A DNA stretch of 64,000 nt from Janibacter terrae NBRC 107853 (GTDB lineage Bacteria > Actinomycetota > Actinomycetes > Actinomycetales > Dermatophilaceae). Shown in pieces: positions 1 through 64,000 of this stretch (positions within the stretch are counted from its first letter, which is position 1; every line of letters starts with the position of its first letter). The translations under genes were made by a program, and so were the position numbers. The stretch covers positions 434,001 to 498,000 of the forward strand of contig NZ_BCUV01000007.1 in the NCBI RefSeq assembly GCF_001591405.1, given 5' to 3'. Below the pieces are notes generated by a model. That model did no database searches, was not told where the DNA came from, and saw only the letters and a list, made by a program, of their open reading frames with translations.

Positions 1-1156
1 CTTCCTGTTCCTGCAGGCCGTAAGTCTCGGGGTGTTCGTGGCTGCCGACCTCATCGTGTTCTTCGTCTTCTTCGATCTGTCCATCGTGGGCATGTACTTC
101 GTCATCGCTGGGTGGGGTCACGGGAATGCCGCCCGTTCGGCACTGAAGTTCTTCCTCTACACCTTCCTGGGGTCCCTCGCCCTCCTGCTGGGCTTCATCG
201 GCCTGTACGTGGCCTCGGACCCACACACCTTCGACATCCCCGAGCTCGTCGCGGCCGCCCCGCTGGAGGACAGCCCGCTGGCCGGAGGACTGGTGCTGGC
301 GGCGATCCTGGTGGGTCTGGCCGTGAAGACCCCCACCGTGCCCTTCCATACCTGGCTGCCCCCCGCCCACACCGACGCCCCGGCCACCGGTTCGGCGGTG
401 CTGGCTGGGGTGCTGCTGAAGATGGGCACCTATGGCTTCGTGCGCATCGCCATGCCGATCCTGCCCGAGGCGTGGCGGGCATGGGCCTGGGTGATCGTGG
501 TGGTCGGCATCGTCTCGGTGCTGTATGGAGCATTCGTGGCACTGGCCCAGACCAACCTCAAACGCATGATCGCCTACACCTCCGTGAACCACATGGGCTA
601 CATCGTCCTGGCCCTGGGCGCGGTCGGCCTCATCGCCGGTGACACCGCCCAGGCCCGATCCGTGGCAGTCACCGGCGCGGTTGTGCAGATGATCAGCCAC
701 GGGCTGATCACTGCCGCGCTCTTCCTCCTGGCCGGGGTGATGCGCACCCGCGCCGGCACCTACGACATGGGTGCCTACGGTGGCCTGGCTACACCCGCGC
801 CGCGTTTCGCGGCACTGTTCGCGATCGCGGCCTTCGCCTCACTGGGCCTGCCCGGGTTCTCCGGGTTCATCGCTGAGTTCCAGATCTTTGCCGGCAGCAT
901 CGCCGTCGCCCCGGTCACCGCGATCGCTCTGCCGGGCATCCTGCTCACTGCCACCCTGTTCCTGCTGGCGCTGCAGCGAGTCTTCACCGGCCCCACGCAG
1001 GGCCAGTCACCCGGGTTCGCGGACCTGCACGGTCGAGAGCTGTGGTCGATCGGCCCACTGCTGGCCCTGTCCCTGCTCATCGGGGTGCTACCGCAGGTGC
1101 TGCTCGGGGTGATCGAGCCGGCCTCGGCCGCCCTCGTCGACCTGGTCGGCAGGTAA
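1..1156 (+). CDS. nuoM: NADH-quinone oxidoreductase subunit M (NuoM), 5' end outside window
   Basis: Membrane proton-pumping subunit of respiratory complex I, an antiporter-like ND4 homologue. The reading frame is open through position 1, so the gene begins upstream; the first GTG in the window (32) lies inside a typical NuoM stretch (LQAVSLGVFVAADLIVFF). About 385 residues are present, nearly all hydrophobic helices. Family hallmarks are visible: VKTPTVPFHTWLPPAHTDAP, with the conserved proton-path Lys and HTWLPPAH, and later NLKRMIAYTSVNHMGY. The stop at 1154-1156 is followed 2 nt later by nuoN, so they form one operon. It lies on the island side of the window, so it may be an acquired or second complex I rather than the housekeeping one. 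Confidence 0.9.
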   Translation, partial: FLFLQAVSLGVFVAADLIVFFVFFDLSIVGMYFVIAGWGHGNAARSALKFFLYTFLGSLALLLGFIGLYVASDPHTFDIPELVAAAPLEDSPLAGGLVLAAILVGLAVKTPTVPFHTWLPPAHTDAPATGSAVLAGVLLKMGTYGFVRIAMPILPEAWRAWAWVIVVVGIVSVLYGAFVALAQTNLKRMIAYTSVNHMGYIVLALGAVGLIAGDTAQARSVAVTGAVVQMISHGLITAALFLLAGVMRTRAGTYDMGAYGGLATPAPRFAALFAIAAFASLGLPGFSGFIAEFQIFAGSIAVAPVTAIALPGILLTATLFLLALQRVFTGPTQGQSPGFADLHGRELWSIGPLLALSLLIGVLPQVLLGVIEPASAALVDLVGR

Positions 1157-1158
1157 CC

Positions 1159-2592
1159 GTGGACGCCTCGATGCAGATGCGCCCCGAACTGTTGCTCCCA
1201 GAGATCATCACCTTCCTCGGTGGCCTGATTGTCCTGCTGGGCGGCTCGTTCCTGCCCAGACACCGGCAGTGGATCGCCCGCGCCGTGGCCGCCCTGGCGC
1301 TACTGGCTGCCGCGACCGCGGCGGCCATGGCCATGGCCGGGCCCGCGCAAACCGCATTCTCGGGAACCTTCGCCGCGGACACCGCCACCAGCGCCGCCCG
1401 GGTGATCGCCGCGTTGGCCACCCTGCTGGTCCTGGGCGTGGCCTCCGGAGAGATCGCCAACTCCCCGCGCGAGTCCGACACCTACGCCCTGCTGCTCTTC
1501 GCCACCACCGGGGTCATGGTTCTGGCCGCGGCCACCGACCTGCTCGTGCTCATCGTCGGATTCCTGCTGGCCAGCATCCCCCTGTACGGGATCGTGGGCC
1601 TGACCGGCGGTCGCTCCGGGGCCGAGGCCGCCATGAAGACTTACCTCATGGGCGCGCTGTCCGGGATCCTGCTCATGCTCGGGGTCACCCTCCTCTACGC
1701 CCTGACCGGCGCCACCGACTACGCCCAGCTCAAAGACGAACTACCTGGCGCCCCGGCCGCAGCCGTGGGCGCGGGCGTGCTGTGCGTGCTCACCGGGCTG
1801 CTGTTCAAGGCCGGCGGAGCGCCCGTCCACTTCTGGATCCCCGACGCCGCACAAGGTGCCGGTGTGACCGCCGCGACCTTCCTCACCACCGTGCCCAAGA
1901 TCGGAGCGCTGGTGGCCGTTTACCGGCTCATGGCCATGGTCTCTGCCGGGAACGAGTCCTGGCTGGTCGTCGTGGCGGTGCTGGCCACGGCATCGATGTT
2001 CCTGGGCAATCTGGCCGCCTACTGGCAGCGCGATCCTCGCCGACTGCTGGGCTGGTCGACGGTCTCCCAAGTCGGGTTCCTGCTCGTGCCCGTGGCCGCC
2101 GCCGGCCGCAGCGATCTTGCCCTGCCCTCGCTCCTTTTCTACCTGGCCGCATACGCCCTGACCAACGTTGCCGCCTTCGCAGTGACTGCGACGCTTCCCG
2201 ATCACCGCGAACTGGACACCTACCGTGGGCTGGCCAGGACCCGGCCCGGGCTCGCACTGGCACTGCTCGTCGCCCTGCTGGGCTTGGTCGGCACCCCGCC
2301 CACGGCCGTGTTCGTCGGCAAGCTCGCCGCTGCCACCGCCGTCTGGGACGGCGGACACGGATGGCTTGCCTTGATCGTGATGATCAACAGTCTGCTCAGC
2401 CTCTTCTACTACCTGCGCTGGCTCGGCCCCGCTTTCGCACCCCCGACCCAACCCTGTCCGGAGACTTCTCGAACGGACGAGGTCGCGGCTTGGCCTGCGG
2501 CGACCGCCGCTGTCGCTGCCACCGCGAGCCTGGGGCTCGGCATCGGTGCAGGATTTCTGTGGGCAGCCTTGGACGGCCCGTCGCTGCTCTAA
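1159..2592 (+). CDS. nuoN: NADH-quinone oxidoreductase subunit N (NuoN)
   Basis: Antiporter-like membrane subunit of complex I (ND2 homologue), about 477 residues. The GTG at 1159 (an ATG follows at 1171) directly after the nuoM stop is preferred; the same frame stays open further upstream only inside nuoM. Conserved features are LPEIITFLGG near the N-terminus, MKTYLMGALSGILLMLG, LLFKAGGAPVHFWIPDAAQGA and a late GLVGTPPTAVFVGKL. It is the last gene of the nuo cluster: the next gene, 200 bp on, is unrelated. Only the M and N ends of the operon are visible, so whether a full 14-subunit set exists upstream cannot be told. Confidence 0.9.
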   Translation: MDASMQMRPELLLPEIITFLGGLIVLLGGSFLPRHRQWIARAVAALALLAAATAAAMAMAGPAQTAFSGTFAADTATSAARVIAALATLLVLGVASGEIANSPRESDTYALLLFATTGVMVLAAATDLLVLIVGFLLASIPLYGIVGLTGGRSGAEAAMKTYLMGALSGILLMLGVTLLYALTGATDYAQLKDELPGAPAAAVGAGVLCVLTGLLFKAGGAPVHFWIPDAAQGAGVTAATFLTTVPKIGALVAVYRLMAMVSAGNESWLVVVAVLATASMFLGNLAAYWQRDPRRLLGWSTVSQVGFLLVPVAAAGRSDLALPSLLFYLAAYALTNVAAFAVTATLPDHRELDTYRGLARTRPGLALALLVALLGLVGTPPTAVFVGKLAAATAVWDGGHGWLALIVMINSLLSLFYYLRWLGPAFAPPTQPCPETSRTDEVAAWPAATAAVAATASLGLGIGAGFLWAALDGPSLL

Positions 2593-2795
2593 GAGCCAGT
2601 AATCGCCTCCGTGACGGGATCTCACAAGGCCAACGAGGACCGCGGAAGACAAGTCCAAGGAACTCGCCGTCGTCTATCGCGTCAACAAGGTGGGGACGCG
2701 TTCATCACCTGCGAAAGCTTGGGCATCTGGATGATCGTCGATGCTATTCTCTTGGCGATGCGAACAAGGATCGACGCGAGCAGGCGCGCGGTGCG

Positions 2796-3272
2796 ATGAG
2801 CGGTGCGACGTTCCCGTACCGACGCCGGGTGCACCACGCTCGGGGGGTGCAACTCGCTTCGCGCATCGTCGTGCTCGGGCTCGCGGCGCTCAGCGCGACG
2901 GCGCTGGTGATCGCGCGTCTGTGGCCCGTGTACTCCGTGGACTCCGGACCGACGACGTGCCTGTTTCGGATCCTGACAGGGCTGCCCTGTCCAGCCTGCG
3001 GGATGACTCGCTCCTGGGTCCACCTGGCCCACGGGGACGTCGCTACGGCGTTCGAGTACAACCTGTTCGGGCCGCCGGGCATGGCGGTAGCGGTCGGCAT
3101 TGTGGCGTACACAGCGGTCGCGCTCGTGCGGCGGCGGCGTCCGGAACGACTGCTCGACGTCGTCAGCCCGAAACTTGCACTGGGCCTCGTGGCCATGTGG
3201 ATCGGGTACTCCGTCGTGAGGATGGTCAGTATCGGGATGGGGCAGGAGTACTTCGCGCTGGTCGTCTCGTGA
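2796..3272 (+). CDS. DUF2752 family membrane protein
   Basis: Small membrane protein of 158 residues with three predicted helices (about 23-45, 80-105 and 122-150). The DUF2752 signature is complete: CLFRILTGLPCPACGMTRSW at residues 55-74, with three cysteines, then a short loop and FEYNLFGP. The function of the family is not established. ATG 2796 is chosen because the conserved hydrophobic N-terminus starts just after it. It stands alone between nuoN and the convergent thiol-redox operon. Confidence 0.8.
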   Translation: MSGATFPYRRRVHHARGVQLASRIVVLGLAALSATALVIARLWPVYSVDSGPTTCLFRILTGLPCPACGMTRSWVHLAHGDVATAFEYNLFGPPGMAVAVGIVAYTAVALVRRRRPERLLDVVSPKLALGLVAMWIGYSVVRMVSIGMGQEYFALVVS

Positions 3273-3452
3273 GTCGAGGACGGCGCGTCCATACCAGGCT
3301 CGTCCTTGCAAGAGTGCAGTGCGGGAAATTGATGCGGTGGCGCAGCCGCGCTCGGATGATCCCCATCGTGAATGGGCGCATCGAGTGGCGATGATCACCC
3401 CACAATCACGGACGGCCCGGAACCGGACATCAGTGGGCCACGCTCCTTCACA

Positions 3453-4211
3453 TCAGAGGGGCACTTCCCAGCCGCTGATAAGTCTGGTTTGCAGCCGCTG
3501 GACGATCGCATCCCAGCCGCCGGTGAGCAGGAGTGTCCCGACGATGATCAGCAGGGTTGCGCCGACGACCTGGATCGCGCGCTGGTGTCGTTGCAGCCAC
3601 GACGAGACCGGCGCCCAGCGCTCGTAGGCCGCGGCGATGAGGATGAAGGGCAGGCCGAGCCCGAGGCAGTAGGCCACGGCGAGAACGACAGCTCGGGTGA
3701 TCGAGGCGTCGCTGGCGAGGTTGAGCGCGAGGACCGCGGCGAGTGTCGGGCCCATGCAGGGCGCCCAGCCCAGACCGAAGACGGCCCCGAGGACAGGGGC
3801 CCCGGCCAGGCCAGTGGCGGGCTTGATCGGCAGCCGGAAGGTCCGCTGCGAACCGGCGCCGAGGAAGACAAGGGCCATGAGAATCACCACTACGCCACCG
3901 ATGCGCATCAGCGGCTCTCGGTGCTCAACGAGCGCGCGGCCGGCGGTGGCCACGAACATCGAGGCAAGAACGAAAACGAGGGTGAAGCCGAGGATGAACA
4001 GCAGCGCGCCCACGACCATCCGGCCGCGGCTGCGCTTCTCCAGTGCTACGTCGGATAGGCCGGTGACGTAGCCGAGGTAGCCCGGTACGAGGGGTAACAC
4101 GCAGGGCGTGGCGAAGGAGACGAGCCCGGCGAGGGCCGCGACGAGCGCCGCGAGAGGCAGAGCCCCACTGGCGACCTGGTCACTGAGCCCGGTCGTGAAC
4201 GCGACGATCAT
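3453..4211 (-). CDS. ccdA: CcdA-type cytochrome c biogenesis / thiol-disulfide transporter
   Basis: Six-helix membrane protein of 252 residues that carries reducing equivalents from cytoplasmic thioredoxin across the membrane to an extracytoplasmic thioredoxin-like partner. The two family cysteines are present: FATPCVLPLVPGYLGYVTG (Cys37) and GLGWAPCMGPTL (Cys152). ATG 4211 overlaps the stop of the upstream TlpA-like gene by 4 nt (ATGA), which implies coupled translation and gives the likely partner. With VKOR and a DsbA-like protein further upstream on the same strand, the segment encodes both reducing and oxidising arms of exported thiol chemistry. Confidence 0.9.
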   Translation of the reverse strand: MIVAFTTGLSDQVASGALPLAALVAALAGLVSFATPCVLPLVPGYLGYVTGLSDVALEKRSRGRMVVGALLFILGFTLVFVLASMFVATAGRALVEHREPLMRIGGVVVILMALVFLGAGSQRTFRLPIKPATGLAGAPVLGAVFGLGWAPCMGPTLAAVLALNLASDASITRAVVLAVAYCLGLGLPFILIAAAYERWAPVSSWLQRHQRAIQVVGATLLIIVGTLLLTGGWDAIVQRLQTRLISGWEVPL

Positions 4212-4801
4212 CGGCCCTCCTCGGCGAGGGTGTCCTCGATCAAGCCTTGGAGGGTCGACTGCGTGGTCGCTCCGAGGACAACCGCAGCGATACGACCCTG
4301 GCGGTCGAGGACAGCGGTGGAGGGCTGGGTCGTCATTTTGCCTTGCATGGCGATCGAGGTGGCGCCGGACTTGTCGTAGATCGAGGGCCAGGTGAAGCCC
4401 CACGTCTTGGCTTGTGATCTGCCGGTCTCCACGGAGGACTCCCGGAAGTTGATCCCGACAAGCTCCACGTCCTCCCCCTTCAGCTCCTTGTTCAGCGCCA
4501 CGAGGTGTGGGGCTTCTTTGGCGCAGGGTCCGCACCAGCTGGCCCAGACGTTGACGACGACGACCTGGCCGCGGTGATCGGCGCTGTCCCACGTCTGGCC
4601 GTCAAGCGTTTCACCGGCGAGCTCGACGGGTTCGCCGCGCTGGGTCTCGTCGAAGGCGGTCACGCTGCCGTCCCCGGATCGATAGCCGAGGTCTTGCTCA
4701 TCCTTGGCACCGGAGGAGGAGCACGCGGCGAGACCACCGGTGGCAGCGACAGCACCGGCCGCGGCGAGGAGACTTCGGCGGGAGGGACAGCGTGCGGTCA
4801 T
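4208..4801 (-). CDS. TlpA/ResA-like thioredoxin-fold lipoprotein
   Basis: Exported thiol-disulfide oxidoreductase, 197 residues. An RR-containing signal peptide (RRSLLAAAGAVAA) ends in lipobox LAAC with Cys27, so it is probably anchored on the outer face of the membrane. The thioredoxin fold has the WCGPC active site (Cys90 and Cys93) within VVVNVWASWCGPC, and a TTQPSTAVLD segment giving the cis-Pro loop. It is the natural acceptor of electrons from CcdA, whose gene overlaps its stop. Likely roles are reduction of apocytochrome c or of metal-binding cysteines. Confidence 0.88.
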   Translation of the reverse strand: MTARCPSRRSLLAAAGAVAATGGLAACSSSGAKDEQDLGYRSGDGSVTAFDETQRGEPVELAGETLDGQTWDSADHRGQVVVVNVWASWCGPCAKEAPHLVALNKELKGEDVELVGINFRESSVETGRSQAKTWGFTWPSIYDKSGATSIAMQGKMTTQPSTAVLDRQGRIAAVVLGATTQSTLQGLIEDTLAEEGR

Positions 4802-4945
4802 TCGGGTCTCATGCTCCTGAGGTTGTCGCCGCGCGTACGTGGATGCGCGGAAAGGTATCGGGGTCGTCGTTCATCAGTGCCGAAGCGGCTGGAGGATTCC
4901 GCTCGGCCTCTCGGCGTGATGGCGATTCGGTCCACGGGTCAGTGA

Positions 4946-5578
4946 TCACAGGAGCGTGACCCAGTAGTCCCAGAACCTGATAGCGATGAGCACGATGATC
5001 ACGAGGTACCAGGCGGTCAGTGCTGCTGCGCGGTACTCGATGAGCATTGCTACCACCCCGGGAACGTGCCGAGCTGTGGTGGCTCGCCAACGCTGGAGGG
5101 TGTGGATGGTGGTGTGCCAGAAGACGGCGATGGTCACGACCCACACGATCATGCAGTAGGGACACAGGGCGCCGATGACGTACAGGCTCTGGAAGATCAG
5201 CCAGTGGATGAACGTCACCGCGAGGGTTACCGCCGCCTGGGTCGCCACCCACAACCATGCAGGAAGGCTCGTGGCACTGACCAGGACTGCTCCGAGCATG
5301 GCAAGGGCCGCGAACCCGGCGACTCCGATGAGCGGGTTGGGGATACCGAAGGCGTCTGCCTGCGGGGTGACCATGACCGAGCCGCAGGACAGGATCGGGT
5401 TGATGCTGCAGGAGGGGACGTAGTCCGGGTTCTTGAGCAGCTCGATCTTCTCCACGAGCAGCACGACGGCGCAGAGCAGCCCGACCAGGCCCCCGACGAG
5501 GTACAGCCAGCCCAGTCCACGTGCGTTGACCGCAGTCGCCGGGGTGACGACGGCCGGCTCAGTCTTCGATTGCGGCAT
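4946..5578 (-). CDS. Vitamin K epoxide reductase (VKOR) family protein
   Basis: Membrane oxidase that regenerates an extracytoplasmic DsbA-like protein using quinone, about 210 residues and four or more helices. The expected redox pairs are visible: loop cysteines Cys57 and Cys65 (PSCSINPILSC) and the membrane pair CPYC at 139-142. ATG 5578 (TTG 5581 is also in frame) lies inside the end of the upstream DsbA-like gene, a 20-nt overlap that suggests coupled expression and a functional pair. A gap of 144 bp separates it from the TlpA-like gene; I see no further gene in that gap. Confidence 0.9.
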   Translation of the reverse strand: MPQSKTEPAVVTPATAVNARGLGWLYLVGGLVGLLCAVVLLVEKIELLKNPDYVPSCSINPILSCGSVMVTPQADAFGIPNPLIGVAGFAALAMLGAVLVSATSLPAWLWVATQAAVTLAVTFIHWLIFQSLYVIGALCPYCMIVWVVTIAVFWHTTIHTLQRWRATTARHVPGVVAMLIEYRAAALTAWYLVIIVLIAIRFWDYWVTLL

Positions 5579-6203
5579 CAAGCTTGGTCTCGAAGTCGGC
5601 GATGGTGGTCGGCTCGATCTTTTTGCCGTCGAGGAAGAACGTGGGTGTGCCGGTGACGCCCAGTGTCTGGGCGTCCTTCGTGCTCTGCTCGATGCGCTTC
5701 GCGGCGGCGGGGTCCTTCAGGCTGGCGCGGTACTGCTTCATGTCCAGCCCCAGCTCCTGGGCATATCCCTCGAAGGTCTTCTCCTTGGACGACTCAGAGT
5801 GGCTCCACTCGGCCTGCGTCTCGAAGAGCTTGTCGTGCATTTCCTCGAACTTGTCCTGTTCACGGGCGGCCTCGGCAGCCAGTGCCGCGTTCATCGAGTT
5901 TCCGTGGAGGGGGAGGTAGCGCACCACGAAGGTCACGTCGTTGCCGTACTTCTCTCGCAGGTCTGTCATGACGGGGTGGGCTGCGCCGCAGGCCTCGCAC
6001 TCGAAGTCGAGGTACTCCACGAACACTGCCTTCTTGCCGGAGGTCAGGCGGGGGCTGTCATCGCGCACCAAGGGCGCGGACGCCCCGCTTCCGGACCCCG
6101 TGGGTGCCGCTTCTTCGCTGGCCCGGCTGAACGTCACCGCAGCGACCAATGCCACCAGGACCGCCACGATCATGGCCATGGACAGTTTCAGGCTCTTGCT
6201 CAT
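5559..6203 (-). CDS. DsbA-family thiol:disulfide oxidoreductase, membrane-anchored
   Basis: Extracytoplasmic disulfide-forming protein, 214 residues: an N-terminal helix (about 6-24) acting as anchor or signal, a flexible Gly/Ser linker, then a thioredoxin fold with helical insert. The active site is CEAC (Cys69, Cys72) in EYLDFECEAC and the cis-Pro loop is GVTGTPTFFLDGK. It is probably reoxidised by the VKOR encoded immediately downstream. Its ATG (6203) overlaps the end of the metal ATPase reading frame by 4 nt, so thiol and metal genes form one transcription unit. Confidence 0.9.
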   Translation of the reverse strand: MSKSLKLSMAMIVAVLVALVAAVTFSRASEEAAPTGSGSGASAPLVRDDSPRLTSGKKAVFVEYLDFECEACGAAHPVMTDLREKYGNDVTFVVRYLPLHGNSMNAALAAEAAREQDKFEEMHDKLFETQAEWSHSESSKEKTFEGYAQELGLDMKQYRASLKDPAAAKRIEQSTKDAQTLGVTGTPTFFLDGKKIEPTTIADFETKLDAAIED

Positions 6204-6482
6204 CGGGTTCCAATCATCGAAGGGCGCTGCTGGCGCGCAGAGTAGTCATCGTTTCTGGCCTCAGGCTGGGAATGGCGCTGGGTGCGGATAGCTCGCAAAC
6301 CGTTGGCGATGACGATGACCTCGGCGACCTCGTGGACCAGCACGACCGCGGCCAAACCCAGCACGCCGAACAGAGCGAGCGGGAAGAGGACCGCGATCAG
6401 GGCCACGGACAGGACGACGTTTTGGGTCATGATCGCTCGTCCGCGGCGGGCATGTGCGAGGGCTTGTGGCAGCAGCCGCAGA
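6200..6482 (-). pseudogene. C-terminal end of the metal P-type ATPase, out of frame
   Basis: This stretch encodes the last roughly 93 residues of the ATPase (DLRLLPQALAHARRGRAIM, two helices, then VHEVAEVIVIANGLRAIR), but in a different frame from the main body. The main frame ends in TGH followed by TGA at 6483-6485, where the family continues TGH-D-L. Deleting one T (complement of position 6485) restores one continuous protein. The sequence alone cannot separate a real frameshift from a sequencing error. The missing part holds the last transmembrane helices, including HEVAE, the likely metal-site helix. Confidence 0.8.
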
Positions 6483-8165
6483 TCAGTGGCCGGTGAAGGC
6501 AACGTCTGCGGACTCGACTGCAGCGGCGGAACCGCTGGCGCCCATCGCGATACCGACGGTGGCCGTGGCCAGCGCGGGCGCGTCGTTGATGCCGTCGCCG
6601 ATCATCGCCGTCGGGGCCGTGGCCATCAAGGCGCGGATGTGGTCGGCCTTGTCCTGGGGCAGGGTCTCCGCGTGAACCTCTCGGATGCCGGCTTCACCGG
6701 CGATGGCCTGCGCAGTGCGAGTGTTGTCACCGGTGAGCATCACGGTGGACACCCCCTGCTGGTGCAGGGCGGAGATGGCCTGGGCCGCTTCAGGGCGCAG
6801 CTCGTCGCGGATGCCGATCACGCCGCATGCTTGATCGTTGACCTCGACCACAATGAGGCTCATGCCTTGGGTGGCCATGGCGTCGGCCTGCCCGCTCAGG
6901 TCGTTCGGGGCGACCCAGCGGGGGCTGCCAACGCGTACCCGGAGTCCGTCCACCAACCCGGTGACGCCGTGTCCGGCGTGCTCGTGGACGTCGCTCGCCG
7001 CAGGATGATCTGGTGAGGCAGCGACCACTGCCGCCGCCAGGGGGTGGGTGCTGGTGGCCTCCAGTGCCGCTGCCAAGGAGAGCACCTCCGCGTCGGTGTG
7101 ACCGTTGGCCGCGTGCGTGGCCACCACCCGGGGCTCGTTGCGAGTCAGGGTGCCTGTTTTGTCGAAGGCGACCGTGCGGATCGTCCCGAGTTGCTCGAAG
7201 GCTGCTCCGGACTTGATGATCACCCCGAACTTGCTGGCCGAGCCAATCGCTGAGATCACCGTGACCGGGACCGCGATCGCCAAGGCGCAGGGTGAGGCCG
7301 CGACCAGCACCACCAGCGCACGCTCGATCCACGTCTCTGGGTCGTCCACGACGAACCCGTACGCCGCGATCAAAGCCGCGGCCAGCAGCACCAATGGGAC
7401 GAGTGGTTGGGCGATGCGGTCAGCCAGGCGCGCACGCTCGCCCTTGTCCGCGTGAGCCTGCTCGACGAGCTCGACCATCTGGGTCAGGGAGTTGTCGCGC
7501 CCGTCGGCGACTGCTGTGATGCGCAACGTGCCCGAGGTGTTGACCGATCCGGCCGCGATCTCGTCGCCAGGCGCGACTTCGACGGGGATCGACTCGCCGG
7601 TGATTGCCGAGGTGTCCATCCACGAGTGACCCGCCTCGACGACGCCGTCCGTGCTGACCCGGTCGCCAGCGCCGACGAGAAGGACATCGCCCCGCCGGAC
7701 CTGCTCGGCGGGGATCCGCTCGTCCGTTCCCGCTCGTGAAACGACAGCGGTTTCCGGGATCAGGGACAACAACGCCCGCAGCCCGTGACGGGCCCGGTCC
7801 ATGGCGCGGTCCTCAAGCGCCTCGGCGATCGAGAACAGAAAGGCCAGAGCTGCTGCCTCGCCCAGGTGCCCCAGCAGGACGGCACCCGTACCGGCGATCG
7901 TCATCAGCAGGCCCACACCCAGCCGGCCCTGCCCACGCCCCGTGACTAGGCGGCGGATGGCAGCCGGAGCAAAGGTCCAGGCACCCGCAGCCAAGCCGAT
8001 CGCGTAGGACAGCACGCTCAGGCCCTCGGCGCCGCCGAATTCCAGCAGCAGTCCGGTCAGCCACAGCACTCCAGCGGAGGCTGGCAGTGCCAAGCCCTGA
8101 TCACGCCACCACGGCGCGAGATCCTCAGTCACGGGCCCGTCCGTTCCGCAGCACACATCACTCAT
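6483..8165 (-). CDS. P1B-type heavy-metal exporting ATPase (CtpG/CmtA-like), frameshifted near the 3' end
   Basis: ATP-driven efflux pump for soft divalent metals, probably Cd/Pb/Zn, 560 residues in this frame. No N-terminal CxxC metal-binding domain is present, only MSDVCCGTD. Motifs in order are TGES (189-192, actuator), the transmembrane motif SPC (291-293) instead of the common CPC, DKTGT with phosphorylated Asp335, STHP in place of the usual SEHP, and GDGIND in the hinge. The frame stops early at 6483; the remaining C-terminal helices follow one base out of frame. It is preceded by a CmtR-like regulator 2 bp upstream, the arrangement of the mycobacterial cmtR-ctpG pair, which supports Cd/Pb as substrate (inference). 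Confidence 0.85.
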   Translation of the reverse strand: MSDVCCGTDGPVTEDLAPWWRDQGLALPASAGVLWLTGLLLEFGGAEGLSVLSYAIGLAAGAWTFAPAAIRRLVTGRGQGRLGVGLLMTIAGTGAVLLGHLGEAAALAFLFSIAEALEDRAMDRARHGLRALLSLIPETAVVSRAGTDERIPAEQVRRGDVLLVGAGDRVSTDGVVEAGHSWMDTSAITGESIPVEVAPGDEIAAGSVNTSGTLRITAVADGRDNSLTQMVELVEQAHADKGERARLADRIAQPLVPLVLLAAALIAAYGFVVDDPETWIERALVVLVAASPCALAIAVPVTVISAIGSASKFGVIIKSGAAFEQLGTIRTVAFDKTGTLTRNEPRVVATHAANGHTDAEVLSLAAALEATSTHPLAAAVVAASPDHPAASDVHEHAGHGVTGLVDGLRVRVGSPRWVAPNDLSGQADAMATQGMSLIVVEVNDQACGVIGIRDELRPEAAQAISALHQQGVSTVMLTGDNTRTAQAIAGEAGIREVHAETLPQDKADHIRALMATAPTAMIGDGINDAPALATATVGIAMGASGSAAAVESADVAFTGH

Positions 8166-8167
8166 CG

Positions 8168-8548
8168 TCAGACCCTCTGCTCATCGGCAACCAGCGCAGG
8201 TGCAGTCCCGCAACACAACGGCACGTCACAGTTCGCGTCCATGCAGGGGACCCCGTCGTCGACCGCCAAAACCACGTCCATCAACGACTCCAACGCCCGA
8301 GTCAGATGCGCATCGGCGATCTCGTAACGGGTCCGACGGCCTTCCGGCGCGGTGATCACGATCCCGCAGCCACGCAGGCACGCGAGATGATTCGAGACAT
8401 TCGTGCGGCTCAGATCGAGATCGCGGGCCAACTGCGCCGGATAGCTCGCGTCCTGCAACAACGACACCAAGATCCGCGCTCGAGTCGGGTCCGCCATCGC
8501 CCTACCCAATCGATTGAGCACGTCCAGTCGAGCAGCACTATTCAGCAT
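8168..8548 (-). CDS. cmtR: CmtR-like ArsR-family Cd/Pb-sensing repressor
   Basis: Winged-helix metal-responsive repressor, 126 residues. The three ligands known for mycobacterial CmtR occur at the same residue numbers: Cys57 and Cys61 in the recognition helix (NHLACLRGCG) and Cys102 in the C-terminal tail (GVPCMD). Three more cysteines follow at 107, 112 and 113 (ANCDVPLCCG). It probably represses itself and the downstream ATPase, releasing DNA on binding Cd(II) or Pb(II). The start ATG 8548 lies within the candidate operator, so its mRNA may be leaderless. Confidence 0.9.
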   Translation of the reverse strand: MLNSAARLDVLNRLGRAMADPTRARILVSLLQDASYPAQLARDLDLSRTNVSNHLACLRGCGIVITAPEGRRTRYEIADAHLTRALESLMDVVLAVDDGVPCMDANCDVPLCCGTAPALVADEQRV

Positions 8549-8567
8549 TCAGTGACCATACATTGAA
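8548..8567. promoter_or_regulatory. Candidate CmtR operator
   Basis: Inverted repeat TTCAGTG / CATTGAA with a 6-bp spacer, one mismatch between arms, lying at the cmtR start codon in the 85-bp divergent region between two ArsR-family genes. Position and dyad symmetry suit an autoregulatory ArsR-type operator. Assignment to CmtR rather than to the divergent regulator is inference. Confidence 0.45.
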
Positions 8568-8633
8568 GACTGACTTGTGGGCCAGTCGAGCAACGGATGC
8601 CAACTGATCGCTCCATGGCGGTAGCATCGCTTC

Positions 8634-9011
8634 ATGACGATCAATAGCCAGCCTGAAGGTCCGGCTGCGATGGAAGTGTCTGACGCCTGCGCTGCCTTGT
8701 TCCATGCCTTGGCCGAGCCCACGCGCTTGGCGCTCCTGAAGCACCTCTCCAGTGGGGAGCATCGGGTCCGTGACCTGGTCGACCACATGCACCTTGCTCA
8801 GTCGACGGTGAGCAAGCACTTGGCGTGCCTGCGGGACTGTGGGCTGGTGAGGGTGCGGACCGAGGGCCGCGCGTCGTGGATCTCGTTGACCGATCCGTCC
8901 CGACTGTCTGACCTGTTCGAAAGCGCGGATGCGCTACTGGCAGCGTCGGGCGCGTCGTTGTCCCTGCGCGAGCACCGTGACCACGACCAACTTGCGACCG
9001 AGGAGGTCTGA
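8634..9011 (+). CDS. ArsR/SmtB-family metal-responsive repressor
   Basis: Winged-helix regulator of 125 residues: dimerisation helix, then VRDLVDHMHLAQSTVSKHLACLRDCG as the helix-turn-helix. It has Cys65 and Cys69 in the recognition helix and a His-rich C-terminal segment (REHRDHDQL), so either a CmtR-type site or an SmtB-type alpha5 site is possible. Its stop overlaps the ATG of the CDF exporter gene (ATGA), so it almost certainly controls that exporter and senses the same metal. Confidence 0.85.
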   Translation: MTINSQPEGPAAMEVSDACAALFHALAEPTRLALLKHLSSGEHRVRDLVDHMHLAQSTVSKHLACLRDCGLVRVRTEGRASWISLTDPSRLSDLFESADALLAASGASLSLREHRDHDQLATEEV

Positions 9012-10003
9012 TGGGATCCGACCACCACCACGGCCCGGCAAATGGGCAAGCGGGCAGCGGCTTGCGCAACCGCCTTCTGATTGCTTTTGGCATCACCTCG
9101 TTCATCGTCATCGCGCAGGCGATCGGAAGCGTCATCACCGGCAGCCTGGCGCTCCTGACGGACACCGCCCACGCTCTATCGGACTCCACCGGCCTGCTGG
9201 TCGCGGTCATCGCGGCCACCATGATGCTGCGGCCCCCCAGCAGCCAGCGCACGTGGGGTTTCGCGCGAATCGAGATCGTCGCTGCCCTAGGCCAAGCGGT
9301 GTTGCTGCTGCTGGTGGGTTCTTACGCGGCCATCGAAGGGGTCCGCCGACTGGTTGAGCCCACGCAGGTCCAAGCCAGGGAACTGCTGCTCTTCGGCATC
9401 ATCGGACTCGCGGCGAACATCGCTGCGATGGTGGTCCTGTCCTCCAGCCGCGACGCGAACTTCAACATGCGCGCGGCGTTCCTCGAAGTGCTCAACGACG
9501 CCTTGGGTTCCCTCGGGGTGATCGTGGCCGCCATCGTGATCGCCACCACGGGGTTCCAACGAGCGGACACCATCGCCGGGCTGTTCATCGCGGCCTTGAT
9601 CCTCCCCCGCGCTTACAAGCTCTTACGCGAGACCGTGCGGGTGCTGATGGAGTTCACCCCGAAGGACGTCGACCTGGACGCCGTGCGGACACACATCCTT
9701 GAGCTGGAGCATGTTCGTGAGGTCCACGACCTGCACGCCTCCACGATCGGCACTGGCCTGCCCGTCATCTCCGCGCACGTCGTGATCGACGACGAGTGCT
9801 TCGAGTCGGGCCACGCACCACAGATTCTGGAGCAGATCACTTCGTGCGTGAAGGAGCACTTTCCCGTTTCCTTCGAGCATGCCACCATCCAACTGGAGAC
9901 GGCCGCAGTACGAGCGCGAGCATGTACCTCGGTTCAACGTGAAGCGCCCCAGGTTCTCTGCCGCTCTCATACGGGCTGCGGCTCGGGGTTGAGGGCAGCG
10001 TAG
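9011..10003 (+). CDS. Cation diffusion facilitator (CDF) metal exporter, tail derived from an IS
   Basis: Proton-coupled Zn/Cd/Co-type exporter of the inner membrane, with a His-rich start, six helices and a C-terminal cytoplasmic domain. The TM2 site is DTAHALSD (Asp51, His54, Asp58); the TM5 site reads EVLND (Glu158, Asp162), Glu replacing the His of HxxxD found in classical Zn transporters. From about residue 309 the frame runs into the inverted repeat of an IS3-family element, so the last 21 residues are IS-derived. The family fold is complete by then (FEHATIQLE), so the protein is probably functional. Expressed with the preceding regulator. Confidence 0.88.
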   Translation: MGSDHHHGPANGQAGSGLRNRLLIAFGITSFIVIAQAIGSVITGSLALLTDTAHALSDSTGLLVAVIAATMMLRPPSSQRTWGFARIEIVAALGQAVLLLLVGSYAAIEGVRRLVEPTQVQARELLLFGIIGLAANIAAMVVLSSSRDANFNMRAAFLEVLNDALGSLGVIVAAIVIATTGFQRADTIAGLFIAALILPRAYKLLRETVRVLMEFTPKDVDLDAVRTHILELEHVREVHDLHASTIGTGLPVISAHVVIDDECFESGHAPQILEQITSCVKEHFPVSFEHATIQLETAAVRARACTSVQREAPQVLCRSHTGCGSGLRAA

Positions 10004-10194
10004 TGGGCGTGCTCGTACTCGATGGGCGGGATGTGGCCCAGCGAGCTGTGGAGCCGTCGGGCGTTGTACCAGTCGACCCAGCCGGCGGTGGCGTACTCGA
10101 CGTCCGCGATGCTCTTGAACGGCCCGTCGTGGAAGACGGTGGTGCGGATGCACTCGGCCTTGTACAAGCCGTTGATCGTCTCCATCAGCGCGTT
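9967..10194 (-). pseudogene. IS3-family orfB transposase, C-terminal piece (element A)
   Basis: Encodes the integrase-core end NALMETINGLYKAE through WVDWYNARRLHSSLGHIPP, the conserved C-terminal part of IS3-type DDE transposases, containing the catalytic Glu. It is separated from the rest of the gene by the IS110 insertion: the upstream part ends SVGDAYD at about 11610 and this piece resumes with NALMETI. Confidence 0.85.
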
Positions 10195-11609
10195 GATGCT
10201 CCTATAGATCGTCAAGTCGATCAGGCCGCGATTTCGAGCTCTCCATTAACGGGCTTGGCGATGGCGTCCGGGGCCGGCAGCAGGCGGAAGAGCTCGCGAG
10301 CGAGGTACCGCTTCAGGCACCGGATGATCTCCCGCTTCGACATGCCCTCGGCGGTGCGACGGGCCACGTAGTCGATCGTCGGCTGATGCCAGCGCATGCG
10401 CACGATGACCACGCGATACAGCGCGGCGTTGGCCTGCCGGTTCCCGCCGCGGTACAGACGGTGCCGGCTGTTGGTCTTGCCGGATCCAGCCGGGATCGGG
10501 CACGCGCCACACATCTTGGCAAACGCTGCCTCGGACTTGATCCGGTTGGCGTTGTCGCCGGCGGTGATCAGCATCTGTGCCGCAGTGTCGTAGCCGACGC
10601 CGACGGCCTCGACGAGCTGGGGCGCAGCGGCCGCAGTGAGTGCCTTCATTGATGCGGCGTGAGCCTTGGCCTCCTCGTGCAGCGCCAGCCAACGCTTCGC
10701 CATCGAGGACAGCACGTGTCGCATCGCCACATCCGGGTCGCCCGGCACAACAACGGCAGGTGCGCCACGGCGCACGGGCGGCAGTGGAGTCGGACCCTCC
10801 AGCGCCGCGCACGCGAGGATCAGCTTGTGGTCGGTGAGCGTCTCCAGCTCCGCCCGCAACGCCTCGCTCCCGGTCGCGAGGGTCGCCTTGAGCGTGATCA
10901 TCGCGGTTGTCCGCGCTTGAACGGCACCGTCGTAGGCGATCTTGACCAGCCTGATCGTTTCGACCGCGCCGTCGGCGGTCTTGGGTGTCGACAGCCCGTG
11001 CCCAGCCAGGAGCTGGCGTGCAGCGTGCTCGGCATCGATGGTGTCGTTCTTCCCTGCGAGTCGACGTTCCGCGGCCCGTGCTGGGCGGGCGATCTCGTGG
11101 ACGTCGTGACCGTGGTTGCGCAGGTAGCGCGCCAAGCCGACCCCGTAGGAGCCGGTGCCCTCGACGCCGAACCCGATCAGCCGACCGGCCGACCCGACGA
11201 AGGCCAGACAGAAGGCGAGGAGCTCCTCAAACCCGGCGATGGTGGTGGGCACGACGATGTCGCCGAGCCGGCCGCCAAAGCCGTCGATCGCGACCGCTAC
11301 GTGGTTGTCCTTGTGGGTGTCGACGCCGACGATGACATCGTCACGCCGAAGCTGCATGCTGGGCATCGGGCTGTGGATCCTCTCTCGCACTTTCCGGGCG
11401 GGCTGTCCATGGCTCAGCTGGCCGGAGTGGGCGGACAGGACTGCGATGAGGCCCTGGTCGAGTCAGGCTCCTATCAGGTCACTGCCCACCCGGCCAGCAG
11501 CCTGGTGAACGCCACCACCCGGGGCCGACACGTCAACGCGAGGGCACCCGCAGGGCCGGTCATAAGCAAGGGTCAGACCCCAGGTGGTGGCGCAGTCACG
11601 ATGCTCGCA
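10195..11609 (-). mobile_element. IS110-family element inserted in IS3 element A
   Basis: About 1.4 kb, delimited by where the IS3 orfB reading resumes on each side. No terminal inverted repeats are evident, as usual for IS110. The heptamer GATGCTC occurs near both junctions (10195-10201 and 11600-11606). It contains one transposase gene. Confidence 0.8.
10221..11366 (-). CDS. IS110-family DEDD transposase
   Basis: Recombinase with an N-terminal RuvC-like DEDD domain (VGVDTHKDNHVAVAID, then EGTGSYG and KNDTIDAEHAARQL) and a C-terminal Transposase_20 domain with the Ser-containing GACPIPAGSGKTNSRHRLYR segment. About 381 residues from ATG 11366, which has a GAGAGG sequence upstream; an in-frame GTG at 11390 is an alternative. 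Both domains look intact, so this copy could still be active. Usually these enzymes act through a Holliday-junction-like mechanism with a guide RNA in the element's flank. Confidence 0.9.
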   Translation of the reverse strand: MPSMQLRRDDVIVGVDTHKDNHVAVAIDGFGGRLGDIVVPTTIAGFEELLAFCLAFVGSAGRLIGFGVEGTGSYGVGLARYLRNHGHDVHEIARPARAAERRLAGKNDTIDAEHAARQLLAGHGLSTPKTADGAVETIRLVKIAYDGAVQARTTAMITLKATLATGSEALRAELETLTDHKLILACAALEGPTPLPPVRRGAPAVVVPGDPDVAMRHVLSSMAKRWLALHEEAKAHAASMKALTAAAAPQLVEAVGVGYDTAAQMLITAGDNANRIKSEAAFAKMCGACPIPAGSGKTNSRHRLYRGGNRQANAALYRVVIVRMRWHQPTIDYVARRTAEGMSKREIIRCLKRYLARELFRLLPAPDAIAKPVNGELEIAA

Positions 11610-12358
11610 GTCGTAGGCATCGCCGACCGACCCGATCGAGGGGCGGATCTGCTCAAGGGCAAGATGTTCCGTCAGCCGCAGACTCGTGTATTGCGACCCG
11701 GCATCCGAGTGGTGGATCAACTGGCCGGGATCCGCCAGGCGTCCCTCACGGCCGCGCTGCCAAATCGCCATCCGCAGCGGGACCATCACCAGATCGGTCT
11801 GCTTGGTCGTCGCAGCGTGCCAGGCCACGATCCGTTGGGCGTAGACATCGACGATGAACGCGACATAGGTGAAGCCCGCCCACGTCCTGACATACGTGAA
11901 GTCGGTGACCCACACCCGGTTGGGTGCCTCGGCGGTGAAGTCACGATCGAGCAGGTCACCGGCCCGGATGCCGTCCTTGGCCGGGATCGTGGTCCGAACG
12001 CCTTTGTCACGCCGCACGCCGACCAGACCAAGGGTGCGCATCGCCCGATCCACCGACCCGAACGAGGCGTCGGCGATGACGGTGCGACGTATGTAGGCGC
12101 TCATCTTCCGGCGCCCGTACAGCCCCTCCGGAGTCAACTTGCTGCGGCCGTGCTGGTCGGCTGGTCGGTGGTCCAAGCGATATCGCGCACCGCGTCCATG
12201 ACCTGGGCGTCGGTGACGGTCCGTGTGGCTACGGCCCGCCCGACGCTCTTCCAGCTGCGGTAGGTCCGCGCGGCAACCTGACAGCCCTGCTCGCGCAGCA
12301 CCCGGCAGATCGACTCGACCGCGTGGCCCTGGCTTCTCATGGTGTCGATGAATCCCAT
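11610..12358 (-). pseudogene. IS3-family orfB transposase, N-terminal and core part with 8-bp duplication (element A)
   Basis: Reading starts MGFIDTMRSQGHAVESICRV at 12358 and shifts frame near 12150. There the octamer CGACCAGC is repeated in tandem; removing one copy joins RDIAWTTDQ to HGRSKLTPEGLYGRRK in one frame. The catalytic core follows (NRVWVTDFTYV with first Asp; HHSDAGSQYTS with second Asp) until the IS110 junction after GDAYD. A slippage duplication and the IS110 insertion have both inactivated it. Confidence 0.85.
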
Positions 12359-12360
12359 GA

Positions 12361-12672
12361 TCAGCGGTTGCGGGGGTCGAGTTCCCCCGCGAAGAAAGTC
12401 GTCGCCGCTTTCAGCACGGCCACGTCCTCGCGCAACCGCCGGTTCTCGGCCCTCAACTTCTTGATCTCCTCAGACTCCTGCGTCGTGGTCCCCTCCCGAC
12501 GGCCCGCGTCGATGTCCGCCTGGGCGACCCAGCGCCGTACCGACTCCCGCGAAACGTTCAGCTGCTTCGACACCGCGACCATCGCCTCGGTCATCGACGG
12601 GTACTCCTGCCGGTGCTCGATCACCAACCTCACAGCTCGAGCCCGCAACTCGGGATCAATCTTCTTCGGCAT
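12361..12672 (-). CDS. IS3-family orfA (element A)
   Basis: Helix-turn-helix and leucine-zipper protein of 103 residues: MPKKIDPELRARAVRLV, SRESVRRWVAQADID, then the coiled coil EEIKKLRAENRRLREDVAVLKAA cut by FFAGELDP. Typical first frame of a two-frame IS3 transposase, with orfB beginning 2 nt after its stop. Intact, but without a working orfB it can act at most as a DNA-binding inhibitor. Confidence 0.88.
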   Translation of the reverse strand: MPKKIDPELRARAVRLVIEHRQEYPSMTEAMVAVSKQLNVSRESVRRWVAQADIDAGRREGTTTQESEEIKKLRAENRRLREDVAVLKAATTFFAGELDPRNR

Positions 12673-12725
12673 GTGCTCATCCTCCTGGACTCAAACAGGA
12701 GCGGCATCAAACCTGGGGCGCTTCA

Positions 12726-13256
12726 CGTCGAGGCCGAGGTAGCGCCGACCTTCGGCCCATTCGTCGGTTTGCTCGGCCAGCACGGCGCCGACCAGGCGCA
12801 CGATCGCGGCCCGGTTGGGGAAGATGCCCACGGAGTCGGTACGGCGTCGGATTTCGCGGTTGAGGCGTTCGGCGGGGTTGTTCGACCAGATCTGGGTCCA
12901 CACGTCTTTGGGGAAGGTGGTGAAGGCCAGGATGTCCGCTCGCGCTGCGTCGAGGTGCTCGTGGACATCGGGCAGCTTGCCGTCGACGTAGTCCAGCAGC
13001 CGGTCGAACTGGGCCTGCACGGCGTCCTTGTCGGGCTGGTCGTACACCGAGTGCAGCATCGCTTTGACGGCCGGCCACATGCTCTTGGGTGTCACAGACA
13101 TCAGGTTCGCGGCGTAGTGCGTCCTGCAGCGCTGCCACGCGGCGCCGGGCAGGTTCGCCGCGACAGCTTCGACCAGACCGGCGTGGGCGTCGGAGGTGAC
13201 CAGCCGCACCCCGCTCAGCCCGCGGGCGCTCAGGTCGGCGAAGAACTCGTTCCACG
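12726..13256 (-). pseudogene. IS256-family transposase fragment
   Basis: Encodes EFFADLSARGLSGVRLVTSD (second catalytic Asp region) through NNPAERLNREI (catalytic Glu) to YLGLDV. It is nearly identical to the matching part of the IS256 copy at 15.3-17.9 kb but in opposite orientation. The N-terminal third and the last roughly 25 codons are missing; the 3' side is cut by IS3 element A. A remnant, not mobile. Confidence 0.85.
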
Positions 13257-13351
13257 TTGCGAAACCGGCCGTACAGGGTCCACTCTTGACCTTAAATCCC
13301 GTTCAGACGTGATCCGGACGGTTCTGCACTGACACTGGAGAGGCCACGACC

Positions 13352-13756
13352 TTGCACAACGGTCGGAGACTATTCACCGCAGCGAGCCTAGTCGGGCTCG
13401 CCCTTCCGACACTTCCCGCTTGCTCGACCAATGACGACTGTCGAGCGTACGCGACACCGTCTGCTGCCGCGCTTGCAGAGGGCCACCTCGCAGGAACTGC
13501 TCGAATCGTCGAAGTTGGTGAGGGCAAGTTGGTTCTAAGTACGGATGGGGGCACCAACTACACCCCAGCCGACTTCGTGGCGCGAACAATTGAACTTCAA
13601 TTGAACGACTGCTCACCGCAGGACCTTCAAGAAGGCGAATGGGTGGCATACATTACTGACAAGAACGGCGGTGTCGAAAAGCTCGTCGAGGGCACGCCAG
13701 GCGTCGTTCCGATTAGCAGCAGTACGTCCCCGATTCCTGAGGAATGGCCGTCCTGA
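13352..13756 (+). CDS. Putative lipoprotein of unknown function
   Basis: 134 residues from TTG 13352. The signal sequence RRLFTAASLVGLALPTLPAC ends in lipobox LPAC (Cys24), followed by a small exported domain with two more cysteines (CRAYATP, NDCSPQDL). I recognise no family. The gene lies in a 2-kb segment between two inverted IS256 copies, next to a convergent secreted protease, and its AT-richer codons differ from the chromosome part. It could be cargo carried with the protease. Confidence 0.55.
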   Translation: MHNGRRLFTAASLVGLALPTLPACSTNDDCRAYATPSAAALAEGHLAGTARIVEVGEGKLVLSTDGGTNYTPADFVARTIELQLNDCSPQDLQEGEWVAYITDKNGGVEKLVEGTPGVVPISSSTSPIPEEWPS

Positions 13757-13794
13757 ACGCACCTGCGTCTAGGACGGCCAAAGGTCGCAAACGC

Positions 13795-15177
13795 TTACTC
13801 GGTGACCAGATTCCCCATGTCGTACGTGTCGGCGTATCCGATCCAGCTGTAGTTCACAGCGCCGGGCCCTCCAGCGCTCACGGTCCCTCGTGCCGTGGCG
13901 CCCAAGGTGGATCCGGCCACCGCGCCTCCGCTGTCTCCGCCGGTAGCAGAGAAGGTGGCCGTGTACTGTCCGTACACACGGTCCCCGGTTGTACTGCTCT
14001 GATGCTGTGCGTTCGTCGAAGAAATGGTCCCGCATCGAGGGGAGTCATCGTTCCTGCCGAAGACGCACGCTGGGCCGCCCACCGTGCCTGCAGACTTCTG
14101 CTGAACCACTCGAGCCTTGTGAGAACTGTCGCCGTACACCCAAGGCCTTGCGTCGGACGCGACGATCCATCGGATATCGGCATGGGTTCCGTCCTTGAGA
14201 GCATTCAGCGAGTTAAGGTTGCCAAGTGACCACGTAGACTTCACCACCCCGCCATTTTCAGCATGCCAACAATGCCCCGCCGTGAGCACGCCGCGGCCAC
14301 CAGGGCGATACATTACCCAGCCCGTCGAGCACGCACTATCCCAACGGGTGATACCCACACCCCCTCGCTGGGGATCGTTGCAGCCGTTTCGAGCGGTGCA
14401 AGCAAGATCACCCATGCTCCGGGTAACTCTGAACCTCGTATCGATGGCACTCAATGAGCTGCGCGCCGTCGCAGAATTCCGCTCAGCGGCCAACCGATTG
14501 GCATCGTCCGTCGTCTCGACATCAATCACAAGGCCGTTCCGAGCAGGATCTTCACCGATCGACTTCACGAGCTTAGACGAGCTACTGGACCACCAAGACT
14601 TCATGGCTGAGGTCAATTCAGCGGAAGAATTGGCGACTTCTCGTACCTCGATACTATCCTTCGACGAACCGGCGGCTTCAGCGACCTGGTCGAGTCTGGC
14701 GCGGAGAGTATCCGGGACCATTCCGTTCTTGAACTGGATGACGAAGCTCCCGCCATTCTTTACATCCAGATAGTGACCGGCGAAACCTTCCTCGCTAGTC
14801 AAGGTGGGAATACCATTCTCGACCGCCTGTACCAGCTTTTCTCGTTGCGTGATCTCGGCTTCTTCTGCTGCGGTGCCAATAAACCCGTACTGGTTGACCT
14901 CATCAGCAAGGACTGTGTCCGAGGCGGTGCGAGAAACGCCCTCGCTCGCCAATGCACGCTCTACGGCGGATCGAGTTCCGTCGAGTCCAAGTTCACCGCG
15001 AATTCGCATGCTTTCAGCCACTACGTCGTCCGTGGGGTTTGCCACACTTGTGAACACCGCCTTGGCGCCAAGATCTTCCGCAGCGCTACTGCCACTCGCG
15101 GGCACTGCCGAGATAGCCAGAAGACCGGCACCCCCGAAAATGCCGACACACGCTCGTCTCGAAAATGTCGAACTCAT
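13795..15177 (-). CDS. Secreted chymotrypsin-type serine protease (S1, streptogrisin-like) with pro-region
   Basis: 460 residues. A signal peptide (about 1-32, SRRACVGIFGGAGLLAISA) precedes a roughly 220-residue pro-region of the alpha-lytic/streptogrisin style, then the catalytic domain from about 260. The triad is His302 in LTAGHCW, Asp334 in THADIRW and Ser416 in GGDSGG. Four cysteines in the mature part (for example 283/303 and 371/382) suit two disulfides. ATG 15177 has AAGGGG upstream; the frame stays open to 15360 but that part overlaps the IS256 end. Probably extracellular. Codon use and position between IS copies indicate acquisition. Confidence 0.85.
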   Translation of the reverse strand: MSSTFSRRACVGIFGGAGLLAISAVPASGSSAAEDLGAKAVFTSVANPTDDVVAESMRIRGELGLDGTRSAVERALASEGVSRTASDTVLADEVNQYGFIGTAAEEAEITQREKLVQAVENGIPTLTSEEGFAGHYLDVKNGGSFVIQFKNGMVPDTLRARLDQVAEAAGSSKDSIEVREVANSSAELTSAMKSWWSSSSSKLVKSIGEDPARNGLVIDVETTDDANRLAAERNSATARSSLSAIDTRFRVTRSMGDLACTARNGCNDPQRGGVGITRWDSACSTGWVMYRPGGRGVLTAGHCWHAENGGVVKSTWSLGNLNSLNALKDGTHADIRWIVASDARPWVYGDSSHKARVVQQKSAGTVGGPACVFGRNDDSPRCGTISSTNAQHQSSTTGDRVYGQYTATFSATGGDSGGAVAGSTLGATARGTVSAGGPGAVNYSWIGYADTYDMGNLVTE

Positions 15178-15343
15178 GAACACCCCTTGCTCGTCGATAG
15201 GTCGTCCGAACACTTGCGCAAGTTGAGTCCCCGATAGTGGTGTAGCGCGGTCGCCGACATGGTCTTGGTTGTGGACGTGGGTGCGGCCACCGCGTGATCC
15301 TTCGAGCGAACCTTCCACAGCACTCTCGAATGGAGTCATCACG

Positions 15344-16415
15344 ATGACCGCACCACACATTGTCGACCCTGCCGGCCTGCTGGGTGAAGCCCTGTCCGAA
15401 AGCCTCCCCGGACTTGATGCGTTCCCTGCTGCAGACCATGATCAACGCGTTGCTGTCCGCGGACGCCGACGCCGTCGTCGGAGCCGAGTACGGCCGACCC
15501 AGCGCGACTCGCACGGCGCAGCGCAATGGCTACCGCCACCGCGACCTGGACACCCGCGTCGGCACGGTCGACGTCGCGATCCCGAAGCTGCGTAGCGGGA
15601 CCTACTTCCCCGAATGGCTCCTCGAGCGCCGCAAGCGCGCGGAGTCCGCGCTGATCACCGTCGTCGCGGACTGCTACCTCGCCGGCGTGTCCACCCGCCG
15701 CATGGACAAACTCGTCAAGACCTTGGGGATCGACTCGCTGAGCAAGTCCCAGGTGTAGCGGATGGCCGCTGATCTGGACCAGATCGTCGAGGACTTCCGC
15801 CACCGGCCGCTGGCCGATGCCGGGCCGTTCACGTTCGTGTCCGCGGACGCGTTGACGATGAAGGTCCGCGAGGGCGGACGCGTGATCAACGCCGTCGCGC
15901 TGATCGCCGTCGGTGTCAACGCTGACGGGCACCGCGAGGTCCTGGGCCTGCGCGTGGCCACGTCCGAGACAGGTCCGGCGTGGAACGAGTTCTTCGCCGA
16001 CCTGAGCGCCCGCGGGCTGAGCGGGGTGCGGCTGGTCACCTCCGACGCCCACGCCGGTCTGGTCGAAGCTGTCGCGGCGAACCTGCCCGGCGCCGCGTGG
16101 CAGCGCTGCAGGACGCACTACGCCGCGAACCTGATGTCTGTGACACCCAAGAGCATGTGGCCGGCCGTCAAAGCGATGCTGCACTCGGTGTACGACCAGC
16201 CCGACAAGGACGCCGTGCAGGCCCAGTTCGACCGGCTGCTGGACTACGTCGACGGCAAGCTGCCCGATGTCCACGAGCACCTCGACGCAGCGCGAGCGGA
16301 CATCCTGGCCTTCACCACCTTCCCCAAAGACGTGTGGACCCAGATCTGGTCGAACAACCCCGCCGAACGCCTCAACCGCGAAATCCGACGCCGTACCGAC
16401 TCCGTGGGCATCTTC
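15344..16415 (+). pseudogene. IS256-family transposase, N-terminal and core part, with two lesions
   Basis: Mutator-type DDE transposase starting MTAPHIVDPAGLLGEALSE at ATG 15344. One extra A in the run at 15399-15401 shifts the frame after LSE; the rest continues ASPDLMRSLLQTMINALL. A TAG at 15756-15758 stands where SKSQV-S-RMAADL is expected (probably TCG to TAG). First Asp in FVSADAL, second in VTSDAHAG, Glu in NNPAERLNREI. The reading is cut after DSVGIF by IS3 element B and resumes at 17769. Three independent lesions make this copy dead. Confidence 0.88.
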
Positions 16416-16446
16416 TGAACCGCACTGGGTCTGATGGAGGCTCGGG

Positions 16447-17298
16447 CTATTGGATTCCGACCAAGGGGTGGTCGGACCGTTGCGTAGCGTAGAACGCTTC
16501 CTCGAACTCTGCTGGCGGGACGTCGCCCAGGTAGCCGTGGAGGCGGTCGTGGTTGTGCCAGTGGACCCAGGACAGGGTGGCGAGCTCGACATCCTCGATG
16601 CTCTTCCAGGGCCGTCCCTGGCGTGCGGGGCCGCGGATTAGCTCGGCCTTGTAGTAGCCGTTCACGGTCTCGGCAAGGGCGTTATCGTACGAATCCCCGA
16701 CGGTGCCGATCGAGGGCACCGCACCGATCTCAGCCAGTCGTTCTCCGTAGCGAATCGACGTGAATTGGCTGCCCGCGTCGCTGTGACACCGCAGCCCGTC
16801 GAGCTGGGTGCCGCGTGACCACCTGGCCATCTCGATGGCGTCGAGGACCATCGTGGTCCTCATGTGCGAGGCGACTCGCCACCCGACGATCGTGCGGGAG
16901 TAGGCGTCGATGATGAAGCAGACGTAGGCGACGCCGGCCCAGGTCGGCACGAAGGTCAGATCTGTGACCCACAACTGGTTCGGCGCGGTGGCGGTGAAGT
17001 CGCGGCCCACCAGGTCCGGGTGCCGCGGCATGCCCGGGTCTGGCGTGGTGGTGCGCACCCGCTTGGTGCGCCGCACGCCCTCGATACCCTCGGCGCGCAT
17101 CAGCCGGGCGACCTGGTCGCGGCCGATGTCGTGACCAGAGCGTCGCGCGGCCTTCCAGATCTTCCGTGCCCCGTAGACCCGGTAGTTGGCTTCCCACAGC
17201 TGCCGCACCACCGGGCCCATCACCGCGTCACGTCGGGCACGGGCCGATGGCTGCCGGCTCTTGACCTGGTAGTAGCTGCTGGGGGCCACCTGCAGCAC
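16447..17298 (-). CDS. IS3-family orfB transposase (element B)
   Basis: DDE integrase-core protein: YGARKIWKAARR and IGRDQVARLMR as the HTH_21-like region, then NQLWVTDLTFV (first Asp), CHSDAGSQFTS (second Asp), NALAETVNGYYKAELI (Glu) and WVHWHNHDRLHGYLGDVPP. The frame is open further upstream (AAFIDANRDDVVAGRR), so the natural product is probably an orfA-orfB fusion made by a -1 frameshift near AAGAAG at the orfA end. No lesions seen, so probably functional. Confidence 0.9.
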   Translation of the reverse strand: MLQVAPSSYYQVKSRQPSARARRDAVMGPVVRQLWEANYRVYGARKIWKAARRSGHDIGRDQVARLMRAEGIEGVRRTKRVRTTTPDPGMPRHPDLVGRDFTATAPNQLWVTDLTFVPTWAGVAYVCFIIDAYSRTIVGWRVASHMRTTMVLDAIEMARWSRGTQLDGLRCHSDAGSQFTSIRYGERLAEIGAVPSIGTVGDSYDNALAETVNGYYKAELIRGPARQGRPWKSIEDVELATLSWVHWHNHDRLHGYLGDVPPAEFEEAFYATQRSDHPLVGIQ

Positions 17299-17369
17299 GC
17301 TGCAGATGAGCTCGACCCCCAGCCGCCGACCCGCGACGACGTCGTCGCGGTTGGCGTCGATGAACGCGG

Positions 17370-17714
17370 CTACTTCTTGTGCTGGCGGTCGAGCTCCGCC
17401 CCGAAGAAACTGGCGGCCCTCTTCAAGATCTCGTTGGCCCGCTTGAGCTCACGGTTCTCCTGCTCCAGAGCCTTCATCTTCGCCGCGTCACTGGTACTGA
17501 TGCCCGCGACGTGGCCCTCGTCGATATCAGCTTGACGGACCCAGGACCGCACCGACTCGGTGCCGTACCCCAACTGCTGGGCGACGCGCTGGACCGTGCC
17601 GTGCTCTGTGCCTAGCTCTGCGCGCAGAGTCCTGACCATCCGCACCGCAGCGGCCTTCTCGTCGGGGCTGTAGCGACGCGTGGTCGGCTTCCCCGGGGTG
17701 GTGTCCTTCGGCAT
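17370..17714 (-). CDS. IS3-family orfA (element B)
   Basis: 114 residues from ATG 17714 (an ATG at 17750 is also in frame but overlaps the inverted repeat region). YSPDEKAAAVRMVR and TESVRSWVRQADID form the DNA-binding part; KMKALEQENRELKRANEILKR is the leucine zipper, followed by ASFFGAELDRQHKK. Different in sequence from orfA of element A, so the two IS3 elements are not copies of each other. Confidence 0.88.
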   Translation of the reverse strand: MPKDTTPGKPTTRRYSPDEKAAAVRMVRTLRAELGTEHGTVQRVAQQLGYGTESVRSWVRQADIDEGHVAGISTSDAAKMKALEQENRELKRANEILKRAASFFGAELDRQHKK

Positions 17715-17768
17715 GAGTACATCCTCGTTTCCAAACGATGGAGACTCCAACCAACCCAGTGCGGTTCA

Positions 17769-17948
17769 TTCCCCAACCGGGCCGCGATCGTGCGCCTGGT
17801 CGGCGCCGTGCTGGCCGAGCAAACCGACGAATGGGCCGAAGGTCGGCGCTACCTCGGCCTCGACGTCCTGGCCCGCTGCCGCGTCAACATCGTCCCCGCC
17901 CTCGACCCCAAGATCGGAGGCGACAACCTGCCCGCATTGACCGCCTGA
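17769..17948 (+). pseudogene. IS256-family transposase, C-terminal piece
   Basis: Continuation of the interrupted transposase: PNRAAIVRLVGAVLAEQTDE through RRYLGLDVLARCRVNIVP to the stop at 17946-17948. It shows the C-terminal codons that are missing from the inverted IS256 fragment at 12.7-13.3 kb. Confidence 0.85.
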
Positions 17949-17990
17949 ACCACCAGAAGGAACACGCAGGCGCGCACCACTACCCGGGAC

Positions 17991-18572
17991 TTGACCGACC
18001 GCCGTATCGACGAGGACGTTCTCAGGGCGAGGATTCCCGGGCTGGAGGCGTTCATCCGGGCCAGGCACGATGACCTTGGCGACGTCCGGCCGGTCGCCGT
18101 GGGGTTCTCCAACGGAGCGATCACGGCGGCAGCCCTGCTTATGTTGCACCCGGACCTGCTCAGCGGCGCGGTGCTCTTCCGGCCGCTGTCTCCCTTCGTC
18201 ACCCTGCCCCTCGCGAATCTTGACGGCCTCCCAGTGCTGGTCCTCGACGGTGCGGCTGACGAGCGGCGGTCGCCCGGTGACGGGTTCCGCTGTGCTCAGG
18301 GGCTGGCAACTTTGGGGGCCGACGTGACCCACCACGTGCTGCCCGCGACGCACGCGCTCACGGACCGCGACGAGCGCCTGGCTGTCGCGTGGCTGCGTCG
18401 GACATCGAAACCTGCCCCGAGGCGGTGTCTCAGTGACCACCCTCGACCGTGTCCAAAGTTTTCCCAGACGAGCGCCCGCACTGACCATCGCGGCATCCCT
18501 GTGATGACTTTCCCTACTGACTCAAGGCGGGCCTCCGGCCCGCGCGCACGCCTCCGGCGCGCGCTCCGGTAG
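17991..18572 (+). pseudogene. 5'-truncated alpha/beta-hydrolase (phospholipase/carboxylesterase type)
   Basis: The frame enters from the IS256 end without an N-terminal third. What remains has the nucleophile elbow GFSNGA (Ser), the acid-bearing strand VLVLDGAADERR and the late His in LPATHALTD, the layout of COG0400 esterases. The homologous part ends near ERLAVAWLRR (about 18405); the codons after that to 18572 look like non-coding read-through. Loss of the substrate-entry half and oxyanion strand means no activity. Confidence 0.7.
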
Positions 18573-18962
18573 GGGCCCCCGCGCTCCGGGCTCGTTCCTC
18601 GCCCTCCGCGCACCCCCACCTCCGCACGCTTGTCGGCTGCGCAAAGGCACTTGGGCTTGAGTACGTTCCATCCCCCGGCGGCAACGATCCGAACTCTCCG
18701 AGAACCCGTCAAGGCCCAGGTGTTCGCGTGGTCCAGGTATGTCCTCCCGGACATGCGGCACGAGCCTTCGCGATGACCGGGGCCTTGACCGAACCTCTCC
18801 GAGCTCTTCTCTGCTCCGCTATCGGGGCGATGGATCTCCGTGGGCACTCGCCCGGATTTCGTCCGTACGACAACCGGGCCGACCACCCCGGCCGGGTCCC
18901 GTTGACACGGTTGTCCCCGCTAGTTCCGGTGGTCTCCCGCAGCCTTGCCGTGACGGCACAGC
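18573..18962. other. Non-coding stretch next to the att site
   Basis: No supportable gene in about 390 bp. The nearby DNA holds a perfect short hairpin GCGGGCC-TCC-GGCCCGC (18527-18543) and a run of CTCCGG/CCTCCGG repeats to about 18600. Reading frames through here on both strands match no family I know. It may contain former integration or transfer functions of the island, but nothing specific can be seen. Confidence 0.5.
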
Positions 18963-19006
18963 CTCCTAAAGAAGGTGTCGCTGGTTCGAATCCAGCCGGG
19001 GGCACC
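18963..19006 (+). other. tRNA 3'-end fragment, probable attachment site (att) of the island
   Basis: The 44 bp read as the 3' half of a tRNA, probably tRNA-Arg(CCU): anticodon-loop-like CTCCTAA, then a T-arm GCTGG-TTCGAAT-CCAGC and acceptor strand CGGGGGC followed by ACC. No D-arm or matching 5' acceptor lies upstream, so it is not a tRNA gene. Such 3' ends are the usual integrase crossover sites, and this one falls where IS-rich, lower-GC DNA gives way to ordered chromosome. The intact tRNA should lie at the other island end, outside the window. Confidence 0.7.
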
Positions 19007-19119
19007 GCTAGACCCCGTGCCTGTCAGGTGTGCGGGGGCCCGGCCCAGCTGCAGGCACAGGTGCGGCCGGCACCGAACGGGGGGTTCCGGTACCGGCCGC
19101 GGCACTGTGGTGACGTCGG

Positions 19120-19656
19120 TCAGAGACCCAGACCGGTGAGCAGACGGTTGAGCAGCGCCCCGATGCCCTGCAGGGGGCCGCCACCGTCGAGCAGACCGGC
19201 CACCGCGCAGAGCAGGTTGCCCACGAGGTTGCCTGCTCCGGGGACGGCCGTGATGTCCAGCTGGACCTGGTTGAGGTCGATGACGAGACCGAGGACGTCG
19301 AGATTCAACGGCCCAAGGTCGAGGTCGAGGATCGTGCAACCACCGCTCACGGCGAGATCGGTGACGGTCGTCGTGAAGGGAGTGCCGGCGGCGGGCAGAC
19401 CCGTGCCGGTGATGGTGCCGGTGAGCGTGATCACGCCGTCCACGGTGCGTGCCGTGAGGTTGCTGATCTGACCGGTGAAGGCGCTGCCGTCCGGCAGGGT
19501 GCCCGTCACCGCCTGCGTCGTGGCGGCCGGCTGGGCAGCGGCCACCGTCGGGGCTGCGGCAGCCTGGGGCGCGGCGGTCGCCGCGGGAGCCAGGCCGAGT
19601 GCGCCGGCTAGCGCGACGGCGGTAGCGGTGCCGATGAGGGTGCGTCGAGTGGTCAT
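19120..19656 (-). CDS. Secreted protein of unknown function
   Basis: 178 residues with a classic signal peptide (RRTLIGTATAVALAGALG, likely cleavage after ATA around residue 28). The mature part is Ala/Thr-rich, then carries TGTLPDGSAFTGQISNL, beta-rich repeats and two cysteines (GGCTILD and LLCAVAG) that could pair. The C-terminus is Gly/Leu-rich (LLDGGGPLQGIGALL). I do not recognise a domain; similar small exported proteins are common in Actinobacteria. First chromosome-type gene after the att fragment. Confidence 0.7.
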   Translation of the reverse strand: MTTRRTLIGTATAVALAGALGLAPAATAAPQAAAAPTVAAAQPAATTQAVTGTLPDGSAFTGQISNLTARTVDGVITLTGTITGTGLPAAGTPFTTTVTDLAVSGGCTILDLDLGPLNLDVLGLVIDLNQVQLDITAVPGAGNLVGNLLCAVAGLLDGGGPLQGIGALLNRLLTGLGL

Positions 19657-19810
19657 CGTTGACTCCTTGCGAAGGGGTGCCCGTGTGCGGACCGTGCAGG
19701 AGTGAAGAGTCGTCAGGGCGCCGTCGATGACGCGGCGGTCTCCCCCTTCGCCACGGGCGGCCGCCCGACAACCCGGGGGACGGCGTGGGCCCCGGGAGCC
19801 GGATCTCGCG

Positions 19811-20122
19811 TCATGCGACGGGGGTGGAGGCGTCCGGTCGGTCCGAGTGGTCCTGCTGAGTCATCGCGAACGGCGCGAGGACCTGCATGAGGAAGGCCGC
19901 GCCAGCCGTCGAGATCCGCGGCAGGTCGGGCGACGGGACGGTCGTGAGCACCTCGGCGAGGACAACGTGGTGGATCTCGGCGAGCTCGAGCACGCTCGTC
20001 CCCTCGCCGAGAGCGCGCCGGCCGATGTCGTACGCCTGGGCGAGCGCGGCCTCGTCCTCGTGCGGCAGGTAGCGGAAGAAGGCCACGCGGTAGTCCCGCA
20101 CCAGCGGCTCGCGGTCGCTCAT
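19811..20122 (-). CDS. Stand-alone RsbU N-terminal-like (RsbT-binding) protein
   Basis: 103 residues resembling the N-terminal domain of RsbU (four-helix RsbT-docking domain): YRVAFFRYLPHEDEAALAQAYDIGRRAL, then SVLELAEIHHVVLAEVL and FLMQVLAPFAM match the pattern of that domain. No PP2C phosphatase follows: the stop comes at once. Its ATG overlaps the rsbS stop (ATGA), so it belongs to the stressosome operon. By analogy it would dock on the RsbT domain of the fusion protein encoded at the start of this operon. Domain call is by eye, without a profile search. Confidence 0.65.
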   Translation of the reverse strand: MSDREPLVRDYRVAFFRYLPHEDEAALAQAYDIGRRALGEGTSVLELAEIHHVVLAEVLTTVPSPDLPRISTAGAAFLMQVLAPFAMTQQDHSDRPDASTPVA

Positions 20123-20496
20123 CGCAGCCGGTCCGACCCCTCGGCGAGCCTCGCCAGGCCGTCCTCGAGGTCCAACGCGGTGGTCAGCTGGCCGACACCC
20201 ATGCCGAGCTGGGCCATGGCGTAGGCGACGTCGGGCTGCACCCCCACGACGACGACCCGCGCCCCACGCAGGCGCGCCATCTCGGTGATGTCGCGCAGGG
20301 TCCGGGTGGCGAAGCTGTCGAGGACGTCGAGCGCGGCCACGTCGATGATGACCCCGCTGGCCCGGTGCACGCCGATCTGCCGGACGAGGTCACCGCGGAA
20401 GCGGACCATCTCCGTGTCGTCGAGGGCCGTGTGGATCGACGCGACGAGGGTGCTGCCCTGTCGCAGGATCGACACGAGTGCGGGACCGGTGCTCAC
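20119..20496 (-). CDS. rsbS: Stressosome scaffold STAS protein RsbS
   Basis: 125-residue single STAS domain. The phosphorylation segment IIDVAALDVLDSFATRTL has Ser61 at the position of the conserved RsbS serine, and AYAMAQLGMGVGQL follows as in the family. RsbS with RsbR forms the icosahedral stressosome core that holds RsbT until phosphorylated. GTG 20496 lies 1 nt beyond the rsbR stop; the 3' end overlaps the RsbU-N-like gene by 4 nt. Confidence 0.88.
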   Translation of the reverse strand: MSTGPALVSILRQGSTLVASIHTALDDTEMVRFRGDLVRQIGVHRASGVIIDVAALDVLDSFATRTLRDITEMARLRGARVVVVGVQPDVAYAMAQLGMGVGQLTTALDLEDGLARLAEGSDRLR

Positions 20497-20497
20497 G

Positions 20498-21388
20498 TCA
20501 GGTCGACGGCTCCTTCCGGATCACGGAGTAGCCGAGCAGCCTCTCGGCCTCCTCGAGACCTCCCTGGAGGTCTCCGATGGTGTTCATCTTGCTCAGGTCG
20601 ACGCCGATGGTCACGAGGGTCTGCGCGATCGTCGGTGACAACCCGGTGATGATGACGCTCGCGCCCATCAGACGTGACGCGTCGACGGTCTGCACGAGGT
20701 GGTTGGCGACGGTCTGGTCGACCTCGGGTGCGCCGGTGACGTCCATGACCACGACCTTCGCCCGGTGGGTGCGGATGCCGGCGAGGAGCTGACCGGTGAG
20801 CTGGCGGGCACGGTCGCTGTCGAGGACGCCGATGATCGGCAGGACGAGCAGCCGCTCGCGCACCGGCAGCACGGGTGTCGACAGCTCGCGGATCGAGTCC
20901 TGCTGCTGACGGATCACCCGCTCCCGCTCGTCGACGAAGCTCACGGCGACGGTGTTGGCGATCCGGTTGGCCGCGGGCTCGTACGCGTCGAGCACCTGGT
21001 TGAGCAGCCGGAAGTCGCCGTCGTACTTCTCGAAGAGCGAGCGGGCGAGGACGTCGCGCAGCAGGAGCACGATGCCGACGACCTCGTGGGTCTCCACGCC
21101 CCGGGGGATGATCCGCTCGGAGAGGTCACGGGCGTAGTGCTGCAGCGCCTCGACGCTGCCGGTCTCGAGGACCTCGACGTAGTTGTCGTAGACGGCGGTC
21201 GTCTCGGCCACCATCTCCTGCGGGGTCATCGCCTCGAGGAGGTGCGCGTCGCGGATGCGCGACGCCCACTCCTCGCTCAGCCGGGCGCGGTGCTCGCGCA
21301 GGTGCGCGACGAGCTGCGGCAGCAGTTGGTCGGCCCTCGTGAGGTCCGGTTCGTACCCGTCCTGCATCTCCTCGGGTGCCATCGTCAT
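20498..21388 (-). CDS. rsbR: Stressosome sensor protein RsbR
   Basis: 296 residues: an N-terminal sensory domain (about 15-165, helical, RsbR_N-like non-haem globin style) and a C-terminal STAS domain (about 170-290). In the STAS part, VTGAPEVDQTVANHLVQTVDA has Gln225-Thr226 where B. subtilis RsbRA has its first phospho-Thr, while the second site is kept (SPTIAQTLV, Thr257). The start ATG 21388 overlaps the stop of the sigma/RsbT fusion gene and has AGAAGGG before it, so the sensor is translated coupled to its kinase. Confidence 0.88.
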   Translation of the reverse strand: MTMAPEEMQDGYEPDLTRADQLLPQLVAHLREHRARLSEEWASRIRDAHLLEAMTPQEMVAETTAVYDNYVEVLETGSVEALQHYARDLSERIIPRGVETHEVVGIVLLLRDVLARSLFEKYDGDFRLLNQVLDAYEPAANRIANTVAVSFVDERERVIRQQQDSIRELSTPVLPVRERLLVLPIIGVLDSDRARQLTGQLLAGIRTHRAKVVVMDVTGAPEVDQTVANHLVQTVDASRLMGASVIITGLSPTIAQTLVTIGVDLSKMNTIGDLQGGLEEAERLLGYSVIRKEPST

Positions 21389-22464
21389 CCCTTCTCGATC
21401 CACTTGGTCATCGTCACGGTGGTGCCCCTGCCGATCTCGGTCTCGACGACGAGCTCGTCCATGAGGCGGCGGGCCCCTGGCAGCCCGAGCCCGAGCCCCT
21501 CGTCGGTGCTGTAGCCGTCCTGCATCGCCCGCTCGACGTCCGGGATCCCCGGACCGGTGTCACGGGCCACCACGCGGATGCCGGGACGAGGACTGGTGAG
21601 CAGCTGCACCCGGACCTCTCCGCTGCCCGCGAAGCGCACGACATTGCGGGTGATCTCGGAGACCGCGGTGGCGAGGAGGGTGAGGTCCACGCCGGTGAAG
21701 CCGGCCCGGGCCGCCAGCTCGCGGGCGGCCTGACGGGCCGTGACGATGTCAGGGTCGCCCGAGATCGGCACATGGGCCTCGTCGGGGCGCTCCGGCCCGC
21801 GCTGGCGCAGGGGCGCACCCAGCCGTTCGCACAGCTCGCACTCGAGGAGGTGGCGTGCGGCGTCGAGCTCCTCCTGGCGGCGGCGGTCGGAGCTGGAGAG
21901 GGCGACGAGGACCGGCCGGCATCGGTCGGTGGGCGGCTCGACGTCGTCGAGGGCGAGGAGGTACTCCACCCGCAGGCGCGCGCGGGTGCGCTTGAGCTGG
22001 GCGGCGACCGCACCGGCGGTCGAGCCCGTGCCCCGGGCGAGCGAGCGGGTGTCCTCGCCGGAGACCTCGTGCGCGAGGAGCAGCTGGCGCTCGCGCTCGG
22101 TGAGCCGTCCGAGCGCCGTCGACATCGCGTCCGACTGCTCCTGGGCGACGAGGAGCTCGTCGGCGGCGTCGGGCACGCTGGGGTCGAAGAGCCGGTGCGC
22201 GTTGCGGTCGGCCCGCGCCCCCTGCCGCCACATCGAGGCGACGACGTTGCGCGCGGTGGTGATCGCGTAGGGCTCGAGCATCCCGGGCTCGATCCGATGA
22301 CGCGCCGCGAGCACCCGGACGATCGTCTCCTGGACGAGGTCCTCCGCGGAGGGGTGGTTGCCCACCCGGGCCCCGACGACACGGCGCAGCACAGGGACGA
22401 GGGCCTCGACATCTTCGTCGGTTGGCTCCTCGGGACCGTCCACACGGACCGAACTCACGAGCAT
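21385..22464 (-). CDS. Fusion protein: ECF-sigma-like regions 2 and 4, Cys/His zinc motif, and RsbT-type kinase
   Basis: 359 residues from ATG 22464. Residues about 22-90 resemble sigma region 2 (SAEDLVQETIVRVL, then YAITTARNVVAS); about 113-170 resemble region 4 (ALGRLTERERQLLLAHEVSGEDTRSLA...AVAAQLKRTRARLR). Then Cys182, His205, Cys209 and Cys212 (RHLLECELC) give an anti-sigma-type HxxxCxxC site. The C-terminal part (235-359) is an RsbT/HATPase kinase: N box SEITRNVVRF (270-278), DTGPGI (302-307), GLGLGLPGARRLMDE (323-337). First gene of an operon with rsbR, rsbS and an RsbU-N-like gene. Inference: the stressosome binds and releases a promoter-recognition protein directly. Confidence 0.8.
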   Translation of the reverse strand: MLVSSVRVDGPEEPTDEDVEALVPVLRRVVGARVGNHPSAEDLVQETIVRVLAARHRIEPGMLEPYAITTARNVVASMWRQGARADRNAHRLFDPSVPDAADELLVAQEQSDAMSTALGRLTERERQLLLAHEVSGEDTRSLARGTGSTAGAVAAQLKRTRARLRVEYLLALDDVEPPTDRCRPVLVALSSSDRRRQEELDAARHLLECELCERLGAPLRQRGPERPDEAHVPISGDPDIVTARQAARELAARAGFTGVDLTLLATAVSEITRNVVRFAGSGEVRVQLLTSPRPGIRVVARDTGPGIPDVERAMQDGYSTDEGLGLGLPGARRLMDELVVETEIGRGTTVTMTKWIEKG

Positions 22465-22590
22465 GACGGTACGCCCGACGGGGATGAATTGGAGGCGGCG
22501 CGCGCGGTGGCCACCCTCGCCCCGCCGACGGCCGGCGGGCGAGCGGCCGGTAAACTGGCCCCTCGTCCCCGGACCCGTCGAGAGGACCTC

Positions 22591-25395
22591 GTGACCCTGC
22601 TGCTGCTTGCCCACTTCGTGGCGGCCGCAGCTGCGCCCGGGCTCACCAAGTTGCTCGACCGACGCTCCTTCCTCGTGCTGGCGCTCGTCCCGGCGGCGAC
22701 CTTCTGCTGGTTGCTCGCGCAGACCGCGAGGATCACCGACGGGCACCCGGTCGTCGAGCACGTCTCCTGGGTCCCGACCCTCGGCATGGACTTCGACCTG
22801 CGGCTGGGCACCCTGCAGTGGCTGCTCGGTCTGCTGGTGAGCGGCGTCGGCGCCCTGGCGCTGGTCTACTGCGCCTGGTACTTCCGGCGGGGCGACCCCA
22901 GCCTGTGGCGCTTCACCGGGGTGTTCACCGCCTTCGCCGGCGCGATGCTCGGGCTCGTCCTCGCCGACAACCTGCTCGCGCTCTACGTCTTCTGGGAGCT
23001 GACGACGGTCTTCTCCTACACGCTCATCGGGCACAACCCGGTGCGCTCGGCCAACCGCCGCGCCGCGATGCAGGCCCTGCTCGTCACGACCTTCGGCGGG
23101 CTCGCGATGCTCGTCGGCACCGTGATCATCGGCCAGACCTCGAGCTACACGATCAGCGAGGTCCTCGTCTCGCCGCCCCCGGCGGGGACGCTCACGACCA
23201 CCGCCGCACTCCTCATGCTCCTCGGCGCGCTCACCAAGTCCGCGCAGATCCCCTTCCACTTCTGGCTGCCCGGCGCCATGGCCGCCCCGACGCCCGTGAG
23301 CGCGTACCTGCACGCCGCGTCGATGGTCAAGGCGGGCATCTACCTCATCCTGCTGCTCGAGCCGATCTTCGCCGACGCCCCCGGCTGGCGGCCGGTCCTG
23401 GTCGTCCTCGGCCTGTGGACGATGGTCCTCGGCGGCTGGCGTGCCCTGCGCCAGGACGACATCAAGCTCCTGCTCGCCTACGGCACCGTGAGCCAGCTCG
23501 GGTTCATGACCGTGCTCTCGGGCATCGGCACCAAGTCCGCCGGCCTCGCCGCCCTGGCCCTCGTGCTGTCCCACGCGCTCTTCAAGTCGGTCCTCTTCTT
23601 CACCGTCGGCATCATCGACAAGGGCACGGGCACCCGTGACCTCACCCAGCTGAACGGCCTCGCGCGCAGCGCCCCGGTCCTCGCGGTCGCGGCCACGCTC
23701 TCGGCGGCCTCGATGGCCGGCCTGCCACCCCTCGTCGGCTTCGTCGCCAAGGAGTCGGCGCTCACCGCGGCCATCGAGTCCGCACACGGCCCCCTGTCGA
23801 CGACGGCGGGGTGGCTGACCGTCGTGGGCCTCGTCGCCGGCTCGACGCTCACGGTGGCCTACTCCGCGCGCTTCGTCTGGGGTGCCTTCGTGACGAAGGG
23901 GGCATCCCGCGCCGCGCCGAGCCCCACCCCCTTCGCCGCGCCCAGGGCCCTGCTCATCGCCCCGGCCCTGCTCTCCCTGACGACGCTCGCGTCGGGGTTC
24001 TTCGGCGACCCGCTCACCGAGCTCTTCCAGCCCTACGCGACGACCCTGCCGGGCGCGGAGCCGGAGCACCTGGCGCTCTGGCACGGGCTGACGCCGGCCC
24101 TCGGCCTGTCCCTGCTCGCGATCACGAGCGGCCTGGCCCTCTTCGCGGTCCGCGGGCCCTTCGCGGAGCTCCAGGGGCGGGTGCCGCAGGTCGTCGACGC
24201 CGAGCGGGTCTACCAGCGGTTCATGCGGGCGCTGGACCGCTTCGCCGTCGAGGTCACCGCGCTGTCGCAGGGCGGCTCCCTGCCGACCTACCTCGGCACG
24301 ATCTTCCTCGTCGTCATCCTGCTGCCCGGCGTCGTCGCCACCTCGGCGCTCCCGGGGTCGCAGGTGCGGCTGTGGGACACCCCCAGCCAGGCGGCCGTCG
24401 GCCTCTTCGTCATCGTCTCGGCGATCCTGTCGATCCGAGGCCGCAACCGGCTGCAGTCGGTGATGTTCGTCGGCCTGACCGGCTACGGCCTCGCGCTCCT
24501 CTTCCACCTGCACGGCGCGCCCGACCTCGCCCTGACCCAGGTGCTCGTGGAGACCTTCTCGCTCGTGCTCTTCGTCCTCGTGCTGCGCAAGCTGCCCCAG
24601 GACTTCCGCCGCCGCCCACGCACGCACCGCCGCCACTGGAAGGTCGCACTCTCCGGCGCCATCGGCCTGGCGATCTCGGCGCTCGTCGTCGCCGCCGCCA
24701 ACGCACGCATCCACGAGCCGATCTCGCGCGCCTTCCCCCGGGAGGCCTACGACTTCGGCCACGGCCGCAATGTCGTCAACGTGACGCTCGTCGACATCCG
24801 CGCCTGGGACACCCTGGGTGAGATCAGCGTCCTCGTCGCCGCCGCGACCGGCATCGCCTCCCTCGTCTTCGTGCGGACCCAGGACGTCGATCGCTCCTGG
24901 ACCCGCCGCCGCAACCAGGGGCAAATCACGCCGCTGGCCCGCGAGCGCCGCTCGGTCATCCTCGAGACCGCGACCCGCCTCGTCTTCCACGTCATGCTCG
25001 CGCTGTCGGTCTACCTGCTCTTCTCCGGCCACAACCAGGTCGGTGGCGGCTTCAGCGGCGGCCTCGTGTTCGGTCTGGCCCTGCTGGTGCGCTACCTCGC
25101 CGGCGGCCGGGAGGAGCTGGACCGGGCCGCGCCGGTGAGCGCCGGCCTCGTCCTCGGGGCGGGCCTCGTCGTCTCCGCGGTGTCGGCCCTGGCGCCGCTC
25201 GCCTTCGGCGGCACCGTCCTGCAGTCGGCGGTCCTCGAGGTCGACCTGCCGATCTGGGGCCACGTGAAGATCGTCAGCGCGCTCGGCTTCGACATCGGCG
25301 TCTACCTCATCGTCATCGGCCTCGCCCTCGACGTCGTGCGCTCCCTCGGCGCCGGCATCGACCGCCAGTCCGAGGAAGAGGAGGCCACCGCATGA
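22591..25395 (+). CDS. mrpA: Mrp Na+/H+ antiporter subunit A with fused B (MrpAB)
   Basis: 934-residue membrane protein of the cation/proton antiporter complex. The N-terminal two thirds are ND5-like (SKxxQIPFHFWLPGAM region, VSQLGFMTVLSGIGTKSAGLAA), followed by the MrpA-specific domain with HGAPDLALTQVLVETFSLVLFVLVLRKLP, and a C-terminal MrpB-type domain (ETATRLVFHVMLALSVYLLFSGHNQVGGGFSGGL). GTG 22591 with AGAGGA upstream is chosen; the frame is open for another 1.2 kb only as antisense of the rsb genes. Divergent from the stressosome operon. mrpC overlaps by 4 nt. Confidence 0.93.
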   Translation: MTLLLLAHFVAAAAAPGLTKLLDRRSFLVLALVPAATFCWLLAQTARITDGHPVVEHVSWVPTLGMDFDLRLGTLQWLLGLLVSGVGALALVYCAWYFRRGDPSLWRFTGVFTAFAGAMLGLVLADNLLALYVFWELTTVFSYTLIGHNPVRSANRRAAMQALLVTTFGGLAMLVGTVIIGQTSSYTISEVLVSPPPAGTLTTTAALLMLLGALTKSAQIPFHFWLPGAMAAPTPVSAYLHAASMVKAGIYLILLLEPIFADAPGWRPVLVVLGLWTMVLGGWRALRQDDIKLLLAYGTVSQLGFMTVLSGIGTKSAGLAALALVLSHALFKSVLFFTVGIIDKGTGTRDLTQLNGLARSAPVLAVAATLSAASMAGLPPLVGFVAKESALTAAIESAHGPLSTTAGWLTVVGLVAGSTLTVAYSARFVWGAFVTKGASRAAPSPTPFAAPRALLIAPALLSLTTLASGFFGDPLTELFQPYATTLPGAEPEHLALWHGLTPALGLSLLAITSGLALFAVRGPFAELQGRVPQVVDAERVYQRFMRALDRFAVEVTALSQGGSLPTYLGTIFLVVILLPGVVATSALPGSQVRLWDTPSQAAVGLFVIVSAILSIRGRNRLQSVMFVGLTGYGLALLFHLHGAPDLALTQVLVETFSLVLFVLVLRKLPQDFRRRPRTHRRHWKVALSGAIGLAISALVVAAANARIHEPISRAFPREAYDFGHGRNVVNVTLVDIRAWDTLGEISVLVAAATGIASLVFVRTQDVDRSWTRRRNQGQITPLARERRSVILETATRLVFHVMLALSVYLLFSGHNQVGGGFSGGLVFGLALLVRYLAGGREELDRAAPVSAGLVLGAGLVVSAVSALAPLAFGGTVLQSAVLEVDLPIWGHVKIVSALGFDIGVYLIVIGLALDVVRSLGAGIDRQSEEEEATA

Positions 25396-25835
25396 ACGCC
25401 ATCGCCCCCAGCCTCACCCTCGTCGTCGTCGCGGGTTTCCTCATCGCCTGCGGTGTCTACCTGCTCCTCGAGCGCGCCCTCACCCGGCTCCTCCTCGGGA
25501 TCGTCCTCGCGTCCAACGGCGTGGCCACGCTCTACCTCGTCGTCTCCGGACCGGCCAAGGGCGCCGCCTTCGTCGGCGACCGCCCTCCCGAGGACATGAG
25601 CGACCCCCTCCCCCAAGCCATGGTGCTCACCGCGATCGTCATCGCGCTCGCCTCGGTCGCCTTCGTCCTCTCGCTCGCCTACCGGCAGTGGCGCATCACC
25701 GGCAGCGACGACGTCCCCGACGACGCCGAGGACGACCTCATCAAGCAGCTCGCCGAGCGCGACGAGGTCTCGAGCACCTACGACCCCGACACCCAGTCCA
25801 CGACCGAGGCCGACGAGGAGGACGCCACCGCATGA
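25392..25835 (+). CDS. mrpC: Mrp antiporter subunit C
   Basis: NuoK-like three-helix subunit, 147 residues: GVYLLLERALTRLLLGIVLASNGVATLYL and DPLPQAMVLTAIVIALASVAFVLSL are typical. A roughly 40-residue acidic hydrophilic tail (DDVPDDAEDDLIKQL ... TEADEEDATA) extends beyond the usual length and is probably cytoplasmic. Overlaps mrpA and mrpD by 4 nt each. Confidence 0.92.
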   Translation: MNAIAPSLTLVVVAGFLIACGVYLLLERALTRLLLGIVLASNGVATLYLVVSGPAKGAAFVGDRPPEDMSDPLPQAMVLTAIVIALASVAFVLSLAYRQWRITGSDDVPDDAEDDLIKQLAERDEVSSTYDPDTQSTTEADEEDATA

Positions 25836-27463
25836 CGCTCCACAACCTCCTCCCGCTGCCCGTCCTGCTCCCCCTGCTCGGCGCCGCGCTCACCCTCGTC
25901 GCGCGCCGCCGCCCGCGGGCCCAGGTCGCGATCAGCATCACCGTGCTCGCCGCCTGCCTGGCGATCGCCGTCGTCCTCATGTGGGGCACCCACCGCGAGG
26001 GCCCGATCGTCCTGTGGCTCGGCGCGTGGTCCGAGCCCCTCGGCATCGCGCTCGTCGCCGACCGCCTGTCGGCCCTCATGCTGCTCGTCAGCAGCTTCGT
26101 CATCCTCGTCGTGCTCGTCTTCGCCATCGGCCAGGGCGTCGCCGACGGCGACGGGGACTCTCCGCTCGCGATCTACTTCCCGACCTACCTCGTGCTCTCG
26201 GCGGGCGTGTCCAACGCTTTCCTCGCCGGTGACCTGTTCAACCTCTTCGTCAGCTTCGAGATGCTGCTCTTCGCCTCCTTCGTCCTCCTGACGCTCGGCG
26301 GGAGCGGCGCCCGGATCCGCGCGGGGACGACCTACGTCATCGTCTCGATGGTCTCCTCCTTCCTCTTCCTCGTCGCCATCGCGGCGACCTACGCCGCGGC
26401 CGGCACGGTCAACCTGGCGCAGCTCTCCCTTCGCCTGCCCGAGGTCGACTCGACGGTCGCGCTGGCGCTGCAGCTGATGCTGCTCACCGTCTTCGGCATC
26501 AAGGCCGCGGTCTTCCCGATGTCCGCGTGGCTGCCCGACAGCTACCCGTCCGCGCCGGTGCCGGTCTCCGCGGTCTTCGCCGGCCTGCTCACCAAGGTCG
26601 GCGTCTACGCGATCGTGCGCACCCAGTTCCTCCTCTTCCCGGACTCCCCGCTGCAGGGCCTGATCATGGGCGCCGGGCTCGCGACGATGGTCATCGGCAT
26701 CCTCGGGGCGGTCGCCCAGCCGGGCATCAAGCGGATGCTCTCCTTCACGCTCGTGAGCCACATCGGCTACATGCTCTTCGGCATCGGGCTGGCCACGGAG
26801 GCGGGGCTGTCGGCCGCGATCTTCTACATCGCCCACCACATCACGGTGCAGACCGCGCTCTTCCTCATCTCCGGCCTCATCGAGCGGGTCGGCGGGTCCA
26901 CGGTCATCGGCCGCCTCGGGGGGCTGGCGGCCAGCTCGCCGGTCCTCGCCTTCCTCTTCTTCGTCCCCGCGATGAACCTCGCCGGCATCCCGCCCTTCTC
27001 CGGGTTCGTCGGCAAGGTCGGCCTGCTGCAGGCCGGCGCGGACGAAGGGAGCGGGATGGCGTGGGCGCTCGTCGTCGGGTCGGTCGTCACCTCGATCCTC
27101 ACGCTCTACGCGATCGCCAAGACGTGGGGGCACGCGTTCTGGCGGCCGCGGGCCGAGGAGGGGCAGGAGCAGACCTTCGAGTTCCCGACGCTCACCCCGT
27201 CCTTCGGGCGCCTGAGCGATGCGATCGGTGCGACCGTCGCCGAGCAATACCCCTCCACGCCGATCGCGCCGCCGCCGGCGGTCACCCGGGTCGAACGCCC
27301 GATGCCGCCGCTCATGCTCGGCGCGACCACGACCGTCGTCCTCTTCTCCCTCGGCCTCTCGCTCTTCGCCGGGCCGCTCTTCAGCTACACCGACGCGGCC
27401 GCGCGCCAGATGGTGACCCGGGACGGCTACGTCAAGGCCGTCCTCCCGCAGGAGGGGCCGTGA
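25832..27463 (+). CDS. mrpD: Mrp antiporter subunit D
   Basis: 543-residue ND4/ND2-like proton-translocating subunit. Hallmarks: LFNLFVSFEMLLFASFVLL, GIKAAVFPMSAWLPDSYPSAPVPVSAVFAGLLTKVG and KRMLSFTLVSHIGYMLFGIG. ATG 25832 overlaps the mrpC stop (ATGA). The extra loop near residues 430-480 (EEGQEQTFEFPTLTP) is hydrophilic. Confidence 0.93.
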   Translation: MTLHNLLPLPVLLPLLGAALTLVARRRPRAQVAISITVLAACLAIAVVLMWGTHREGPIVLWLGAWSEPLGIALVADRLSALMLLVSSFVILVVLVFAIGQGVADGDGDSPLAIYFPTYLVLSAGVSNAFLAGDLFNLFVSFEMLLFASFVLLTLGGSGARIRAGTTYVIVSMVSSFLFLVAIAATYAAAGTVNLAQLSLRLPEVDSTVALALQLMLLTVFGIKAAVFPMSAWLPDSYPSAPVPVSAVFAGLLTKVGVYAIVRTQFLLFPDSPLQGLIMGAGLATMVIGILGAVAQPGIKRMLSFTLVSHIGYMLFGIGLATEAGLSAAIFYIAHHITVQTALFLISGLIERVGGSTVIGRLGGLAASSPVLAFLFFVPAMNLAGIPPFSGFVGKVGLLQAGADEGSGMAWALVVGSVVTSILTLYAIAKTWGHAFWRPRAEEGQEQTFEFPTLTPSFGRLSDAIGATVAEQYPSTPIAPPPAVTRVERPMPPLMLGATTTVVLFSLGLSLFAGPLFSYTDAAARQMVTRDGYVKAVLPQEGP

Positions 27464-28038
27464 GCACCGAGATCCTCGAGCCGGACGGCCCGCCGCCGGA
27501 CAGCGCCCGACGTCGCGGCGGGTTCCAGCCACGAGCGATCATCGCCATCGCCGTGGTGTGGGTGCTCCTGTGGGACCGCGTCTCGCTCGGCAACGTCGTC
27601 AACGGGCTGATCGTCGGGGCGGTCGTCACGCAGGTCTTCCCGTTGCCGTCCATCCAGTACTTCGGCCGGATCCACCCGTGGCACCTGCTCGTGCTCGGGA
27701 CCCGCTTCTTGTGGGACCTCGTGGCCGCCGCGGTCCAGATCAGCGTGGCCACGCTGAGCCGCGTCCCGACGAAGGGTGGTTCCATCGTCGAGGTGCAGCT
27801 GCGCACGCCCTCGGAGTTCTACCTGACGATCGTCTCCGCGCTCGTCTCCCTCGTCCCCGGCTCGATCGTCGTCGAGGCACGCCGCACCGCGCACGTGCTC
27901 TACGTGCACGGCTTCGACATCACGACGCCCGAGGAGATGGAGGAGCTGCGCCGCGACGTGCTCGCGCTCGAGCTGCGGGTGGTGCGCGCCATCGGCAGCC
28001 GCGCGGAGATCGCGCAGTGCACGGAGGTGACCCCGTGA
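27460..28038 (+). CDS. mrpE: Mrp antiporter subunit E
   Basis: 192 residues: a proline-rich start, two or three helices, then the cytoplasmic domain with VQLRTPSEFYLTIVSALVSLVPGSIVVEA and LYVHGFDI, the MrpE signature. GTG 27460 overlaps the mrpD stop by 4 nt, and the gene ends inside the mrpF start. Part of the seven-subunit complex for Na+ extrusion and pH homeostasis. Confidence 0.9.
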   Translation: MSTEILEPDGPPPDSARRRGGFQPRAIIAIAVVWVLLWDRVSLGNVVNGLIVGAVVTQVFPLPSIQYFGRIHPWHLLVLGTRFLWDLVAAAVQISVATLSRVPTKGGSIVEVQLRTPSEFYLTIVSALVSLVPGSIVVEARRTAHVLYVHGFDITTPEEMEELRRDVLALELRVVRAIGSRAEIAQCTEVTP

Positions 28039-28301
28039 GCATCATCCTCGGACTGGCCCTGGGCATGCTCTTCGCGGCCGGCGCGCTCGTGCTCGTGCGC
28101 ATCACGCTCGGCCCGACCAACCTCGACCGCGCGCTGAGCGTCGACGTCATGATCGTCATCGTCACCGGCATCCTCGCCACCCAGATCGTGCGCAGCGAGG
28201 ACGCGGGCACCCTGCCCGTGCTCGTCGTCTTCAGCCTGACCGGGTTCGTCGGCTCGGTGTCGGTCGCCCGCTTCATGGCCCCGCGGAAGGACGACCAGTG
28301 A
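28035..28301 (+). CDS. mrpF: Mrp antiporter subunit F
   Basis: 88-residue three-helix protein with RITLGPTNLDRALSVDVMIVIVTGIL, the conserved MrpF segment including the charged Asp in helix 2, and VFSLTGFVGSVSVARF. GTG 28035 overlaps the mrpE stop (GTGA). Confidence 0.9.
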   Translation: MSIILGLALGMLFAAGALVLVRITLGPTNLDRALSVDVMIVIVTGILATQIVRSEDAGTLPVLVVFSLTGFVGSVSVARFMAPRKDDQ

Positions 28302-28657
28302 GCTGGGATCACGCCCTCGACATCGCCGGCGCGATCAGCCTCGTGCTCGGCGCCGCCCTCGCGCTCGTCGGCGCCATCGGCCTCGTGCGCTTGCCGGACC
28401 TGTACGCCCGCATGCACGCGGCGACCAAGCCGCAGACCCTGGGGCTCCTGCTCGTCCTGCTCGGGCTGGCCCTGTCCGTGCGGACCTGGGCCTCGGTCGC
28501 GACCCTGCTCATCATCGTCGCCGCACAGGCCCTCACGGCCCCCGTCTCCGCGCACATGCTCGGACGGGCCGGCTACCGCGCCGGTGTGACCGAGGACGAC
28601 CTCATGCACCACGACGAGCTCGGTGACGCGCTGCGGCGCCGGGAGCAGCAGGACTGA
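28298..28657 (+). CDS. mrpG: Mrp antiporter subunit G
   Basis: 119-residue three-helix subunit: GAALALVGAIGLVRLPDLYARMHAATKPQTLGLLLVLLG and LIIVAAQALTAPVSAHMLGRAGY are typical of MrpG. Last gene of the operon, overlapping mrpF by 4 nt and followed 28 nt later by a strong terminator hairpin. Confidence 0.92.
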   Translation: MSWDHALDIAGAISLVLGAALALVGAIGLVRLPDLYARMHAATKPQTLGLLLVLLGLALSVRTWASVATLLIIVAAQALTAPVSAHMLGRAGYRAGVTEDDLMHHDELGDALRRREQQD

Positions 28658-28685
28658 GCCAACGCCCCACCACGCCCGGGGACGA

Positions 28686-28726
28686 CGAAGGGGGCCGAGC
28701 GAGACGAGCTCGCTCGGCCCCCTTCG
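28686..28726. terminator. Bidirectional terminator hairpin after mrpG
   Basis: An 18-bp perfect stem (CGAAGGGGGCCGAGCGAG, loop ACGAG, then its complement) lies between the convergent ends of mrpG and the NlpC/P60 gene. No U-run follows, as is common in high-GC Actinobacteria. Both stem ends are the CGAAGGG heptamer. Confidence 0.85.
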
Positions 28727-28740
28727 TGCGGGTGGTCCGC

Positions 28741-29643
28741 TCAGACGCGGCCGTAGCCAGAGACACCGTCGAAGATCGGCCGGATCGAGACCGACTTGCC
28801 GGTGCGCGGCGCGTCGATCATCATGCCGTCGCCGACGTAGATGCCCATGTGCCATGCCGGCGAGCCGAAGAAGACGAGGTCGCCGGGCTGCGGGCTGGAG
28901 ACCGGGGTGGTCGCGGCCCGCTGCTCGGTCGTCGTGCGGGGCAGGGACTTGCCGGCCTTGGCGAAGACGTACTGCGTGAAGCCGGAGCAGTCGAAGCCCG
29001 ACGGGGTCGTACCGCCGTAGACGTACGGGACGCCGATGTACTGCTTGGCGATCTCGATGACATTGCTCGAGGCCGCGGGGGCGGCGGGCGCGGCCGGCTC
29101 GGGAGCGGGAGCGGGCGCGGGCGCGGGCGCCTGACGCTCCTGCGAACGGCTGGGCGCGCTCTCGGTGCGCTCCTGCGTCTGCTGCTCCTGCTCCTGCGCC
29201 TGCTGCTCCGCGGCCCGCTCCTGCGCGGCCTGCTCCTGCGCCTCACGACGCTCCTGCGCGGCCTGCTCGCGGGCTGCCTCTCGCTCGGCGCGCATGCGCA
29301 GCTGCCACGGCGTGGGGCCGGTCGGCTTGGCGACCGGCTCGACGGCGATCTTGCCGAAGGCGGAGGCCACCGGGGACTGCGAGGCCGGGGCACTCGGCGC
29401 GGTCACCGCGGGGGCGGCCAGCGCGGCCGGCGCCGAGGCGGTCTGCACGGGGGTCCGGTCCAGCTCGGCGGCCGGCGTGGCGGCCTGGGCGGGGATGGCG
29501 ATCGCGGCGATGAGACCACCGGAGGCGGCCAGCACGGCCGAGCCCTTGGCGATCGGGGTGCCCGTCTGGTGGATGATCTGGCCGAGCTCGGTCACCGGGT
29601 TGTAGCGACCGGCAGCGCGGTGGCGTCCGACATTGTGCGACAC
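28741..29643 (-). CDS. NlpC/P60 peptidoglycan endopeptidase
   Basis: Cell-wall hydrolase that cleaves peptide stems, 300 residues. A signal/anchor segment (about 34-55, GSAVLAASGGLIAAIAIPAQA) is followed by a low-complexity Ala/Pro region and an Arg/Glu/Gln-rich predicted coiled coil (about 118-165). The C40 domain (about 193-300) has Cys219 (GFDCSGF), His265 (WHMGIYVG) and Asp277 (DAPRTG) at the third-residue position. GTG 29643 with AGAGGT upstream is chosen: the frame runs further 5' through the riboswitch, which is not coding. Expression is probably controlled by c-di-AMP. Confidence 0.88.
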   Translation of the reverse strand: MSHNVGRHRAAGRYNPVTELGQIIHQTGTPIAKGSAVLAASGGLIAAIAIPAQAATPAAELDRTPVQTASAPAALAAPAVTAPSAPASQSPVASAFGKIAVEPVAKPTGPTPWQLRMRAEREAAREQAAQERREAQEQAAQERAAEQQAQEQEQQTQERTESAPSRSQERQAPAPAPAPAPEPAAPAAPAASSNVIEIAKQYIGVPYVYGGTTPSGFDCSGFTQYVFAKAGKSLPRTTTEQRAATTPVSSPQPGDLVFFGSPAWHMGIYVGDGMMIDAPRTGKSVSIRPIFDGVSGYGRV

Positions 29644-29659
29644 GTGTGTTACCTCTGTC

Positions 29660-29835
29660 CCGCTTGCGAGGTCAGCTGTCGGGTTCGGGCCAGAGGTGTG
29701 GCCCGGTCCTGCGACACCGGATCGACCCTGCGATCCGCTGCGTCCCAGGACTTCACCCCGAGGAGCATCCGCGATGCCCCATGAGTGGGTCCCCCGCTCC
29801 TGCCATGCGGTGTGTTGCACAACCGTCGCTGCGGT
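29660..29835 (-). promoter_or_regulatory. ydaO-type c-di-AMP riboswitch
   Basis: The minus-strand leader of the NlpC/P60 gene carries the conserved blocks of the ydaO/yuaA class: GGCAGGAGCGGGGGACCCA, GGGGTGAAGTCC and, near the 3' end, CCCGAACCCGACAGCTGACC followed by TCGCAAGCG. Actinobacterial members usually sit before cell-wall hydrolase or rpf genes, as here. In this class c-di-AMP binding switches the downstream gene off. Boundaries are approximate. Confidence 0.85.
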
Positions 29836-29934
29836 GACAGGACTCAGCGTCCGCGTGACGGGCCCACCCAGGGGAGGTGGACCCGTGAACCGTACCTGCA
29901 GATCACGGGAATGTCACACCAAGGTCACGGTGTG

Positions 29935-30657
29935 TCACGAGGAGATGGACTCCACGAAGACGTGCTCGGCCACCTCGCGGGGCAGCGAGACCCCATCGGC
30001 CGCGGCCGAGCCGGCCCGCGTGACGATGACCCGGTCCTCCTCCTCCGCCACCGTGACGACCTCGCCGGGGCGCAGCCGCGCCTCGGTGAGCAGGGCCAGG
30101 GCCTCGTGGTCGACCTGCGCGGTCTCGCCGATCCGGCGCACCCGGAAGGGGCCGGCGAGGCCCCCGTCGACGACGTCCGTGAGGCTCGAGAGCCCCGAGA
30201 GGTAGTCGACCGTGGCTTCCTCGCCGGAGAGCAGCTCCTCGAGGCCGGGGATCGGCGTGCCGTACGGCGACTCCCGGTGCTCGGGGAGCATCGCCAGGAT
30301 CTTGCGCTCGACCCGCTCGCTCATGACGTGTTCCCAGCGGCAGGCCTCGTCGTGGACGTGCTCCCACTCGAGCCCGATGACGTCGGCGAGCAGGCGCTCG
30401 GCGAGCCGGTGCTTGCGCATGACGCGGGTGGCGAGCAACCGCCCCTCGTCGGAGAGGACCAGCCGACGGTCGTGGCCGAGGCTCACGAGGCCGTCGCGCT
30501 CCATGCGGGCGATCGTCTGGGAGACGGTCGGGCCGGAGTGGCCCAGACGCTCCGCGATCCGAGCCCGCATCGGAGGGATGTCCTCCTCCTCGAGCTCGAA
30601 GATCGTCCGCAGGTACATCTCCGTGGTGTCGATGAGGTCCTTCACGGGCACCATCAT
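29935..30657 (-). CDS. DtxR/IdeR-family metal-dependent transcriptional repressor
   Basis: 240-residue Fe/Mn-responsive regulator: HTH (LIDTTEMYLRTIFELEEE, IAERLGHSGPTVSQTIARMERDGL), dimerisation and metal-binding part (HVMSERVERKIL, HDEACRWEH) and a C-terminal SH3-like/FeoA domain (GEVVTVAEEEDRVIV). Length and order match IdeR. ATG 30657 overlaps the MFS gene stop; a GTG at 30645 would give the shorter N-terminus usual for IdeR. Likely controls iron uptake and storage. Confidence 0.88.
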   Translation of the reverse strand: MMVPVKDLIDTTEMYLRTIFELEEEDIPPMRARIAERLGHSGPTVSQTIARMERDGLVSLGHDRRLVLSDEGRLLATRVMRKHRLAERLLADVIGLEWEHVHDEACRWEHVMSERVERKILAMLPEHRESPYGTPIPGLEELLSGEEATVDYLSGLSSLTDVVDGGLAGPFRVRRIGETAQVDHEALALLTEARLRPGEVVTVAEEEDRVIVTRAGSAAADGVSLPREVAEHVFVESISS

Positions 30658-31859
30658 GCCCTGACCCGCTCGCGGTCGGCCCGGGCGATCCACACGCTCG
30701 TCCACGCCAGGCCGGCAAGACCGGTGGCCGCGAGCACCACCGCGGCGGCCGGCAGCGATACCAGGGCCGTCACCGCACCCAGCCCCAGCGACCCGCCGGC
30801 GTGGCCGAGCTCCCCGCACAACCGCCAGGCGCTGAGGAACTGGGCCCGGTCGCGCGTCGGCGCCGCGTCCGCGCCGAGCGTCATGACGATGCCCGACCCG
30901 AGACCGTTGCCGAGGGCCATGAGCAGCGCGACGGCGAGCAGTCCCCCCTTCGTCCCCGCGAGCGGCAGGACGAGGAAGGACGCCGAGACGACCGTGAGCA
31001 GCGCGGTCACGACCCACACCCGGCCGAGCCGGTCCATGACCCAGCCGCCCGGGTAGACGAAGAGCAGCTCCGCGGCACCCGCGACCGCGAAGACCTGCGA
31101 GGCGTCGACCCCGTCGAGACCGATGTGCACGGCCCACAGCGGCAGGATCACCAGGCGCGCGGAGCGAAGGGCGGAGATCACCGCGGCCCCGACACCCTGG
31201 GTGAGCAGGAGGTGGGCGTGGTGGCGCACGACCCGCAGCACCCCGGTGTGCGGCTCGGCGGCCCGGGCGCGCTCGTGGTCGGCGGTGAGGTCGGGCGCCG
31301 TGAGCACCGTGGCGACCGAGCCGACCGCGAGCACGACCGCCACGCCGTAGGCACCCTGCAGGCCGAGCGGGCCGATCGCGAGCGCGCCCAGCACCGGGCC
31401 GAGCAGCAGCCCGGCGCGCATCGCGCCACCGAGCAGCGACATGCCACGGGCGAGGAGCGACGGCGGCAGGACGTCGATCATGAAGCCCTGCCGGGCGAGG
31501 AAGAAGGCGGACGAGGCCAGTCCCGAGGTGAGCAGCGCGAGCGCCATGAGCCACAGCGACGGCGCCCAGCCCGCGACGGCGAGCGCGACGACGTCGAGCA
31601 GGCCGGCGCGAACGAGGGTGCGGCGCTCACCGATGCGGGCCACGAGCGACCCGGCAGGCAGGACCCCGAGGAGCTGGCCGACCCCGGTGAGGGCCACGAC
31701 GAAGGCGGCCGTCCCGAGACTCGCGCCGAGCTCGTCGGCGCGCAGGGCAGCGATCGGCACGACCGCGCCGGTGGCCGACGCGGACAGGAGCGTGGGGCCG
31801 TAGGCGGGGATCGCGATCCGCCGCCAGCCGAAGGTCTCCGTGCCCGCCAACCCGCTCAT
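30654..31859 (-). CDS. Major facilitator superfamily transporter
   Basis: 401 residues, 12 predicted helices, drug-efflux style: GSLVARIGERRTLVRAGLLD is the loop 2-3 motif, with a second copy in GGWVMDRLGRVWVVTALLT. Substrate unknown. Transcribed with, and overlapping by 4 nt, the downstream DtxR-type regulator gene, so iron control or a metal/siderophore-related substrate is possible. Divergent from the thioesterase-like operon, 35 bp apart. Confidence 0.8.
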   Translation of the reverse strand: MSGLAGTETFGWRRIAIPAYGPTLLSASATGAVVPIAALRADELGASLGTAAFVVALTGVGQLLGVLPAGSLVARIGERRTLVRAGLLDVVALAVAGWAPSLWLMALALLTSGLASSAFFLARQGFMIDVLPPSLLARGMSLLGGAMRAGLLLGPVLGALAIGPLGLQGAYGVAVVLAVGSVATVLTAPDLTADHERARAAEPHTGVLRVVRHHAHLLLTQGVGAAVISALRSARLVILPLWAVHIGLDGVDASQVFAVAGAAELLFVYPGGWVMDRLGRVWVVTALLTVVSASFLVLPLAGTKGGLLAVALLMALGNGLGSGIVMTLGADAAPTRDRAQFLSAWRLCGELGHAGGSLGLGAVTALVSLPAAAVVLAATGLAGLAWTSVWIARADRERVRA

Positions 31860-31894
31860 CCTCTCCGTCGCCCCCGGGTCGCTAGGTTGGGGTG

Positions 31895-32629
31895 GTGCAC
31901 ACCACAGCCGAGACGACCACCGTGACCGCGCGCCACGCCGGCCCTCCCGGGTGCGGCAACGGCGGCTGGGTCAGCGGCCTGCTCACCGAACGACTCGACG
32001 ATCTCGTCCCCGCCGAGGGGGACCTGACCTCGGCGACGGTACGCCTGAGCGCCCCGACGCCTCTCGAGCGTCCACTGCGGTGGGAGGTCGACGGGTCGGT
32101 CGCGGACGGCCCCGACCTGGCCGTGCACCTGCTCGCCGGGGAGACGCTGCTCGCCACCGCCCGCCGGAGCGCTGCTCCCGACCTCACGATCCCCGCGCCC
32201 GTGTCGCACGAGGAGGCCCGGGCTGCGTGGGGTCGCTTCGACGCGGCCGGCCACCCCTACCCCGGGTGCTACGTGTGCGGGCCCGACGCCGAAGGGGGTC
32301 TGCGCGTCTTCGTCGGACCGGTCACCGGCCGCGACGACGTCCTCGCCTCCCCCGTGACCCTCACCGAGGAGGGACTGCCGCCGGTGCTCGCGGCGCTGGA
32401 CTGCCCGGGTGCCTTCACCGTCGGCTTCGGCGAGGAGGCGCTGCTGCTCGGGACCTTCACCTCGACGGTCCACGCCGAGGTCCCGCTCGGGCGTGAGCTC
32501 GTCGTCATCGCCTGGGAGACCGGGCGCGAGGGCCGCAAGCGCCACACCGGCACCGCCCTGCTCGACGGCGAGCGCGTCCTCGCCTCCGCCGCCGCCACCT
32601 GGATCGCCCCCGCCGAGGAGACCTCATGA
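31895..32629 (+). CDS. Hotdog-fold (thioesterase-like) protein of unknown substrate
   Basis: About 244 residues (tandem GTG codons at 31892 and 31895). GCGNGGWVSGLL near the start, CYVCGPDAEGGLRVFVGP in the middle and AALDCPGAF followed by a GTFTSTVHAEVPLGRELVVIAW strand pattern suggest a double-hotdog acyl-CoA thioesterase-like fold, called by pattern only. Overlaps the SDR gene by 4 nt, so it acts with the two oxidoreductases downstream. Confidence 0.55.
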   Translation: MHTTAETTTVTARHAGPPGCGNGGWVSGLLTERLDDLVPAEGDLTSATVRLSAPTPLERPLRWEVDGSVADGPDLAVHLLAGETLLATARRSAAPDLTIPAPVSHEEARAAWGRFDAAGHPYPGCYVCGPDAEGGLRVFVGPVTGRDDVLASPVTLTEEGLPPVLAALDCPGAFTVGFGEEALLLGTFTSTVHAEVPLGRELVVIAWETGREGRKRHTGTALLDGERVLASAAATWIAPAEETS

Positions 32630-33366
32630 CCCGCCCCCTCGCCCTCGTCACCGGTGCCAGCTCCGGCATCGGCGCCGCCACCGCCCGGGCCCTCGCCGCT
32701 GCCGGCCACGAGGTCGTCTGCGCAGCCCGGCGCACCGAGCGGATCACCGAGCTCGCCGCCGAGATCGACGGCCGCGCGGTCACCTGTGACGTCACGGACG
32801 CCGCCTCGGTCGGAGCACTCGCTGCCGAGGTCGGCGACCGGCTCGACGTCCTCGTCAACAACGCCGGCGGCGCGTACGGCCTCGACCCGGTCGCCACCGG
32901 GGACGTCGAGGACTGGCGGGCCATGTACGAGACCAACGTCATCGGGACCCTGCGCGTGACGCAGGCGCTGCTCCCTTCGCTCGTCGCGGGTGAGGGGATC
33001 ATCGTCAACGTCGGCTCGACCGCTGGACGCACCTCCTACGAGGGCGGCGCCGGGTACACCGCCGCCAAGCACGCGCTCGCGACGATGACGGAGACGATGC
33101 GCCTGGAGCTCGTCGACCAGCCGGTGCGGATCACCGAGATCGCGCCGGGCATGGTGCACACGGAGGGCTTCTCGCTGACGCGGTTCAAGGGTGACGCCGA
33201 GCGCGCGGACCAGGTCTACGCGGGCGTCGCCGAGCCGCTCGTCGCGGAGGACGTCGCCGATGCGATCACGTGGATGGCGACCCGCCCCAAGCACGTCAAC
33301 GTCGACCTCATGGTCATCAAGCCACGCGCGCAGGCCGCTGCGCACAAGGTCCACCGGGAGTCCTGA
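32626..33366 (+). CDS. Short-chain dehydrogenase/reductase
   Basis: 246-residue NAD(P)-dependent SDR, close to the YdfG/serine-dehydrogenase type. TGASSGIG (cofactor loop), NNAGG, catalytic Ser in NVGST and YTAAK (Tyr, Lys) are present, then PGMVHTEGF. The Arg-Arg after the second strand (AARRTE) suggests NADP preference. Middle gene of a three-gene operon; overlaps the iron-dependent dehydrogenase start by 1 nt. Confidence 0.88.
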   Translation: MTRPLALVTGASSGIGAATARALAAAGHEVVCAARRTERITELAAEIDGRAVTCDVTDAASVGALAAEVGDRLDVLVNNAGGAYGLDPVATGDVEDWRAMYETNVIGTLRVTQALLPSLVAGEGIIVNVGSTAGRTSYEGGAGYTAAKHALATMTETMRLELVDQPVRITEIAPGMVHTEGFSLTRFKGDAERADQVYAGVAEPLVAEDVADAITWMATRPKHVNVDLMVIKPRAQAAAHKVHRES

Positions 33367-34664
33367 TGATGCTGCCCACCCCGAGCACGCCGGAGACGGT
33401 CTTCACCTATGCCGCGCCGAGGTTGAAGTTCGGTCCCGGCGCGATCGCCGAGATCGGTCACGACGTGGGTGCGCTCGGTGCGCGCTCGGCCCTCGTCGTC
33501 ACCGACCCGCGTCTGGCCGCGACCGGTCACCCGGAGCGGGTCGCCGAGGCCCTGCGCTCGGCCGGGTTGCGCGTCGAGGTCCACGACTCCGCCGCCGTGG
33601 AGCCGAGCGATGCGTCGCTGGCTGCCGCTGTCGAGCGGGCGAAGGGGGCGGCCCCCTTCGACGCCGTCGTCGCCGTGGGTGGCGGGTCGAGCATCGACAC
33701 GGCCAAGGTGGTCTCCCTGCTCCTCACCAACCCGGGCGAGCTCATGGACTACGTCAACGCGCCCGTCGGTGGCGGTCGTGCGCCCGAGCAGCCGGTGCTG
33801 CCGGTCGTCGCGGTCCCGACGACGACGGGCACCGGAGCCGAGTCCACGACGGTCTGCGTGCTCGACGTGCTGGCAGCGAAGGTCAAGACGGGCATCAGCC
33901 ACGAGCGGCTGCGCCCCGTCCTCGCGGTCGTCGACCCGGAGCTCACCGCGACCCAGCCGCCCGGGGTCACCGCGTCGGCCGGCATGGACATCCTCTGCCA
34001 CGCCCTCGAGTCGTGGACCGCGCGGCCGTACACGAGCTACGAGCACAAGAGCGCCGGGCAACGGGTGCCCTACTGCGGGTCCAACCCGATCGCGGACCTC
34101 TACGCGGAGAAGGCGATGCGCCTCCTGGCCGGCGCCTTCCGCGGGGCCGTCTCGGGCGACGAGGCGGCGCGCACCGACATGGCGCTCGCGGCGACCTTCG
34201 CGGGCATGGGCTTCGGCAACGCGGGGGTGCACGTGCCGCACGCCAATGCCTACCCCGTCGCGGGTCGGGTCCACGACCTGGGCTCGGACTTCCGACCGGA
34301 CGGGTACGACGTGGACGAGGCGATGGTCCCGCACGGCATGGCGGTCGCGTCGACCGCACCTGCTGCCTTCGCGCTGACCTTCGAGGCCGACCCGCAGCGA
34401 CACCTGGCAGCCGCCGGGTGGCTGGACCCGGGGGGGCTCGACGCGGACGTGCCCGAGCCGGAGCGCCTCTCGGCGGTCCTGCGCCGCCTCATGCGCGACA
34501 TCGGCCAGCCGTCCGGTCTGGCCGAGATCGGTTACGGCGAGGCGGACGTCGACGGCATCGTGTCGGGGACCATGCAGCAGCAGCGGCTCCTGGCGACGGC
34601 GCCTCGCGAGGTCACCGAGGAGGACATCGCCGGCGTGGTGCGGGCCTCGATGCACCACTGGTGA
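33366..34664 (+). CDS. Iron-containing alcohol dehydrogenase, hydroxyacid-oxoacid transhydrogenase type
   Basis: 432 residues (ATG 33366; a second ATG follows at 33369). Group III metal-dependent alcohol dehydrogenase fold: VAVGGGSSIDTAK (nucleotide binding), TTTGTGAEST, and metal ligands in AGMDILCHALESW and VHVPHANAYP with later VPHGMAVAST. The insert GQRVPYCGSNPIADLYAEKAM resembles ADHFE1-like hydroxyacid-oxoacid transhydrogenases. Exact substrate unknown. Confidence 0.85.
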   Translation: MMLPTPSTPETVFTYAAPRLKFGPGAIAEIGHDVGALGARSALVVTDPRLAATGHPERVAEALRSAGLRVEVHDSAAVEPSDASLAAAVERAKGAAPFDAVVAVGGGSSIDTAKVVSLLLTNPGELMDYVNAPVGGGRAPEQPVLPVVAVPTTTGTGAESTTVCVLDVLAAKVKTGISHERLRPVLAVVDPELTATQPPGVTASAGMDILCHALESWTARPYTSYEHKSAGQRVPYCGSNPIADLYAEKAMRLLAGAFRGAVSGDEAARTDMALAATFAGMGFGNAGVHVPHANAYPVAGRVHDLGSDFRPDGYDVDEAMVPHGMAVASTAPAAFALTFEADPQRHLAAAGWLDPGGLDADVPEPERLSAVLRRLMRDIGQPSGLAEIGYGEADVDGIVSGTMQQQRLLATAPREVTEEDIAGVVRASMHHW

Positions 34665-34703
34665 GGCGGCCGGCTCGGCGCCCACCCGGTCTCCGGGGCG
34701 GGG

Positions 34704-35408
34704 TCAGGGCTGCAGCCGCTCCACCCGCCACGCGCTCGCCACGTCGAGTCCCCCTTCGCCGACCCGCGTCCAGCGGAAGCGGTCGTGCAGGCGGTTGCTG
34801 CGCCCCGCCCAGGCCTCGAGCTCGTCCACGACGATCCGCCAGCCACCCCAGTCCGTCGGTCGCGGCACGTCCTGCCCCTCGTACCGCGCCTCGACCTCGG
34901 CCCAGGCCCGCTCGAGCGGCTCGCGGCCCTCGACCGGCTGCGACTGGTGGGAGACCCACGCGCTGAGCTGCGACCCGCGCGGCCGCCCGGCGAAGTACGC
35001 GTCGAGGTGCGCGTCGTCGACCCGCTCGGCCCTCCCGCGGAAGCGGACCGCGCGGAACATCGCCGGCCAGGTCAGCGTCGCCGCGACGAAGGGCGTCGCC
35101 TCGAGCTGCCGGCTCTTCGTCGACGCCAGGCTCGTGACGAACCCCGGCCCCACCGGGTCCAGGAAGCGCATGAGCACCGTGCGCACGTCCGGCCGCCCGT
35201 CTGCGTCCACCGTGGCCACCGCGAAGGACAACGGCTCGGGCACGTCGCCGCGATCGACCTGGCGCGCCCGGGCCTGCTCGACCCACGACGTCACGAGAGC
35301 GAAGGGAGCGCCGGGCACCTCCCCTTCGGACAGCCCCTCGCCGGAGTAGTCCACGTGGTCCGGCGACGGCGGTGTGCGGGGGATGATCCCGTCGGGCGAG
35401 GCGCTCAT
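34704..35408 (-). CDS. pdxH: Pyridoxamine 5'-phosphate oxidase
   Basis: 234-residue FMN enzyme completing pyridoxal phosphate synthesis and salvage. Signatures: PLSFAVATVDADGRPDVRTVLMRF, ATPFVAATLTWPAMFRAVRFRG, SQLSAWVSHQSQPV and the C-terminal SNRLHDRFRW...WRVERLQP. ATG 35408 is chosen over 35417 because the family starts close to it. Convergent with the preceding dehydrogenase gene. Confidence 0.9.
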   Translation of the reverse strand: MSASPDGIIPRTPPSPDHVDYSGEGLSEGEVPGAPFALVTSWVEQARARQVDRGDVPEPLSFAVATVDADGRPDVRTVLMRFLDPVGPGFVTSLASTKSRQLEATPFVAATLTWPAMFRAVRFRGRAERVDDAHLDAYFAGRPRGSQLSAWVSHQSQPVEGREPLERAWAEVEARYEGQDVPRPTDWGGWRIVVDELEAWAGRSNRLHDRFRWTRVGEGGLDVASAWRVERLQP

Positions 35409-35418
35409 GGGCGCCACA

Positions 35419-37413
35419 CTACGACGACGACTGCGATGCCTCGACGACCCGCGGCGTCAGCCAGGTCCACACGGACGCGGCGCCGGCCGGCGAGAAGTGC
35501 ACGGTGTCGCTGTAGAGCGGCACCCCGTTGATCTCGGGCGTGAAGCCGTCGGCGCACAAGGGCTCCCACAGGTCGAGGACGTCGCGCCGGACACCGGAGG
35601 TCGGCTCGGCGCCGTCCCCCTCCCCCTTCGCCCACTGCGTGACGGTCTCGTTGACCCACGCGATGTTGACGGGGTCCGAGACCGGGCCGGCGAACTGCCG
35701 CAGCGACGGGTCGAGCCTGTCGGGGTCGACCTCGCGGCAGGGCATCGTCGTGACCTGCACGTGCGTGACGCCGGCCTCGTGCGCCCGCCGCTCGATGTCG
35801 GTGAGGGTGCGGCGGACGAGCGCCGCGTGCTCCGGGCTGCGGGAGCCGATGGTCTGCCCGTCGACCTCGTGGTCCCCGATGAGCTGCGCACCGGGCAGGA
35901 CGAGCAGGTCGCTCGCCCCCGCTTCGCGCACCTTGCCGGGCCACTCCTCGCGCCACCGGTCGCACGAGGCGTCCTCGGGCACGGGCTGCCCGCCGGAGAG
36001 CATCGGGGCGTCGACGAGGTCGCAGCCGATGCGCGACTGGCTGGTCATCGTCACGCCGGGGTAGGCGTCCGCCTGCCAGCCGTCGGCGAGCGAGACGCCG
36101 ACCGAGTCGCCGAGCAGCGCGAAGGAGACCGGCGGGTCGGCCGCGGTGAAGTCGCCGTCGGATGCGACGAGCGGTGGGACGTCGAGGTCGTCGCGACTCA
36201 CCGGACGGGTGAAGACGAAGCCCGCGAGCAGCGCCACGGCCCCGACCGCCGCGACCGGCACCGTCCACCGCGGCGGCCCGGGCCGCCGCGGCACCAGCAC
36301 GCCGAAGCCGTGCTGCAGCACCGGCACCTCGAGCCAGCGGAAGGAGACGAAGGCGACGACGACGGTCACGGCGAGCTGCACGGCCACCGACACCGCAAGC
36401 GGCAGCCCGTCGAGCACCGGACCGAGCCAGAGGTGGATCGGCCAGTGGTAGAGGTACAGGCCGTAGGTCATCTGACCGAGCAGGACCGCGGGTCCCCAGC
36501 TCGCCAGCCGGTTGATCGTCATCGGCCGCGGGTCGGTGGCGGAGACGCCCATCATCGCGGCACCGATCGCGAAGAGGAGCATGCCGCCGCTCGAGAAGAG
36601 CCACTCGCTGCGCGGCCCGACGACGAAGAAGGCCGAGAGCGAGATGAGCAGGCCGACGACCCCGATGGCCTGGGTCGCGGCGAGCGAAGGGCGCCGCCCC
36701 GGTCGACCGCGGTGGTCCCGCCCGAGCAGGACCGCCACCCCGGCACCGACGAGCAGCGCCTGCGCGCGGGTGTCGGTGCCGTAGTACAGCCGGGCGAAGT
36801 CGACGCCCTGCCCGGCCAGGTGGGCGGTCCAGAGCGTGGACGCGACGGCGAGGGCGCCGACGACGACCAGGCGCGCGGTGCGGCTGGTCCGGAAGAGGGC
36901 GAAGAGCGCGAGCACGAGCAGCGGCACGAGCAGGTAGAACTGCTCCTCCACGCCGAGGGTCCACGCGTGCTGCAGCGGCGAGGGGTTGCCGACCTGCTCG
37001 AAGTACGCGTCGTCCCGGCCGATGAGTCGCCAGTTCTGCACGAAGAAGAGCGAGGCCAGCACGTCACCGGCGTCGCGGTGCCGGTGGGCCGAGCCACCGA
37101 AGAGCGAGGCGACGAGCACCGCGCCGCACACGACGACGAGCGCGGGCACGAGCCGCTCGGCCCGCCGCCTGTAGAACCGCACGACGTCGATGCGACCGGT
37201 CTGCGCCCGCTCGGAGATGAGCAGCCGGGTGATGAGGTACCCGGAGAAGGCGAAGAAGTGGTTGATGCCGACCCAGCCGCCTACGAGCGCCGTGACGCCG
37301 AAGTGGTAGAGCAGCACGAGGGTGACGAAGAGCCCGCGGTACCCGTCGAGGGCGGCGAGGCGCTGCGTGCCGGCGGAGGTCGTGAGCTCACCGGTGAGAC
37401 GGGACCACCTCAC
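35419..37413 (-). CDS. OafA-type membrane acyltransferase with C-terminal SGNH domain (copy 1)
   Basis: 664 residues: an N-terminal Acyltransferase_3 domain with about 10 helices (LDGYRGLFVTLVLLYHFG, with the family His; FYRRRAERLVPAL; HAWTLGVEEQFYLLVP) and, after an 11th helix near 400, an extracytoplasmic SGNH domain (LLGDSVGVSL with Ser; DTVHFSPAG with Asp/His). Such proteins O-acetylate cell-surface glycans. GTG 37413 overlaps the stop of copy 2 by 4 nt; an upstream extension of the frame is antisense. Confidence 0.88.
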   Translation of the reverse strand: MRWSRLTGELTTSAGTQRLAALDGYRGLFVTLVLLYHFGVTALVGGWVGINHFFAFSGYLITRLLISERAQTGRIDVVRFYRRRAERLVPALVVVCGAVLVASLFGGSAHRHRDAGDVLASLFFVQNWRLIGRDDAYFEQVGNPSPLQHAWTLGVEEQFYLLVPLLVLALFALFRTSRTARLVVVGALAVASTLWTAHLAGQGVDFARLYYGTDTRAQALLVGAGVAVLLGRDHRGRPGRRPSLAATQAIGVVGLLISLSAFFVVGPRSEWLFSSGGMLLFAIGAAMMGVSATDPRPMTINRLASWGPAVLLGQMTYGLYLYHWPIHLWLGPVLDGLPLAVSVAVQLAVTVVVAFVSFRWLEVPVLQHGFGVLVPRRPGPPRWTVPVAAVGAVALLAGFVFTRPVSRDDLDVPPLVASDGDFTAADPPVSFALLGDSVGVSLADGWQADAYPGVTMTSQSRIGCDLVDAPMLSGGQPVPEDASCDRWREEWPGKVREAGASDLLVLPGAQLIGDHEVDGQTIGSRSPEHAALVRRTLTDIERRAHEAGVTHVQVTTMPCREVDPDRLDPSLRQFAGPVSDPVNIAWVNETVTQWAKGEGDGAEPTSGVRRDVLDLWEPLCADGFTPEINGVPLYSDTVHFSPAGAASVWTWLTPRVVEASQSSS

Positions 37414-39389
37414 GGCCGCGCCTTCGCGTAGTTGTCGCTGACCTCGCCGAGCAGGTAGCTCCAGACCATCGGCGTCCCCTCGGGCGAGAAGTGCAGGTAG
37501 TCGTTGAAGACCTGGATGCCCTCGATCCGGTCCGGGTAGCCGTCGGAGCACAGCGCGCCGTGCAGGTCGACGAGCTCGACGTCGTCGTGGCCGGCCGCCC
37601 AGCCCTTGACGAGCGCGTTGATCCGGCGGGGGTCCTCGTACTCCTTGACGACCTCGGGGCTGGAGTCGAAGACGACGCGGAACTCCTCGGGGATCGACTC
37701 CCGGTTGGGCTTGCGGCAGGGGACGTTGACGATCTGGACCTGCTGCGCGCCGGCGTCGAGGGCCTCCCTTCGCACCGTGTCGAGGCGGTCGGTGATGAGG
37801 GCGCGGTACTCCCGGTCGTCGAGCCAGAGGCGCTCGCCGTCGACGACGTGCGGCACGGCGAGCAGCGGCGAGGCGAAGACGAGGAGCACGTCGTCCTGCG
37901 CGCTCTCGAAGCGGCCGGGCCACTCCCGCTTCATCTGCGTGCACAGCTCCTCGTTGCCCATCTGGAACCCCGGCGCCCAGCTCATCGGCTCGGAGAGCAG
38001 GTCGCAGCCCTCGCGCGAGTAGTTGTGCAGCTCGACCCCGGGGAAGGTCTCCCGCGGGAAGCGCTCGGTGAGGAAGAAGGGGACGGAGTCGCCGTAGACG
38101 CCGATCCGAGCCGGCTCGTCGGGCGCGTACGTCGACTGGCCGCGCACGATGTCCGGCGGCGGGCCGGCGGGGACGACCGCGGCGACCTCGGTGTCGTTGC
38201 CGTCCTGCGGGGCGCTCTGGGCGACGGCCAGTCCGCCACCGGCGAGCAGCGCGATCGGCACGACGACGGCGACGGCCGGCGTGCGGCGCAGCGACGGGGC
38301 GATCCCCCGCACGCCGTGCTTGATGACCGGTCGCTCGAGGTGCTGGTAGCTCAGGTGCGCGATGCCGACGGTGAGCACGGAGCACAGGACGAAGTCGACG
38401 ATCGCGTTGTCGGACAGGCGCCCGTCGCCGACGGCCAGCCAGATCGGCCAGTGCCACAGGTAGAGCCCGTAGGACAGGCGCCCGGCGTAGGCCAGCGGGC
38501 GCCAGCCGAAGACGGTCTGGACCCAGCTCGGCCGCTCGTCGACGCAGGCGATGACGAGCAGCACGCTGCCGACGGCGAAGAAGAACATGCCGCCGAGGTT
38601 GAACATCCACCCGGAGTACGGGTCGACGACGACGAAGGAGAAGACGCTCGAGACCACACCGACGACCCCCGCGACCGCGACGACGGGCCGGGAGAAGGTC
38701 GGGACGACCCCGCCGCGGCCGGGCGCGAGCCAGACCCCGAGCGCCGCGCCGAGGAAGAGGGCCTGGGCCCGGGTGTCGGTGCCGTAGTACACGCGGGGGT
38801 AGTCGCCCGCGTCGTGGAAACCGACGACCGCGGTCCACACGGCCGAGGCCACGGCGGCGAGGAGGAGGACGAGCGTGATGAGGCGTCGCGAGCGCGCCAC
38901 GGCCATGAGCCCGAGGACGACGAAGGGGACGAGGACGTAGAACTGCTCCTCGATCGCCAGCGTCCAGGCATGACGAAGGGGGGACGCCCCGCCCGCGGTG
39001 CCGAAGTACTGGTCGCCGTCGGCGACGAGTCGCCAGTTCATGACGTAGCCGAGGGTCGCGAGCACGTCCCCGCCGATCCTGCGCCGCACGGTGTCGTCGG
39101 CCCACACGACGGCGTAGGTGATGACGAAGGCGAGGACGAGGAAGAGCGCCGGCAGCAGGCGCCGGGCCCGCCGCGTGTAGAAGGCCAGGGCGTCGATGTC
39201 GCCGCGGGTGACCTTCTCCTCCACGAGCAGACGCACGATGAGGAAGGCAGAGAGGACGAAGAAGAGGTTGATGCACACCCACATGCCCGCGAGCTGGTCC
39301 ACCCCGAAGTGGTAGGCCATGAAACCGAGCATGAAGAGCCCGCGGACGCCGTCGAGCGCGGGGCTGTACCCCAGGCGGGAACGTGCCAC
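37410..39389 (-). CDS. OafA-type membrane acyltransferase with C-terminal SGNH domain (copy 2)
   Basis: 659 residues with the same two-domain layout: LDGVRGLFMLGFMAYHFGVDQ (His), FYTRRARRLLPAL, HAWTLAIEEQFYVLVP, then GVYGDSVPFFL (Ser) and FNDYLHFSPEG (Asp-His equivalent). Clear paralogue of the downstream gene but diverged, so the pair arose by an old duplication and probably modifies different sugars or positions. Transcribed divergently from citrate synthase. Confidence 0.88.
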   Translation of the reverse strand: MARSRLGYSPALDGVRGLFMLGFMAYHFGVDQLAGMWVCINLFFVLSAFLIVRLLVEEKVTRGDIDALAFYTRRARRLLPALFLVLAFVITYAVVWADDTVRRRIGGDVLATLGYVMNWRLVADGDQYFGTAGGASPLRHAWTLAIEEQFYVLVPFVVLGLMAVARSRRLITLVLLLAAVASAVWTAVVGFHDAGDYPRVYYGTDTRAQALFLGAALGVWLAPGRGGVVPTFSRPVVAVAGVVGVVSSVFSFVVVDPYSGWMFNLGGMFFFAVGSVLLVIACVDERPSWVQTVFGWRPLAYAGRLSYGLYLWHWPIWLAVGDGRLSDNAIVDFVLCSVLTVGIAHLSYQHLERPVIKHGVRGIAPSLRRTPAVAVVVPIALLAGGGLAVAQSAPQDGNDTEVAAVVPAGPPPDIVRGQSTYAPDEPARIGVYGDSVPFFLTERFPRETFPGVELHNYSREGCDLLSEPMSWAPGFQMGNEELCTQMKREWPGRFESAQDDVLLVFASPLLAVPHVVDGERLWLDDREYRALITDRLDTVRREALDAGAQQVQIVNVPCRKPNRESIPEEFRVVFDSSPEVVKEYEDPRRINALVKGWAAGHDDVELVDLHGALCSDGYPDRIEGIQVFNDYLHFSPEGTPMVWSYLLGEVSDNYAKARP

Positions 39390-39518
39390 GGCGGGCTCCT
39401 CGTGGATCGTGGGAAGGTGGCCGCCGGAGCGGCTCCGGGCATGCTACCGGCCGGTCCTCTCCGACGAGAGTGCTTCAATGAGCACGAGCACAGCCGTTGA
39501 CCAAGGGAGGCAGCATCC

Positions 39519-40628
39519 ATGTCCGACACCGATGTCAAGCACGGCCTCGAGGGCGTCGTCGCGTTCGAGTCGGAGATCGCCGAGCCGGACAAGGCCGGGG
39601 GTGTCCTGCGCTACCGCGGGGTGGACATCAACGACCTCGTGGGCAAGGTCTCCTTCGGGCGGGTCTGGGGCCTGCTCGTGGACGACTCCTTCGACCCCGG
39701 CCTGCCGCCGGCGGAGCCCTTCCCGCTCCCCGTCCACAGCGGTGACATCCGGGTCGACGTGCAGTCCGCCCTCGCACAGCTCGCGCCGCTGTGGGGCTTC
39801 AAGCCGCTCCTGGACATCGACGACACCCAGGTCCGTGACGACCTGGCCCGCGCCTCGGTCATGGCGCTGTCCTTCATCGCCCAGTCGGCCCACGGCCAGA
39901 ACACGGCGATGGTGCCGCAGGCCCGGGTCGACGAGGGCAGGACGATCGTCGAGCGCTTCATGATCCGCTGGCGCGGCGAGCCCGACCCCAAGCACGTCGA
40001 GGCCGTCGACGCGTACTTCATCTCCGCCGCCGAGCACGGGATGAACGCCTCGACCTTCACCGCCCGCGTCATCGCCTCGACCGGCGCCGACGTCGCGGCC
40101 TGCCTCTCCGGCGCGGTCGGCGCGATGTCCGGCCCGCTCCACGGTGGTGCCCCCTCGCGCGCCCAGCACATGATCGAGGGCGTCGAGCGCACCGGCGACG
40201 CGACGAAGTACGTCAAGGACGCGCTCGACCGCAAGGAGCGCCTCATGGGCTTCGGCCACCGCGTCTACCGGGCCTACGACCCGCGCGCGGCCGTCCTGCG
40301 CGAGACCTGCAGGCGCCTCGGCGCCCCCCGCTACGAGGTCGCCCTCGAGCTGGAGAAGGCAGCGATCGCCGAGCTCGCGGACCGCTACCCGGACCGCAAG
40401 ATGGAGACCAACGTCGACTACTGGGCCGCGGTGCTGCTCGACTTCGCCGATGTGCCGGGCGAGATGATGACCCCGCTCTTCGTCTGCGCCCGCACCGCCG
40501 GCTGGTCCGCGCACGTGCTCGAGCAGAAGCGCACCGGTCGCCTCATCCGCCCGAGCAGCAACTACATCGGCCCCGGCCCCCGCGACATCACCGAGGTCCC
40601 CGGGTACGACGCGCTGCCGACCGTCTGA
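39519..40628 (+). CDS. Citrate synthase (second/short type)
   Basis: Condenses acetyl-CoA and oxaloacetate; 369 residues, the short gram-positive/archaeal type. Conserved pieces: LRYRGVDINDLVGKVSFGRVWGLL, AEHGMNASTFTARVIASTGAD (catalytic His), GFGHRVYRAYDPRA (second His), NVDYWAAVLLDFADVP (Asp). ATG 39519 has AGGGAGG 10 nt before it. Similar to mycobacterial CitA, which also lies near serC. Confidence 0.92.
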   Translation: MSDTDVKHGLEGVVAFESEIAEPDKAGGVLRYRGVDINDLVGKVSFGRVWGLLVDDSFDPGLPPAEPFPLPVHSGDIRVDVQSALAQLAPLWGFKPLLDIDDTQVRDDLARASVMALSFIAQSAHGQNTAMVPQARVDEGRTIVERFMIRWRGEPDPKHVEAVDAYFISAAEHGMNASTFTARVIASTGADVAACLSGAVGAMSGPLHGGAPSRAQHMIEGVERTGDATKYVKDALDRKERLMGFGHRVYRAYDPRAAVLRETCRRLGAPRYEVALELEKAAIAELADRYPDRKMETNVDYWAAVLLDFADVPGEMMTPLFVCARTAGWSAHVLEQKRTGRLIRPSSNYIGPGPRDITEVPGYDALPTV

Positions 40629-40650
40629 CCACGGGCGACGAAGGGGACAC

Positions 40651-44196
<3,546 letters not shown>

Positions 44197-44249
44197 TACC
44201 GACCGGCTATCCGGTCGGTCACCCTTCGTCCCGTGTCACCTCGACCGGA

Positions 44250-44277
44250 CGAAGGGGGCGCGGCCGCGCCCCCTTCG
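44250..44277. terminator. Terminator palindrome between convergent genes
   Basis: Perfect 28-nt palindrome, arms CGAAGGGGGCGCGG and complement, 53 nt after the glycosyltransferase stop and before the convergent small gene and MFS gene. Both arms end in the CGAAGGG heptamer. Confidence 0.8.
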
Positions 44278-44289
44278 CCGCCCGTGGGG

Positions 44290-44373
44290 CTAGAGGAAGG
44301 CGGAGAGCACCGCGACGAGGACGAGCGACCCGAGGACGAGCCAGGTCATCGTGCGGCGGAAGCGGGGGGTCAC
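44290..44373 (-). CDS. Small membrane protein coupled to the MFS gene
   Basis: 27 residues from GTG 44373 to TAG 44290: a basic start (TPRFRRTM) and one hydrophobic helix (WLVLGSLVLVAVLSAFL). The GTG overlaps the MFS stop as GTGA, the same coupling used throughout this window, and the frame ends just before the terminator palindrome. Could be a small partner or stability factor of the transporter, or simply a short tail frame. Confidence 0.45.
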   Translation of the reverse strand: MTPRFRRTMTWLVLGSLVLVAVLSAFL

Positions 44374-45653
44374 TGGGCGGCCTGCGGGATGTCGTGGGTG
44401 GGTGCGGAGGAGACCCGGACCCTCGGGCGGCGTTGGCTGGAGTACGTCACCTCCACATTCTCGTGCCGAGCCAGCCAGATCGACACACCGACCAGGGTGA
44501 TGGCCATCGCGATCGCCCCGATGCCGATCGTCCACCGCGGCCCGAGGACGTCCCCGACCCAGCCGATGATCGGGGCGCCGAGGGGCGTGCCGCCGAAGAA
44601 GATGGCCATGTAGAGGGCCATGACCCGACCGCGCATCACCGGGTCGGTGCGCATCTGGACCATCGCGTTGGCCGTCGTCATCGCCGTGAGCGCGGTCAGG
44701 CCGCAGGCGGCCAGCGCGATCGCGAAGGTCACGTAGGTCGGCGCCAGCGCGGCGCCCGTCGCGGCGAAGGTGAAGCCGACCATCGAGGTGAGCAGCACCC
44801 GCAACCGCGGCTCGCTGCGGCGGGCGGCCATGAGCGCGGCGCTCAGCGAGCCGACCGCCATGATCGAGCCGAGCAGGCCGTAGTCCTGCGCCCCGCGGTC
44901 GAAGACCTTGGTCGCCATGAGCGCGATGGTGATCTGGAAGTTCATGCCGAAGGTGCCGAGCATGAAGATCAGCACCATGACGAGGACGATGTCGGGCCGC
45001 CCGCGCACGTAACGCAGGCCCTCGAGCGCCGAGCCGCGCCCGGTCGCGCGCGGTGCCGGCGTCAGCTCGCTCGCCCGCATGAGCAGCAGCGCGATGATCA
45101 CGGAGACGAAGGTCAGGCTGTTGGCGAGCAGCGCCTCCCCCGAGCCGACCCAGGCGATGACGAGGCCGGCGACGGCCGGGCCGATGAGCCGGCCGAGGTT
45201 GAAGGACGCGGAGTTGAGCGCCACGGCATTGGCCAGCCGCTCCCGCGGGACCATCTCGGCGACGAAGGTCTGTCGGGCCGGGTTGTCGAAGGCGGTCGCG
45301 ACGCCCGTGAGCAGCGCCAGGCCGTAGAAGTGCCACAGCTGCGCGCTGCCGGTCACGACGAGCACACCGCCGACGAGCGCGCTCAGGCCGAGGAGGGTCT
45401 GCGTCAGCAGCAGCAGGACGCGCTTGGGGTAGCGGTCGGCGACCGCGCCGGTCCACGGAGCGAGGAGCAGCATCGGCAGGAACTGCAGTCCCGTGACGAT
45501 GCCGAGCGCGCTCGCGGAGTGGTCGGTCAGCTCGGTGAGCACGACCCAGTCCTGGGCGACGCGACCCATCCACGTGCCGACGTTGGAGACGAGCCCGCCC
45601 GTCGCGTAGATGCGGTAGTTGCGGATCGAGAGGGAGGCGAAGGTCGGGCTCAA
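44370..45653 (-). CDS. MFS transporter, EntS/enterobactin-exporter-like family
   Basis: 427 residues with 12 helices: NYRIYATGGLVSNVGTWMGRVAQDWVVL at the start, GAVADRYPKRVLLLL (loop 2-3) and FDNPARQTFVAEMVP are typical of the TMEM/EntS-type MFS group. TTG 45653 overlaps the MarR gene stop (TTGA). As usual for MarR-MFS pairs, the exporter probably handles the compound sensed by the regulator. Confidence 0.85.
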   Translation of the reverse strand: MSPTFASLSIRNYRIYATGGLVSNVGTWMGRVAQDWVVLTELTDHSASALGIVTGLQFLPMLLLAPWTGAVADRYPKRVLLLLTQTLLGLSALVGGVLVVTGSAQLWHFYGLALLTGVATAFDNPARQTFVAEMVPRERLANAVALNSASFNLGRLIGPAVAGLVIAWVGSGEALLANSLTFVSVIIALLLMRASELTPAPRATGRGSALEGLRYVRGRPDIVLVMVLIFMLGTFGMNFQITIALMATKVFDRGAQDYGLLGSIMAVGSLSAALMAARRSEPRLRVLLTSMVGFTFAATGAALAPTYVTFAIALAACGLTALTAMTTANAMVQMRTDPVMRGRVMALYMAIFFGGTPLGAPIIGWVGDVLGPRWTIGIGAIAMAITLVGVSIWLARHENVEVTYSSQRRPRVRVSSAPTHDIPQAAQ

Positions 45654-46087
45654 CGGGCCGCGATCCTGCCGAGGATCTCGGCGGCGACCTCGAGGGCCTG
45701 TCGCTCCTCGCGGGTCAGCTCGGCCACCCGCTCGGACATCCAGCGGTCCCGGCGCCGACGGGTGCGGGCGAGGGTCTCGCGGCCCTCGGCGGTGAGCTCG
45801 ATGAGCACCCGGCGCCCGTCCTGGGGGTCGTCATGGCGCTCGACGAGGCCGTCGTCGACGAGGCAGCCGACGGTGCGCGTCATGCTCGGGGCGGAGACCT
45901 TCTCGACGTCCGCGAGCGCGCGAGGGGTGAGCGGGCCGCCCTCGAGCCGGGCCAGCACGGAGAAGTGGTGCGGCGCGACCTCGTCGGTGCTCTCGAAGCG
46001 GATCCGGCGGCTGATGCGCATGCATGCCAGGCGCAGGTCCTCGCTGAGCGAGCCCACTCCCTTCGCCCTCGTGGTCGTCTGGGTCAC
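45650..46087 (-). CDS. MarR-family transcriptional regulator
   Basis: 145 residues from GTG 46087, which has AAGGGAG 5 nt before it (the frame is open to 46126 but lacks a ribosome site there). Winged-helix core: HHFSVLARLEGGPLTPRALADVEKVSAPSMTRTVGCLVDDGLVERHDDPQDGRR. First gene of an operon with the MFS exporter; a perfect inverted repeat upstream is the likely operator. Confidence 0.88.
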   Translation of the reverse strand: MTQTTTRAKGVGSLSEDLRLACMRISRRIRFESTDEVAPHHFSVLARLEGGPLTPRALADVEKVSAPSMTRTVGCLVDDGLVERHDDPQDGRRVLIELTAEGRETLARTRRRRDRWMSERVAELTREERQALEVAAEILGRIAAR

Positions 46088-46110
46088 GGGTCTCCCTTCG
46101 TCTCGCAACA

Positions 46111-46140
46111 AGTTAGCACAACTCATTACCCGTGCTAACT
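46111..46140. promoter_or_regulatory. Candidate MarR operator
   Basis: Perfect inverted repeat AGTTAGCAC - 12 bp - GTGCTAACT, 24 bp upstream of the marR start codon. AT-rich for this genome and centred where a promoter would be. Typical of MarR autoregulation; no other regulator gene lies close. Confidence 0.65.
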
Positions 46141-46155
46141 ACCTCGACGACGTCT

Positions 46156-46207
46156 GCATTCCCCTAGGGCAATGCGCACCTGAACCCGCATTGCCCTAGG
46201 GGAATGC
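46156..46207. repeat. Pair of GCATTnCCCTAGGGnAATGC palindromes (locus 1)
   Basis: Two copies of a 20-bp near-palindrome, GCATTCCCCTAGGGCAATGC (46156-46175) and GCATTGCCCTAGGGGAATGC (46188-46207), reverse complements of each other, in the intergenic region between marR and the purine permease end. The same element occurs twice at 61169-61230. The core contains CCTAGG. Role unknown. Confidence 0.8.
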
Positions 46208-46220
46208 GGGTTCAGGTGCG
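46175..46220 (-). terminator. Long inverted repeat after the purine permease gene
   Basis: Perfect 18-bp arms, CGCACCTGAACCCGCATT and complement, around a 10-nt centre that includes the CCCTAGGG core. Lies 33 bp beyond the permease stop on the minus strand, so a terminator is plausible, but the arms include one of the dispersed palindromes, so it may also be a protein-binding or repeat element. Confidence 0.55.
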
Positions 46221-46252
46221 GGTCGGACCCCGCGGAGGACGAAGGGGGGAGG

Positions 46253-47743
46253 TCAGCCGACCCCGAGCATCCCCTTGATCGGGTCGATCGCGAAGTAGAG
46301 GACGAAGAGCGCGGCCACGAGCCACATGAGCGGGTGGATCGCCGCGGCCCGGCCACGGACGGCCTTGATGAAGACGTAGGTGACGAACCCGGCGCCGATG
46401 CCCGCGGTGATCGAGTAGGTGAACGGCATGAGGATGATCGTGAGGAAGGCCGGGATCGCGATCTCCAGGTCGTCCCAGTCGATCTCCTTGACCTGCTGCA
46501 TCATCAGGAAGCCGACGAGCACGAGCGCCGGGGTGGCGGCCTCGTACGGGACGACCGAGACGAGCGGCGACAGGAAGGTCGCGAGCAGGAAGAGCACGCC
46601 GGTCACGACCGAGGCCAGGCCCGTGCGCGCCCCCTCGCCCACGCCGGAGGCGGACTCGATGTAGCTCGTGTTGGAGCTGACCGACGCGGCACCACCGGCG
46701 GCGGCGGCGAGGGAGTCGACGATGAGGATGCGCTGCGAGTTGGGCGGGTTGCCCTCCTCGTCGAGCAGGTGGCCCTCGGCACCGACGGCGACCATCGTGC
46801 CCATCGTGTCGAAGAAGTCCGCGAGCAGGATCGTGAAGACGAGCAGCATCGCCGAGACGATGCCGATCTTCTCGAAGGACCCGAGCAGGCTGAAGTCACC
46901 GAGCAGGCCGAAGTCGGGCGCCGCGACGAGCGAGCCCGGGATGGTCGGGACGTTGAGGCCCCACCCGGTCGGGTTGACCAGCTCGCCCTTGCTGTTGGTC
47001 TGCGAGCCGATGTCGAAGACCGCCTCGACGACGATCGCGAGGACCGTCGTGCCGAGGATGCCGTAGAGGATCGCGCCCTTCACCCCGCGCACGTGGAGCG
47101 TGACGATGATGAAGAGGCCGATGACGAAGACGAGCAGCGGCCAGCCGGCGAGGAAGCCGCCGACGCCCAGCTCACCGAGGGGACCGCCGGCGGCCTTGCG
47201 CACGAAGCCGGCGTCGACGAGACCGACGATGGTGATGAAGAGGCCGATGCCGACCGAGATCGCGGTCTTCAGCTGCGGCGGCACGGCGTGCAGCACCGCC
47301 TTGCGGAACCCGGTGAGGACGAGCAGCAGGATGATCAGACCCTCGAGGACGACCAGGCCCATCGCGTCGGCCCACGTCATCTCCGGCAGCTTGGCGATGC
47401 CGAAGGCGACGAAGGCGTTGAGCCCCAGACCCGCCGCGAGCGCCAGCGGGTAGTTGGCGACGACGCCCATGAGGAGCGTCATCACGCCGGCGACGAGCGC
47501 CGTGGCGGCCGCGACCATCGGGAGGTTGGGTGCGTCACCCCCGCCGAGGAAGCCACCCGTCGAGTCGGCCTGGGTGCCGATGATCAGCGGGTTGAGGACG
47601 ACGATGTAGGCCATCGTGAAGAAGGTCGCGAACCCGCCGCGGACCTCCTGCGCGACCGTCGAACCTCGTTCGTGGATCTTGAAGTACCGCTCGATCGCGG
47701 AGGCCTCCACCGGAGGCGCAGCAGGGGTGGTCATGGGCGCCAT
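46253..47743 (-). CDS. NCS2 purine/xanthine permease (AzgA/GhxP type)
   Basis: 496 residues, 12-14 helices, proton-coupled uptake of hypoxanthine, guanine or adenine. Family pieces: GGFATFFTMAYIVVLNPLI, GLGLNAFVAFGI, LADFFDTMGTMVAVG and the NTSYIESASGVGEGARTGLASVVTG segment that binds purine. ATG 47743 (or 47734) is 12 nt from the DUF3027 stop. No good ribosome site is seen; it may be read through from the upstream gene. Confidence 0.9.
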   Translation of the reverse strand: MAPMTTPAAPPVEASAIERYFKIHERGSTVAQEVRGGFATFFTMAYIVVLNPLIIGTQADSTGGFLGGGDAPNLPMVAAATALVAGVMTLLMGVVANYPLALAAGLGLNAFVAFGIAKLPEMTWADAMGLVVLEGLIILLLVLTGFRKAVLHAVPPQLKTAISVGIGLFITIVGLVDAGFVRKAAGGPLGELGVGGFLAGWPLLVFVIGLFIIVTLHVRGVKGAILYGILGTTVLAIVVEAVFDIGSQTNSKGELVNPTGWGLNVPTIPGSLVAAPDFGLLGDFSLLGSFEKIGIVSAMLLVFTILLADFFDTMGTMVAVGAEGHLLDEEGNPPNSQRILIVDSLAAAAGGAASVSSNTSYIESASGVGEGARTGLASVVTGVLFLLATFLSPLVSVVPYEAATPALVLVGFLMMQQVKEIDWDDLEIAIPAFLTIILMPFTYSITAGIGAGFVTYVFIKAVRGRAAAIHPLMWLVAALFVLYFAIDPIKGMLGVG

Positions 47744-47754
47744 CGTATGGCGCC

Positions 47755-48528
47755 TCAGAGGGTCTCGAGGACCTCGTCGTCGAGGATGGGGGTCCCGACC
47801 TTTTCCGGCTCGGGGGCGCCCATGTCGATCTCGGAGTGCGCACCGCAGCCGTGGTCGCGGCTCACGACGCCGCCGTCGCTCGGGCTCCACTCGTTGGCGC
47901 AGACGCCGAAGACGCGGCGCAGCTCGCCGGCCATCGGGAGGAAGTAGCCGCAGCTCTCGCACGCCGCGGGGGCCTTGACCGCCACCTCGGCCGTCGGGCC
48001 GTGCGCGCCGTCGTACCAGCGCTGGGCGGCGGTGTCCCGGCCCTCGGCGGAGAGCACGCGGGGACGGCCGAGCCCGAGCTCCCACAGCGCGACGGCGTCG
48101 ACGTCCTCCTCGCCGGTCGCCTCGAAGCCGGCCACGAGGTTGGGGTCGTCGTCGATCCTGGGGGTGACGTCGCCGGGGCCGACGTCACCGGGCGCGAGGC
48201 GCTCGGCCCAGGGCAGCCACTCGGGCGAGAGGACGGCGTCGTCGCCCGGGAGCAGCTGGGACTCGCAGACCGTCGCGCTCTTGGAGCGCGGCGCGCGGGT
48301 GACGGTGACGGCCCAGGCCCAGCCGCCGTAGCCGGGCAGGGTCGCGGCGAACCAGTGGGTGCCGAGGCGCTCGGCGTCAAGGGTGAAGCCGACGTGCTCG
48401 CCGACGCCCTCCCCCTTCGTCGCCTCGAGCAGCTCGCGGCGCGCGGGCTCGACGGCCGCAGCCAGGACGGCGTCGGCCTTGGGCCGAGCCTTGGCCCGGG
48501 TACGGGGCTGCGTGGCACTCTCGGTCAT
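47755..48528 (-). CDS. DUF3027 family protein
   Basis: 257 residues, conserved in Actinobacteria. Acidic soluble protein with HWFAATLPGYGGWAWAVTVTRAPR, SPEWLPWAERLAPGDVGPGD and a C-terminal cysteine motif (ACESCGYFLP ... GVCANEWSPSDGGVVSRDHGCGAHS) that looks metal-binding. Function unknown. Directly follows the cold-shock gene, 1 nt between stop and start, as in related genomes. Confidence 0.85.
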   Translation of the reverse strand: MTESATQPRTRAKARPKADAVLAAAVEPARRELLEATKGEGVGEHVGFTLDAERLGTHWFAATLPGYGGWAWAVTVTRAPRSKSATVCESQLLPGDDAVLSPEWLPWAERLAPGDVGPGDVTPRIDDDPNLVAGFEATGEEDVDAVALWELGLGRPRVLSAEGRDTAAQRWYDGAHGPTAEVAVKAPAACESCGYFLPMAGELRRVFGVCANEWSPSDGGVVSRDHGCGAHSEIDMGAPEPEKVGTPILDDEVLETL

Positions 48529-48529
48529 G

Positions 48530-48925
48530 TCAGCCCTCCAGGTCGTCGGCGATGCGACGCAGGACCTGGGCGACCTTGGCGCCGTGGCCCCTGTCGGGGT
48601 ATCGGCCGCGGCGCAGGGCGTTGCCCACGTCGTCGAGGAGCTTGATGACGTCCTCGACGATCGCGGCCATGTCCTCGGCCGGCTTGCGGTCGCGCTGGCG
48701 GATGTTGGAGCTGACGCTCGGCGGGGCGTCGAGGACCTTGACGGACAGCGCCTGGGCGCCGCGGCGGCCCTCGACGATGCCGTAGTCGACACGGGTGCCG
48801 CCCTTGAGGGTCGTCAGACCCTCGGGCAGGGCGTTGGCGTGCAGGAAGATGTCCTCGCCGTCGTCCCCGAAGATGAAGCCGAAGCCCTTCTCCGCGTCGT
48901 ACCACTTGACCTTGCCAGTGGGCAC
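48530..48925 (-). CDS. cspB: Cold-shock domain protein with C-terminal extension (CspB-like)
   Basis: 131 residues from GTG 48925. The N-terminal OB fold has the RNA-binding motifs VKWYDAEKGFGFI (RNP1) and DIFLHANAL (RNP2). A further roughly 60 residues (QRDRKPAEDMAAIVEDVIKLLDDVGNALRRG) are helical; this longer actinobacterial form matches mycobacterial CspB. Nucleic-acid chaperone, cytoplasmic. Confidence 0.88.
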   Translation of the reverse strand: MPTGKVKWYDAEKGFGFIFGDDGEDIFLHANALPEGLTTLKGGTRVDYGIVEGRRGAQALSVKVLDAPPSVSSNIRQRDRKPAEDMAAIVEDVIKLLDDVGNALRRGRYPDRGHGAKVAQVLRRIADDLEG

Positions 48926-49048
48926 CGTGCACCTCTTGCTCGTCCTGCGTCTGGATGGGCGCACGGATGTGCGCCAACCGCAAGGCTAACGCGTGGGAGC
49001 CGAAATCCGGTGGTCGGCTGTCGGTGGCCGGGGGCAGGATGTCCCCTC

Positions 49049-50362
49049 GTGACCGCGCTGCCCAAGGACGTCCCCACCTCCGAGATCGGCAACGGCCTTC
49101 CCGGCTTCTGGCGGGCGCTGCCGCGCGAAGGGAGGTTCCTCCTCTCCACGGTCGCCCTCCAGCACCTCGGGCGGGGCATGACGCTGCCCTTCACGGTCAT
49201 CTACCTGCACGAGGTGCGCCATGTCGCCCTCGACACGGCGGGTTCGATCATGGCGCTGCTCGCCCTCGTCGCGGCGCTGGCGGCCGCGCCCATGGGCAGC
49301 CTCACCGACCGCCTCGGCGCGAGGTGGATGCTCATCGTCGCGGGCGTCTGCCAGAGCCTCGGGGCGATCGCGATGGCCTTCGCCGTCACCGTCCCCGTCG
49401 CCGTCCTGGGCGCGGCCCTCATGGGGCTGTCGGCGAGCATCGGCTGGTCCGCCGCCAACACCTTCATCTCCGCGCTCGTGCGGGGACCGCTGCGGCAGCG
49501 GTACTTCGGCGTCAACTTCGCGCTGCTCAACCTCGGCATCGGCGTCGGCGGTCTCGTCGCCGGGGCCTTCGTCGACGTCACGCGGCCGGTGACCTTCGAG
49601 GCGATCTTCCTGGTCGACGCGGTGCTCGTCCTCATCCCGGGAGCCTGGCTGCTCGGCCCCCTGCGCCACGTGCACGCGCGGGCCGAGGCGCCCGACGACG
49701 ACGGCCCGCGGCCCAGCTACGCCACGGTCCTGCGGCTGCCGGGCATGCGCTGGGTGCTCCTGCTCGCGGTCGTCTCGAGCTTCGTCGGCTACGGGCAGCT
49801 CGAGGCGGGCATCCCGGCCTTCGCGCGCACCGTCTCGCAGGTCGGCACCGAGACGATCGGCGTCCTCTTCGCCGCCAACACGGCCGTCATCGTGCTCCTG
49901 CAGTTCTGGGTGCTGCACCGCATCGAGGGCCACCGCCGCACCCGCGTCGGCCTCATCATGCTCGTCATCTGGCTCGGCGCGTGGGGCGCGATGGGCCTGA
50001 GCGGGCTGCTGCCGGGCACGCTCGCGGCCGCCGTCCTCGTCGTCCTCTTCGGCGCGCTCTTCGGCCTCGGCGAGACCCTCCTCCAGCCGACCCTGCCGGC
50101 GATCACCAACGACATGGCACCCGACCACCTGCGGGGTCGGGTCAACGCGGCGCAGTCGACGGCCTTCATGACCGGCGGCGTGCTCGGCCCGCTCGCCGCG
50201 GGCTTCCTGCTCGACCGCGACCTCGGCGGCGCCTTCATCGGGACCATCGTCGCCGGCCTCGTGCTCACCGGCTGGGTCATGCTGCGGCTCGAACGGCTCA
50301 TCAGCCCCGAGGTCAACGGCGTGGCCCGGACGGCCTCGCCGACCGGGTCGTCCGTCGGCTGA
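49049..50362 (+). CDS. Major facilitator superfamily transporter (MdtH-like)
   Basis: 437 residues from GTG 49049. Twelve helices with GSLTDRLGARWMLIVAG in loop 2-3, FGVNFALLNLGIGVGGLVAGAFVD, and GLGETLLQPTLPAITNDMAPDHLRGRVNAAQ, resembling the multidrug MdtH/YfcJ group. Substrate unknown. Divergent from cspB; followed 9 nt later by the helicase-associated gene. Confidence 0.85.
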   Translation: MTALPKDVPTSEIGNGLPGFWRALPREGRFLLSTVALQHLGRGMTLPFTVIYLHEVRHVALDTAGSIMALLALVAALAAAPMGSLTDRLGARWMLIVAGVCQSLGAIAMAFAVTVPVAVLGAALMGLSASIGWSAANTFISALVRGPLRQRYFGVNFALLNLGIGVGGLVAGAFVDVTRPVTFEAIFLVDAVLVLIPGAWLLGPLRHVHARAEAPDDDGPRPSYATVLRLPGMRWVLLLAVVSSFVGYGQLEAGIPAFARTVSQVGTETIGVLFAANTAVIVLLQFWVLHRIEGHRRTRVGLIMLVIWLGAWGAMGLSGLLPGTLAAAVLVVLFGALFGLGETLLQPTLPAITNDMAPDHLRGRVNAAQSTAFMTGGVLGPLAAGFLLDRDLGGAFIGTIVAGLVLTGWVMLRLERLISPEVNGVARTASPTGSSVG

Positions 50363-50371
50363 ACTACCGTT

Positions 50372-52579
50372 GTGTCGGTGCGCTCCCTCGCCGAGGACAT
50401 CCGCCACCGCTCCGACGAGGAGCTCGTGGCCCTGCTGGAGCTGCGCCCGGACCTGGCCCGGCCGCAGCCGGCCGACCTGACGGCACTGGCCGCCCGGGCG
50501 AGCACCCGTGCCAGCACCGCCCGCGCCGTCGACCACCTCGACCTGCCGCACCTCACCGCGCTCCAGGCCTGCGCCCTCACCGGCAGCACCGACCCGGCGG
50601 TCGTCGCCCCCCTCCTGGGCACGGACGAAGGGGGCGCCGCCCCCCTCCTCGAGGACCTCACCGTCGCCGCCCTCCTCTGGCGTTCTCCGGACGGACCGGT
50701 CCTCGCCCGGACCGTCACCGACGTCCTCGGCCCGCACCCCGCGGGGCTCGGCCCGACGTCGCAGGACCTGGGCCACGCCCTGCCGGACGACCTCGAGGAG
50801 GCGGTCTGCTCCCTTCGCCCGGAGCCGCGACGCGTCCTCGAGCGCATCGCCCAGCACGGACCCACCGCGGCCCGGCCGAGCGACCCCGAGGGGCGCACCG
50901 GCCTCGCCGTGGCCGACCTGGTCGACGCCGGGCTCGTCGCCCCGGCCGACGCCGACCACGTCGTCGTGCCGCGCGAGGTCGCCCTGCACGTGCGCGGCGG
51001 ACGCCTCCTCCAGACCCCGCTGACCGGACCCGAGATCGCCGCGCGCACGGCCGACGCCGGCGACGTGGACCTCGCCGCCGCGGCCTCTGCGACCGAGGCG
51101 CTCGCCCTCGTCGACGAGCTGCTCGACCACATCGAGGCCGCCCGCCCCCGGGTGCTGCGCAGCGGGGGTCTCGCGGTGCGCGACCTGCGCTCCCTCGCCG
51201 GCAAGGTCGACGTCGACGAGCCGAGCGCGACCTTCCTGCTCGACCTCGCGCTCGGCGCCCACCTCATCTGCGACGACCAGGCGGCGGAGCCGACGTGGCG
51301 GCTCACGACCGCCGTCGAGGACTGGCGCTCGCACACCCCCGCCGAGCGCTGGACCTCCCTCGCCGGGCCGTGGCTGCACTCCCTGCGCGCCGGCGTCGTG
51401 CCCGCGCCCGACGACGGGGGCCGCGTCAACGCCCTCTCCGAGGGGATGGTCTGGCCGCCTGTCCGCGCCCTGCGCCACGACCTGCTCGAGATCCTCGCCG
51501 CACTGCCGCCCGGGACCGCGCCCACCCCGACCGAGCTGGTCGCGCTGCTGCGCCACCGCCGGCCGCGGCGCATGCCGCACCTGGCCGACGAGGTCGTCGC
51601 CGGGCTCGTGAGGGAGTGCGAGGCCCTCGGGATCACCGGCCGCGGCGCGCTCGGCTCCTTCGGCCGGCTCCTGGGTACCGACGAGGCCGCCGCGACCCGG
51701 GCACTCGCCGCCCTCGTGCCCGAGCCCGTCGACCGGCTCCTCCTCCAGGCCGACCTCACCGCGATCGTCCCGGGCACCCCCGTCCCCGAGCTCGCCACGC
51801 TCCTGCGGCGCAGCGCGGTGCTCGAGTCGCGCGGGGGCGCGGGCGTCCACCGGTTCACCGAGACCTCGCTGCGCGCGGCCTTCGACGCCGGGTTGACCGC
51901 CGACGACCTGCTCGAGACGCTCGCGCGGTTCAGCGCGACCCCGGTCCCGCAGCCGCTCGACTACCTCGTGCGCGACGTGGCCCGGCGCCACGGGCAGCTG
52001 CGGGTCGGCACCGCGGGCAGCTACCTGCGCAGCGACGACCCGACCCACCTCGAGACCCTGCTGACCCACCGCGACCTCACCCACCTGCAGCTGCGCCAGC
52101 TCGCCCCGACCGTCCTCGTCTCGCCCGTGGGGCCGACGGTGCTGCTCGAGGCGCTGCGTGAGGTCGGCGCCTCACCCGCCCTCGAGGGCGTGGGCGGCGT
52201 CGTCTCGGTCCGGCCGCCCGGCCAGCGGATCACGCCGCGGCGCGAGCGCCCGGTCGTCGAGGTCGCCCCCGAGCCCTCGCCCGACGTCGTGCGCCGGCTG
52301 CGCGAGGGGGAGGTCCGCGCCGAGCACCAGCGCCGCGTCGACGACGACGGCGCGCCGACGATCCCTGCGCTCGACCCGGCGAGCAGCTCGGCGCTCCTGC
52401 GCGAGGCCGTCGCCGACCGGGCAGCCGTCTGGCTCGGCATCGCCGACGCGACCGGCGCGACCAGGCGGATGCTCTTCCGCCCCACCGCCGTCGAGGGCGG
52501 CAGGGTGATCGGCGAGGTCGACTCGACGCTGCAGATGTTCTCCCTGCACCGGATCACCGGGGTCGTCGCCCCGGGGTGA
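50372..52579 (+). CDS. Helicase-associated (XPB/Ssl2-like N-terminal region) protein
   Basis: 735-residue actinobacterial protein usually encoded next to XPB, homologous to mycobacterial Rv0862c by position and style. Long leucine/alanine-rich helical repeats (for example HLTALQACALTGS, LLLQADLTAIVPGTP) and a C-terminal WYL-like beta segment (AVWLGIADATGATRRMLFRPTAVEGGRVIGEVD...FSLHRITGV). No nuclease or ATPase motif. GTG 50372 (or 50378). Presumed partner of the XPB helicase 1.5 kb downstream, probably in DNA repair. Confidence 0.75.
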   Translation: MSVRSLAEDIRHRSDEELVALLELRPDLARPQPADLTALAARASTRASTARAVDHLDLPHLTALQACALTGSTDPAVVAPLLGTDEGGAAPLLEDLTVAALLWRSPDGPVLARTVTDVLGPHPAGLGPTSQDLGHALPDDLEEAVCSLRPEPRRVLERIAQHGPTAARPSDPEGRTGLAVADLVDAGLVAPADADHVVVPREVALHVRGGRLLQTPLTGPEIAARTADAGDVDLAAAASATEALALVDELLDHIEAARPRVLRSGGLAVRDLRSLAGKVDVDEPSATFLLDLALGAHLICDDQAAEPTWRLTTAVEDWRSHTPAERWTSLAGPWLHSLRAGVVPAPDDGGRVNALSEGMVWPPVRALRHDLLEILAALPPGTAPTPTELVALLRHRRPRRMPHLADEVVAGLVRECEALGITGRGALGSFGRLLGTDEAAATRALAALVPEPVDRLLLQADLTAIVPGTPVPELATLLRRSAVLESRGGAGVHRFTETSLRAAFDAGLTADDLLETLARFSATPVPQPLDYLVRDVARRHGQLRVGTAGSYLRSDDPTHLETLLTHRDLTHLQLRQLAPTVLVSPVGPTVLLEALREVGASPALEGVGGVVSVRPPGQRITPRRERPVVEVAPEPSPDVVRRLREGEVRAEHQRRVDDDGAPTIPALDPASSSALLREAVADRAAVWLGIADATGATRRMLFRPTAVEGGRVIGEVDSTLQMFSLHRITGVVAPG

Positions 52580-52592
52580 GGATCCCCCTTCG

Positions 52593-53531
52593 TCAGGCGC
52601 CCGTCAGGGCCTTGACCACCCGCGACGGCGAGGGCCTGCCGAGCTGCTCGGCCATCCACACGCTCGTCGACACGAGGGCGTCGAGGTCGACGCCCGTCTC
52701 GACACCGGCCCCGTCGAGCATCCACACGAGGTCCTCGGTCGCGAGGTTGCCGGTCGCCGACTTCGCGTAGGGGCAGCCGCCGAGACCGCCCGTGGACGCG
52801 TCGACGACGGTGACGCCGGCGCGCAGCGCGGTCAGCGTGTTGGCGAGCGCCTGGCCGTAGGTGTCGTGGAAGTGCACGCCGACCCGGTCCGTCCCGATGC
52901 CGCGCCGGTCGAGCTCCGCGAGCAGCGCCTCGACGTGCCCGGCGGTGCCGGTGCCGATGGTGTCGCCGACCGAGAGCTGGTCACAACCGAGGTCCATGAG
53001 CTCGGCGCAGGCGTCGGCGACCTGCGCCACCGGCACCGGGCCCTCCCACGGGTCCCCGAAGCACATCGAGACGTACGCGCGGACCCAGAGCCCGGCGTCC
53101 TGCGCCCGCTGCACGACCGGCGCGAACATCTCGACCGACTCCGCGCGCGAGCGCCCGAGGTTCTTCTGCGCGAAGGTCTCCGTCGCGCTCCCGAAGATCG
53201 CCACGGCACCGACCCCGGCCTCGAGCGCGCGGTCAAGACCTCGCTCGTTGGGCACGAGCACGGGACGAAGGGGGCCCCGCCCGGCCTCACCGAGCTGGTC
53301 CAGCAGCTCGGTCGCATCGGCGAGCTGCGGCACCCAGCGGGGGGAGACGAAGGAGGTGGTCTCGACCGTCTCGAGGCCGGCGGCGACGAGGCGGCGGACG
53401 AACTCGGCCTTGACCTCGGTGGGGACGCTCGCCTTCTCGTTCTGCAACCCGTCACGGGCCCCGACCTCGTAGATCGTCACCCGCTCGGGCAGGCCCGTCA
53501 TCGGCTCGGTCTGCGGCAGTGCACGACTCAT
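52593..53531 (-). CDS. mvaB: Hydroxymethylglutaryl-CoA lyase
   Basis: TIM-barrel enzyme cleaving HMG-CoA to acetyl-CoA and acetoacetate (leucine breakdown), 312 residues. VGARDGLQNEKASVPTEVK (catalytic Arg-Asp), GVHFHDTYGQALANTL (metal-binding His) and GLGGCPYAKSATGNLATEDL (signature Cys loop) are all present. ATG 53531 is preferred over 53540 because GGGAG lies 10 nt upstream. Sits between the two helicase-related genes on the opposite strand. Confidence 0.9.
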   Translation of the reverse strand: MSRALPQTEPMTGLPERVTIYEVGARDGLQNEKASVPTEVKAEFVRRLVAAGLETVETTSFVSPRWVPQLADATELLDQLGEAGRGPLRPVLVPNERGLDRALEAGVGAVAIFGSATETFAQKNLGRSRAESVEMFAPVVQRAQDAGLWVRAYVSMCFGDPWEGPVPVAQVADACAELMDLGCDQLSVGDTIGTGTAGHVEALLAELDRRGIGTDRVGVHFHDTYGQALANTLTALRAGVTVVDASTGGLGGCPYAKSATGNLATEDLVWMLDGAGVETGVDLDALVSTSVWMAEQLGRPSPSRVVKALTGA

Positions 53532-53601
53532 GAGGACCATGCTCCCATCACGTACCGTGGTGCCGGGCCCGGGACACCACGGGTCAGGGAGGACACCACA
53601 G

Positions 53602-54057
53602 ATGAGCCAGGACCCGTACCCGTCGCAGCGGCCCGACCCGCGGGGCACGGACCCCTACGTGTCCGACCCGTACGTGCGCGACGACGAGCCCGCTCGACCG
53701 CCGGCGTACGAGCCCGGCGCCCGGCCGCCGGCCCCGATGCCGCCCGCCCCGATGGGGCCGGGCCCGTTCGCGCCGCCGCCCTACGGTCATCTGCCCCCGC
53801 CGGCCCCGGTCAACGTCTCGGCGATCGTCCTCGTCGTCTTCTCCGGCATGGCCATGGCGTCCGGGTACTGCTGCGTCGCCGGCATCCCGGCGCTCATCCT
53901 CGGCATCCTCGGCCTGACGAAGAACGCCACCGACCCCGAGGGCGCGCGGCGTCTGACCAACATCGGCTGGATCACCTTCGGCGCGCTCATGCTGCTGACG
54001 GTCCTGGCGGTCGTCGGGTTCTTCGTCGTCGTCGTCGCGGCCGGGAGCTCGACGTGA
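53602..54057 (+). CDS. DUF4190-type small membrane protein
   Basis: 151 residues: a Pro/Asp/Tyr-rich cytoplasmic part (about 1-68, PYVSDPYVRDDEPARPP, PPAPMGPGPFAPPPYG) followed by two helices (SAIVLVVFSGMAMASGYCCVAGIPALILGILGL and ITFGALMLLTVLAVVGFFVVVV), the DUF4190 layout. ATG 53602 with GGAGG upstream. Overlaps the XPB start by 4 nt (GTGA). Function unknown. Confidence 0.8.
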   Translation: MSQDPYPSQRPDPRGTDPYVSDPYVRDDEPARPPAYEPGARPPAPMPPAPMGPGPFAPPPYGHLPPPAPVNVSAIVLVVFSGMAMASGYCCVAGIPALILGILGLTKNATDPEGARRLTNIGWITFGALMLLTVLAVVGFFVVVVAAGSST

Positions 54058-55688
54058 GCCTCGACGGCGCGCTCATCGTCCAGAGCGACAAGACGCTGCT
54101 GCTCGAGGTCGACCACGAGCGCTCGGCGGACGCGCGGCGGGCCATCGCCCCCTTCGCCGAGCTCGAGCGCGCCCCGGAGCACATCCACACCTACCGGATC
54201 ACCCCGCTCGGCCTGTGGAACGCCCGGGCCGCCGGCCACGACGCCGAGCAGGTCGTCGACGCCCTCGTCACCCACTCGCGCTACCCCGTCCCGCAGGCCC
54301 TGCTCGTCGACATCGCCGAGACGATGGACCGCTACGGCCGGCTCGTGCTGGAGAAGGACGGGGAACAGCTCGTGCTGCGCGCCACCGACCGCGCCGTGCT
54401 CACCGAGGTCATGCGGCACAAGAAGATCAAGCCCCTCCTCGGCGAGCTGCTCTCCCCCGACGAGGTCGTCGTCCACCCCTCCGAGCGCGGCACCCTCAAG
54501 CAGGAGCTGCTCAAGGTCGGCTGGCCCGCCGAGGACCGTGCCGGGTACGTCGACGGCGAGGCCCACCCGATCGACCTGACGCAGGACGGGTGGGAGCTGC
54601 GGCCCTACCAGCAGCAGGCCGTCGACGGGTTCTGGGACGGTGGGTCGGGCGTCGTCGTGCTCCCGTGCGGGGCCGGCAAGACGCTCGTCGGCGCCGGCGC
54701 GATGGCCGCCGCCAAGGCGACGACGCTCATCCTCGTGACCAACACGGTGAGCGCGCGGCAGTGGAAGGACGAGCTCCTCGAGCGGACCACGCTCACCGAG
54801 GACGAGATCGGCGAGTACTCCGGTGCGCGCAAGGAGATCCGCCCGGTGACCATCGCGACGTACCAGGTCCTCACGCTCAAGAGGAAGGGCGTCTACCCGC
54901 ACCTCGACCTGCTCGACGCGCGCGACTGGGGCCTCGTCGTCTACGACGAGGTGCACCTGCTGCCCGCGCCGATCTTCCGCATGACCGCCGACCTGCAGGC
55001 CCGCCGGCGCCTGGGCCTCACCGCGACCCTGGTGCGCGAGGACGGCCGCGAGGCCGACGTCTTCTCGCTCATCGGGCCCAAGCGGTTCGACGCGCCGTGG
55101 AAGGACATCGAGGCGCAGGGCTACATCGCCCCGGCCGACTGCGTCGAGGTGCGCGTGACCCTCTCCGACGCCGAGCGGATGACGTACGCGATCGCCGAGC
55201 CCGACGACCGCTACCGGCTCGCGTCCTGCTCACCGGTCAAGCTCGGGATCGTCCGCACGATCGTCGACCAGCACCGGGGCGAGCCCACGCTCGTCATCGG
55301 CCAGTACCTCGACCAGCTCCACGAGCTCGCCGAGCAGCTCGACGCCGACCTCATCACCGGGGAGACCCCCGTGAAGCAGCGTCAGGAGCTCTTCGCCGAC
55401 TTCCGCGAAGGGAGGTCGAGCCTGCTCGTCGTGTCCAAGGTGGCCAACTTCTCCGTCGACCTGCCCGAGGCGAGCGTCGCGATCCAGGTGAGCGGGACCT
55501 TCGGCTCCCGCCAGGAGGAGGCCCAGCGCCTCGGTCGGGTCCTGCGGCCGAAGGGGGACGGCCGCACGGCGCACTTCTACACCGTCGTCACCCGCGACAC
55601 CGTCGACGCGGAGTTCGCCTCCCACCGGCAGCGTTTCCTCGCCGAGCAGGGGTACGCCTACCGGATCCTCGACGCCGACGATCTCTAG
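54054..55688 (+). CDS. XPB/ERCC3-type DNA helicase
   Basis: 544-residue superfamily 2 3'-5' helicase of the bacterial XPB group (mycobacterial Rv0861c type). N-terminal damage-recognition-like domain with DRYGRLVLEKDGEQLVL; Walker A CGAGKT (205-210), DEVH box (298-301), motif III TATLVRED, and C-terminal motifs GETPVKQRQELFADFREG and EEAQRLGRVLRPKG (motif VI). A role in DNA repair is likely. Translationally coupled to the DUF4190 gene. Confidence 0.92.
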   Translation: MSLDGALIVQSDKTLLLEVDHERSADARRAIAPFAELERAPEHIHTYRITPLGLWNARAAGHDAEQVVDALVTHSRYPVPQALLVDIAETMDRYGRLVLEKDGEQLVLRATDRAVLTEVMRHKKIKPLLGELLSPDEVVVHPSERGTLKQELLKVGWPAEDRAGYVDGEAHPIDLTQDGWELRPYQQQAVDGFWDGGSGVVVLPCGAGKTLVGAGAMAAAKATTLILVTNTVSARQWKDELLERTTLTEDEIGEYSGARKEIRPVTIATYQVLTLKRKGVYPHLDLLDARDWGLVVYDEVHLLPAPIFRMTADLQARRRLGLTATLVREDGREADVFSLIGPKRFDAPWKDIEAQGYIAPADCVEVRVTLSDAERMTYAIAEPDDRYRLASCSPVKLGIVRTIVDQHRGEPTLVIGQYLDQLHELAEQLDADLITGETPVKQRQELFADFREGRSSLLVVSKVANFSVDLPEASVAIQVSGTFGSRQEEAQRLGRVLRPKGDGRTAHFYTVVTRDTVDAEFASHRQRFLAEQGYAYRILDADDL

Positions 55689-55709
55689 GCCGCTCGGACC
55701 TCCCCGGGG

Positions 55710-56519
55710 TCAGAGGATCGAGTCGAGGAACTTCCGGGTCCGTTCGTGCGAGGGGTTGCCGAGGATCTGGTCCGGGGTCCCCTGCTCGAGCACCTGGCCC
55801 CGGTCGAACATCATCACCTTGTGCGAGACGTCGCGGGCGAACTTCATCTCGTGCGTGACGATGAGCATCGAGATGTCGGTCGAGTCGGCGACATCGCGCA
55901 GCACCTGCAGCACGTCACCCACGAGCTCGGGGTCGAGCGCGGACGTGACCTCGTCGAGCAGCAGGATCTTGGGGTCCATCGCGAGCGCGCGGGCGATCGC
56001 GACGCGCTGCTTCTGACCACCGGAGAGGCGGCTCGGGTGCTCCTCGGCGCGGTCCTTCAGCCCCACCTGGTCGAGCAGGGCGAGCCCGCGCTCACGCGCC
56101 TCGTCCTTGCTGCGCCCGAGCACGTGCACGGGCGCCTCGGTCACGTTGTCGATGACCGACATGTTGGGGAAGAGGTTGAAGTGCTGGAAGACCATGCCGA
56201 TCTTCTTGCGGGTCGCGGCGACCTCCTTCTCCCGCAACCGGATCCGCTTGCCGTCCCGCTTGTCGTGGGTGAGCGGTCGGCCGTCGATCCAGATGTAGCC
56301 GCCGGTGAGCTCCTCGAGCGTCATGACGAGCCGCAGGATCGTCGTCTTGCCCGACCCGCTCGGCCCGATGAGCGTGACGCGTTCACCCTGGGCGACGTCG
56401 AAGCTGAGCCCGGAGAGGACCGTGGTGTCCCCGAAGGACTTGTCGACGTCCTCGAAGCGGATGACCGGTGGCGTCGGGGACGAAGGGGAGGCCCCCGCGG
56501 TCGTCGTGTCAGTAGACAA
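55710..56519 (-). CDS. ehuA: Ectoine/amino-acid-type ABC transporter ATP-binding protein (EhuA-like)
   Basis: 269-residue ATPase of the polar amino-acid family: Walker A GPSGSGKT (52-59), Q loop MVFQHFNLFP, signature LSGGQKQR, Walker B ILLLDEVTSALD, His switch VTHEM. The insert KRIRLREKEVAATRKK before the Q loop is typical of EhuA. TTG 56519 with GGAG 7 nt upstream is preferred; GTG 56525 is too close to it. Overlaps ehuD by 11 nt. Confidence 0.85.
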   Translation of the reverse strand: MSTDTTTAGASPSSPTPPVIRFEDVDKSFGDTTVLSGLSFDVAQGERVTLIGPSGSGKTTILRLVMTLEELTGGYIWIDGRPLTHDKRDGKRIRLREKEVAATRKKIGMVFQHFNLFPNMSVIDNVTEAPVHVLGRSKDEARERGLALLDQVGLKDRAEEHPSRLSGGQKQRVAIARALAMDPKILLLDEVTSALDPELVGDVLQVLRDVADSTDISMLIVTHEMKFARDVSHKVMMFDRGQVLEQGTPDQILGNPSHERTRKFLDSIL

Positions 56520-57177
56520 GTGCACGCTCCAGTCTGCGGACGGCGACGGCCGTGACGAGGCTCGCCGCGAGGAAGATGAGGCCGGCGATGGTGAAGGCCT
56601 CGTTGTAGCGGAAGGTGTTGTTGCCGTACTGCTGGGCCACGGTGACCATCTCGAGCACGGTGATCGCGAAGAGGAAGGGCGTGTCCTTGAACATCGAGAT
56701 CGCCCAGTTCCCGAGGGCCGGCAACGTCGCCCGTAGCGCCTGCGGCAGGACGACGGCCCGCCAGGTGCGGCCCTGGGGCAGGCTGAGCGCACGCGCCGCC
56801 TCCCACTGGCCGCGGTCGACCGAGGCGATGCCGGCGATGTACGACTCGGCCATGTACGTCGCGTAGTGCACGCCGATGACCGCGGTGCCCACCCACATGA
56901 GGTCCCAGCTGACCGGCACGAGGAAGCTCGCGAAGAGCAGCTGGACGATGAGGGGGGTCATCCGGATGACGTCCATGACCCAGCGCAGCAGCGCCGACAG
57001 CGCCCGCGGCAGGACCTCGGTGATCACGGCGAGCAGCAGCCCGAGCGAGGCGGCGATGGCCGTGCCCAGCACGGTGACGAGCAGGGTGACCTTGACGAAG
57101 ACGGAGAGCAGCTCCGGCAGCAGCTCGGCGGCGGCCTCCCAGCTCCAGAACTCCTCGAAGGTGATCGCGGGCATCAT
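56509..57177 (-). CDS. ehuD: ABC transporter permease (EhuD-like)
   Basis: 222 residues, five helices, HisMQ-type permease with the coupling loop EAARALSLPQGRTWRAVVLPQALRATLPALGN and RMTPLIVQLLF. ATG 57177 overlaps the ehuC stop (TGATG). Pairs with EhuC to form the transmembrane channel. Confidence 0.87.
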   Translation of the reverse strand: MMPAITFEEFWSWEAAAELLPELLSVFVKVTLLVTVLGTAIAASLGLLLAVITEVLPRALSALLRWVMDVIRMTPLIVQLLFASFLVPVSWDLMWVGTAVIGVHYATYMAESYIAGIASVDRGQWEAARALSLPQGRTWRAVVLPQALRATLPALGNWAISMFKDTPFLFAITVLEMVTVAQQYGNNTFRYNEAFTIAGLIFLAASLVTAVAVRRLERALVY

Positions 57178-57878
57178 CAGATGCTCACCCCCGCTGTCGC
57201 GTGCGTGCCCCGGACGGGCATGCCGAGCCGGCGGCGCGCGCGCTTCTCGAGCTGCCTCAGGCCCTGCGAGAGCACGAGCGCGATGAGGTAGTAGGCGAGC
57301 AGGCCGACGCTGTAGGCGAAGATCGTCGCCCCCGTGCTGCTGCGCAGCTCCTCGACCTCGTAGGTGAGGTCCTGCAGCCCGATGAAGAGCGCGACCGCCG
57401 TGCCCTTGACGAGCATGATCAGCAGGTTGTTGTACCCGGAGAGCATGAGCGCCCAGGCCTGCGGCCAGATGATCCGCCGCATCCGCGTCAGCGGCGACAT
57501 GTTGAGGGCGGTGGCGCCCTCCCACTGGCCCTTGTCGACCGCGTTGATCGAGCCGCGCACGATCTCGGCGCCGTAGGCACCGTAGTTGAGCCCGAGGGCG
57601 ATGACGCCGGTGAGGACCGCGTCCCAGCTCACGCCGAAGAGCGGCATGACGTAGTACAGCCAGAAGAGCTGCACGACGAGGGAGGTCCCGCGGAAGAACT
57701 CGACGACGACCGTGGAGAGCCACCGCACGGGCGCGACCCGGCTGATCGACAGCAGCCCGAGCAGGACGGAGACGAGGAAGGCGACGAGCGCCCCGCCGAG
57801 GGTGAGCTGGAGCGTGACGAGCACGCCCTCGCCCAACCGCGGCAGGGCATCCCGCAGCGCGTCGAGGTTCTCGGTCAC
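57177..57878 (-). CDS. ehuC: ABC transporter permease (EhuC-like)
   Basis: 233 residues: LVTLQLTLGGALVAFLVSVLLGL, FFRGTSLVVQLFWLYYVMPLFG and the EAA loop EGATALNMSPLTRMRRIIWPQAWALMLSGYNN. GTG 57878 overlaps the ehuB stop by 4 nt. The gene order B-C-D-A matches ehuBCDA operons of other bacteria. Confidence 0.87.
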   Translation of the reverse strand: MTENLDALRDALPRLGEGVLVTLQLTLGGALVAFLVSVLLGLLSISRVAPVRWLSTVVVEFFRGTSLVVQLFWLYYVMPLFGVSWDAVLTGVIALGLNYGAYGAEIVRGSINAVDKGQWEGATALNMSPLTRMRRIIWPQAWALMLSGYNNLLIMLVKGTAVALFIGLQDLTYEVEELRSSTGATIFAYSVGLLAYYLIALVLSQGLRQLEKRARRRLGMPVRGTHATAGVSI

Positions 57879-58762
57879 TTCGCGTCGGGCAGCTCGCCCG
57901 CGCAGAGCTGCTCGGTGGTCAGGTCACCCTTGGGGCGCTCGGCGTCGGTGAAGCCGAACTCGCCGATGACCTCCTCGTAGGACGCCTTGTCCTTGGTGAT
58001 CTTGGCGAGCTCCTTGTTGTAGGCGTCGCGCAGCGTCTCGTCCTCCTTGCGGAAGACGGTCGCGCCGGCGCCGACCTGCTCCTTGCCGTCGACGACAGCG
58101 ACGAAGGGCTCGGTCACCTCGACCTTGGCGTCCGGGCTCTTCTCCGCCATCGCGCGAAGGGAGATCCCCGTCAGCGCGAAGACGTCACCGCGGCCGCGGG
58201 TCACCGCGTCCATGCCGTCCTGCGGGCTGCCGACCTCGGTCGCCTTGATCCCCAGGGACTTGGCGTAGTCGGACTCGATCGCGCCGGACATCGTGACGAG
58301 CTTGGCGCCCGACTCCTTGACGTCGTCGAGGTCCTTGAGGTTCTTGGGGTTGCCCTCGGGGACCATGAGCGCGGTCGTGTAGAGGATCTCCGGGTCACCG
58401 AAGGAGGCCTGCTTGCACCGATCCGGCAGGATCGACATGCCCGCGGAGATGACGTCGAAGCGTCCGGCGTTCAGGCCGGGGATGAGCGAGCCCCACTCGG
58501 TCTTGACGCCCTTGACCTCGTTGATCCCCATCTCCTTGAAGATCTTCTTGTGCAGCGCGATCGTGGCGCCGGTGAGCTCGCCGTCCTTCTCGTAGGAGTA
58601 GGGCTCCTCGCCGGCGAAGGCGACGGTGACGCTGCCCTTCTCCTTGAGCTGGGCGAGCTTGTCCCCCGACCCCTCGCTGTCGGAGTCTGAGCTCCCGCAG
58701 GCCGCGAGGACCAGGGCGAGCATGAATGCGGCGGATCCGGCCAGGGTGCGAGAGTGACGCAC
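57875..58762 (-). CDS. ehuB: Substrate-binding lipoprotein of the Ehu-type ABC transporter
   Basis: 295 residues from GTG 58762 (GGGGAGG 6 nt upstream). Lipobox LAAC (Cys22), then an SBP_bac_3 domain with TVAFAGEEPYSYEKDGELTGATIALHKKIFKEMGI and EWGSLIPGLNAGRFDVISAGMSILPDRCKQASF, close to EhuB, which binds ectoine and hydroxyectoine. Other polar amino acids remain possible, as binding residues were not checked. Divergent from a two-component system. Confidence 0.82.
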   Translation of the reverse strand: MRHSRTLAGSAAFMLALVLAACGSSDSDSEGSGDKLAQLKEKGSVTVAFAGEEPYSYEKDGELTGATIALHKKIFKEMGINEVKGVKTEWGSLIPGLNAGRFDVISAGMSILPDRCKQASFGDPEILYTTALMVPEGNPKNLKDLDDVKESGAKLVTMSGAIESDYAKSLGIKATEVGSPQDGMDAVTRGRGDVFALTGISLRAMAEKSPDAKVEVTEPFVAVVDGKEQVGAGATVFRKEDETLRDAYNKELAKITKDKASYEEVIGEFGFTDAERPKGDLTTEQLCAGELPDAK

Positions 58763-58839
58763 GACTACCTCCCCCTCGGAGGGTCTTCCCCAGGGCGCTC
58801 CCGGTCCGCCGAGTCCCTCCACCCGACCAAATCGAGGGG

Positions 58840-58876
58840 CGAAGGGGGGCGCTAGAGCCCGCGCGGACCCCCTTCG
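58840..58876. other. Inverted repeat built on CGAAGGGGG upstream of ehuB
   Basis: Arms CGAAGGGGG and CCCCCTTCG (9 bp) enclose a 19-nt loop that itself contains GCGC/GCGC. It lies 77 bp upstream of the ehuB start and 83 bp upstream of the response-regulator start, so it is not a normal gene-end terminator. It could insulate the divergent promoters or bind a regulator. Confidence 0.5.
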
Positions 58877-58959
58877 TTGTGAGTCCGTGACCTGCCGAGG
58901 ACACCTCGCCCCAGAGATCTCCCAGCCAACGCCCAGACACCGGGCGCACACTCGATCCG

Positions 58960-59676
58960 GTGAGCACCTCAGCCATCTCCCCGGACGAGAGCCCCTGCCT
59001 CCTCGTGGTCGAGGACGAGCCCAACATCCGCGAGCTCCTCGCCACGTCGCTGCGCTTCGCGGGCTTCGAGGTCCAGGTCGCCGGCGACGGGCAGGCCGCG
59101 CTCGACGCCGTGCACCGCCTCGAGCCCGACCTCATCGTCCTCGACGTCATGCTGCCCGACATCGACGGCTTCGAGGTCGCCGCCAAGCTGCGGGCCGCCG
59201 AGCGCCGTCAGCCGATCCTCTTCCTCACCGCCCGCGACTCCCTCGACGACAAGCTCAAGGGCCTCACGGTCGGGGGCGACGACTACGTGACCAAGCCCTT
59301 CTCGCTCGAGGAGGTCATCGCCCGCATCCGCGTCATCCTGCGGCGGACCCAGGATGTGCCGAGCGCCGAGTCGGTGCTGCGCTTCGCCGACCTCGAGCTC
59401 GACGACGAGGGCCACGAGGTGCGCCGCGCGGGCCGGTCGATCGACGTCTCGCCGACCGAGTTCAAGCTGCTGCGCTACCTGATGCTCAACCCCAACCGGG
59501 TGCTGTCCAAGGCGCAGATCCTCGACCACGTCTGGGACTACGACTTCCGCGGCGAGATGGGGATCGTCGAGTCCTACATCTCCTACCTGCGGCGCAAGAT
59601 CGACACCGACGGCCTGCCACCGCTCATCCACACCAAGCGCGGCTTCGGCTACGTGCTGCGACTTCCGCCGGAGTGA
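58960..59676 (+). CDS. OmpR-family response regulator
   Basis: 238 residues: receiver domain with LLVVEDEP, phospho-acceptor Asp62 (LIVLDVMLPDIDG) and Lys in YVTKPF, then a winged-helix DNA-binding domain (VSPTEFKLLRYLMLNPNRVLSKAQILDHVWDYDFRGE...SYISYLRRKID...TKRGFGYVLR), TcrA/MprA-like. Stop overlaps the sensor kinase GTG. Possible targets are the divergent ehu operon or the HtrA-like gene downstream. Confidence 0.9.
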   Translation: MSTSAISPDESPCLLVVEDEPNIRELLATSLRFAGFEVQVAGDGQAALDAVHRLEPDLIVLDVMLPDIDGFEVAAKLRAAERRQPILFLTARDSLDDKLKGLTVGGDDYVTKPFSLEEVIARIRVILRRTQDVPSAESVLRFADLELDDEGHEVRRAGRSIDVSPTEFKLLRYLMLNPNRVLSKAQILDHVWDYDFRGEMGIVESYISYLRRKIDTDGLPPLIHTKRGFGYVLRLPPE

Positions 59677-61154
59677 GCGTGGAGCGGGTCACCGCGCCCC
59701 TGGTGCGCAAGCTCGAGGCGATGCCGCTCACGTGGCGGCTCATCGTCATCCTGCTGACCCTGCTGATGACCGGCCTCCTGGCGACCTCCCTCACGACCGC
59801 CTACCTCCTGCAGCGAGACCTCAAGGCCAATGTCGACGACCAGCTCCGGGCCGTCGCCGAGCCGGTCGCCGAGGACACCTCCGGTCTCCTGACCCAGGGC
59901 GAGGAGGACACGAGCTTCTACCGGCGCGACATGCGCTCGGGGCCGACCAACTTCTTCTTCGTCCGCCAGCCCGCCGACGGCTCCCCGTGGCAGTACCGCC
60001 TGCCGACCGGTGAGACGACCCAGCCCGATGTACCGTCGCTCGCCCTGGACGACCCTCGGGTGCGGACCCGCCAGCCCTTCACCGTCACCTCGGCCGACGG
60101 CCGGACCCGCTGGCGCTTCATCGCCGGCCCCTACACCGACGGCTCGACCTTCGCCGTCGGCATGCCGATGACCGGGGTCAACGAGGTCATCCAGCGCTTC
60201 GCCGTCGTCACCGCGGTCGTCGGCCTCGCGGCCCTCGTCACCTGCGGGCTGCTCGGCTGGTTCGCGACGCGCCGGGCCTTCCGCCCCCTTCGTCGCATCG
60301 AGGACACCGCCGCCGCGATCGCCGCGGGCGACCTGGCCCGACGGGTACCCGTGCGGCACAGCCACGACGAGGTGGCCAGCCTCAGCGAGTCGCTCAACTC
60401 GATGCTCGGCCAGATCGAGCGCAGCTTCGCCGTGCAGGAGGCCTCCGAGACCAAGATGCGCCAGTTCGTCGCCGACGCCAGCCACGAGCTGCGCACCCCG
60501 CTCGCCACCGTGCGCGGGTACGCCGAGCTCTACCGGCAGGGCGCCGTCCAGGGGCCTGCCCAGACGAGCCAGGCCCTGGAGCGCATCGAGGGCGAGGCCT
60601 CGCGCATGACCGGCCTCGTCGACGACCTGCTGCTCCTCGCCCGCCTCGACGACCAGCGACCGCTCGAGCTCGCCGAGGTCGATCTCGTCGTCCTGTGCGC
60701 CGAGACCGTGCACGACGCCCGTGCCCGCGCGCCGCACCGCCGCATCCAGCTCGTCGGCCTCGACGGCGAGCTCACCCCGGTGATGCTGCGTGGTGACGAC
60801 GGCCGGCTGCGCCAGGTGCTCAGCAACCTCATCGGCAACGCGCTCATGCACACCGCCGACCACGTCCTCGTCGAGGTGCGCACGGGTCAGGTCGGCGACC
60901 GTGCCGTCATCGAGGTGCGCGACCACGGGGCCGGCATCGACCCGCGCGTCGCAGAGCGCGTCTTCGAGCGCTTCTTCCGCGTCGACAAGGCGCGCTCGCG
61001 CGCCCGGGGCGGCAGCGGCCTCGGGCTGGCGATCGTGGCCGCGATCGTCTCCCAGCACCACGGCTCGGTGACGGTCCTGGAGACCCCCGGCGGCGGCGCG
61101 ACCTTCCGCGTCGAGCTGCCGGCCGGCGCTCCGGTCCGCCCCGCCCGCGTCTGA
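59673..61154 (+). CDS. Two-component sensor histidine kinase
   Basis: 493 residues: helix 1 (about 19-45), an extracytoplasmic domain of about 125 residues, helix 2 (about 175-198), HAMP (200-252), then the H box DASHELRTPLA with His271, N box LSNLIGNALMHTA and G boxes RDHGAGI and GGSGLGLAIV. GTG 59673 overlaps the regulator stop (GTGA). The signal is unknown. Confidence 0.9.
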   Translation: MSVERVTAPLVRKLEAMPLTWRLIVILLTLLMTGLLATSLTTAYLLQRDLKANVDDQLRAVAEPVAEDTSGLLTQGEEDTSFYRRDMRSGPTNFFFVRQPADGSPWQYRLPTGETTQPDVPSLALDDPRVRTRQPFTVTSADGRTRWRFIAGPYTDGSTFAVGMPMTGVNEVIQRFAVVTAVVGLAALVTCGLLGWFATRRAFRPLRRIEDTAAAIAAGDLARRVPVRHSHDEVASLSESLNSMLGQIERSFAVQEASETKMRQFVADASHELRTPLATVRGYAELYRQGAVQGPAQTSQALERIEGEASRMTGLVDDLLLLARLDDQRPLELAEVDLVVLCAETVHDARARAPHRRIQLVGLDGELTPVMLRGDDGRLRQVLSNLIGNALMHTADHVLVEVRTGQVGDRAVIEVRDHGAGIDPRVAERVFERFFRVDKARSRARGGSGLGLAIVAAIVSQHHGSVTVLETPGGGATFRVELPAGAPVRPARV

Positions 61155-61168
61155 CCCCCTTCGACCCC

Positions 61169-61248
61169 GCATTCCCCTAGGGCAATGCAGACGAACGGTC
61201 GCGCAAGGCCGCATTGCCCTAGGGCAATGCAGACGAACGGTCGCACAG
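61169..61248. repeat. Tandem pair of GCATTnCCCTAGGGCAATGC palindromes (locus 2)
   Basis: Two direct copies of a unit of about 38 bp start at 61169 and 61211, each a 20-bp palindrome (61169-61188; 61211-61230, the latter perfect) followed by AGACGAACGGTCGC. Lies between the sensor kinase stop and the HtrA-like gene. The palindrome is shared with the pair at 46156-46207. Confidence 0.85.
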
Positions 61249-61326
61249 GAACCCCACAGGTGGGGCCAAGGGTCGTCCGAAGTCCGCGCGCGAGAGTGAG
61301 GGCACCGCTTCGGACAAGGAGACCTG

Positions 61327-62592
61327 ATGAGCCAGCCCACCGCGCCGCTGCCGCCGCACCAGCCGCGACAGGACGGCCCCACGCCGACCACCCCGTACAC
61401 GACGGCACTCGCCGCACCCCCTCCGCCCCGCCTGCCGCGGCACGGGGGGCGCCGGTTCGGTGAGCTGGCCGCTGTCGGCCTCCTGTCCGCGGCACTCGCC
61501 ACCGGTGGCACGTGGGGGGCCATCAGCCTCGCCGACACCGGCCCGGCCACGGTCGCGACCGCGTCCGACACGGCCTCGAGCGGGGCGGACGTCGTCCCGG
61601 TGAGCAGCGCCGCGAAGACCAACCCGGACTGGAACGCGGTGACGGCGGCCGTCTCTCCGAGCGTCGTGTCCATCACGGTGCAGGGCAACGGGGCCGGCGG
61701 AGAAGGCTCCGGCGTGGTGATCGACACCAAGGGCCACGTGCTGACCAACCACCACGTCGTGAGCGGCGCCGGCGACAACCCCCAGATCACGGTGACGCTC
61801 GCCGACGGCAAGACCTACGAGGCGACGATCGCGGGTGAGGACGCCTCCACCGACCTCGCCGTGGTGACGCTCACCGACCCACCCGAGGGCCTCACGCCGA
61901 TCACCGTCGGCTCGTCCGACCAGCTGCAGGTCGGCGACCCCGTCATGGCGATCGGCAACCCCCTCGGTCTCTCCGGCACCGTGACCACGGGCATCGTGAG
62001 CGCGCTCAACCGTCCCGTGACGACGAGCTCGAGCGAGGGCCAGGGCCAGTCGCCCTTCGGGCAGCCGCAGGGCGCGCCGGTCGTGACCTCCGCGATCCAG
62101 ACCTCGGCCGCGGTCAACCCGGGCAACTCCGGAGGGGCGCTCGTCGACGCTGCCGGCCGGCTCGTCGGGATCAACTCCTCCATCGCCAGCCTCGGTGGCT
62201 CCGGCGGGCAGTCCGGCAGCATCGGCATCGGCTTCGCCATCCCCGTCGACGAGGCGAGCTGGATCGCCCAGCAGCTCATCGAGGACGGCTCGGCCCAGCA
62301 CGCCTTCCTCGGGGTCACCCCGAGCGACGGCACCGCGACCCAGGGGGCCGCGAGCCGGTCGGGCGCGAAGGTCGAGTCCGTCTCCGGCGGTAGCCCCGCC
62401 GCCGAGGCGGGCCTGCGCGAGGGCGACCTCATCGTCGCCGTCGACAAGGCGCCGGTCTCCTCGGCCGAGTCCCTCGTCGGGCTCGTCCATGCGCACAAGA
62501 TCGACACCACCGTCGACCTCGCCGTCATCCGCGACGGCAAGGAGCTGTCGATCACGGCGACCCTGGGCACCGCGCCCACCACGACCTCCTGA
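61327..62592 (+). CDS. HtrA/DegP-like membrane-anchored serine protease with PDZ domain
   Basis: 421 residues: Pro-rich cytoplasmic tail, one helix (about 47-69), trypsin-like domain with His143 (TNHHVV), Asp176 (DASTDLAVV) and Ser268 (NPGNSGGA), then a PDZ domain (about 310-415, VESVSGGSPAAEAGLREGDLIVAVDKAPV). Envelope protein quality control, PepD type. AGGAG stands 6 nt before ATG 61327. In mycobacteria pepD is next to the mprAB two-component genes, as here, so the kinase pair may control it. Confidence 0.9.
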   Translation: MSQPTAPLPPHQPRQDGPTPTTPYTTALAAPPPPRLPRHGGRRFGELAAVGLLSAALATGGTWGAISLADTGPATVATASDTASSGADVVPVSSAAKTNPDWNAVTAAVSPSVVSITVQGNGAGGEGSGVVIDTKGHVLTNHHVVSGAGDNPQITVTLADGKTYEATIAGEDASTDLAVVTLTDPPEGLTPITVGSSDQLQVGDPVMAIGNPLGLSGTVTTGIVSALNRPVTTSSSEGQGQSPFGQPQGAPVVTSAIQTSAAVNPGNSGGALVDAAGRLVGINSSIASLGGSGGQSGSIGIGFAIPVDEASWIAQQLIEDGSAQHAFLGVTPSDGTATQGAASRSGAKVESVSGGSPAAEAGLREGDLIVAVDKAPVSSAESLVGLVHAHKIDTTVDLAVIRDGKELSITATLGTAPTTTS

Positions 62593-62758
62593 GGGACCGC
62601 TCCTCGCTCAGGCGACTCACAGGTCGATGCCAGCGGCGTCCAAGCCGGGTGTCGCAGGATGGTCGCAGGAGCACAGGAGAGGGAAGCAACGCGTGCACGA
62701 TCGTCTCCTCCCCCGACACCGGCACCGACTTCCTCTGGCTCCCACAGGGGTGCTACCC

Positions 62759-62787
62759 CCGCCTTCGGGTGTGGCGTCTGAAGGCGG
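62759..62787. terminator. Hairpin downstream of the HtrA-like gene
   Basis: CCGCCTTC, 13-nt loop, GAAGGCGG. Lies about 170 nt past the protease stop in an otherwise empty 250-bp gap and just before a second, larger hairpin. A terminator for the protease gene is the simplest reading, though the distance is long. Confidence 0.45.
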
Positions 62788-62805
62788 CGCTGAGTAGCCG
62801 AACTC

Positions 62806-62843
62806 ATGCCCCCGGTGTGCCGACAACGGCACACTGGGGGCAT
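62806..62843 (+). promoter_or_regulatory. 17-bp hairpin covering the start region of the DUF2339 gene
   Basis: Arms ATGCCCCCGGTGTGCCG and CGGCACACTGGGGGCAT around loop ACAA; the single mismatch is a G-U pair in RNA. The right arm contains the GGGGG ribosome site and most of the first possible ATG (62842). As RNA it would hide the translation start; as DNA it could be an operator. Confidence 0.6.
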
Positions 62844-62847
62844 GAGC

Positions 62848-64000
62848 ATGTCAGGAGACCCGGTCCTCGAGAGGGTGCGCGCGATCGAGGACGACTTCGC
62901 GGACGCGATGTCGCGCATGTACGGAGTCGGCAACGAGCTGGCCCGCCTCCGCGCCCACCTCGCGACCGAGGCCACGCCCGAGCACCGGGCCCCCACGGCG
63001 GCCCCCTCCGTCCCGGTCGTCGAGGTCGGTGACGAGCTCCCGGCCGCGTCGGCCACCCCGCACGACCTGCCCGCGCAGACCGCCCCCGTGCCGGGGCTCG
63101 TGACGCCGCCGCCGGCGTCCCATGCTCCCGCCGCAGCCGCTGCTCCCCCCGCACCCGCCGTCCCGCTGCCGCCTACGATCCCGTGGTGGCAGCGCGACGG
63201 GCTCGTCGCCAAGCTGCTCGCCGTCGTCGGTGCCGCCATCACCCTCATCGGCGTCGCCTTCCTGCTCGCCCTGGCCATCCAGATGGGGTACTTCGGCCCG
63301 GTCGCCCGCGTCGTCAGCGGCGCGCTCCTCGCGGGCGCGCTCGTCGGGGCCGCGGTGCTCGTGCGCCGTCGCCCGGCCGGGACCGTCGGTGCGCTCGGTC
63401 TCGCCTCCACCGGCATCGCGACGGCCTACCTCGACGTCCTCGCGGTCACCTACGTCTACGCGTGGGTACCGCTCGCCGTCGGCATGGTGCTCGCCGGCCT
63501 GATCGCGCTCGGCGGCGTCCTCCTGGCCCGGGCGTGGGACAGCCAGCTGCTCGCGACGATCGCCGTGCTCGGCGTGGCCCTCATGGCACCTTTCGTCGGC
63601 ATCGACCACGGCCTGCTGACCGGCGCCTTCCTCCTCGTGCTCACCGCGGCCACCTGGCCGGCGCACATCGGCCGCCGCTGGCACGTGCTCGAGGCGGCGC
63701 GCATCGTCCCGACCGCGCTCTTCCTCTCGGTGCTCGCCGTGGCCGCGGAGCGGGCCGGCCTCGCGGCCCTGCTGGCGGTGCTCCTGGCCCTGCTCGTCGT
63801 CGGCAGCACCCTCGCCGGGGCCCGCACCGCGCGGCTGCCCGACCAGCTCGGCGTCCTGCTGCCCGTCGGCATCGCGCCCGCCGTCTTCGCCGGCCTCGCC
63901 GCCGACGACCGGTGGGTCGGCGCCGGCCTGCTCGTCGTCGCCACCTGCCTGCTCGTGCTCGTCGCCGTGCTGGCCGACCAGACCCCCGGCACACCGATCC
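62848..64000 (+). CDS. DUF2339 family polytopic membrane protein, 3' end outside window
   Basis: At least 384 residues, running off the end. An N-terminal helix (VRAIEDDFADAMSRMYGVGNELARLRAHL), an Ala/Pro-rich linker and the conserved WWQRDGLVAKLLAVVGAAITLIGVAFLLALAIQMGYFGP lead into repeated helices, the DUF2339 pattern. ATG 62848 is preferred because GGGGG lies 7 nt upstream; ATG 62842 is too close to it. Function unknown. Confidence 0.8.
   Translation, partial: MSGDPVLERVRAIEDDFADAMSRMYGVGNELARLRAHLATEATPEHRAPTAAPSVPVVEVGDELPAASATPHDLPAQTAPVPGLVTPPPASHAPAAAAAPPAPAVPLPPTIPWWQRDGLVAKLLAVVGAAITLIGVAFLLALAIQMGYFGPVARVVSGALLAGALVGAAVLVRRRPAGTVGALGLASTGIATAYLDVLAVTYVYAWVPLAVGMVLAGLIALGGVLLARAWDSQLLATIAVLGVALMAPFVGIDHGLLTGAFLLVLTAATWPAHIGRRWHVLEAARIVPTALFLSVLAVAAERAGLAALLAVLLALLVVGSTLAGARTARLPDQLGVLLPVGIAPAVFAGLAADDRWVGAGLLVVATCLLVLVAVLADQTPGTPI

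Follow-up and report, generated by a model that had tools for sequence, protein, structure and literature searches.

Described pathways lead from the stressosome to transcription through several proteins, or they lead to other outputs. In the parts of the accounts available to us, RsbT is held by RsbR and RsbS and, upon stress, phosphorylates both, departs, and engages an effector through the latter's RsbU_N domain (PMC12143880, PMC9237108). The downstream modules appear there as separate proteins (PMC9237108), and the proteins that join RsbU_N to an effector include the RsbU phosphatase, histidine kinases, and GGDEF enzymes (PMC12143880). ECF sigma factors can also be found in one chain with their presumed inhibitors: in the sections of a review that we could consult, the groups ECF48, ECF52, and ECF53 consist of an ECF sigma factor, a zinc anti-sigma module, and membrane helices, as in SCO4117 (PMC8999054). 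A further link between stress signalling and sigma-like folds is PhyR, which mimics a sigma factor and has a receiver domain (PMC8999054, PMC8103513).

Here, we describe an operon in a stretch of 64,000 nucleotides (the window) whose first gene joins an ECF-type sigma factor to an RsbT-type kinase through a zinc module. The parts of this system are known and their wiring is undescribed in the literature that we searched. No description of a fusion between RsbT and a sigma factor was found there, among largely openly accessible papers, which agrees with the original prediction that the system has no described counterpart. From the sequence, we think it probable, though well short of certain, that the stressosome directly controls the fused ECF sigma factor.

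Domain Architecture of the Fusion

The fusion gene lies on the minus strand at 21385..22464, and the complement of this interval encodes 359 residues with no break; the plus strand over the same interval holds an unrelated frame. The coordinates first proposed for the gene are correct, whereas the strand had been left unstated and the start is probably two codons later (see below). Both sigma regions that were predicted to share this frame are matched by Pfam above the gathering threshold. Region 2 (residues 19-90, minus strand, 22195..22410) contains a Sigma70_r2 match at residues 19-84 (5.5e-12), and region 4 (residues 113-172, minus strand, 21949..22128) contains a Sigma70_r4_2 match at residues 113-164 (1.9e-6). 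Pfam finds no Sigma70_r3 in the protein, and the combination of sigma2 and sigma4 is that of ECF (group 4) sigma factors.

The zinc anti-sigma-like module that follows (residues 173-222, minus strand, 21799..21948) carries the putative ligands C-x22-H-x3-C-x2-C. Zinc anti-sigma (ZAS) domains bear an H-x3-C-x2-C motif together with an upstream Cys or His ligand, and this ligand motif is present in the fusion protein. The expected profile, zf-HC2, was not borne out, as Pfam reports no match to it in this segment. Against 177,635 PDB sequences, the best match of the module is a weak one (E 0.19) to 3hug_B, which we take to be RslA bound to SigL. The RsbT-type kinase domain occupies residues 236-359 (minus strand, 21388..21759), and here the predicted complete RsbT/HATPase domain was recovered as HATPase_c_2 at residues 240-354 (2.7e-14, above gathering). 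In sequence the domain is near the free RsbT proteins of rsbRST operons, and in fold it matches SpoIIAB/RsbW.

The single chain was also modelled, as had been suggested. AlphaFold2 with a 30-row alignment gave a mean pLDDT of 87.1, with module blocks at 91-95 and a pTM of 0.63, and the model contains a confident sigma2, sigma4, four-helix zinc module, and RsbT-type fold. Because the pTM is 0.63, we do not read the docking of the parts from this model. The top Foldseek matches are SpoIIAB and RsbW (target TM 0.74-0.87), and mycobacterial SigE/SigH/SigL are matched as well; the two sigma regions of the model are not jointly superposable on RNA polymerase-bound sigma factors (rmsd 9.6-12.7 Å).

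The start of the gene was reconsidered in light of the upstream sequence. Leaderless transcripts have a TANNNT box 6-7 nt before the start codon. A TACCGT (minus strand, 22466..22471) is the predicted -10 box of a leaderless promoter. It lies 1 nt from ATG 22464 and 7 nt from GTG 22458, and because only the GTG has the 6-7 nt spacing, GTG 22458 is the likelier start rather than ATG 22464, giving a predicted protein of 357 aa. In 24 of 30 fusion loci, TANNNT ends 6-7 nt upstream of the start as assigned, and no 2-nt window between 9 and 53 nt upstream has it in more than one locus; this test is not fully independent because starts were assigned as the ATG or GTG closest to a point 24 codons upstream of a conserved anchor, a rule derived from earlier motif-guided starts (25/29 loci). 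With its preceding CG, the box resembles an ECF -10, and CG precedes TANNNT in 9/13 fusion genes vs 6/43 other leaderless-type starts (Fisher p 0.0003, from a hand tally of related rows). No conserved ECF-type -35 was seen by eye upstream of the fusion genes, and the -10 box looks like that of a housekeeping leaderless promoter. Given this housekeeping-like box, the lack of a conserved -35, and the relatedness of the rows behind the CG count, autoregulation by the ECF is not established.

The Operon and Its Genome

The fusion gene heads an operon that continues on the same (minus) strand with rsbR, rsbS, and an RsbU_N gene, the order that had been predicted, with junctions that overlap as ATGA or leave a 1-nt gap. 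The rsbR-like gene (20498..21388, minus strand), whose start forms ATGA with the stop of the fusion gene, encodes a STAS domain (Pfam, E 1.2e-11) and an RsbRD_N-like N-terminus that scores 24.2 bits, just below the cut-off of 24.3. The rsbS-like gene (20119..20496, minus strand) begins after the 1-nt gap; its product is a STAS protein (Pfam, E 4.9e-11) that keeps the phosphosite serine in DSF. A second ATGA joins rsbS to a gene for a free RsbU_N domain of 103 aa (19811..20122, minus strand), which has neither a phosphatase nor a coiled-coil linker; the Pfam RsbU_N match has an E of 1.1e-11, and residues 3-88 of RsbU were matched at E 0.0016. The nearest solved chains of the window RsbR and RsbS are stressosome proteins, and the locus thus contains the elements of a stressosome core, RsbR and RsbS STAS proteins with the RsbS phosphoserine retained. 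By eye, no RsbX gene is present in the window operon.

A genome search returned a single RsbU_N in the window genome, that of the operon itself. The one SpoIIE phosphatase of the genome is on another contig, and no rsb genes were recognised by eye in its 3.5-kb locus. We found no RsbU-type protein in the window genome able to take the RsbT signal, and a classical RsbU cascade was rejected for this genome because it has no second RsbU_N. The window genome also contains two sigma factors with region 3, and PADLOC returned nothing on the DNA.

Distribution and Conservation

A survey for the same fusion beside rsbRS, as had been called for, showed that it recurs in other genomes and in two classes. 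Full-length fusions are present in 5/98 relatives, window included; in 26 of the 186 genomes that represent the window's family (there were 27 matches, one of them to the RsbT part alone); in 5/197 genomes of the family of G299, where a sixth is split into two frames in MAG G749; in 4/394 class-wide; in 4/396 phylum-wide, two of them in another class; and in 2/66 of the other actinobacterial class, the genome sets behind these counts overlapping. None of the 15 other genomes of the window's genus has a full-length fusion. Plasmids gave no full-length fusion and a single Deinococcus match, to the RsbT part. At least seven named carriers stand among the 74 loci listed, including Humibacillus xanthopallidus (two), Knoellia remsis, a Tetrasphaera MAG, two Nocardioidaceae MAGs, and one Nocardioides MAG. 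Knoellia was placed in Intrasporangiaceae.

The gene order fusion-rsbR-rsbS-RsbU_N is found in all 26 fusion-bearing genomes of the window's family (in six of these loci, the fetched DNA stops within RsbU_N), in two loci of the other class, and in one record deposited as phage, which is probably bacterial DNA. The split frame in MAG G749 might be taken to mean that two genes were joined by chance or by an error of sequencing or assembly. However, the frame runs unbroken through 29 further sequences that are 51-72% identical to the window's (30 aligned in all, from many genera), and it is also unbroken in two genomes outside the class. Because the unbroken form recurs in this way, an artefact or mis-joining of genes is ruled out for practical purposes, and the chance that it explains the fusion is negligible. 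The sigma-zinc-RsbT fusion is real and conserved.

Conservation was assessed in the alignment of the 30 fused sequences, which include two close pairs. Mean pairwise identity is 0.66 in sigma2, 0.67 in sigma4, 0.68 in the zinc module, and 0.70 in RsbT, and is low in the linkers (0.39 and 0.36). In region 2.2, A40, D42, V44, Q45, and E46 are invariant (30/30) and E41 is replaced by D in 8/30, such that the acidic motif for core RNA polymerase binding is present in every sequence; in region 4, R159, R161, and R165 are invariant. The Cys182/His205/Cys209/Cys212 motif, originally likened to that of zinc anti-sigma factors, is likewise invariant in 30/30, and C-x22-H-x3-C-x2-C is invariant in 42/42 modules (31 fused, 11 membrane-anchored), 13 of which were cut out with a pattern that contains the ligands (13/13 loci tried matched it). 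In RsbT, N274, D302, G304, G306, G325, G327, T348, and T349 are invariant in all 30 sequences, so that each has an RsbT-type GHKL domain with intact ATP-binding residues.

Kinship of the Two Halves

The sigma-zinc half of the protein (residues ~9-224) has close relatives (best E 1.6e-79) that continue with a hydrophobic segment followed by an outer domain. A transmembrane helix after the zinc module is absent from the fusion: the maximal 19-residue hydropathy is 1.29 in the window protein and 0.92-1.60 in the 30 fused sequences, below the 1.68-2.35 of the tails of 11 anchored relatives. A sigma tree with 84 rows unites 32 fused and 11 anchored sequences in a single group (90/99) and separates them from 41 other ECFs. 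Within this group the fused sequences are not one clade; three fused rows branch separately, and the two fused rows of the other class, L222/L223, cluster with the 11 anchored sequences (89/98). Judged from these comparisons, the sigma-zinc half is of common descent with the membrane-anchored sigma/anti-sigma-like proteins. We infer that the anchored form arose before the fused form because it resembles the known ECF48/52/53 groups.

The RsbT tree has 71 rows, with no L222/L223, RsbW, or SpoIIAB among them, and groups the 30 fused sequences with two orphan RsbT proteins (L159, L160) at 84/80. Parsimony needs three changes on this tree, and monophyly of the 30 fused sequences is not rejected by the AU test (p 0.138). 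The orphan RsbT proteins are best read as relics. These groupings in the sigma and RsbT trees are compatible with one or several fusion events and with either direction of descent.

Changes That Accompany the Fusion

Two further features of the operon distinguish fused loci from loci with a free RsbT. RsbU_N is domain-only, i.e., the protein extends no more than 30 residues past the matched domain, in 27/27 complete fused loci (24 + 2 + 1 phage-deposited record; the contigs of L035 and L138 stop short of RsbU_N), and the coiled-coil linker is missing. For comparison, eight free-RsbT loci were fetched with wider flanks, those of the remaining free-RsbT loci being too short for this purpose; seven of the eight hold RsbU_N, and the other one (L240) has none within 19 kb. 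Seven of the eight RsbU_N proteins of free-RsbT loci bear a further signalling or output domain (a histidine kinase in two, HD in one, HATPase_c_2 in one, and a SpoIIE phosphatase in three), and one bears GAF; the RsbU_N of L235 is below its Pfam cut-off.

The second feature concerns the RsbR phosphothreonine sites, which we take to be T171 and T205 in B. subtilis numbering. The first is not S/T in any of 37 fused loci, where E, Q, V, A, or H stands instead: the first 31 loci have E 17, Q 7, V 3, A 3, and H 1, and the six added later all have E, which brings glutamate to 23/37 overall. In free-RsbT loci, S/T is found at this position in 28/30, with L121 (Q) and L241 (K) as exceptions. The latter set has 31 rows, of which 30 are distinct since L113 and L248 are one locus, and L123 and L239 gave no RsbR; RsbS rows within the RsbR listing (one fused, seven other) were removed by eye. 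The difference (0/31 fused vs 28/30 free) has a Fisher p of 2e-15 computed on rows that share ancestry. By comparison, the second RsbR phosphosite is Thr in 31/31 fused loci and in every other RsbR listed, and the RsbS phosphosite is Ser in every RsbS listed, fused loci included. Both correlations with the fusion, that of RsbU_N and that of RsbR, may stem from few evolutionary events.

Alternative Explanations

Three other workings of the fused chain were weighed. The RsbT domain could merely anchor the chain, with a stress-triggered cut in the 223-235 linker or in the zinc module freeing the sigma factor. Such proteolytic release would fit the relatedness of the sigma-zinc half to membrane-anchored proteins and also the linker itself, which is the least conserved inter-domain stretch (mean identity 0.36), and proteolysis is expected for the ECF48/52/53 membrane proteins in the part of the review available to us (PMC8999054). 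However, the ATP-binding residues of RsbT are invariant and the RsbS phosphoserine is kept in every fused locus examined; mere anchoring would require neither. We consider release by proteolysis unlikely. It is also conceivable that the sigma-like part acts as a mimic, titrating an anti-sigma factor outside the chain, in the manner of PhyR with NepR, and Pfam does record a sub-threshold PhyR_sigma2 match (17.2 bits vs 27). Yet both sigma regions score above gathering, the core-binding and helix-turn-helix residues are conserved, and an anti-sigma-like module is already within the chain, such that a mimic seems very unlikely.

The remaining alternative is a switch of the RsbW type in cis, in which the ATPase domain would be an anti-sigma kinase acting on the fused sigma factor, with RsbS and RsbR as its antagonists. 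SpoIIAB and RsbW are indeed the best fold and PDB sequence matches, and NCBIfam lists spIIAB and RsbW, both far under the cut-off. Sequence comparison with the immediate counterparts points the other way: the kinase domain matches free RsbT proteins encoded beside rsbR/rsbS with E to 1e-59, against 5e-10 to 6e-6 for SpoIIAB/RsbW (the two comparisons were made in different databases). It also bears an RsbT-like GLGLGLPGARRLMDE stretch, presumably the RsbT signature, and its partners here are RsbR/RsbS, not RsbV. The RsbT tree cannot separate RsbT from the RsbW type because it has no RsbW or SpoIIAB row. On balance, we give an RsbW-type switch only a slim chance.

Proposed Working

Of the readings considered, the best is that the effector has been relocated from RsbU to RsbT, such that the stressosome would hold and release a sigma factor. 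Comparison with related loci supports the earlier suggestion that the molecule held by the stressosome bears promoter-recognition regions. The RsbT domain, with its kinase fold retained, would dock the fusion chain on the RsbR/RsbS core, while the zinc module would clamp the sigma regions in cis; the stressosome would thereby occupy the role of the membrane anchor in the relatives. Upon stress, the RsbT domain would phosphorylate RsbS and the remaining RsbR threonine and depart from the core. The freed chain could then meet the free RsbU_N domain, here without an effector, which would keep the chain off the core, open the zinc clamp, or both, and an opened clamp would allow the sigma regions to reach RNA polymerase. 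We infer sigma activity, inhibition in cis, docking, release, and the role of RsbU_N from sequence, and the weakest part is the last, in which RsbU_N would be an effector-less partner that keeps the chain free or opens the clamp. Several points count against this working: no target promoter or regulon came to light, the operon has no RsbX, the window genome has a second sigma factor with region 3, and the best PDB match of the zinc module is weak.

The original prediction saw the cascade collapsed to one step. A single step is too simple: two further switches are likely, namely the zinc module in cis and the free RsbU_N, which is conserved, and the first RsbR phosphosite is lost. A broader formulation would be an effector-swapped stressosome, in which the switch kinase itself is the sigma factor, RsbU_N is effector-less, and the first RsbR phosphosite is fixed, mostly as a phosphate-mimicking glutamate; we regard the odds for and against it as even.

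In such a stressosome, stress sensing and promoter recognition would be one dissociation step apart. In some actinobacteria a stress sensor may thus switch genes directly, without a protein relay. In a system of four genes, transcription could serve as a direct readout of how RsbT release is coupled to output, and the fused loci offer a natural case of RsbR lacking its first phosphosite. The fusion also connects ECF sigma factors that have anti-sigma modules in cis with stressosomes, families that are usually treated apart.

Comparison with Known Systems

The EcfG-NepR-PhyR system of alphaproteobacteria is likewise a stress switch on an ECF-type sigma factor, and PhyR likewise combines a sigma-like fold with a signalling domain; unlike the fused locus, it is not known to contain STAS or RsbT parts. 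ECF48/52/53 proteins have the same succession of sigma2, sigma4, and a zinc module in one chain, a likeness of architecture, and the fusion has RsbT where the membrane helix and outer domain stand. The RsbU_N-effector proteins contain a domain of the same RsbT-binding four-helix family (Pfam RsbU_N) as the window RsbU_N, which stands alone and stops ahead of the coiled-coil linker.

A close likeness is also seen to the RsbRST/RsbU/RsbV/RsbW/SigB pathway of Bacillus and Listeria and to the rsbRSTX module. Common to these and the window are RsbR and RsbS STAS proteins, the RsbS serine, the second RsbR threonine, an RsbT-type kinase domain, and an adjacent RsbU_N gene. Unlike these systems, the window has its RsbT fused to an ECF sigma factor and an RsbU_N without a phosphatase or other output. 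The four-gene operon also differs from them in having no RsbX, RsbV, or RsbW and in the loss of the first RsbR phosphosite. Classical RsbT is a stand-alone activator of an RsbU_N-linked effector, whereas the window RsbT is fused and the only RsbU_N of its genome is effector-less.

Orphan RsbT Genes and a Split Fusion Frame

RsbT genes that stand alone were located at two loci from other genomes, L159 (8234-8770) and L160 (8449-8913), and both cluster with the RsbT domains found within the sigma-zinc-RsbT fusions. The sigma part is absent from these two orphan genes, and neither rsbR nor rsbS was found in the 18-kb stretch searched; we regard the orphans as likely relics. In the metagenome-assembled genome G749 (L178, 1197-2283), the fusion frame is broken, with the split point between residues 97 and 102 of the query, which reflects either an error or decay.

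Two further sets of matches come from records labeled as phage. MT836994.1 (L249, 1-2827), deposited as "Bacteriophage sp." from human feces, has the same fusion-rsbR-rsbS-RsbU_N operon and is probably bacterial DNA wrongly labeled as phage. An RsbT-like stretch, 42.8% identical over residues 223-356, is also present in OR849442.1 and OR847461.1, two short records bearing the name Listeria phage, and is probably host DNA.

Neighboring Genes and Related Loci

In the window, at positions 22472-22593, the fusion gene lies divergent to a large plus-strand frame, which we take by eye to be part of an Mrp/Mnh-type antiporter operon. Frames at 16447-17750 on the minus strand resemble, again by eye, an IS3-type transposase pair.

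The membrane-anchored ECF sigma-zinc relatives (L224-L230) share, in their tails beyond the zinc module, an outer domain bearing an ADEGFW-like motif; a Pfam search of this domain gave nothing above the cutoff.

An additional RsbS-like gene lies near the fusion operon at L035 (3-539) and L038 (9211-9750). L237 (1728-8406) is a single locus in which RsbS and RsbT are accompanied by three RsbR-like genes and a pair of RsbU_N proteins, of which one carries an HD domain and the other a HATPase domain.
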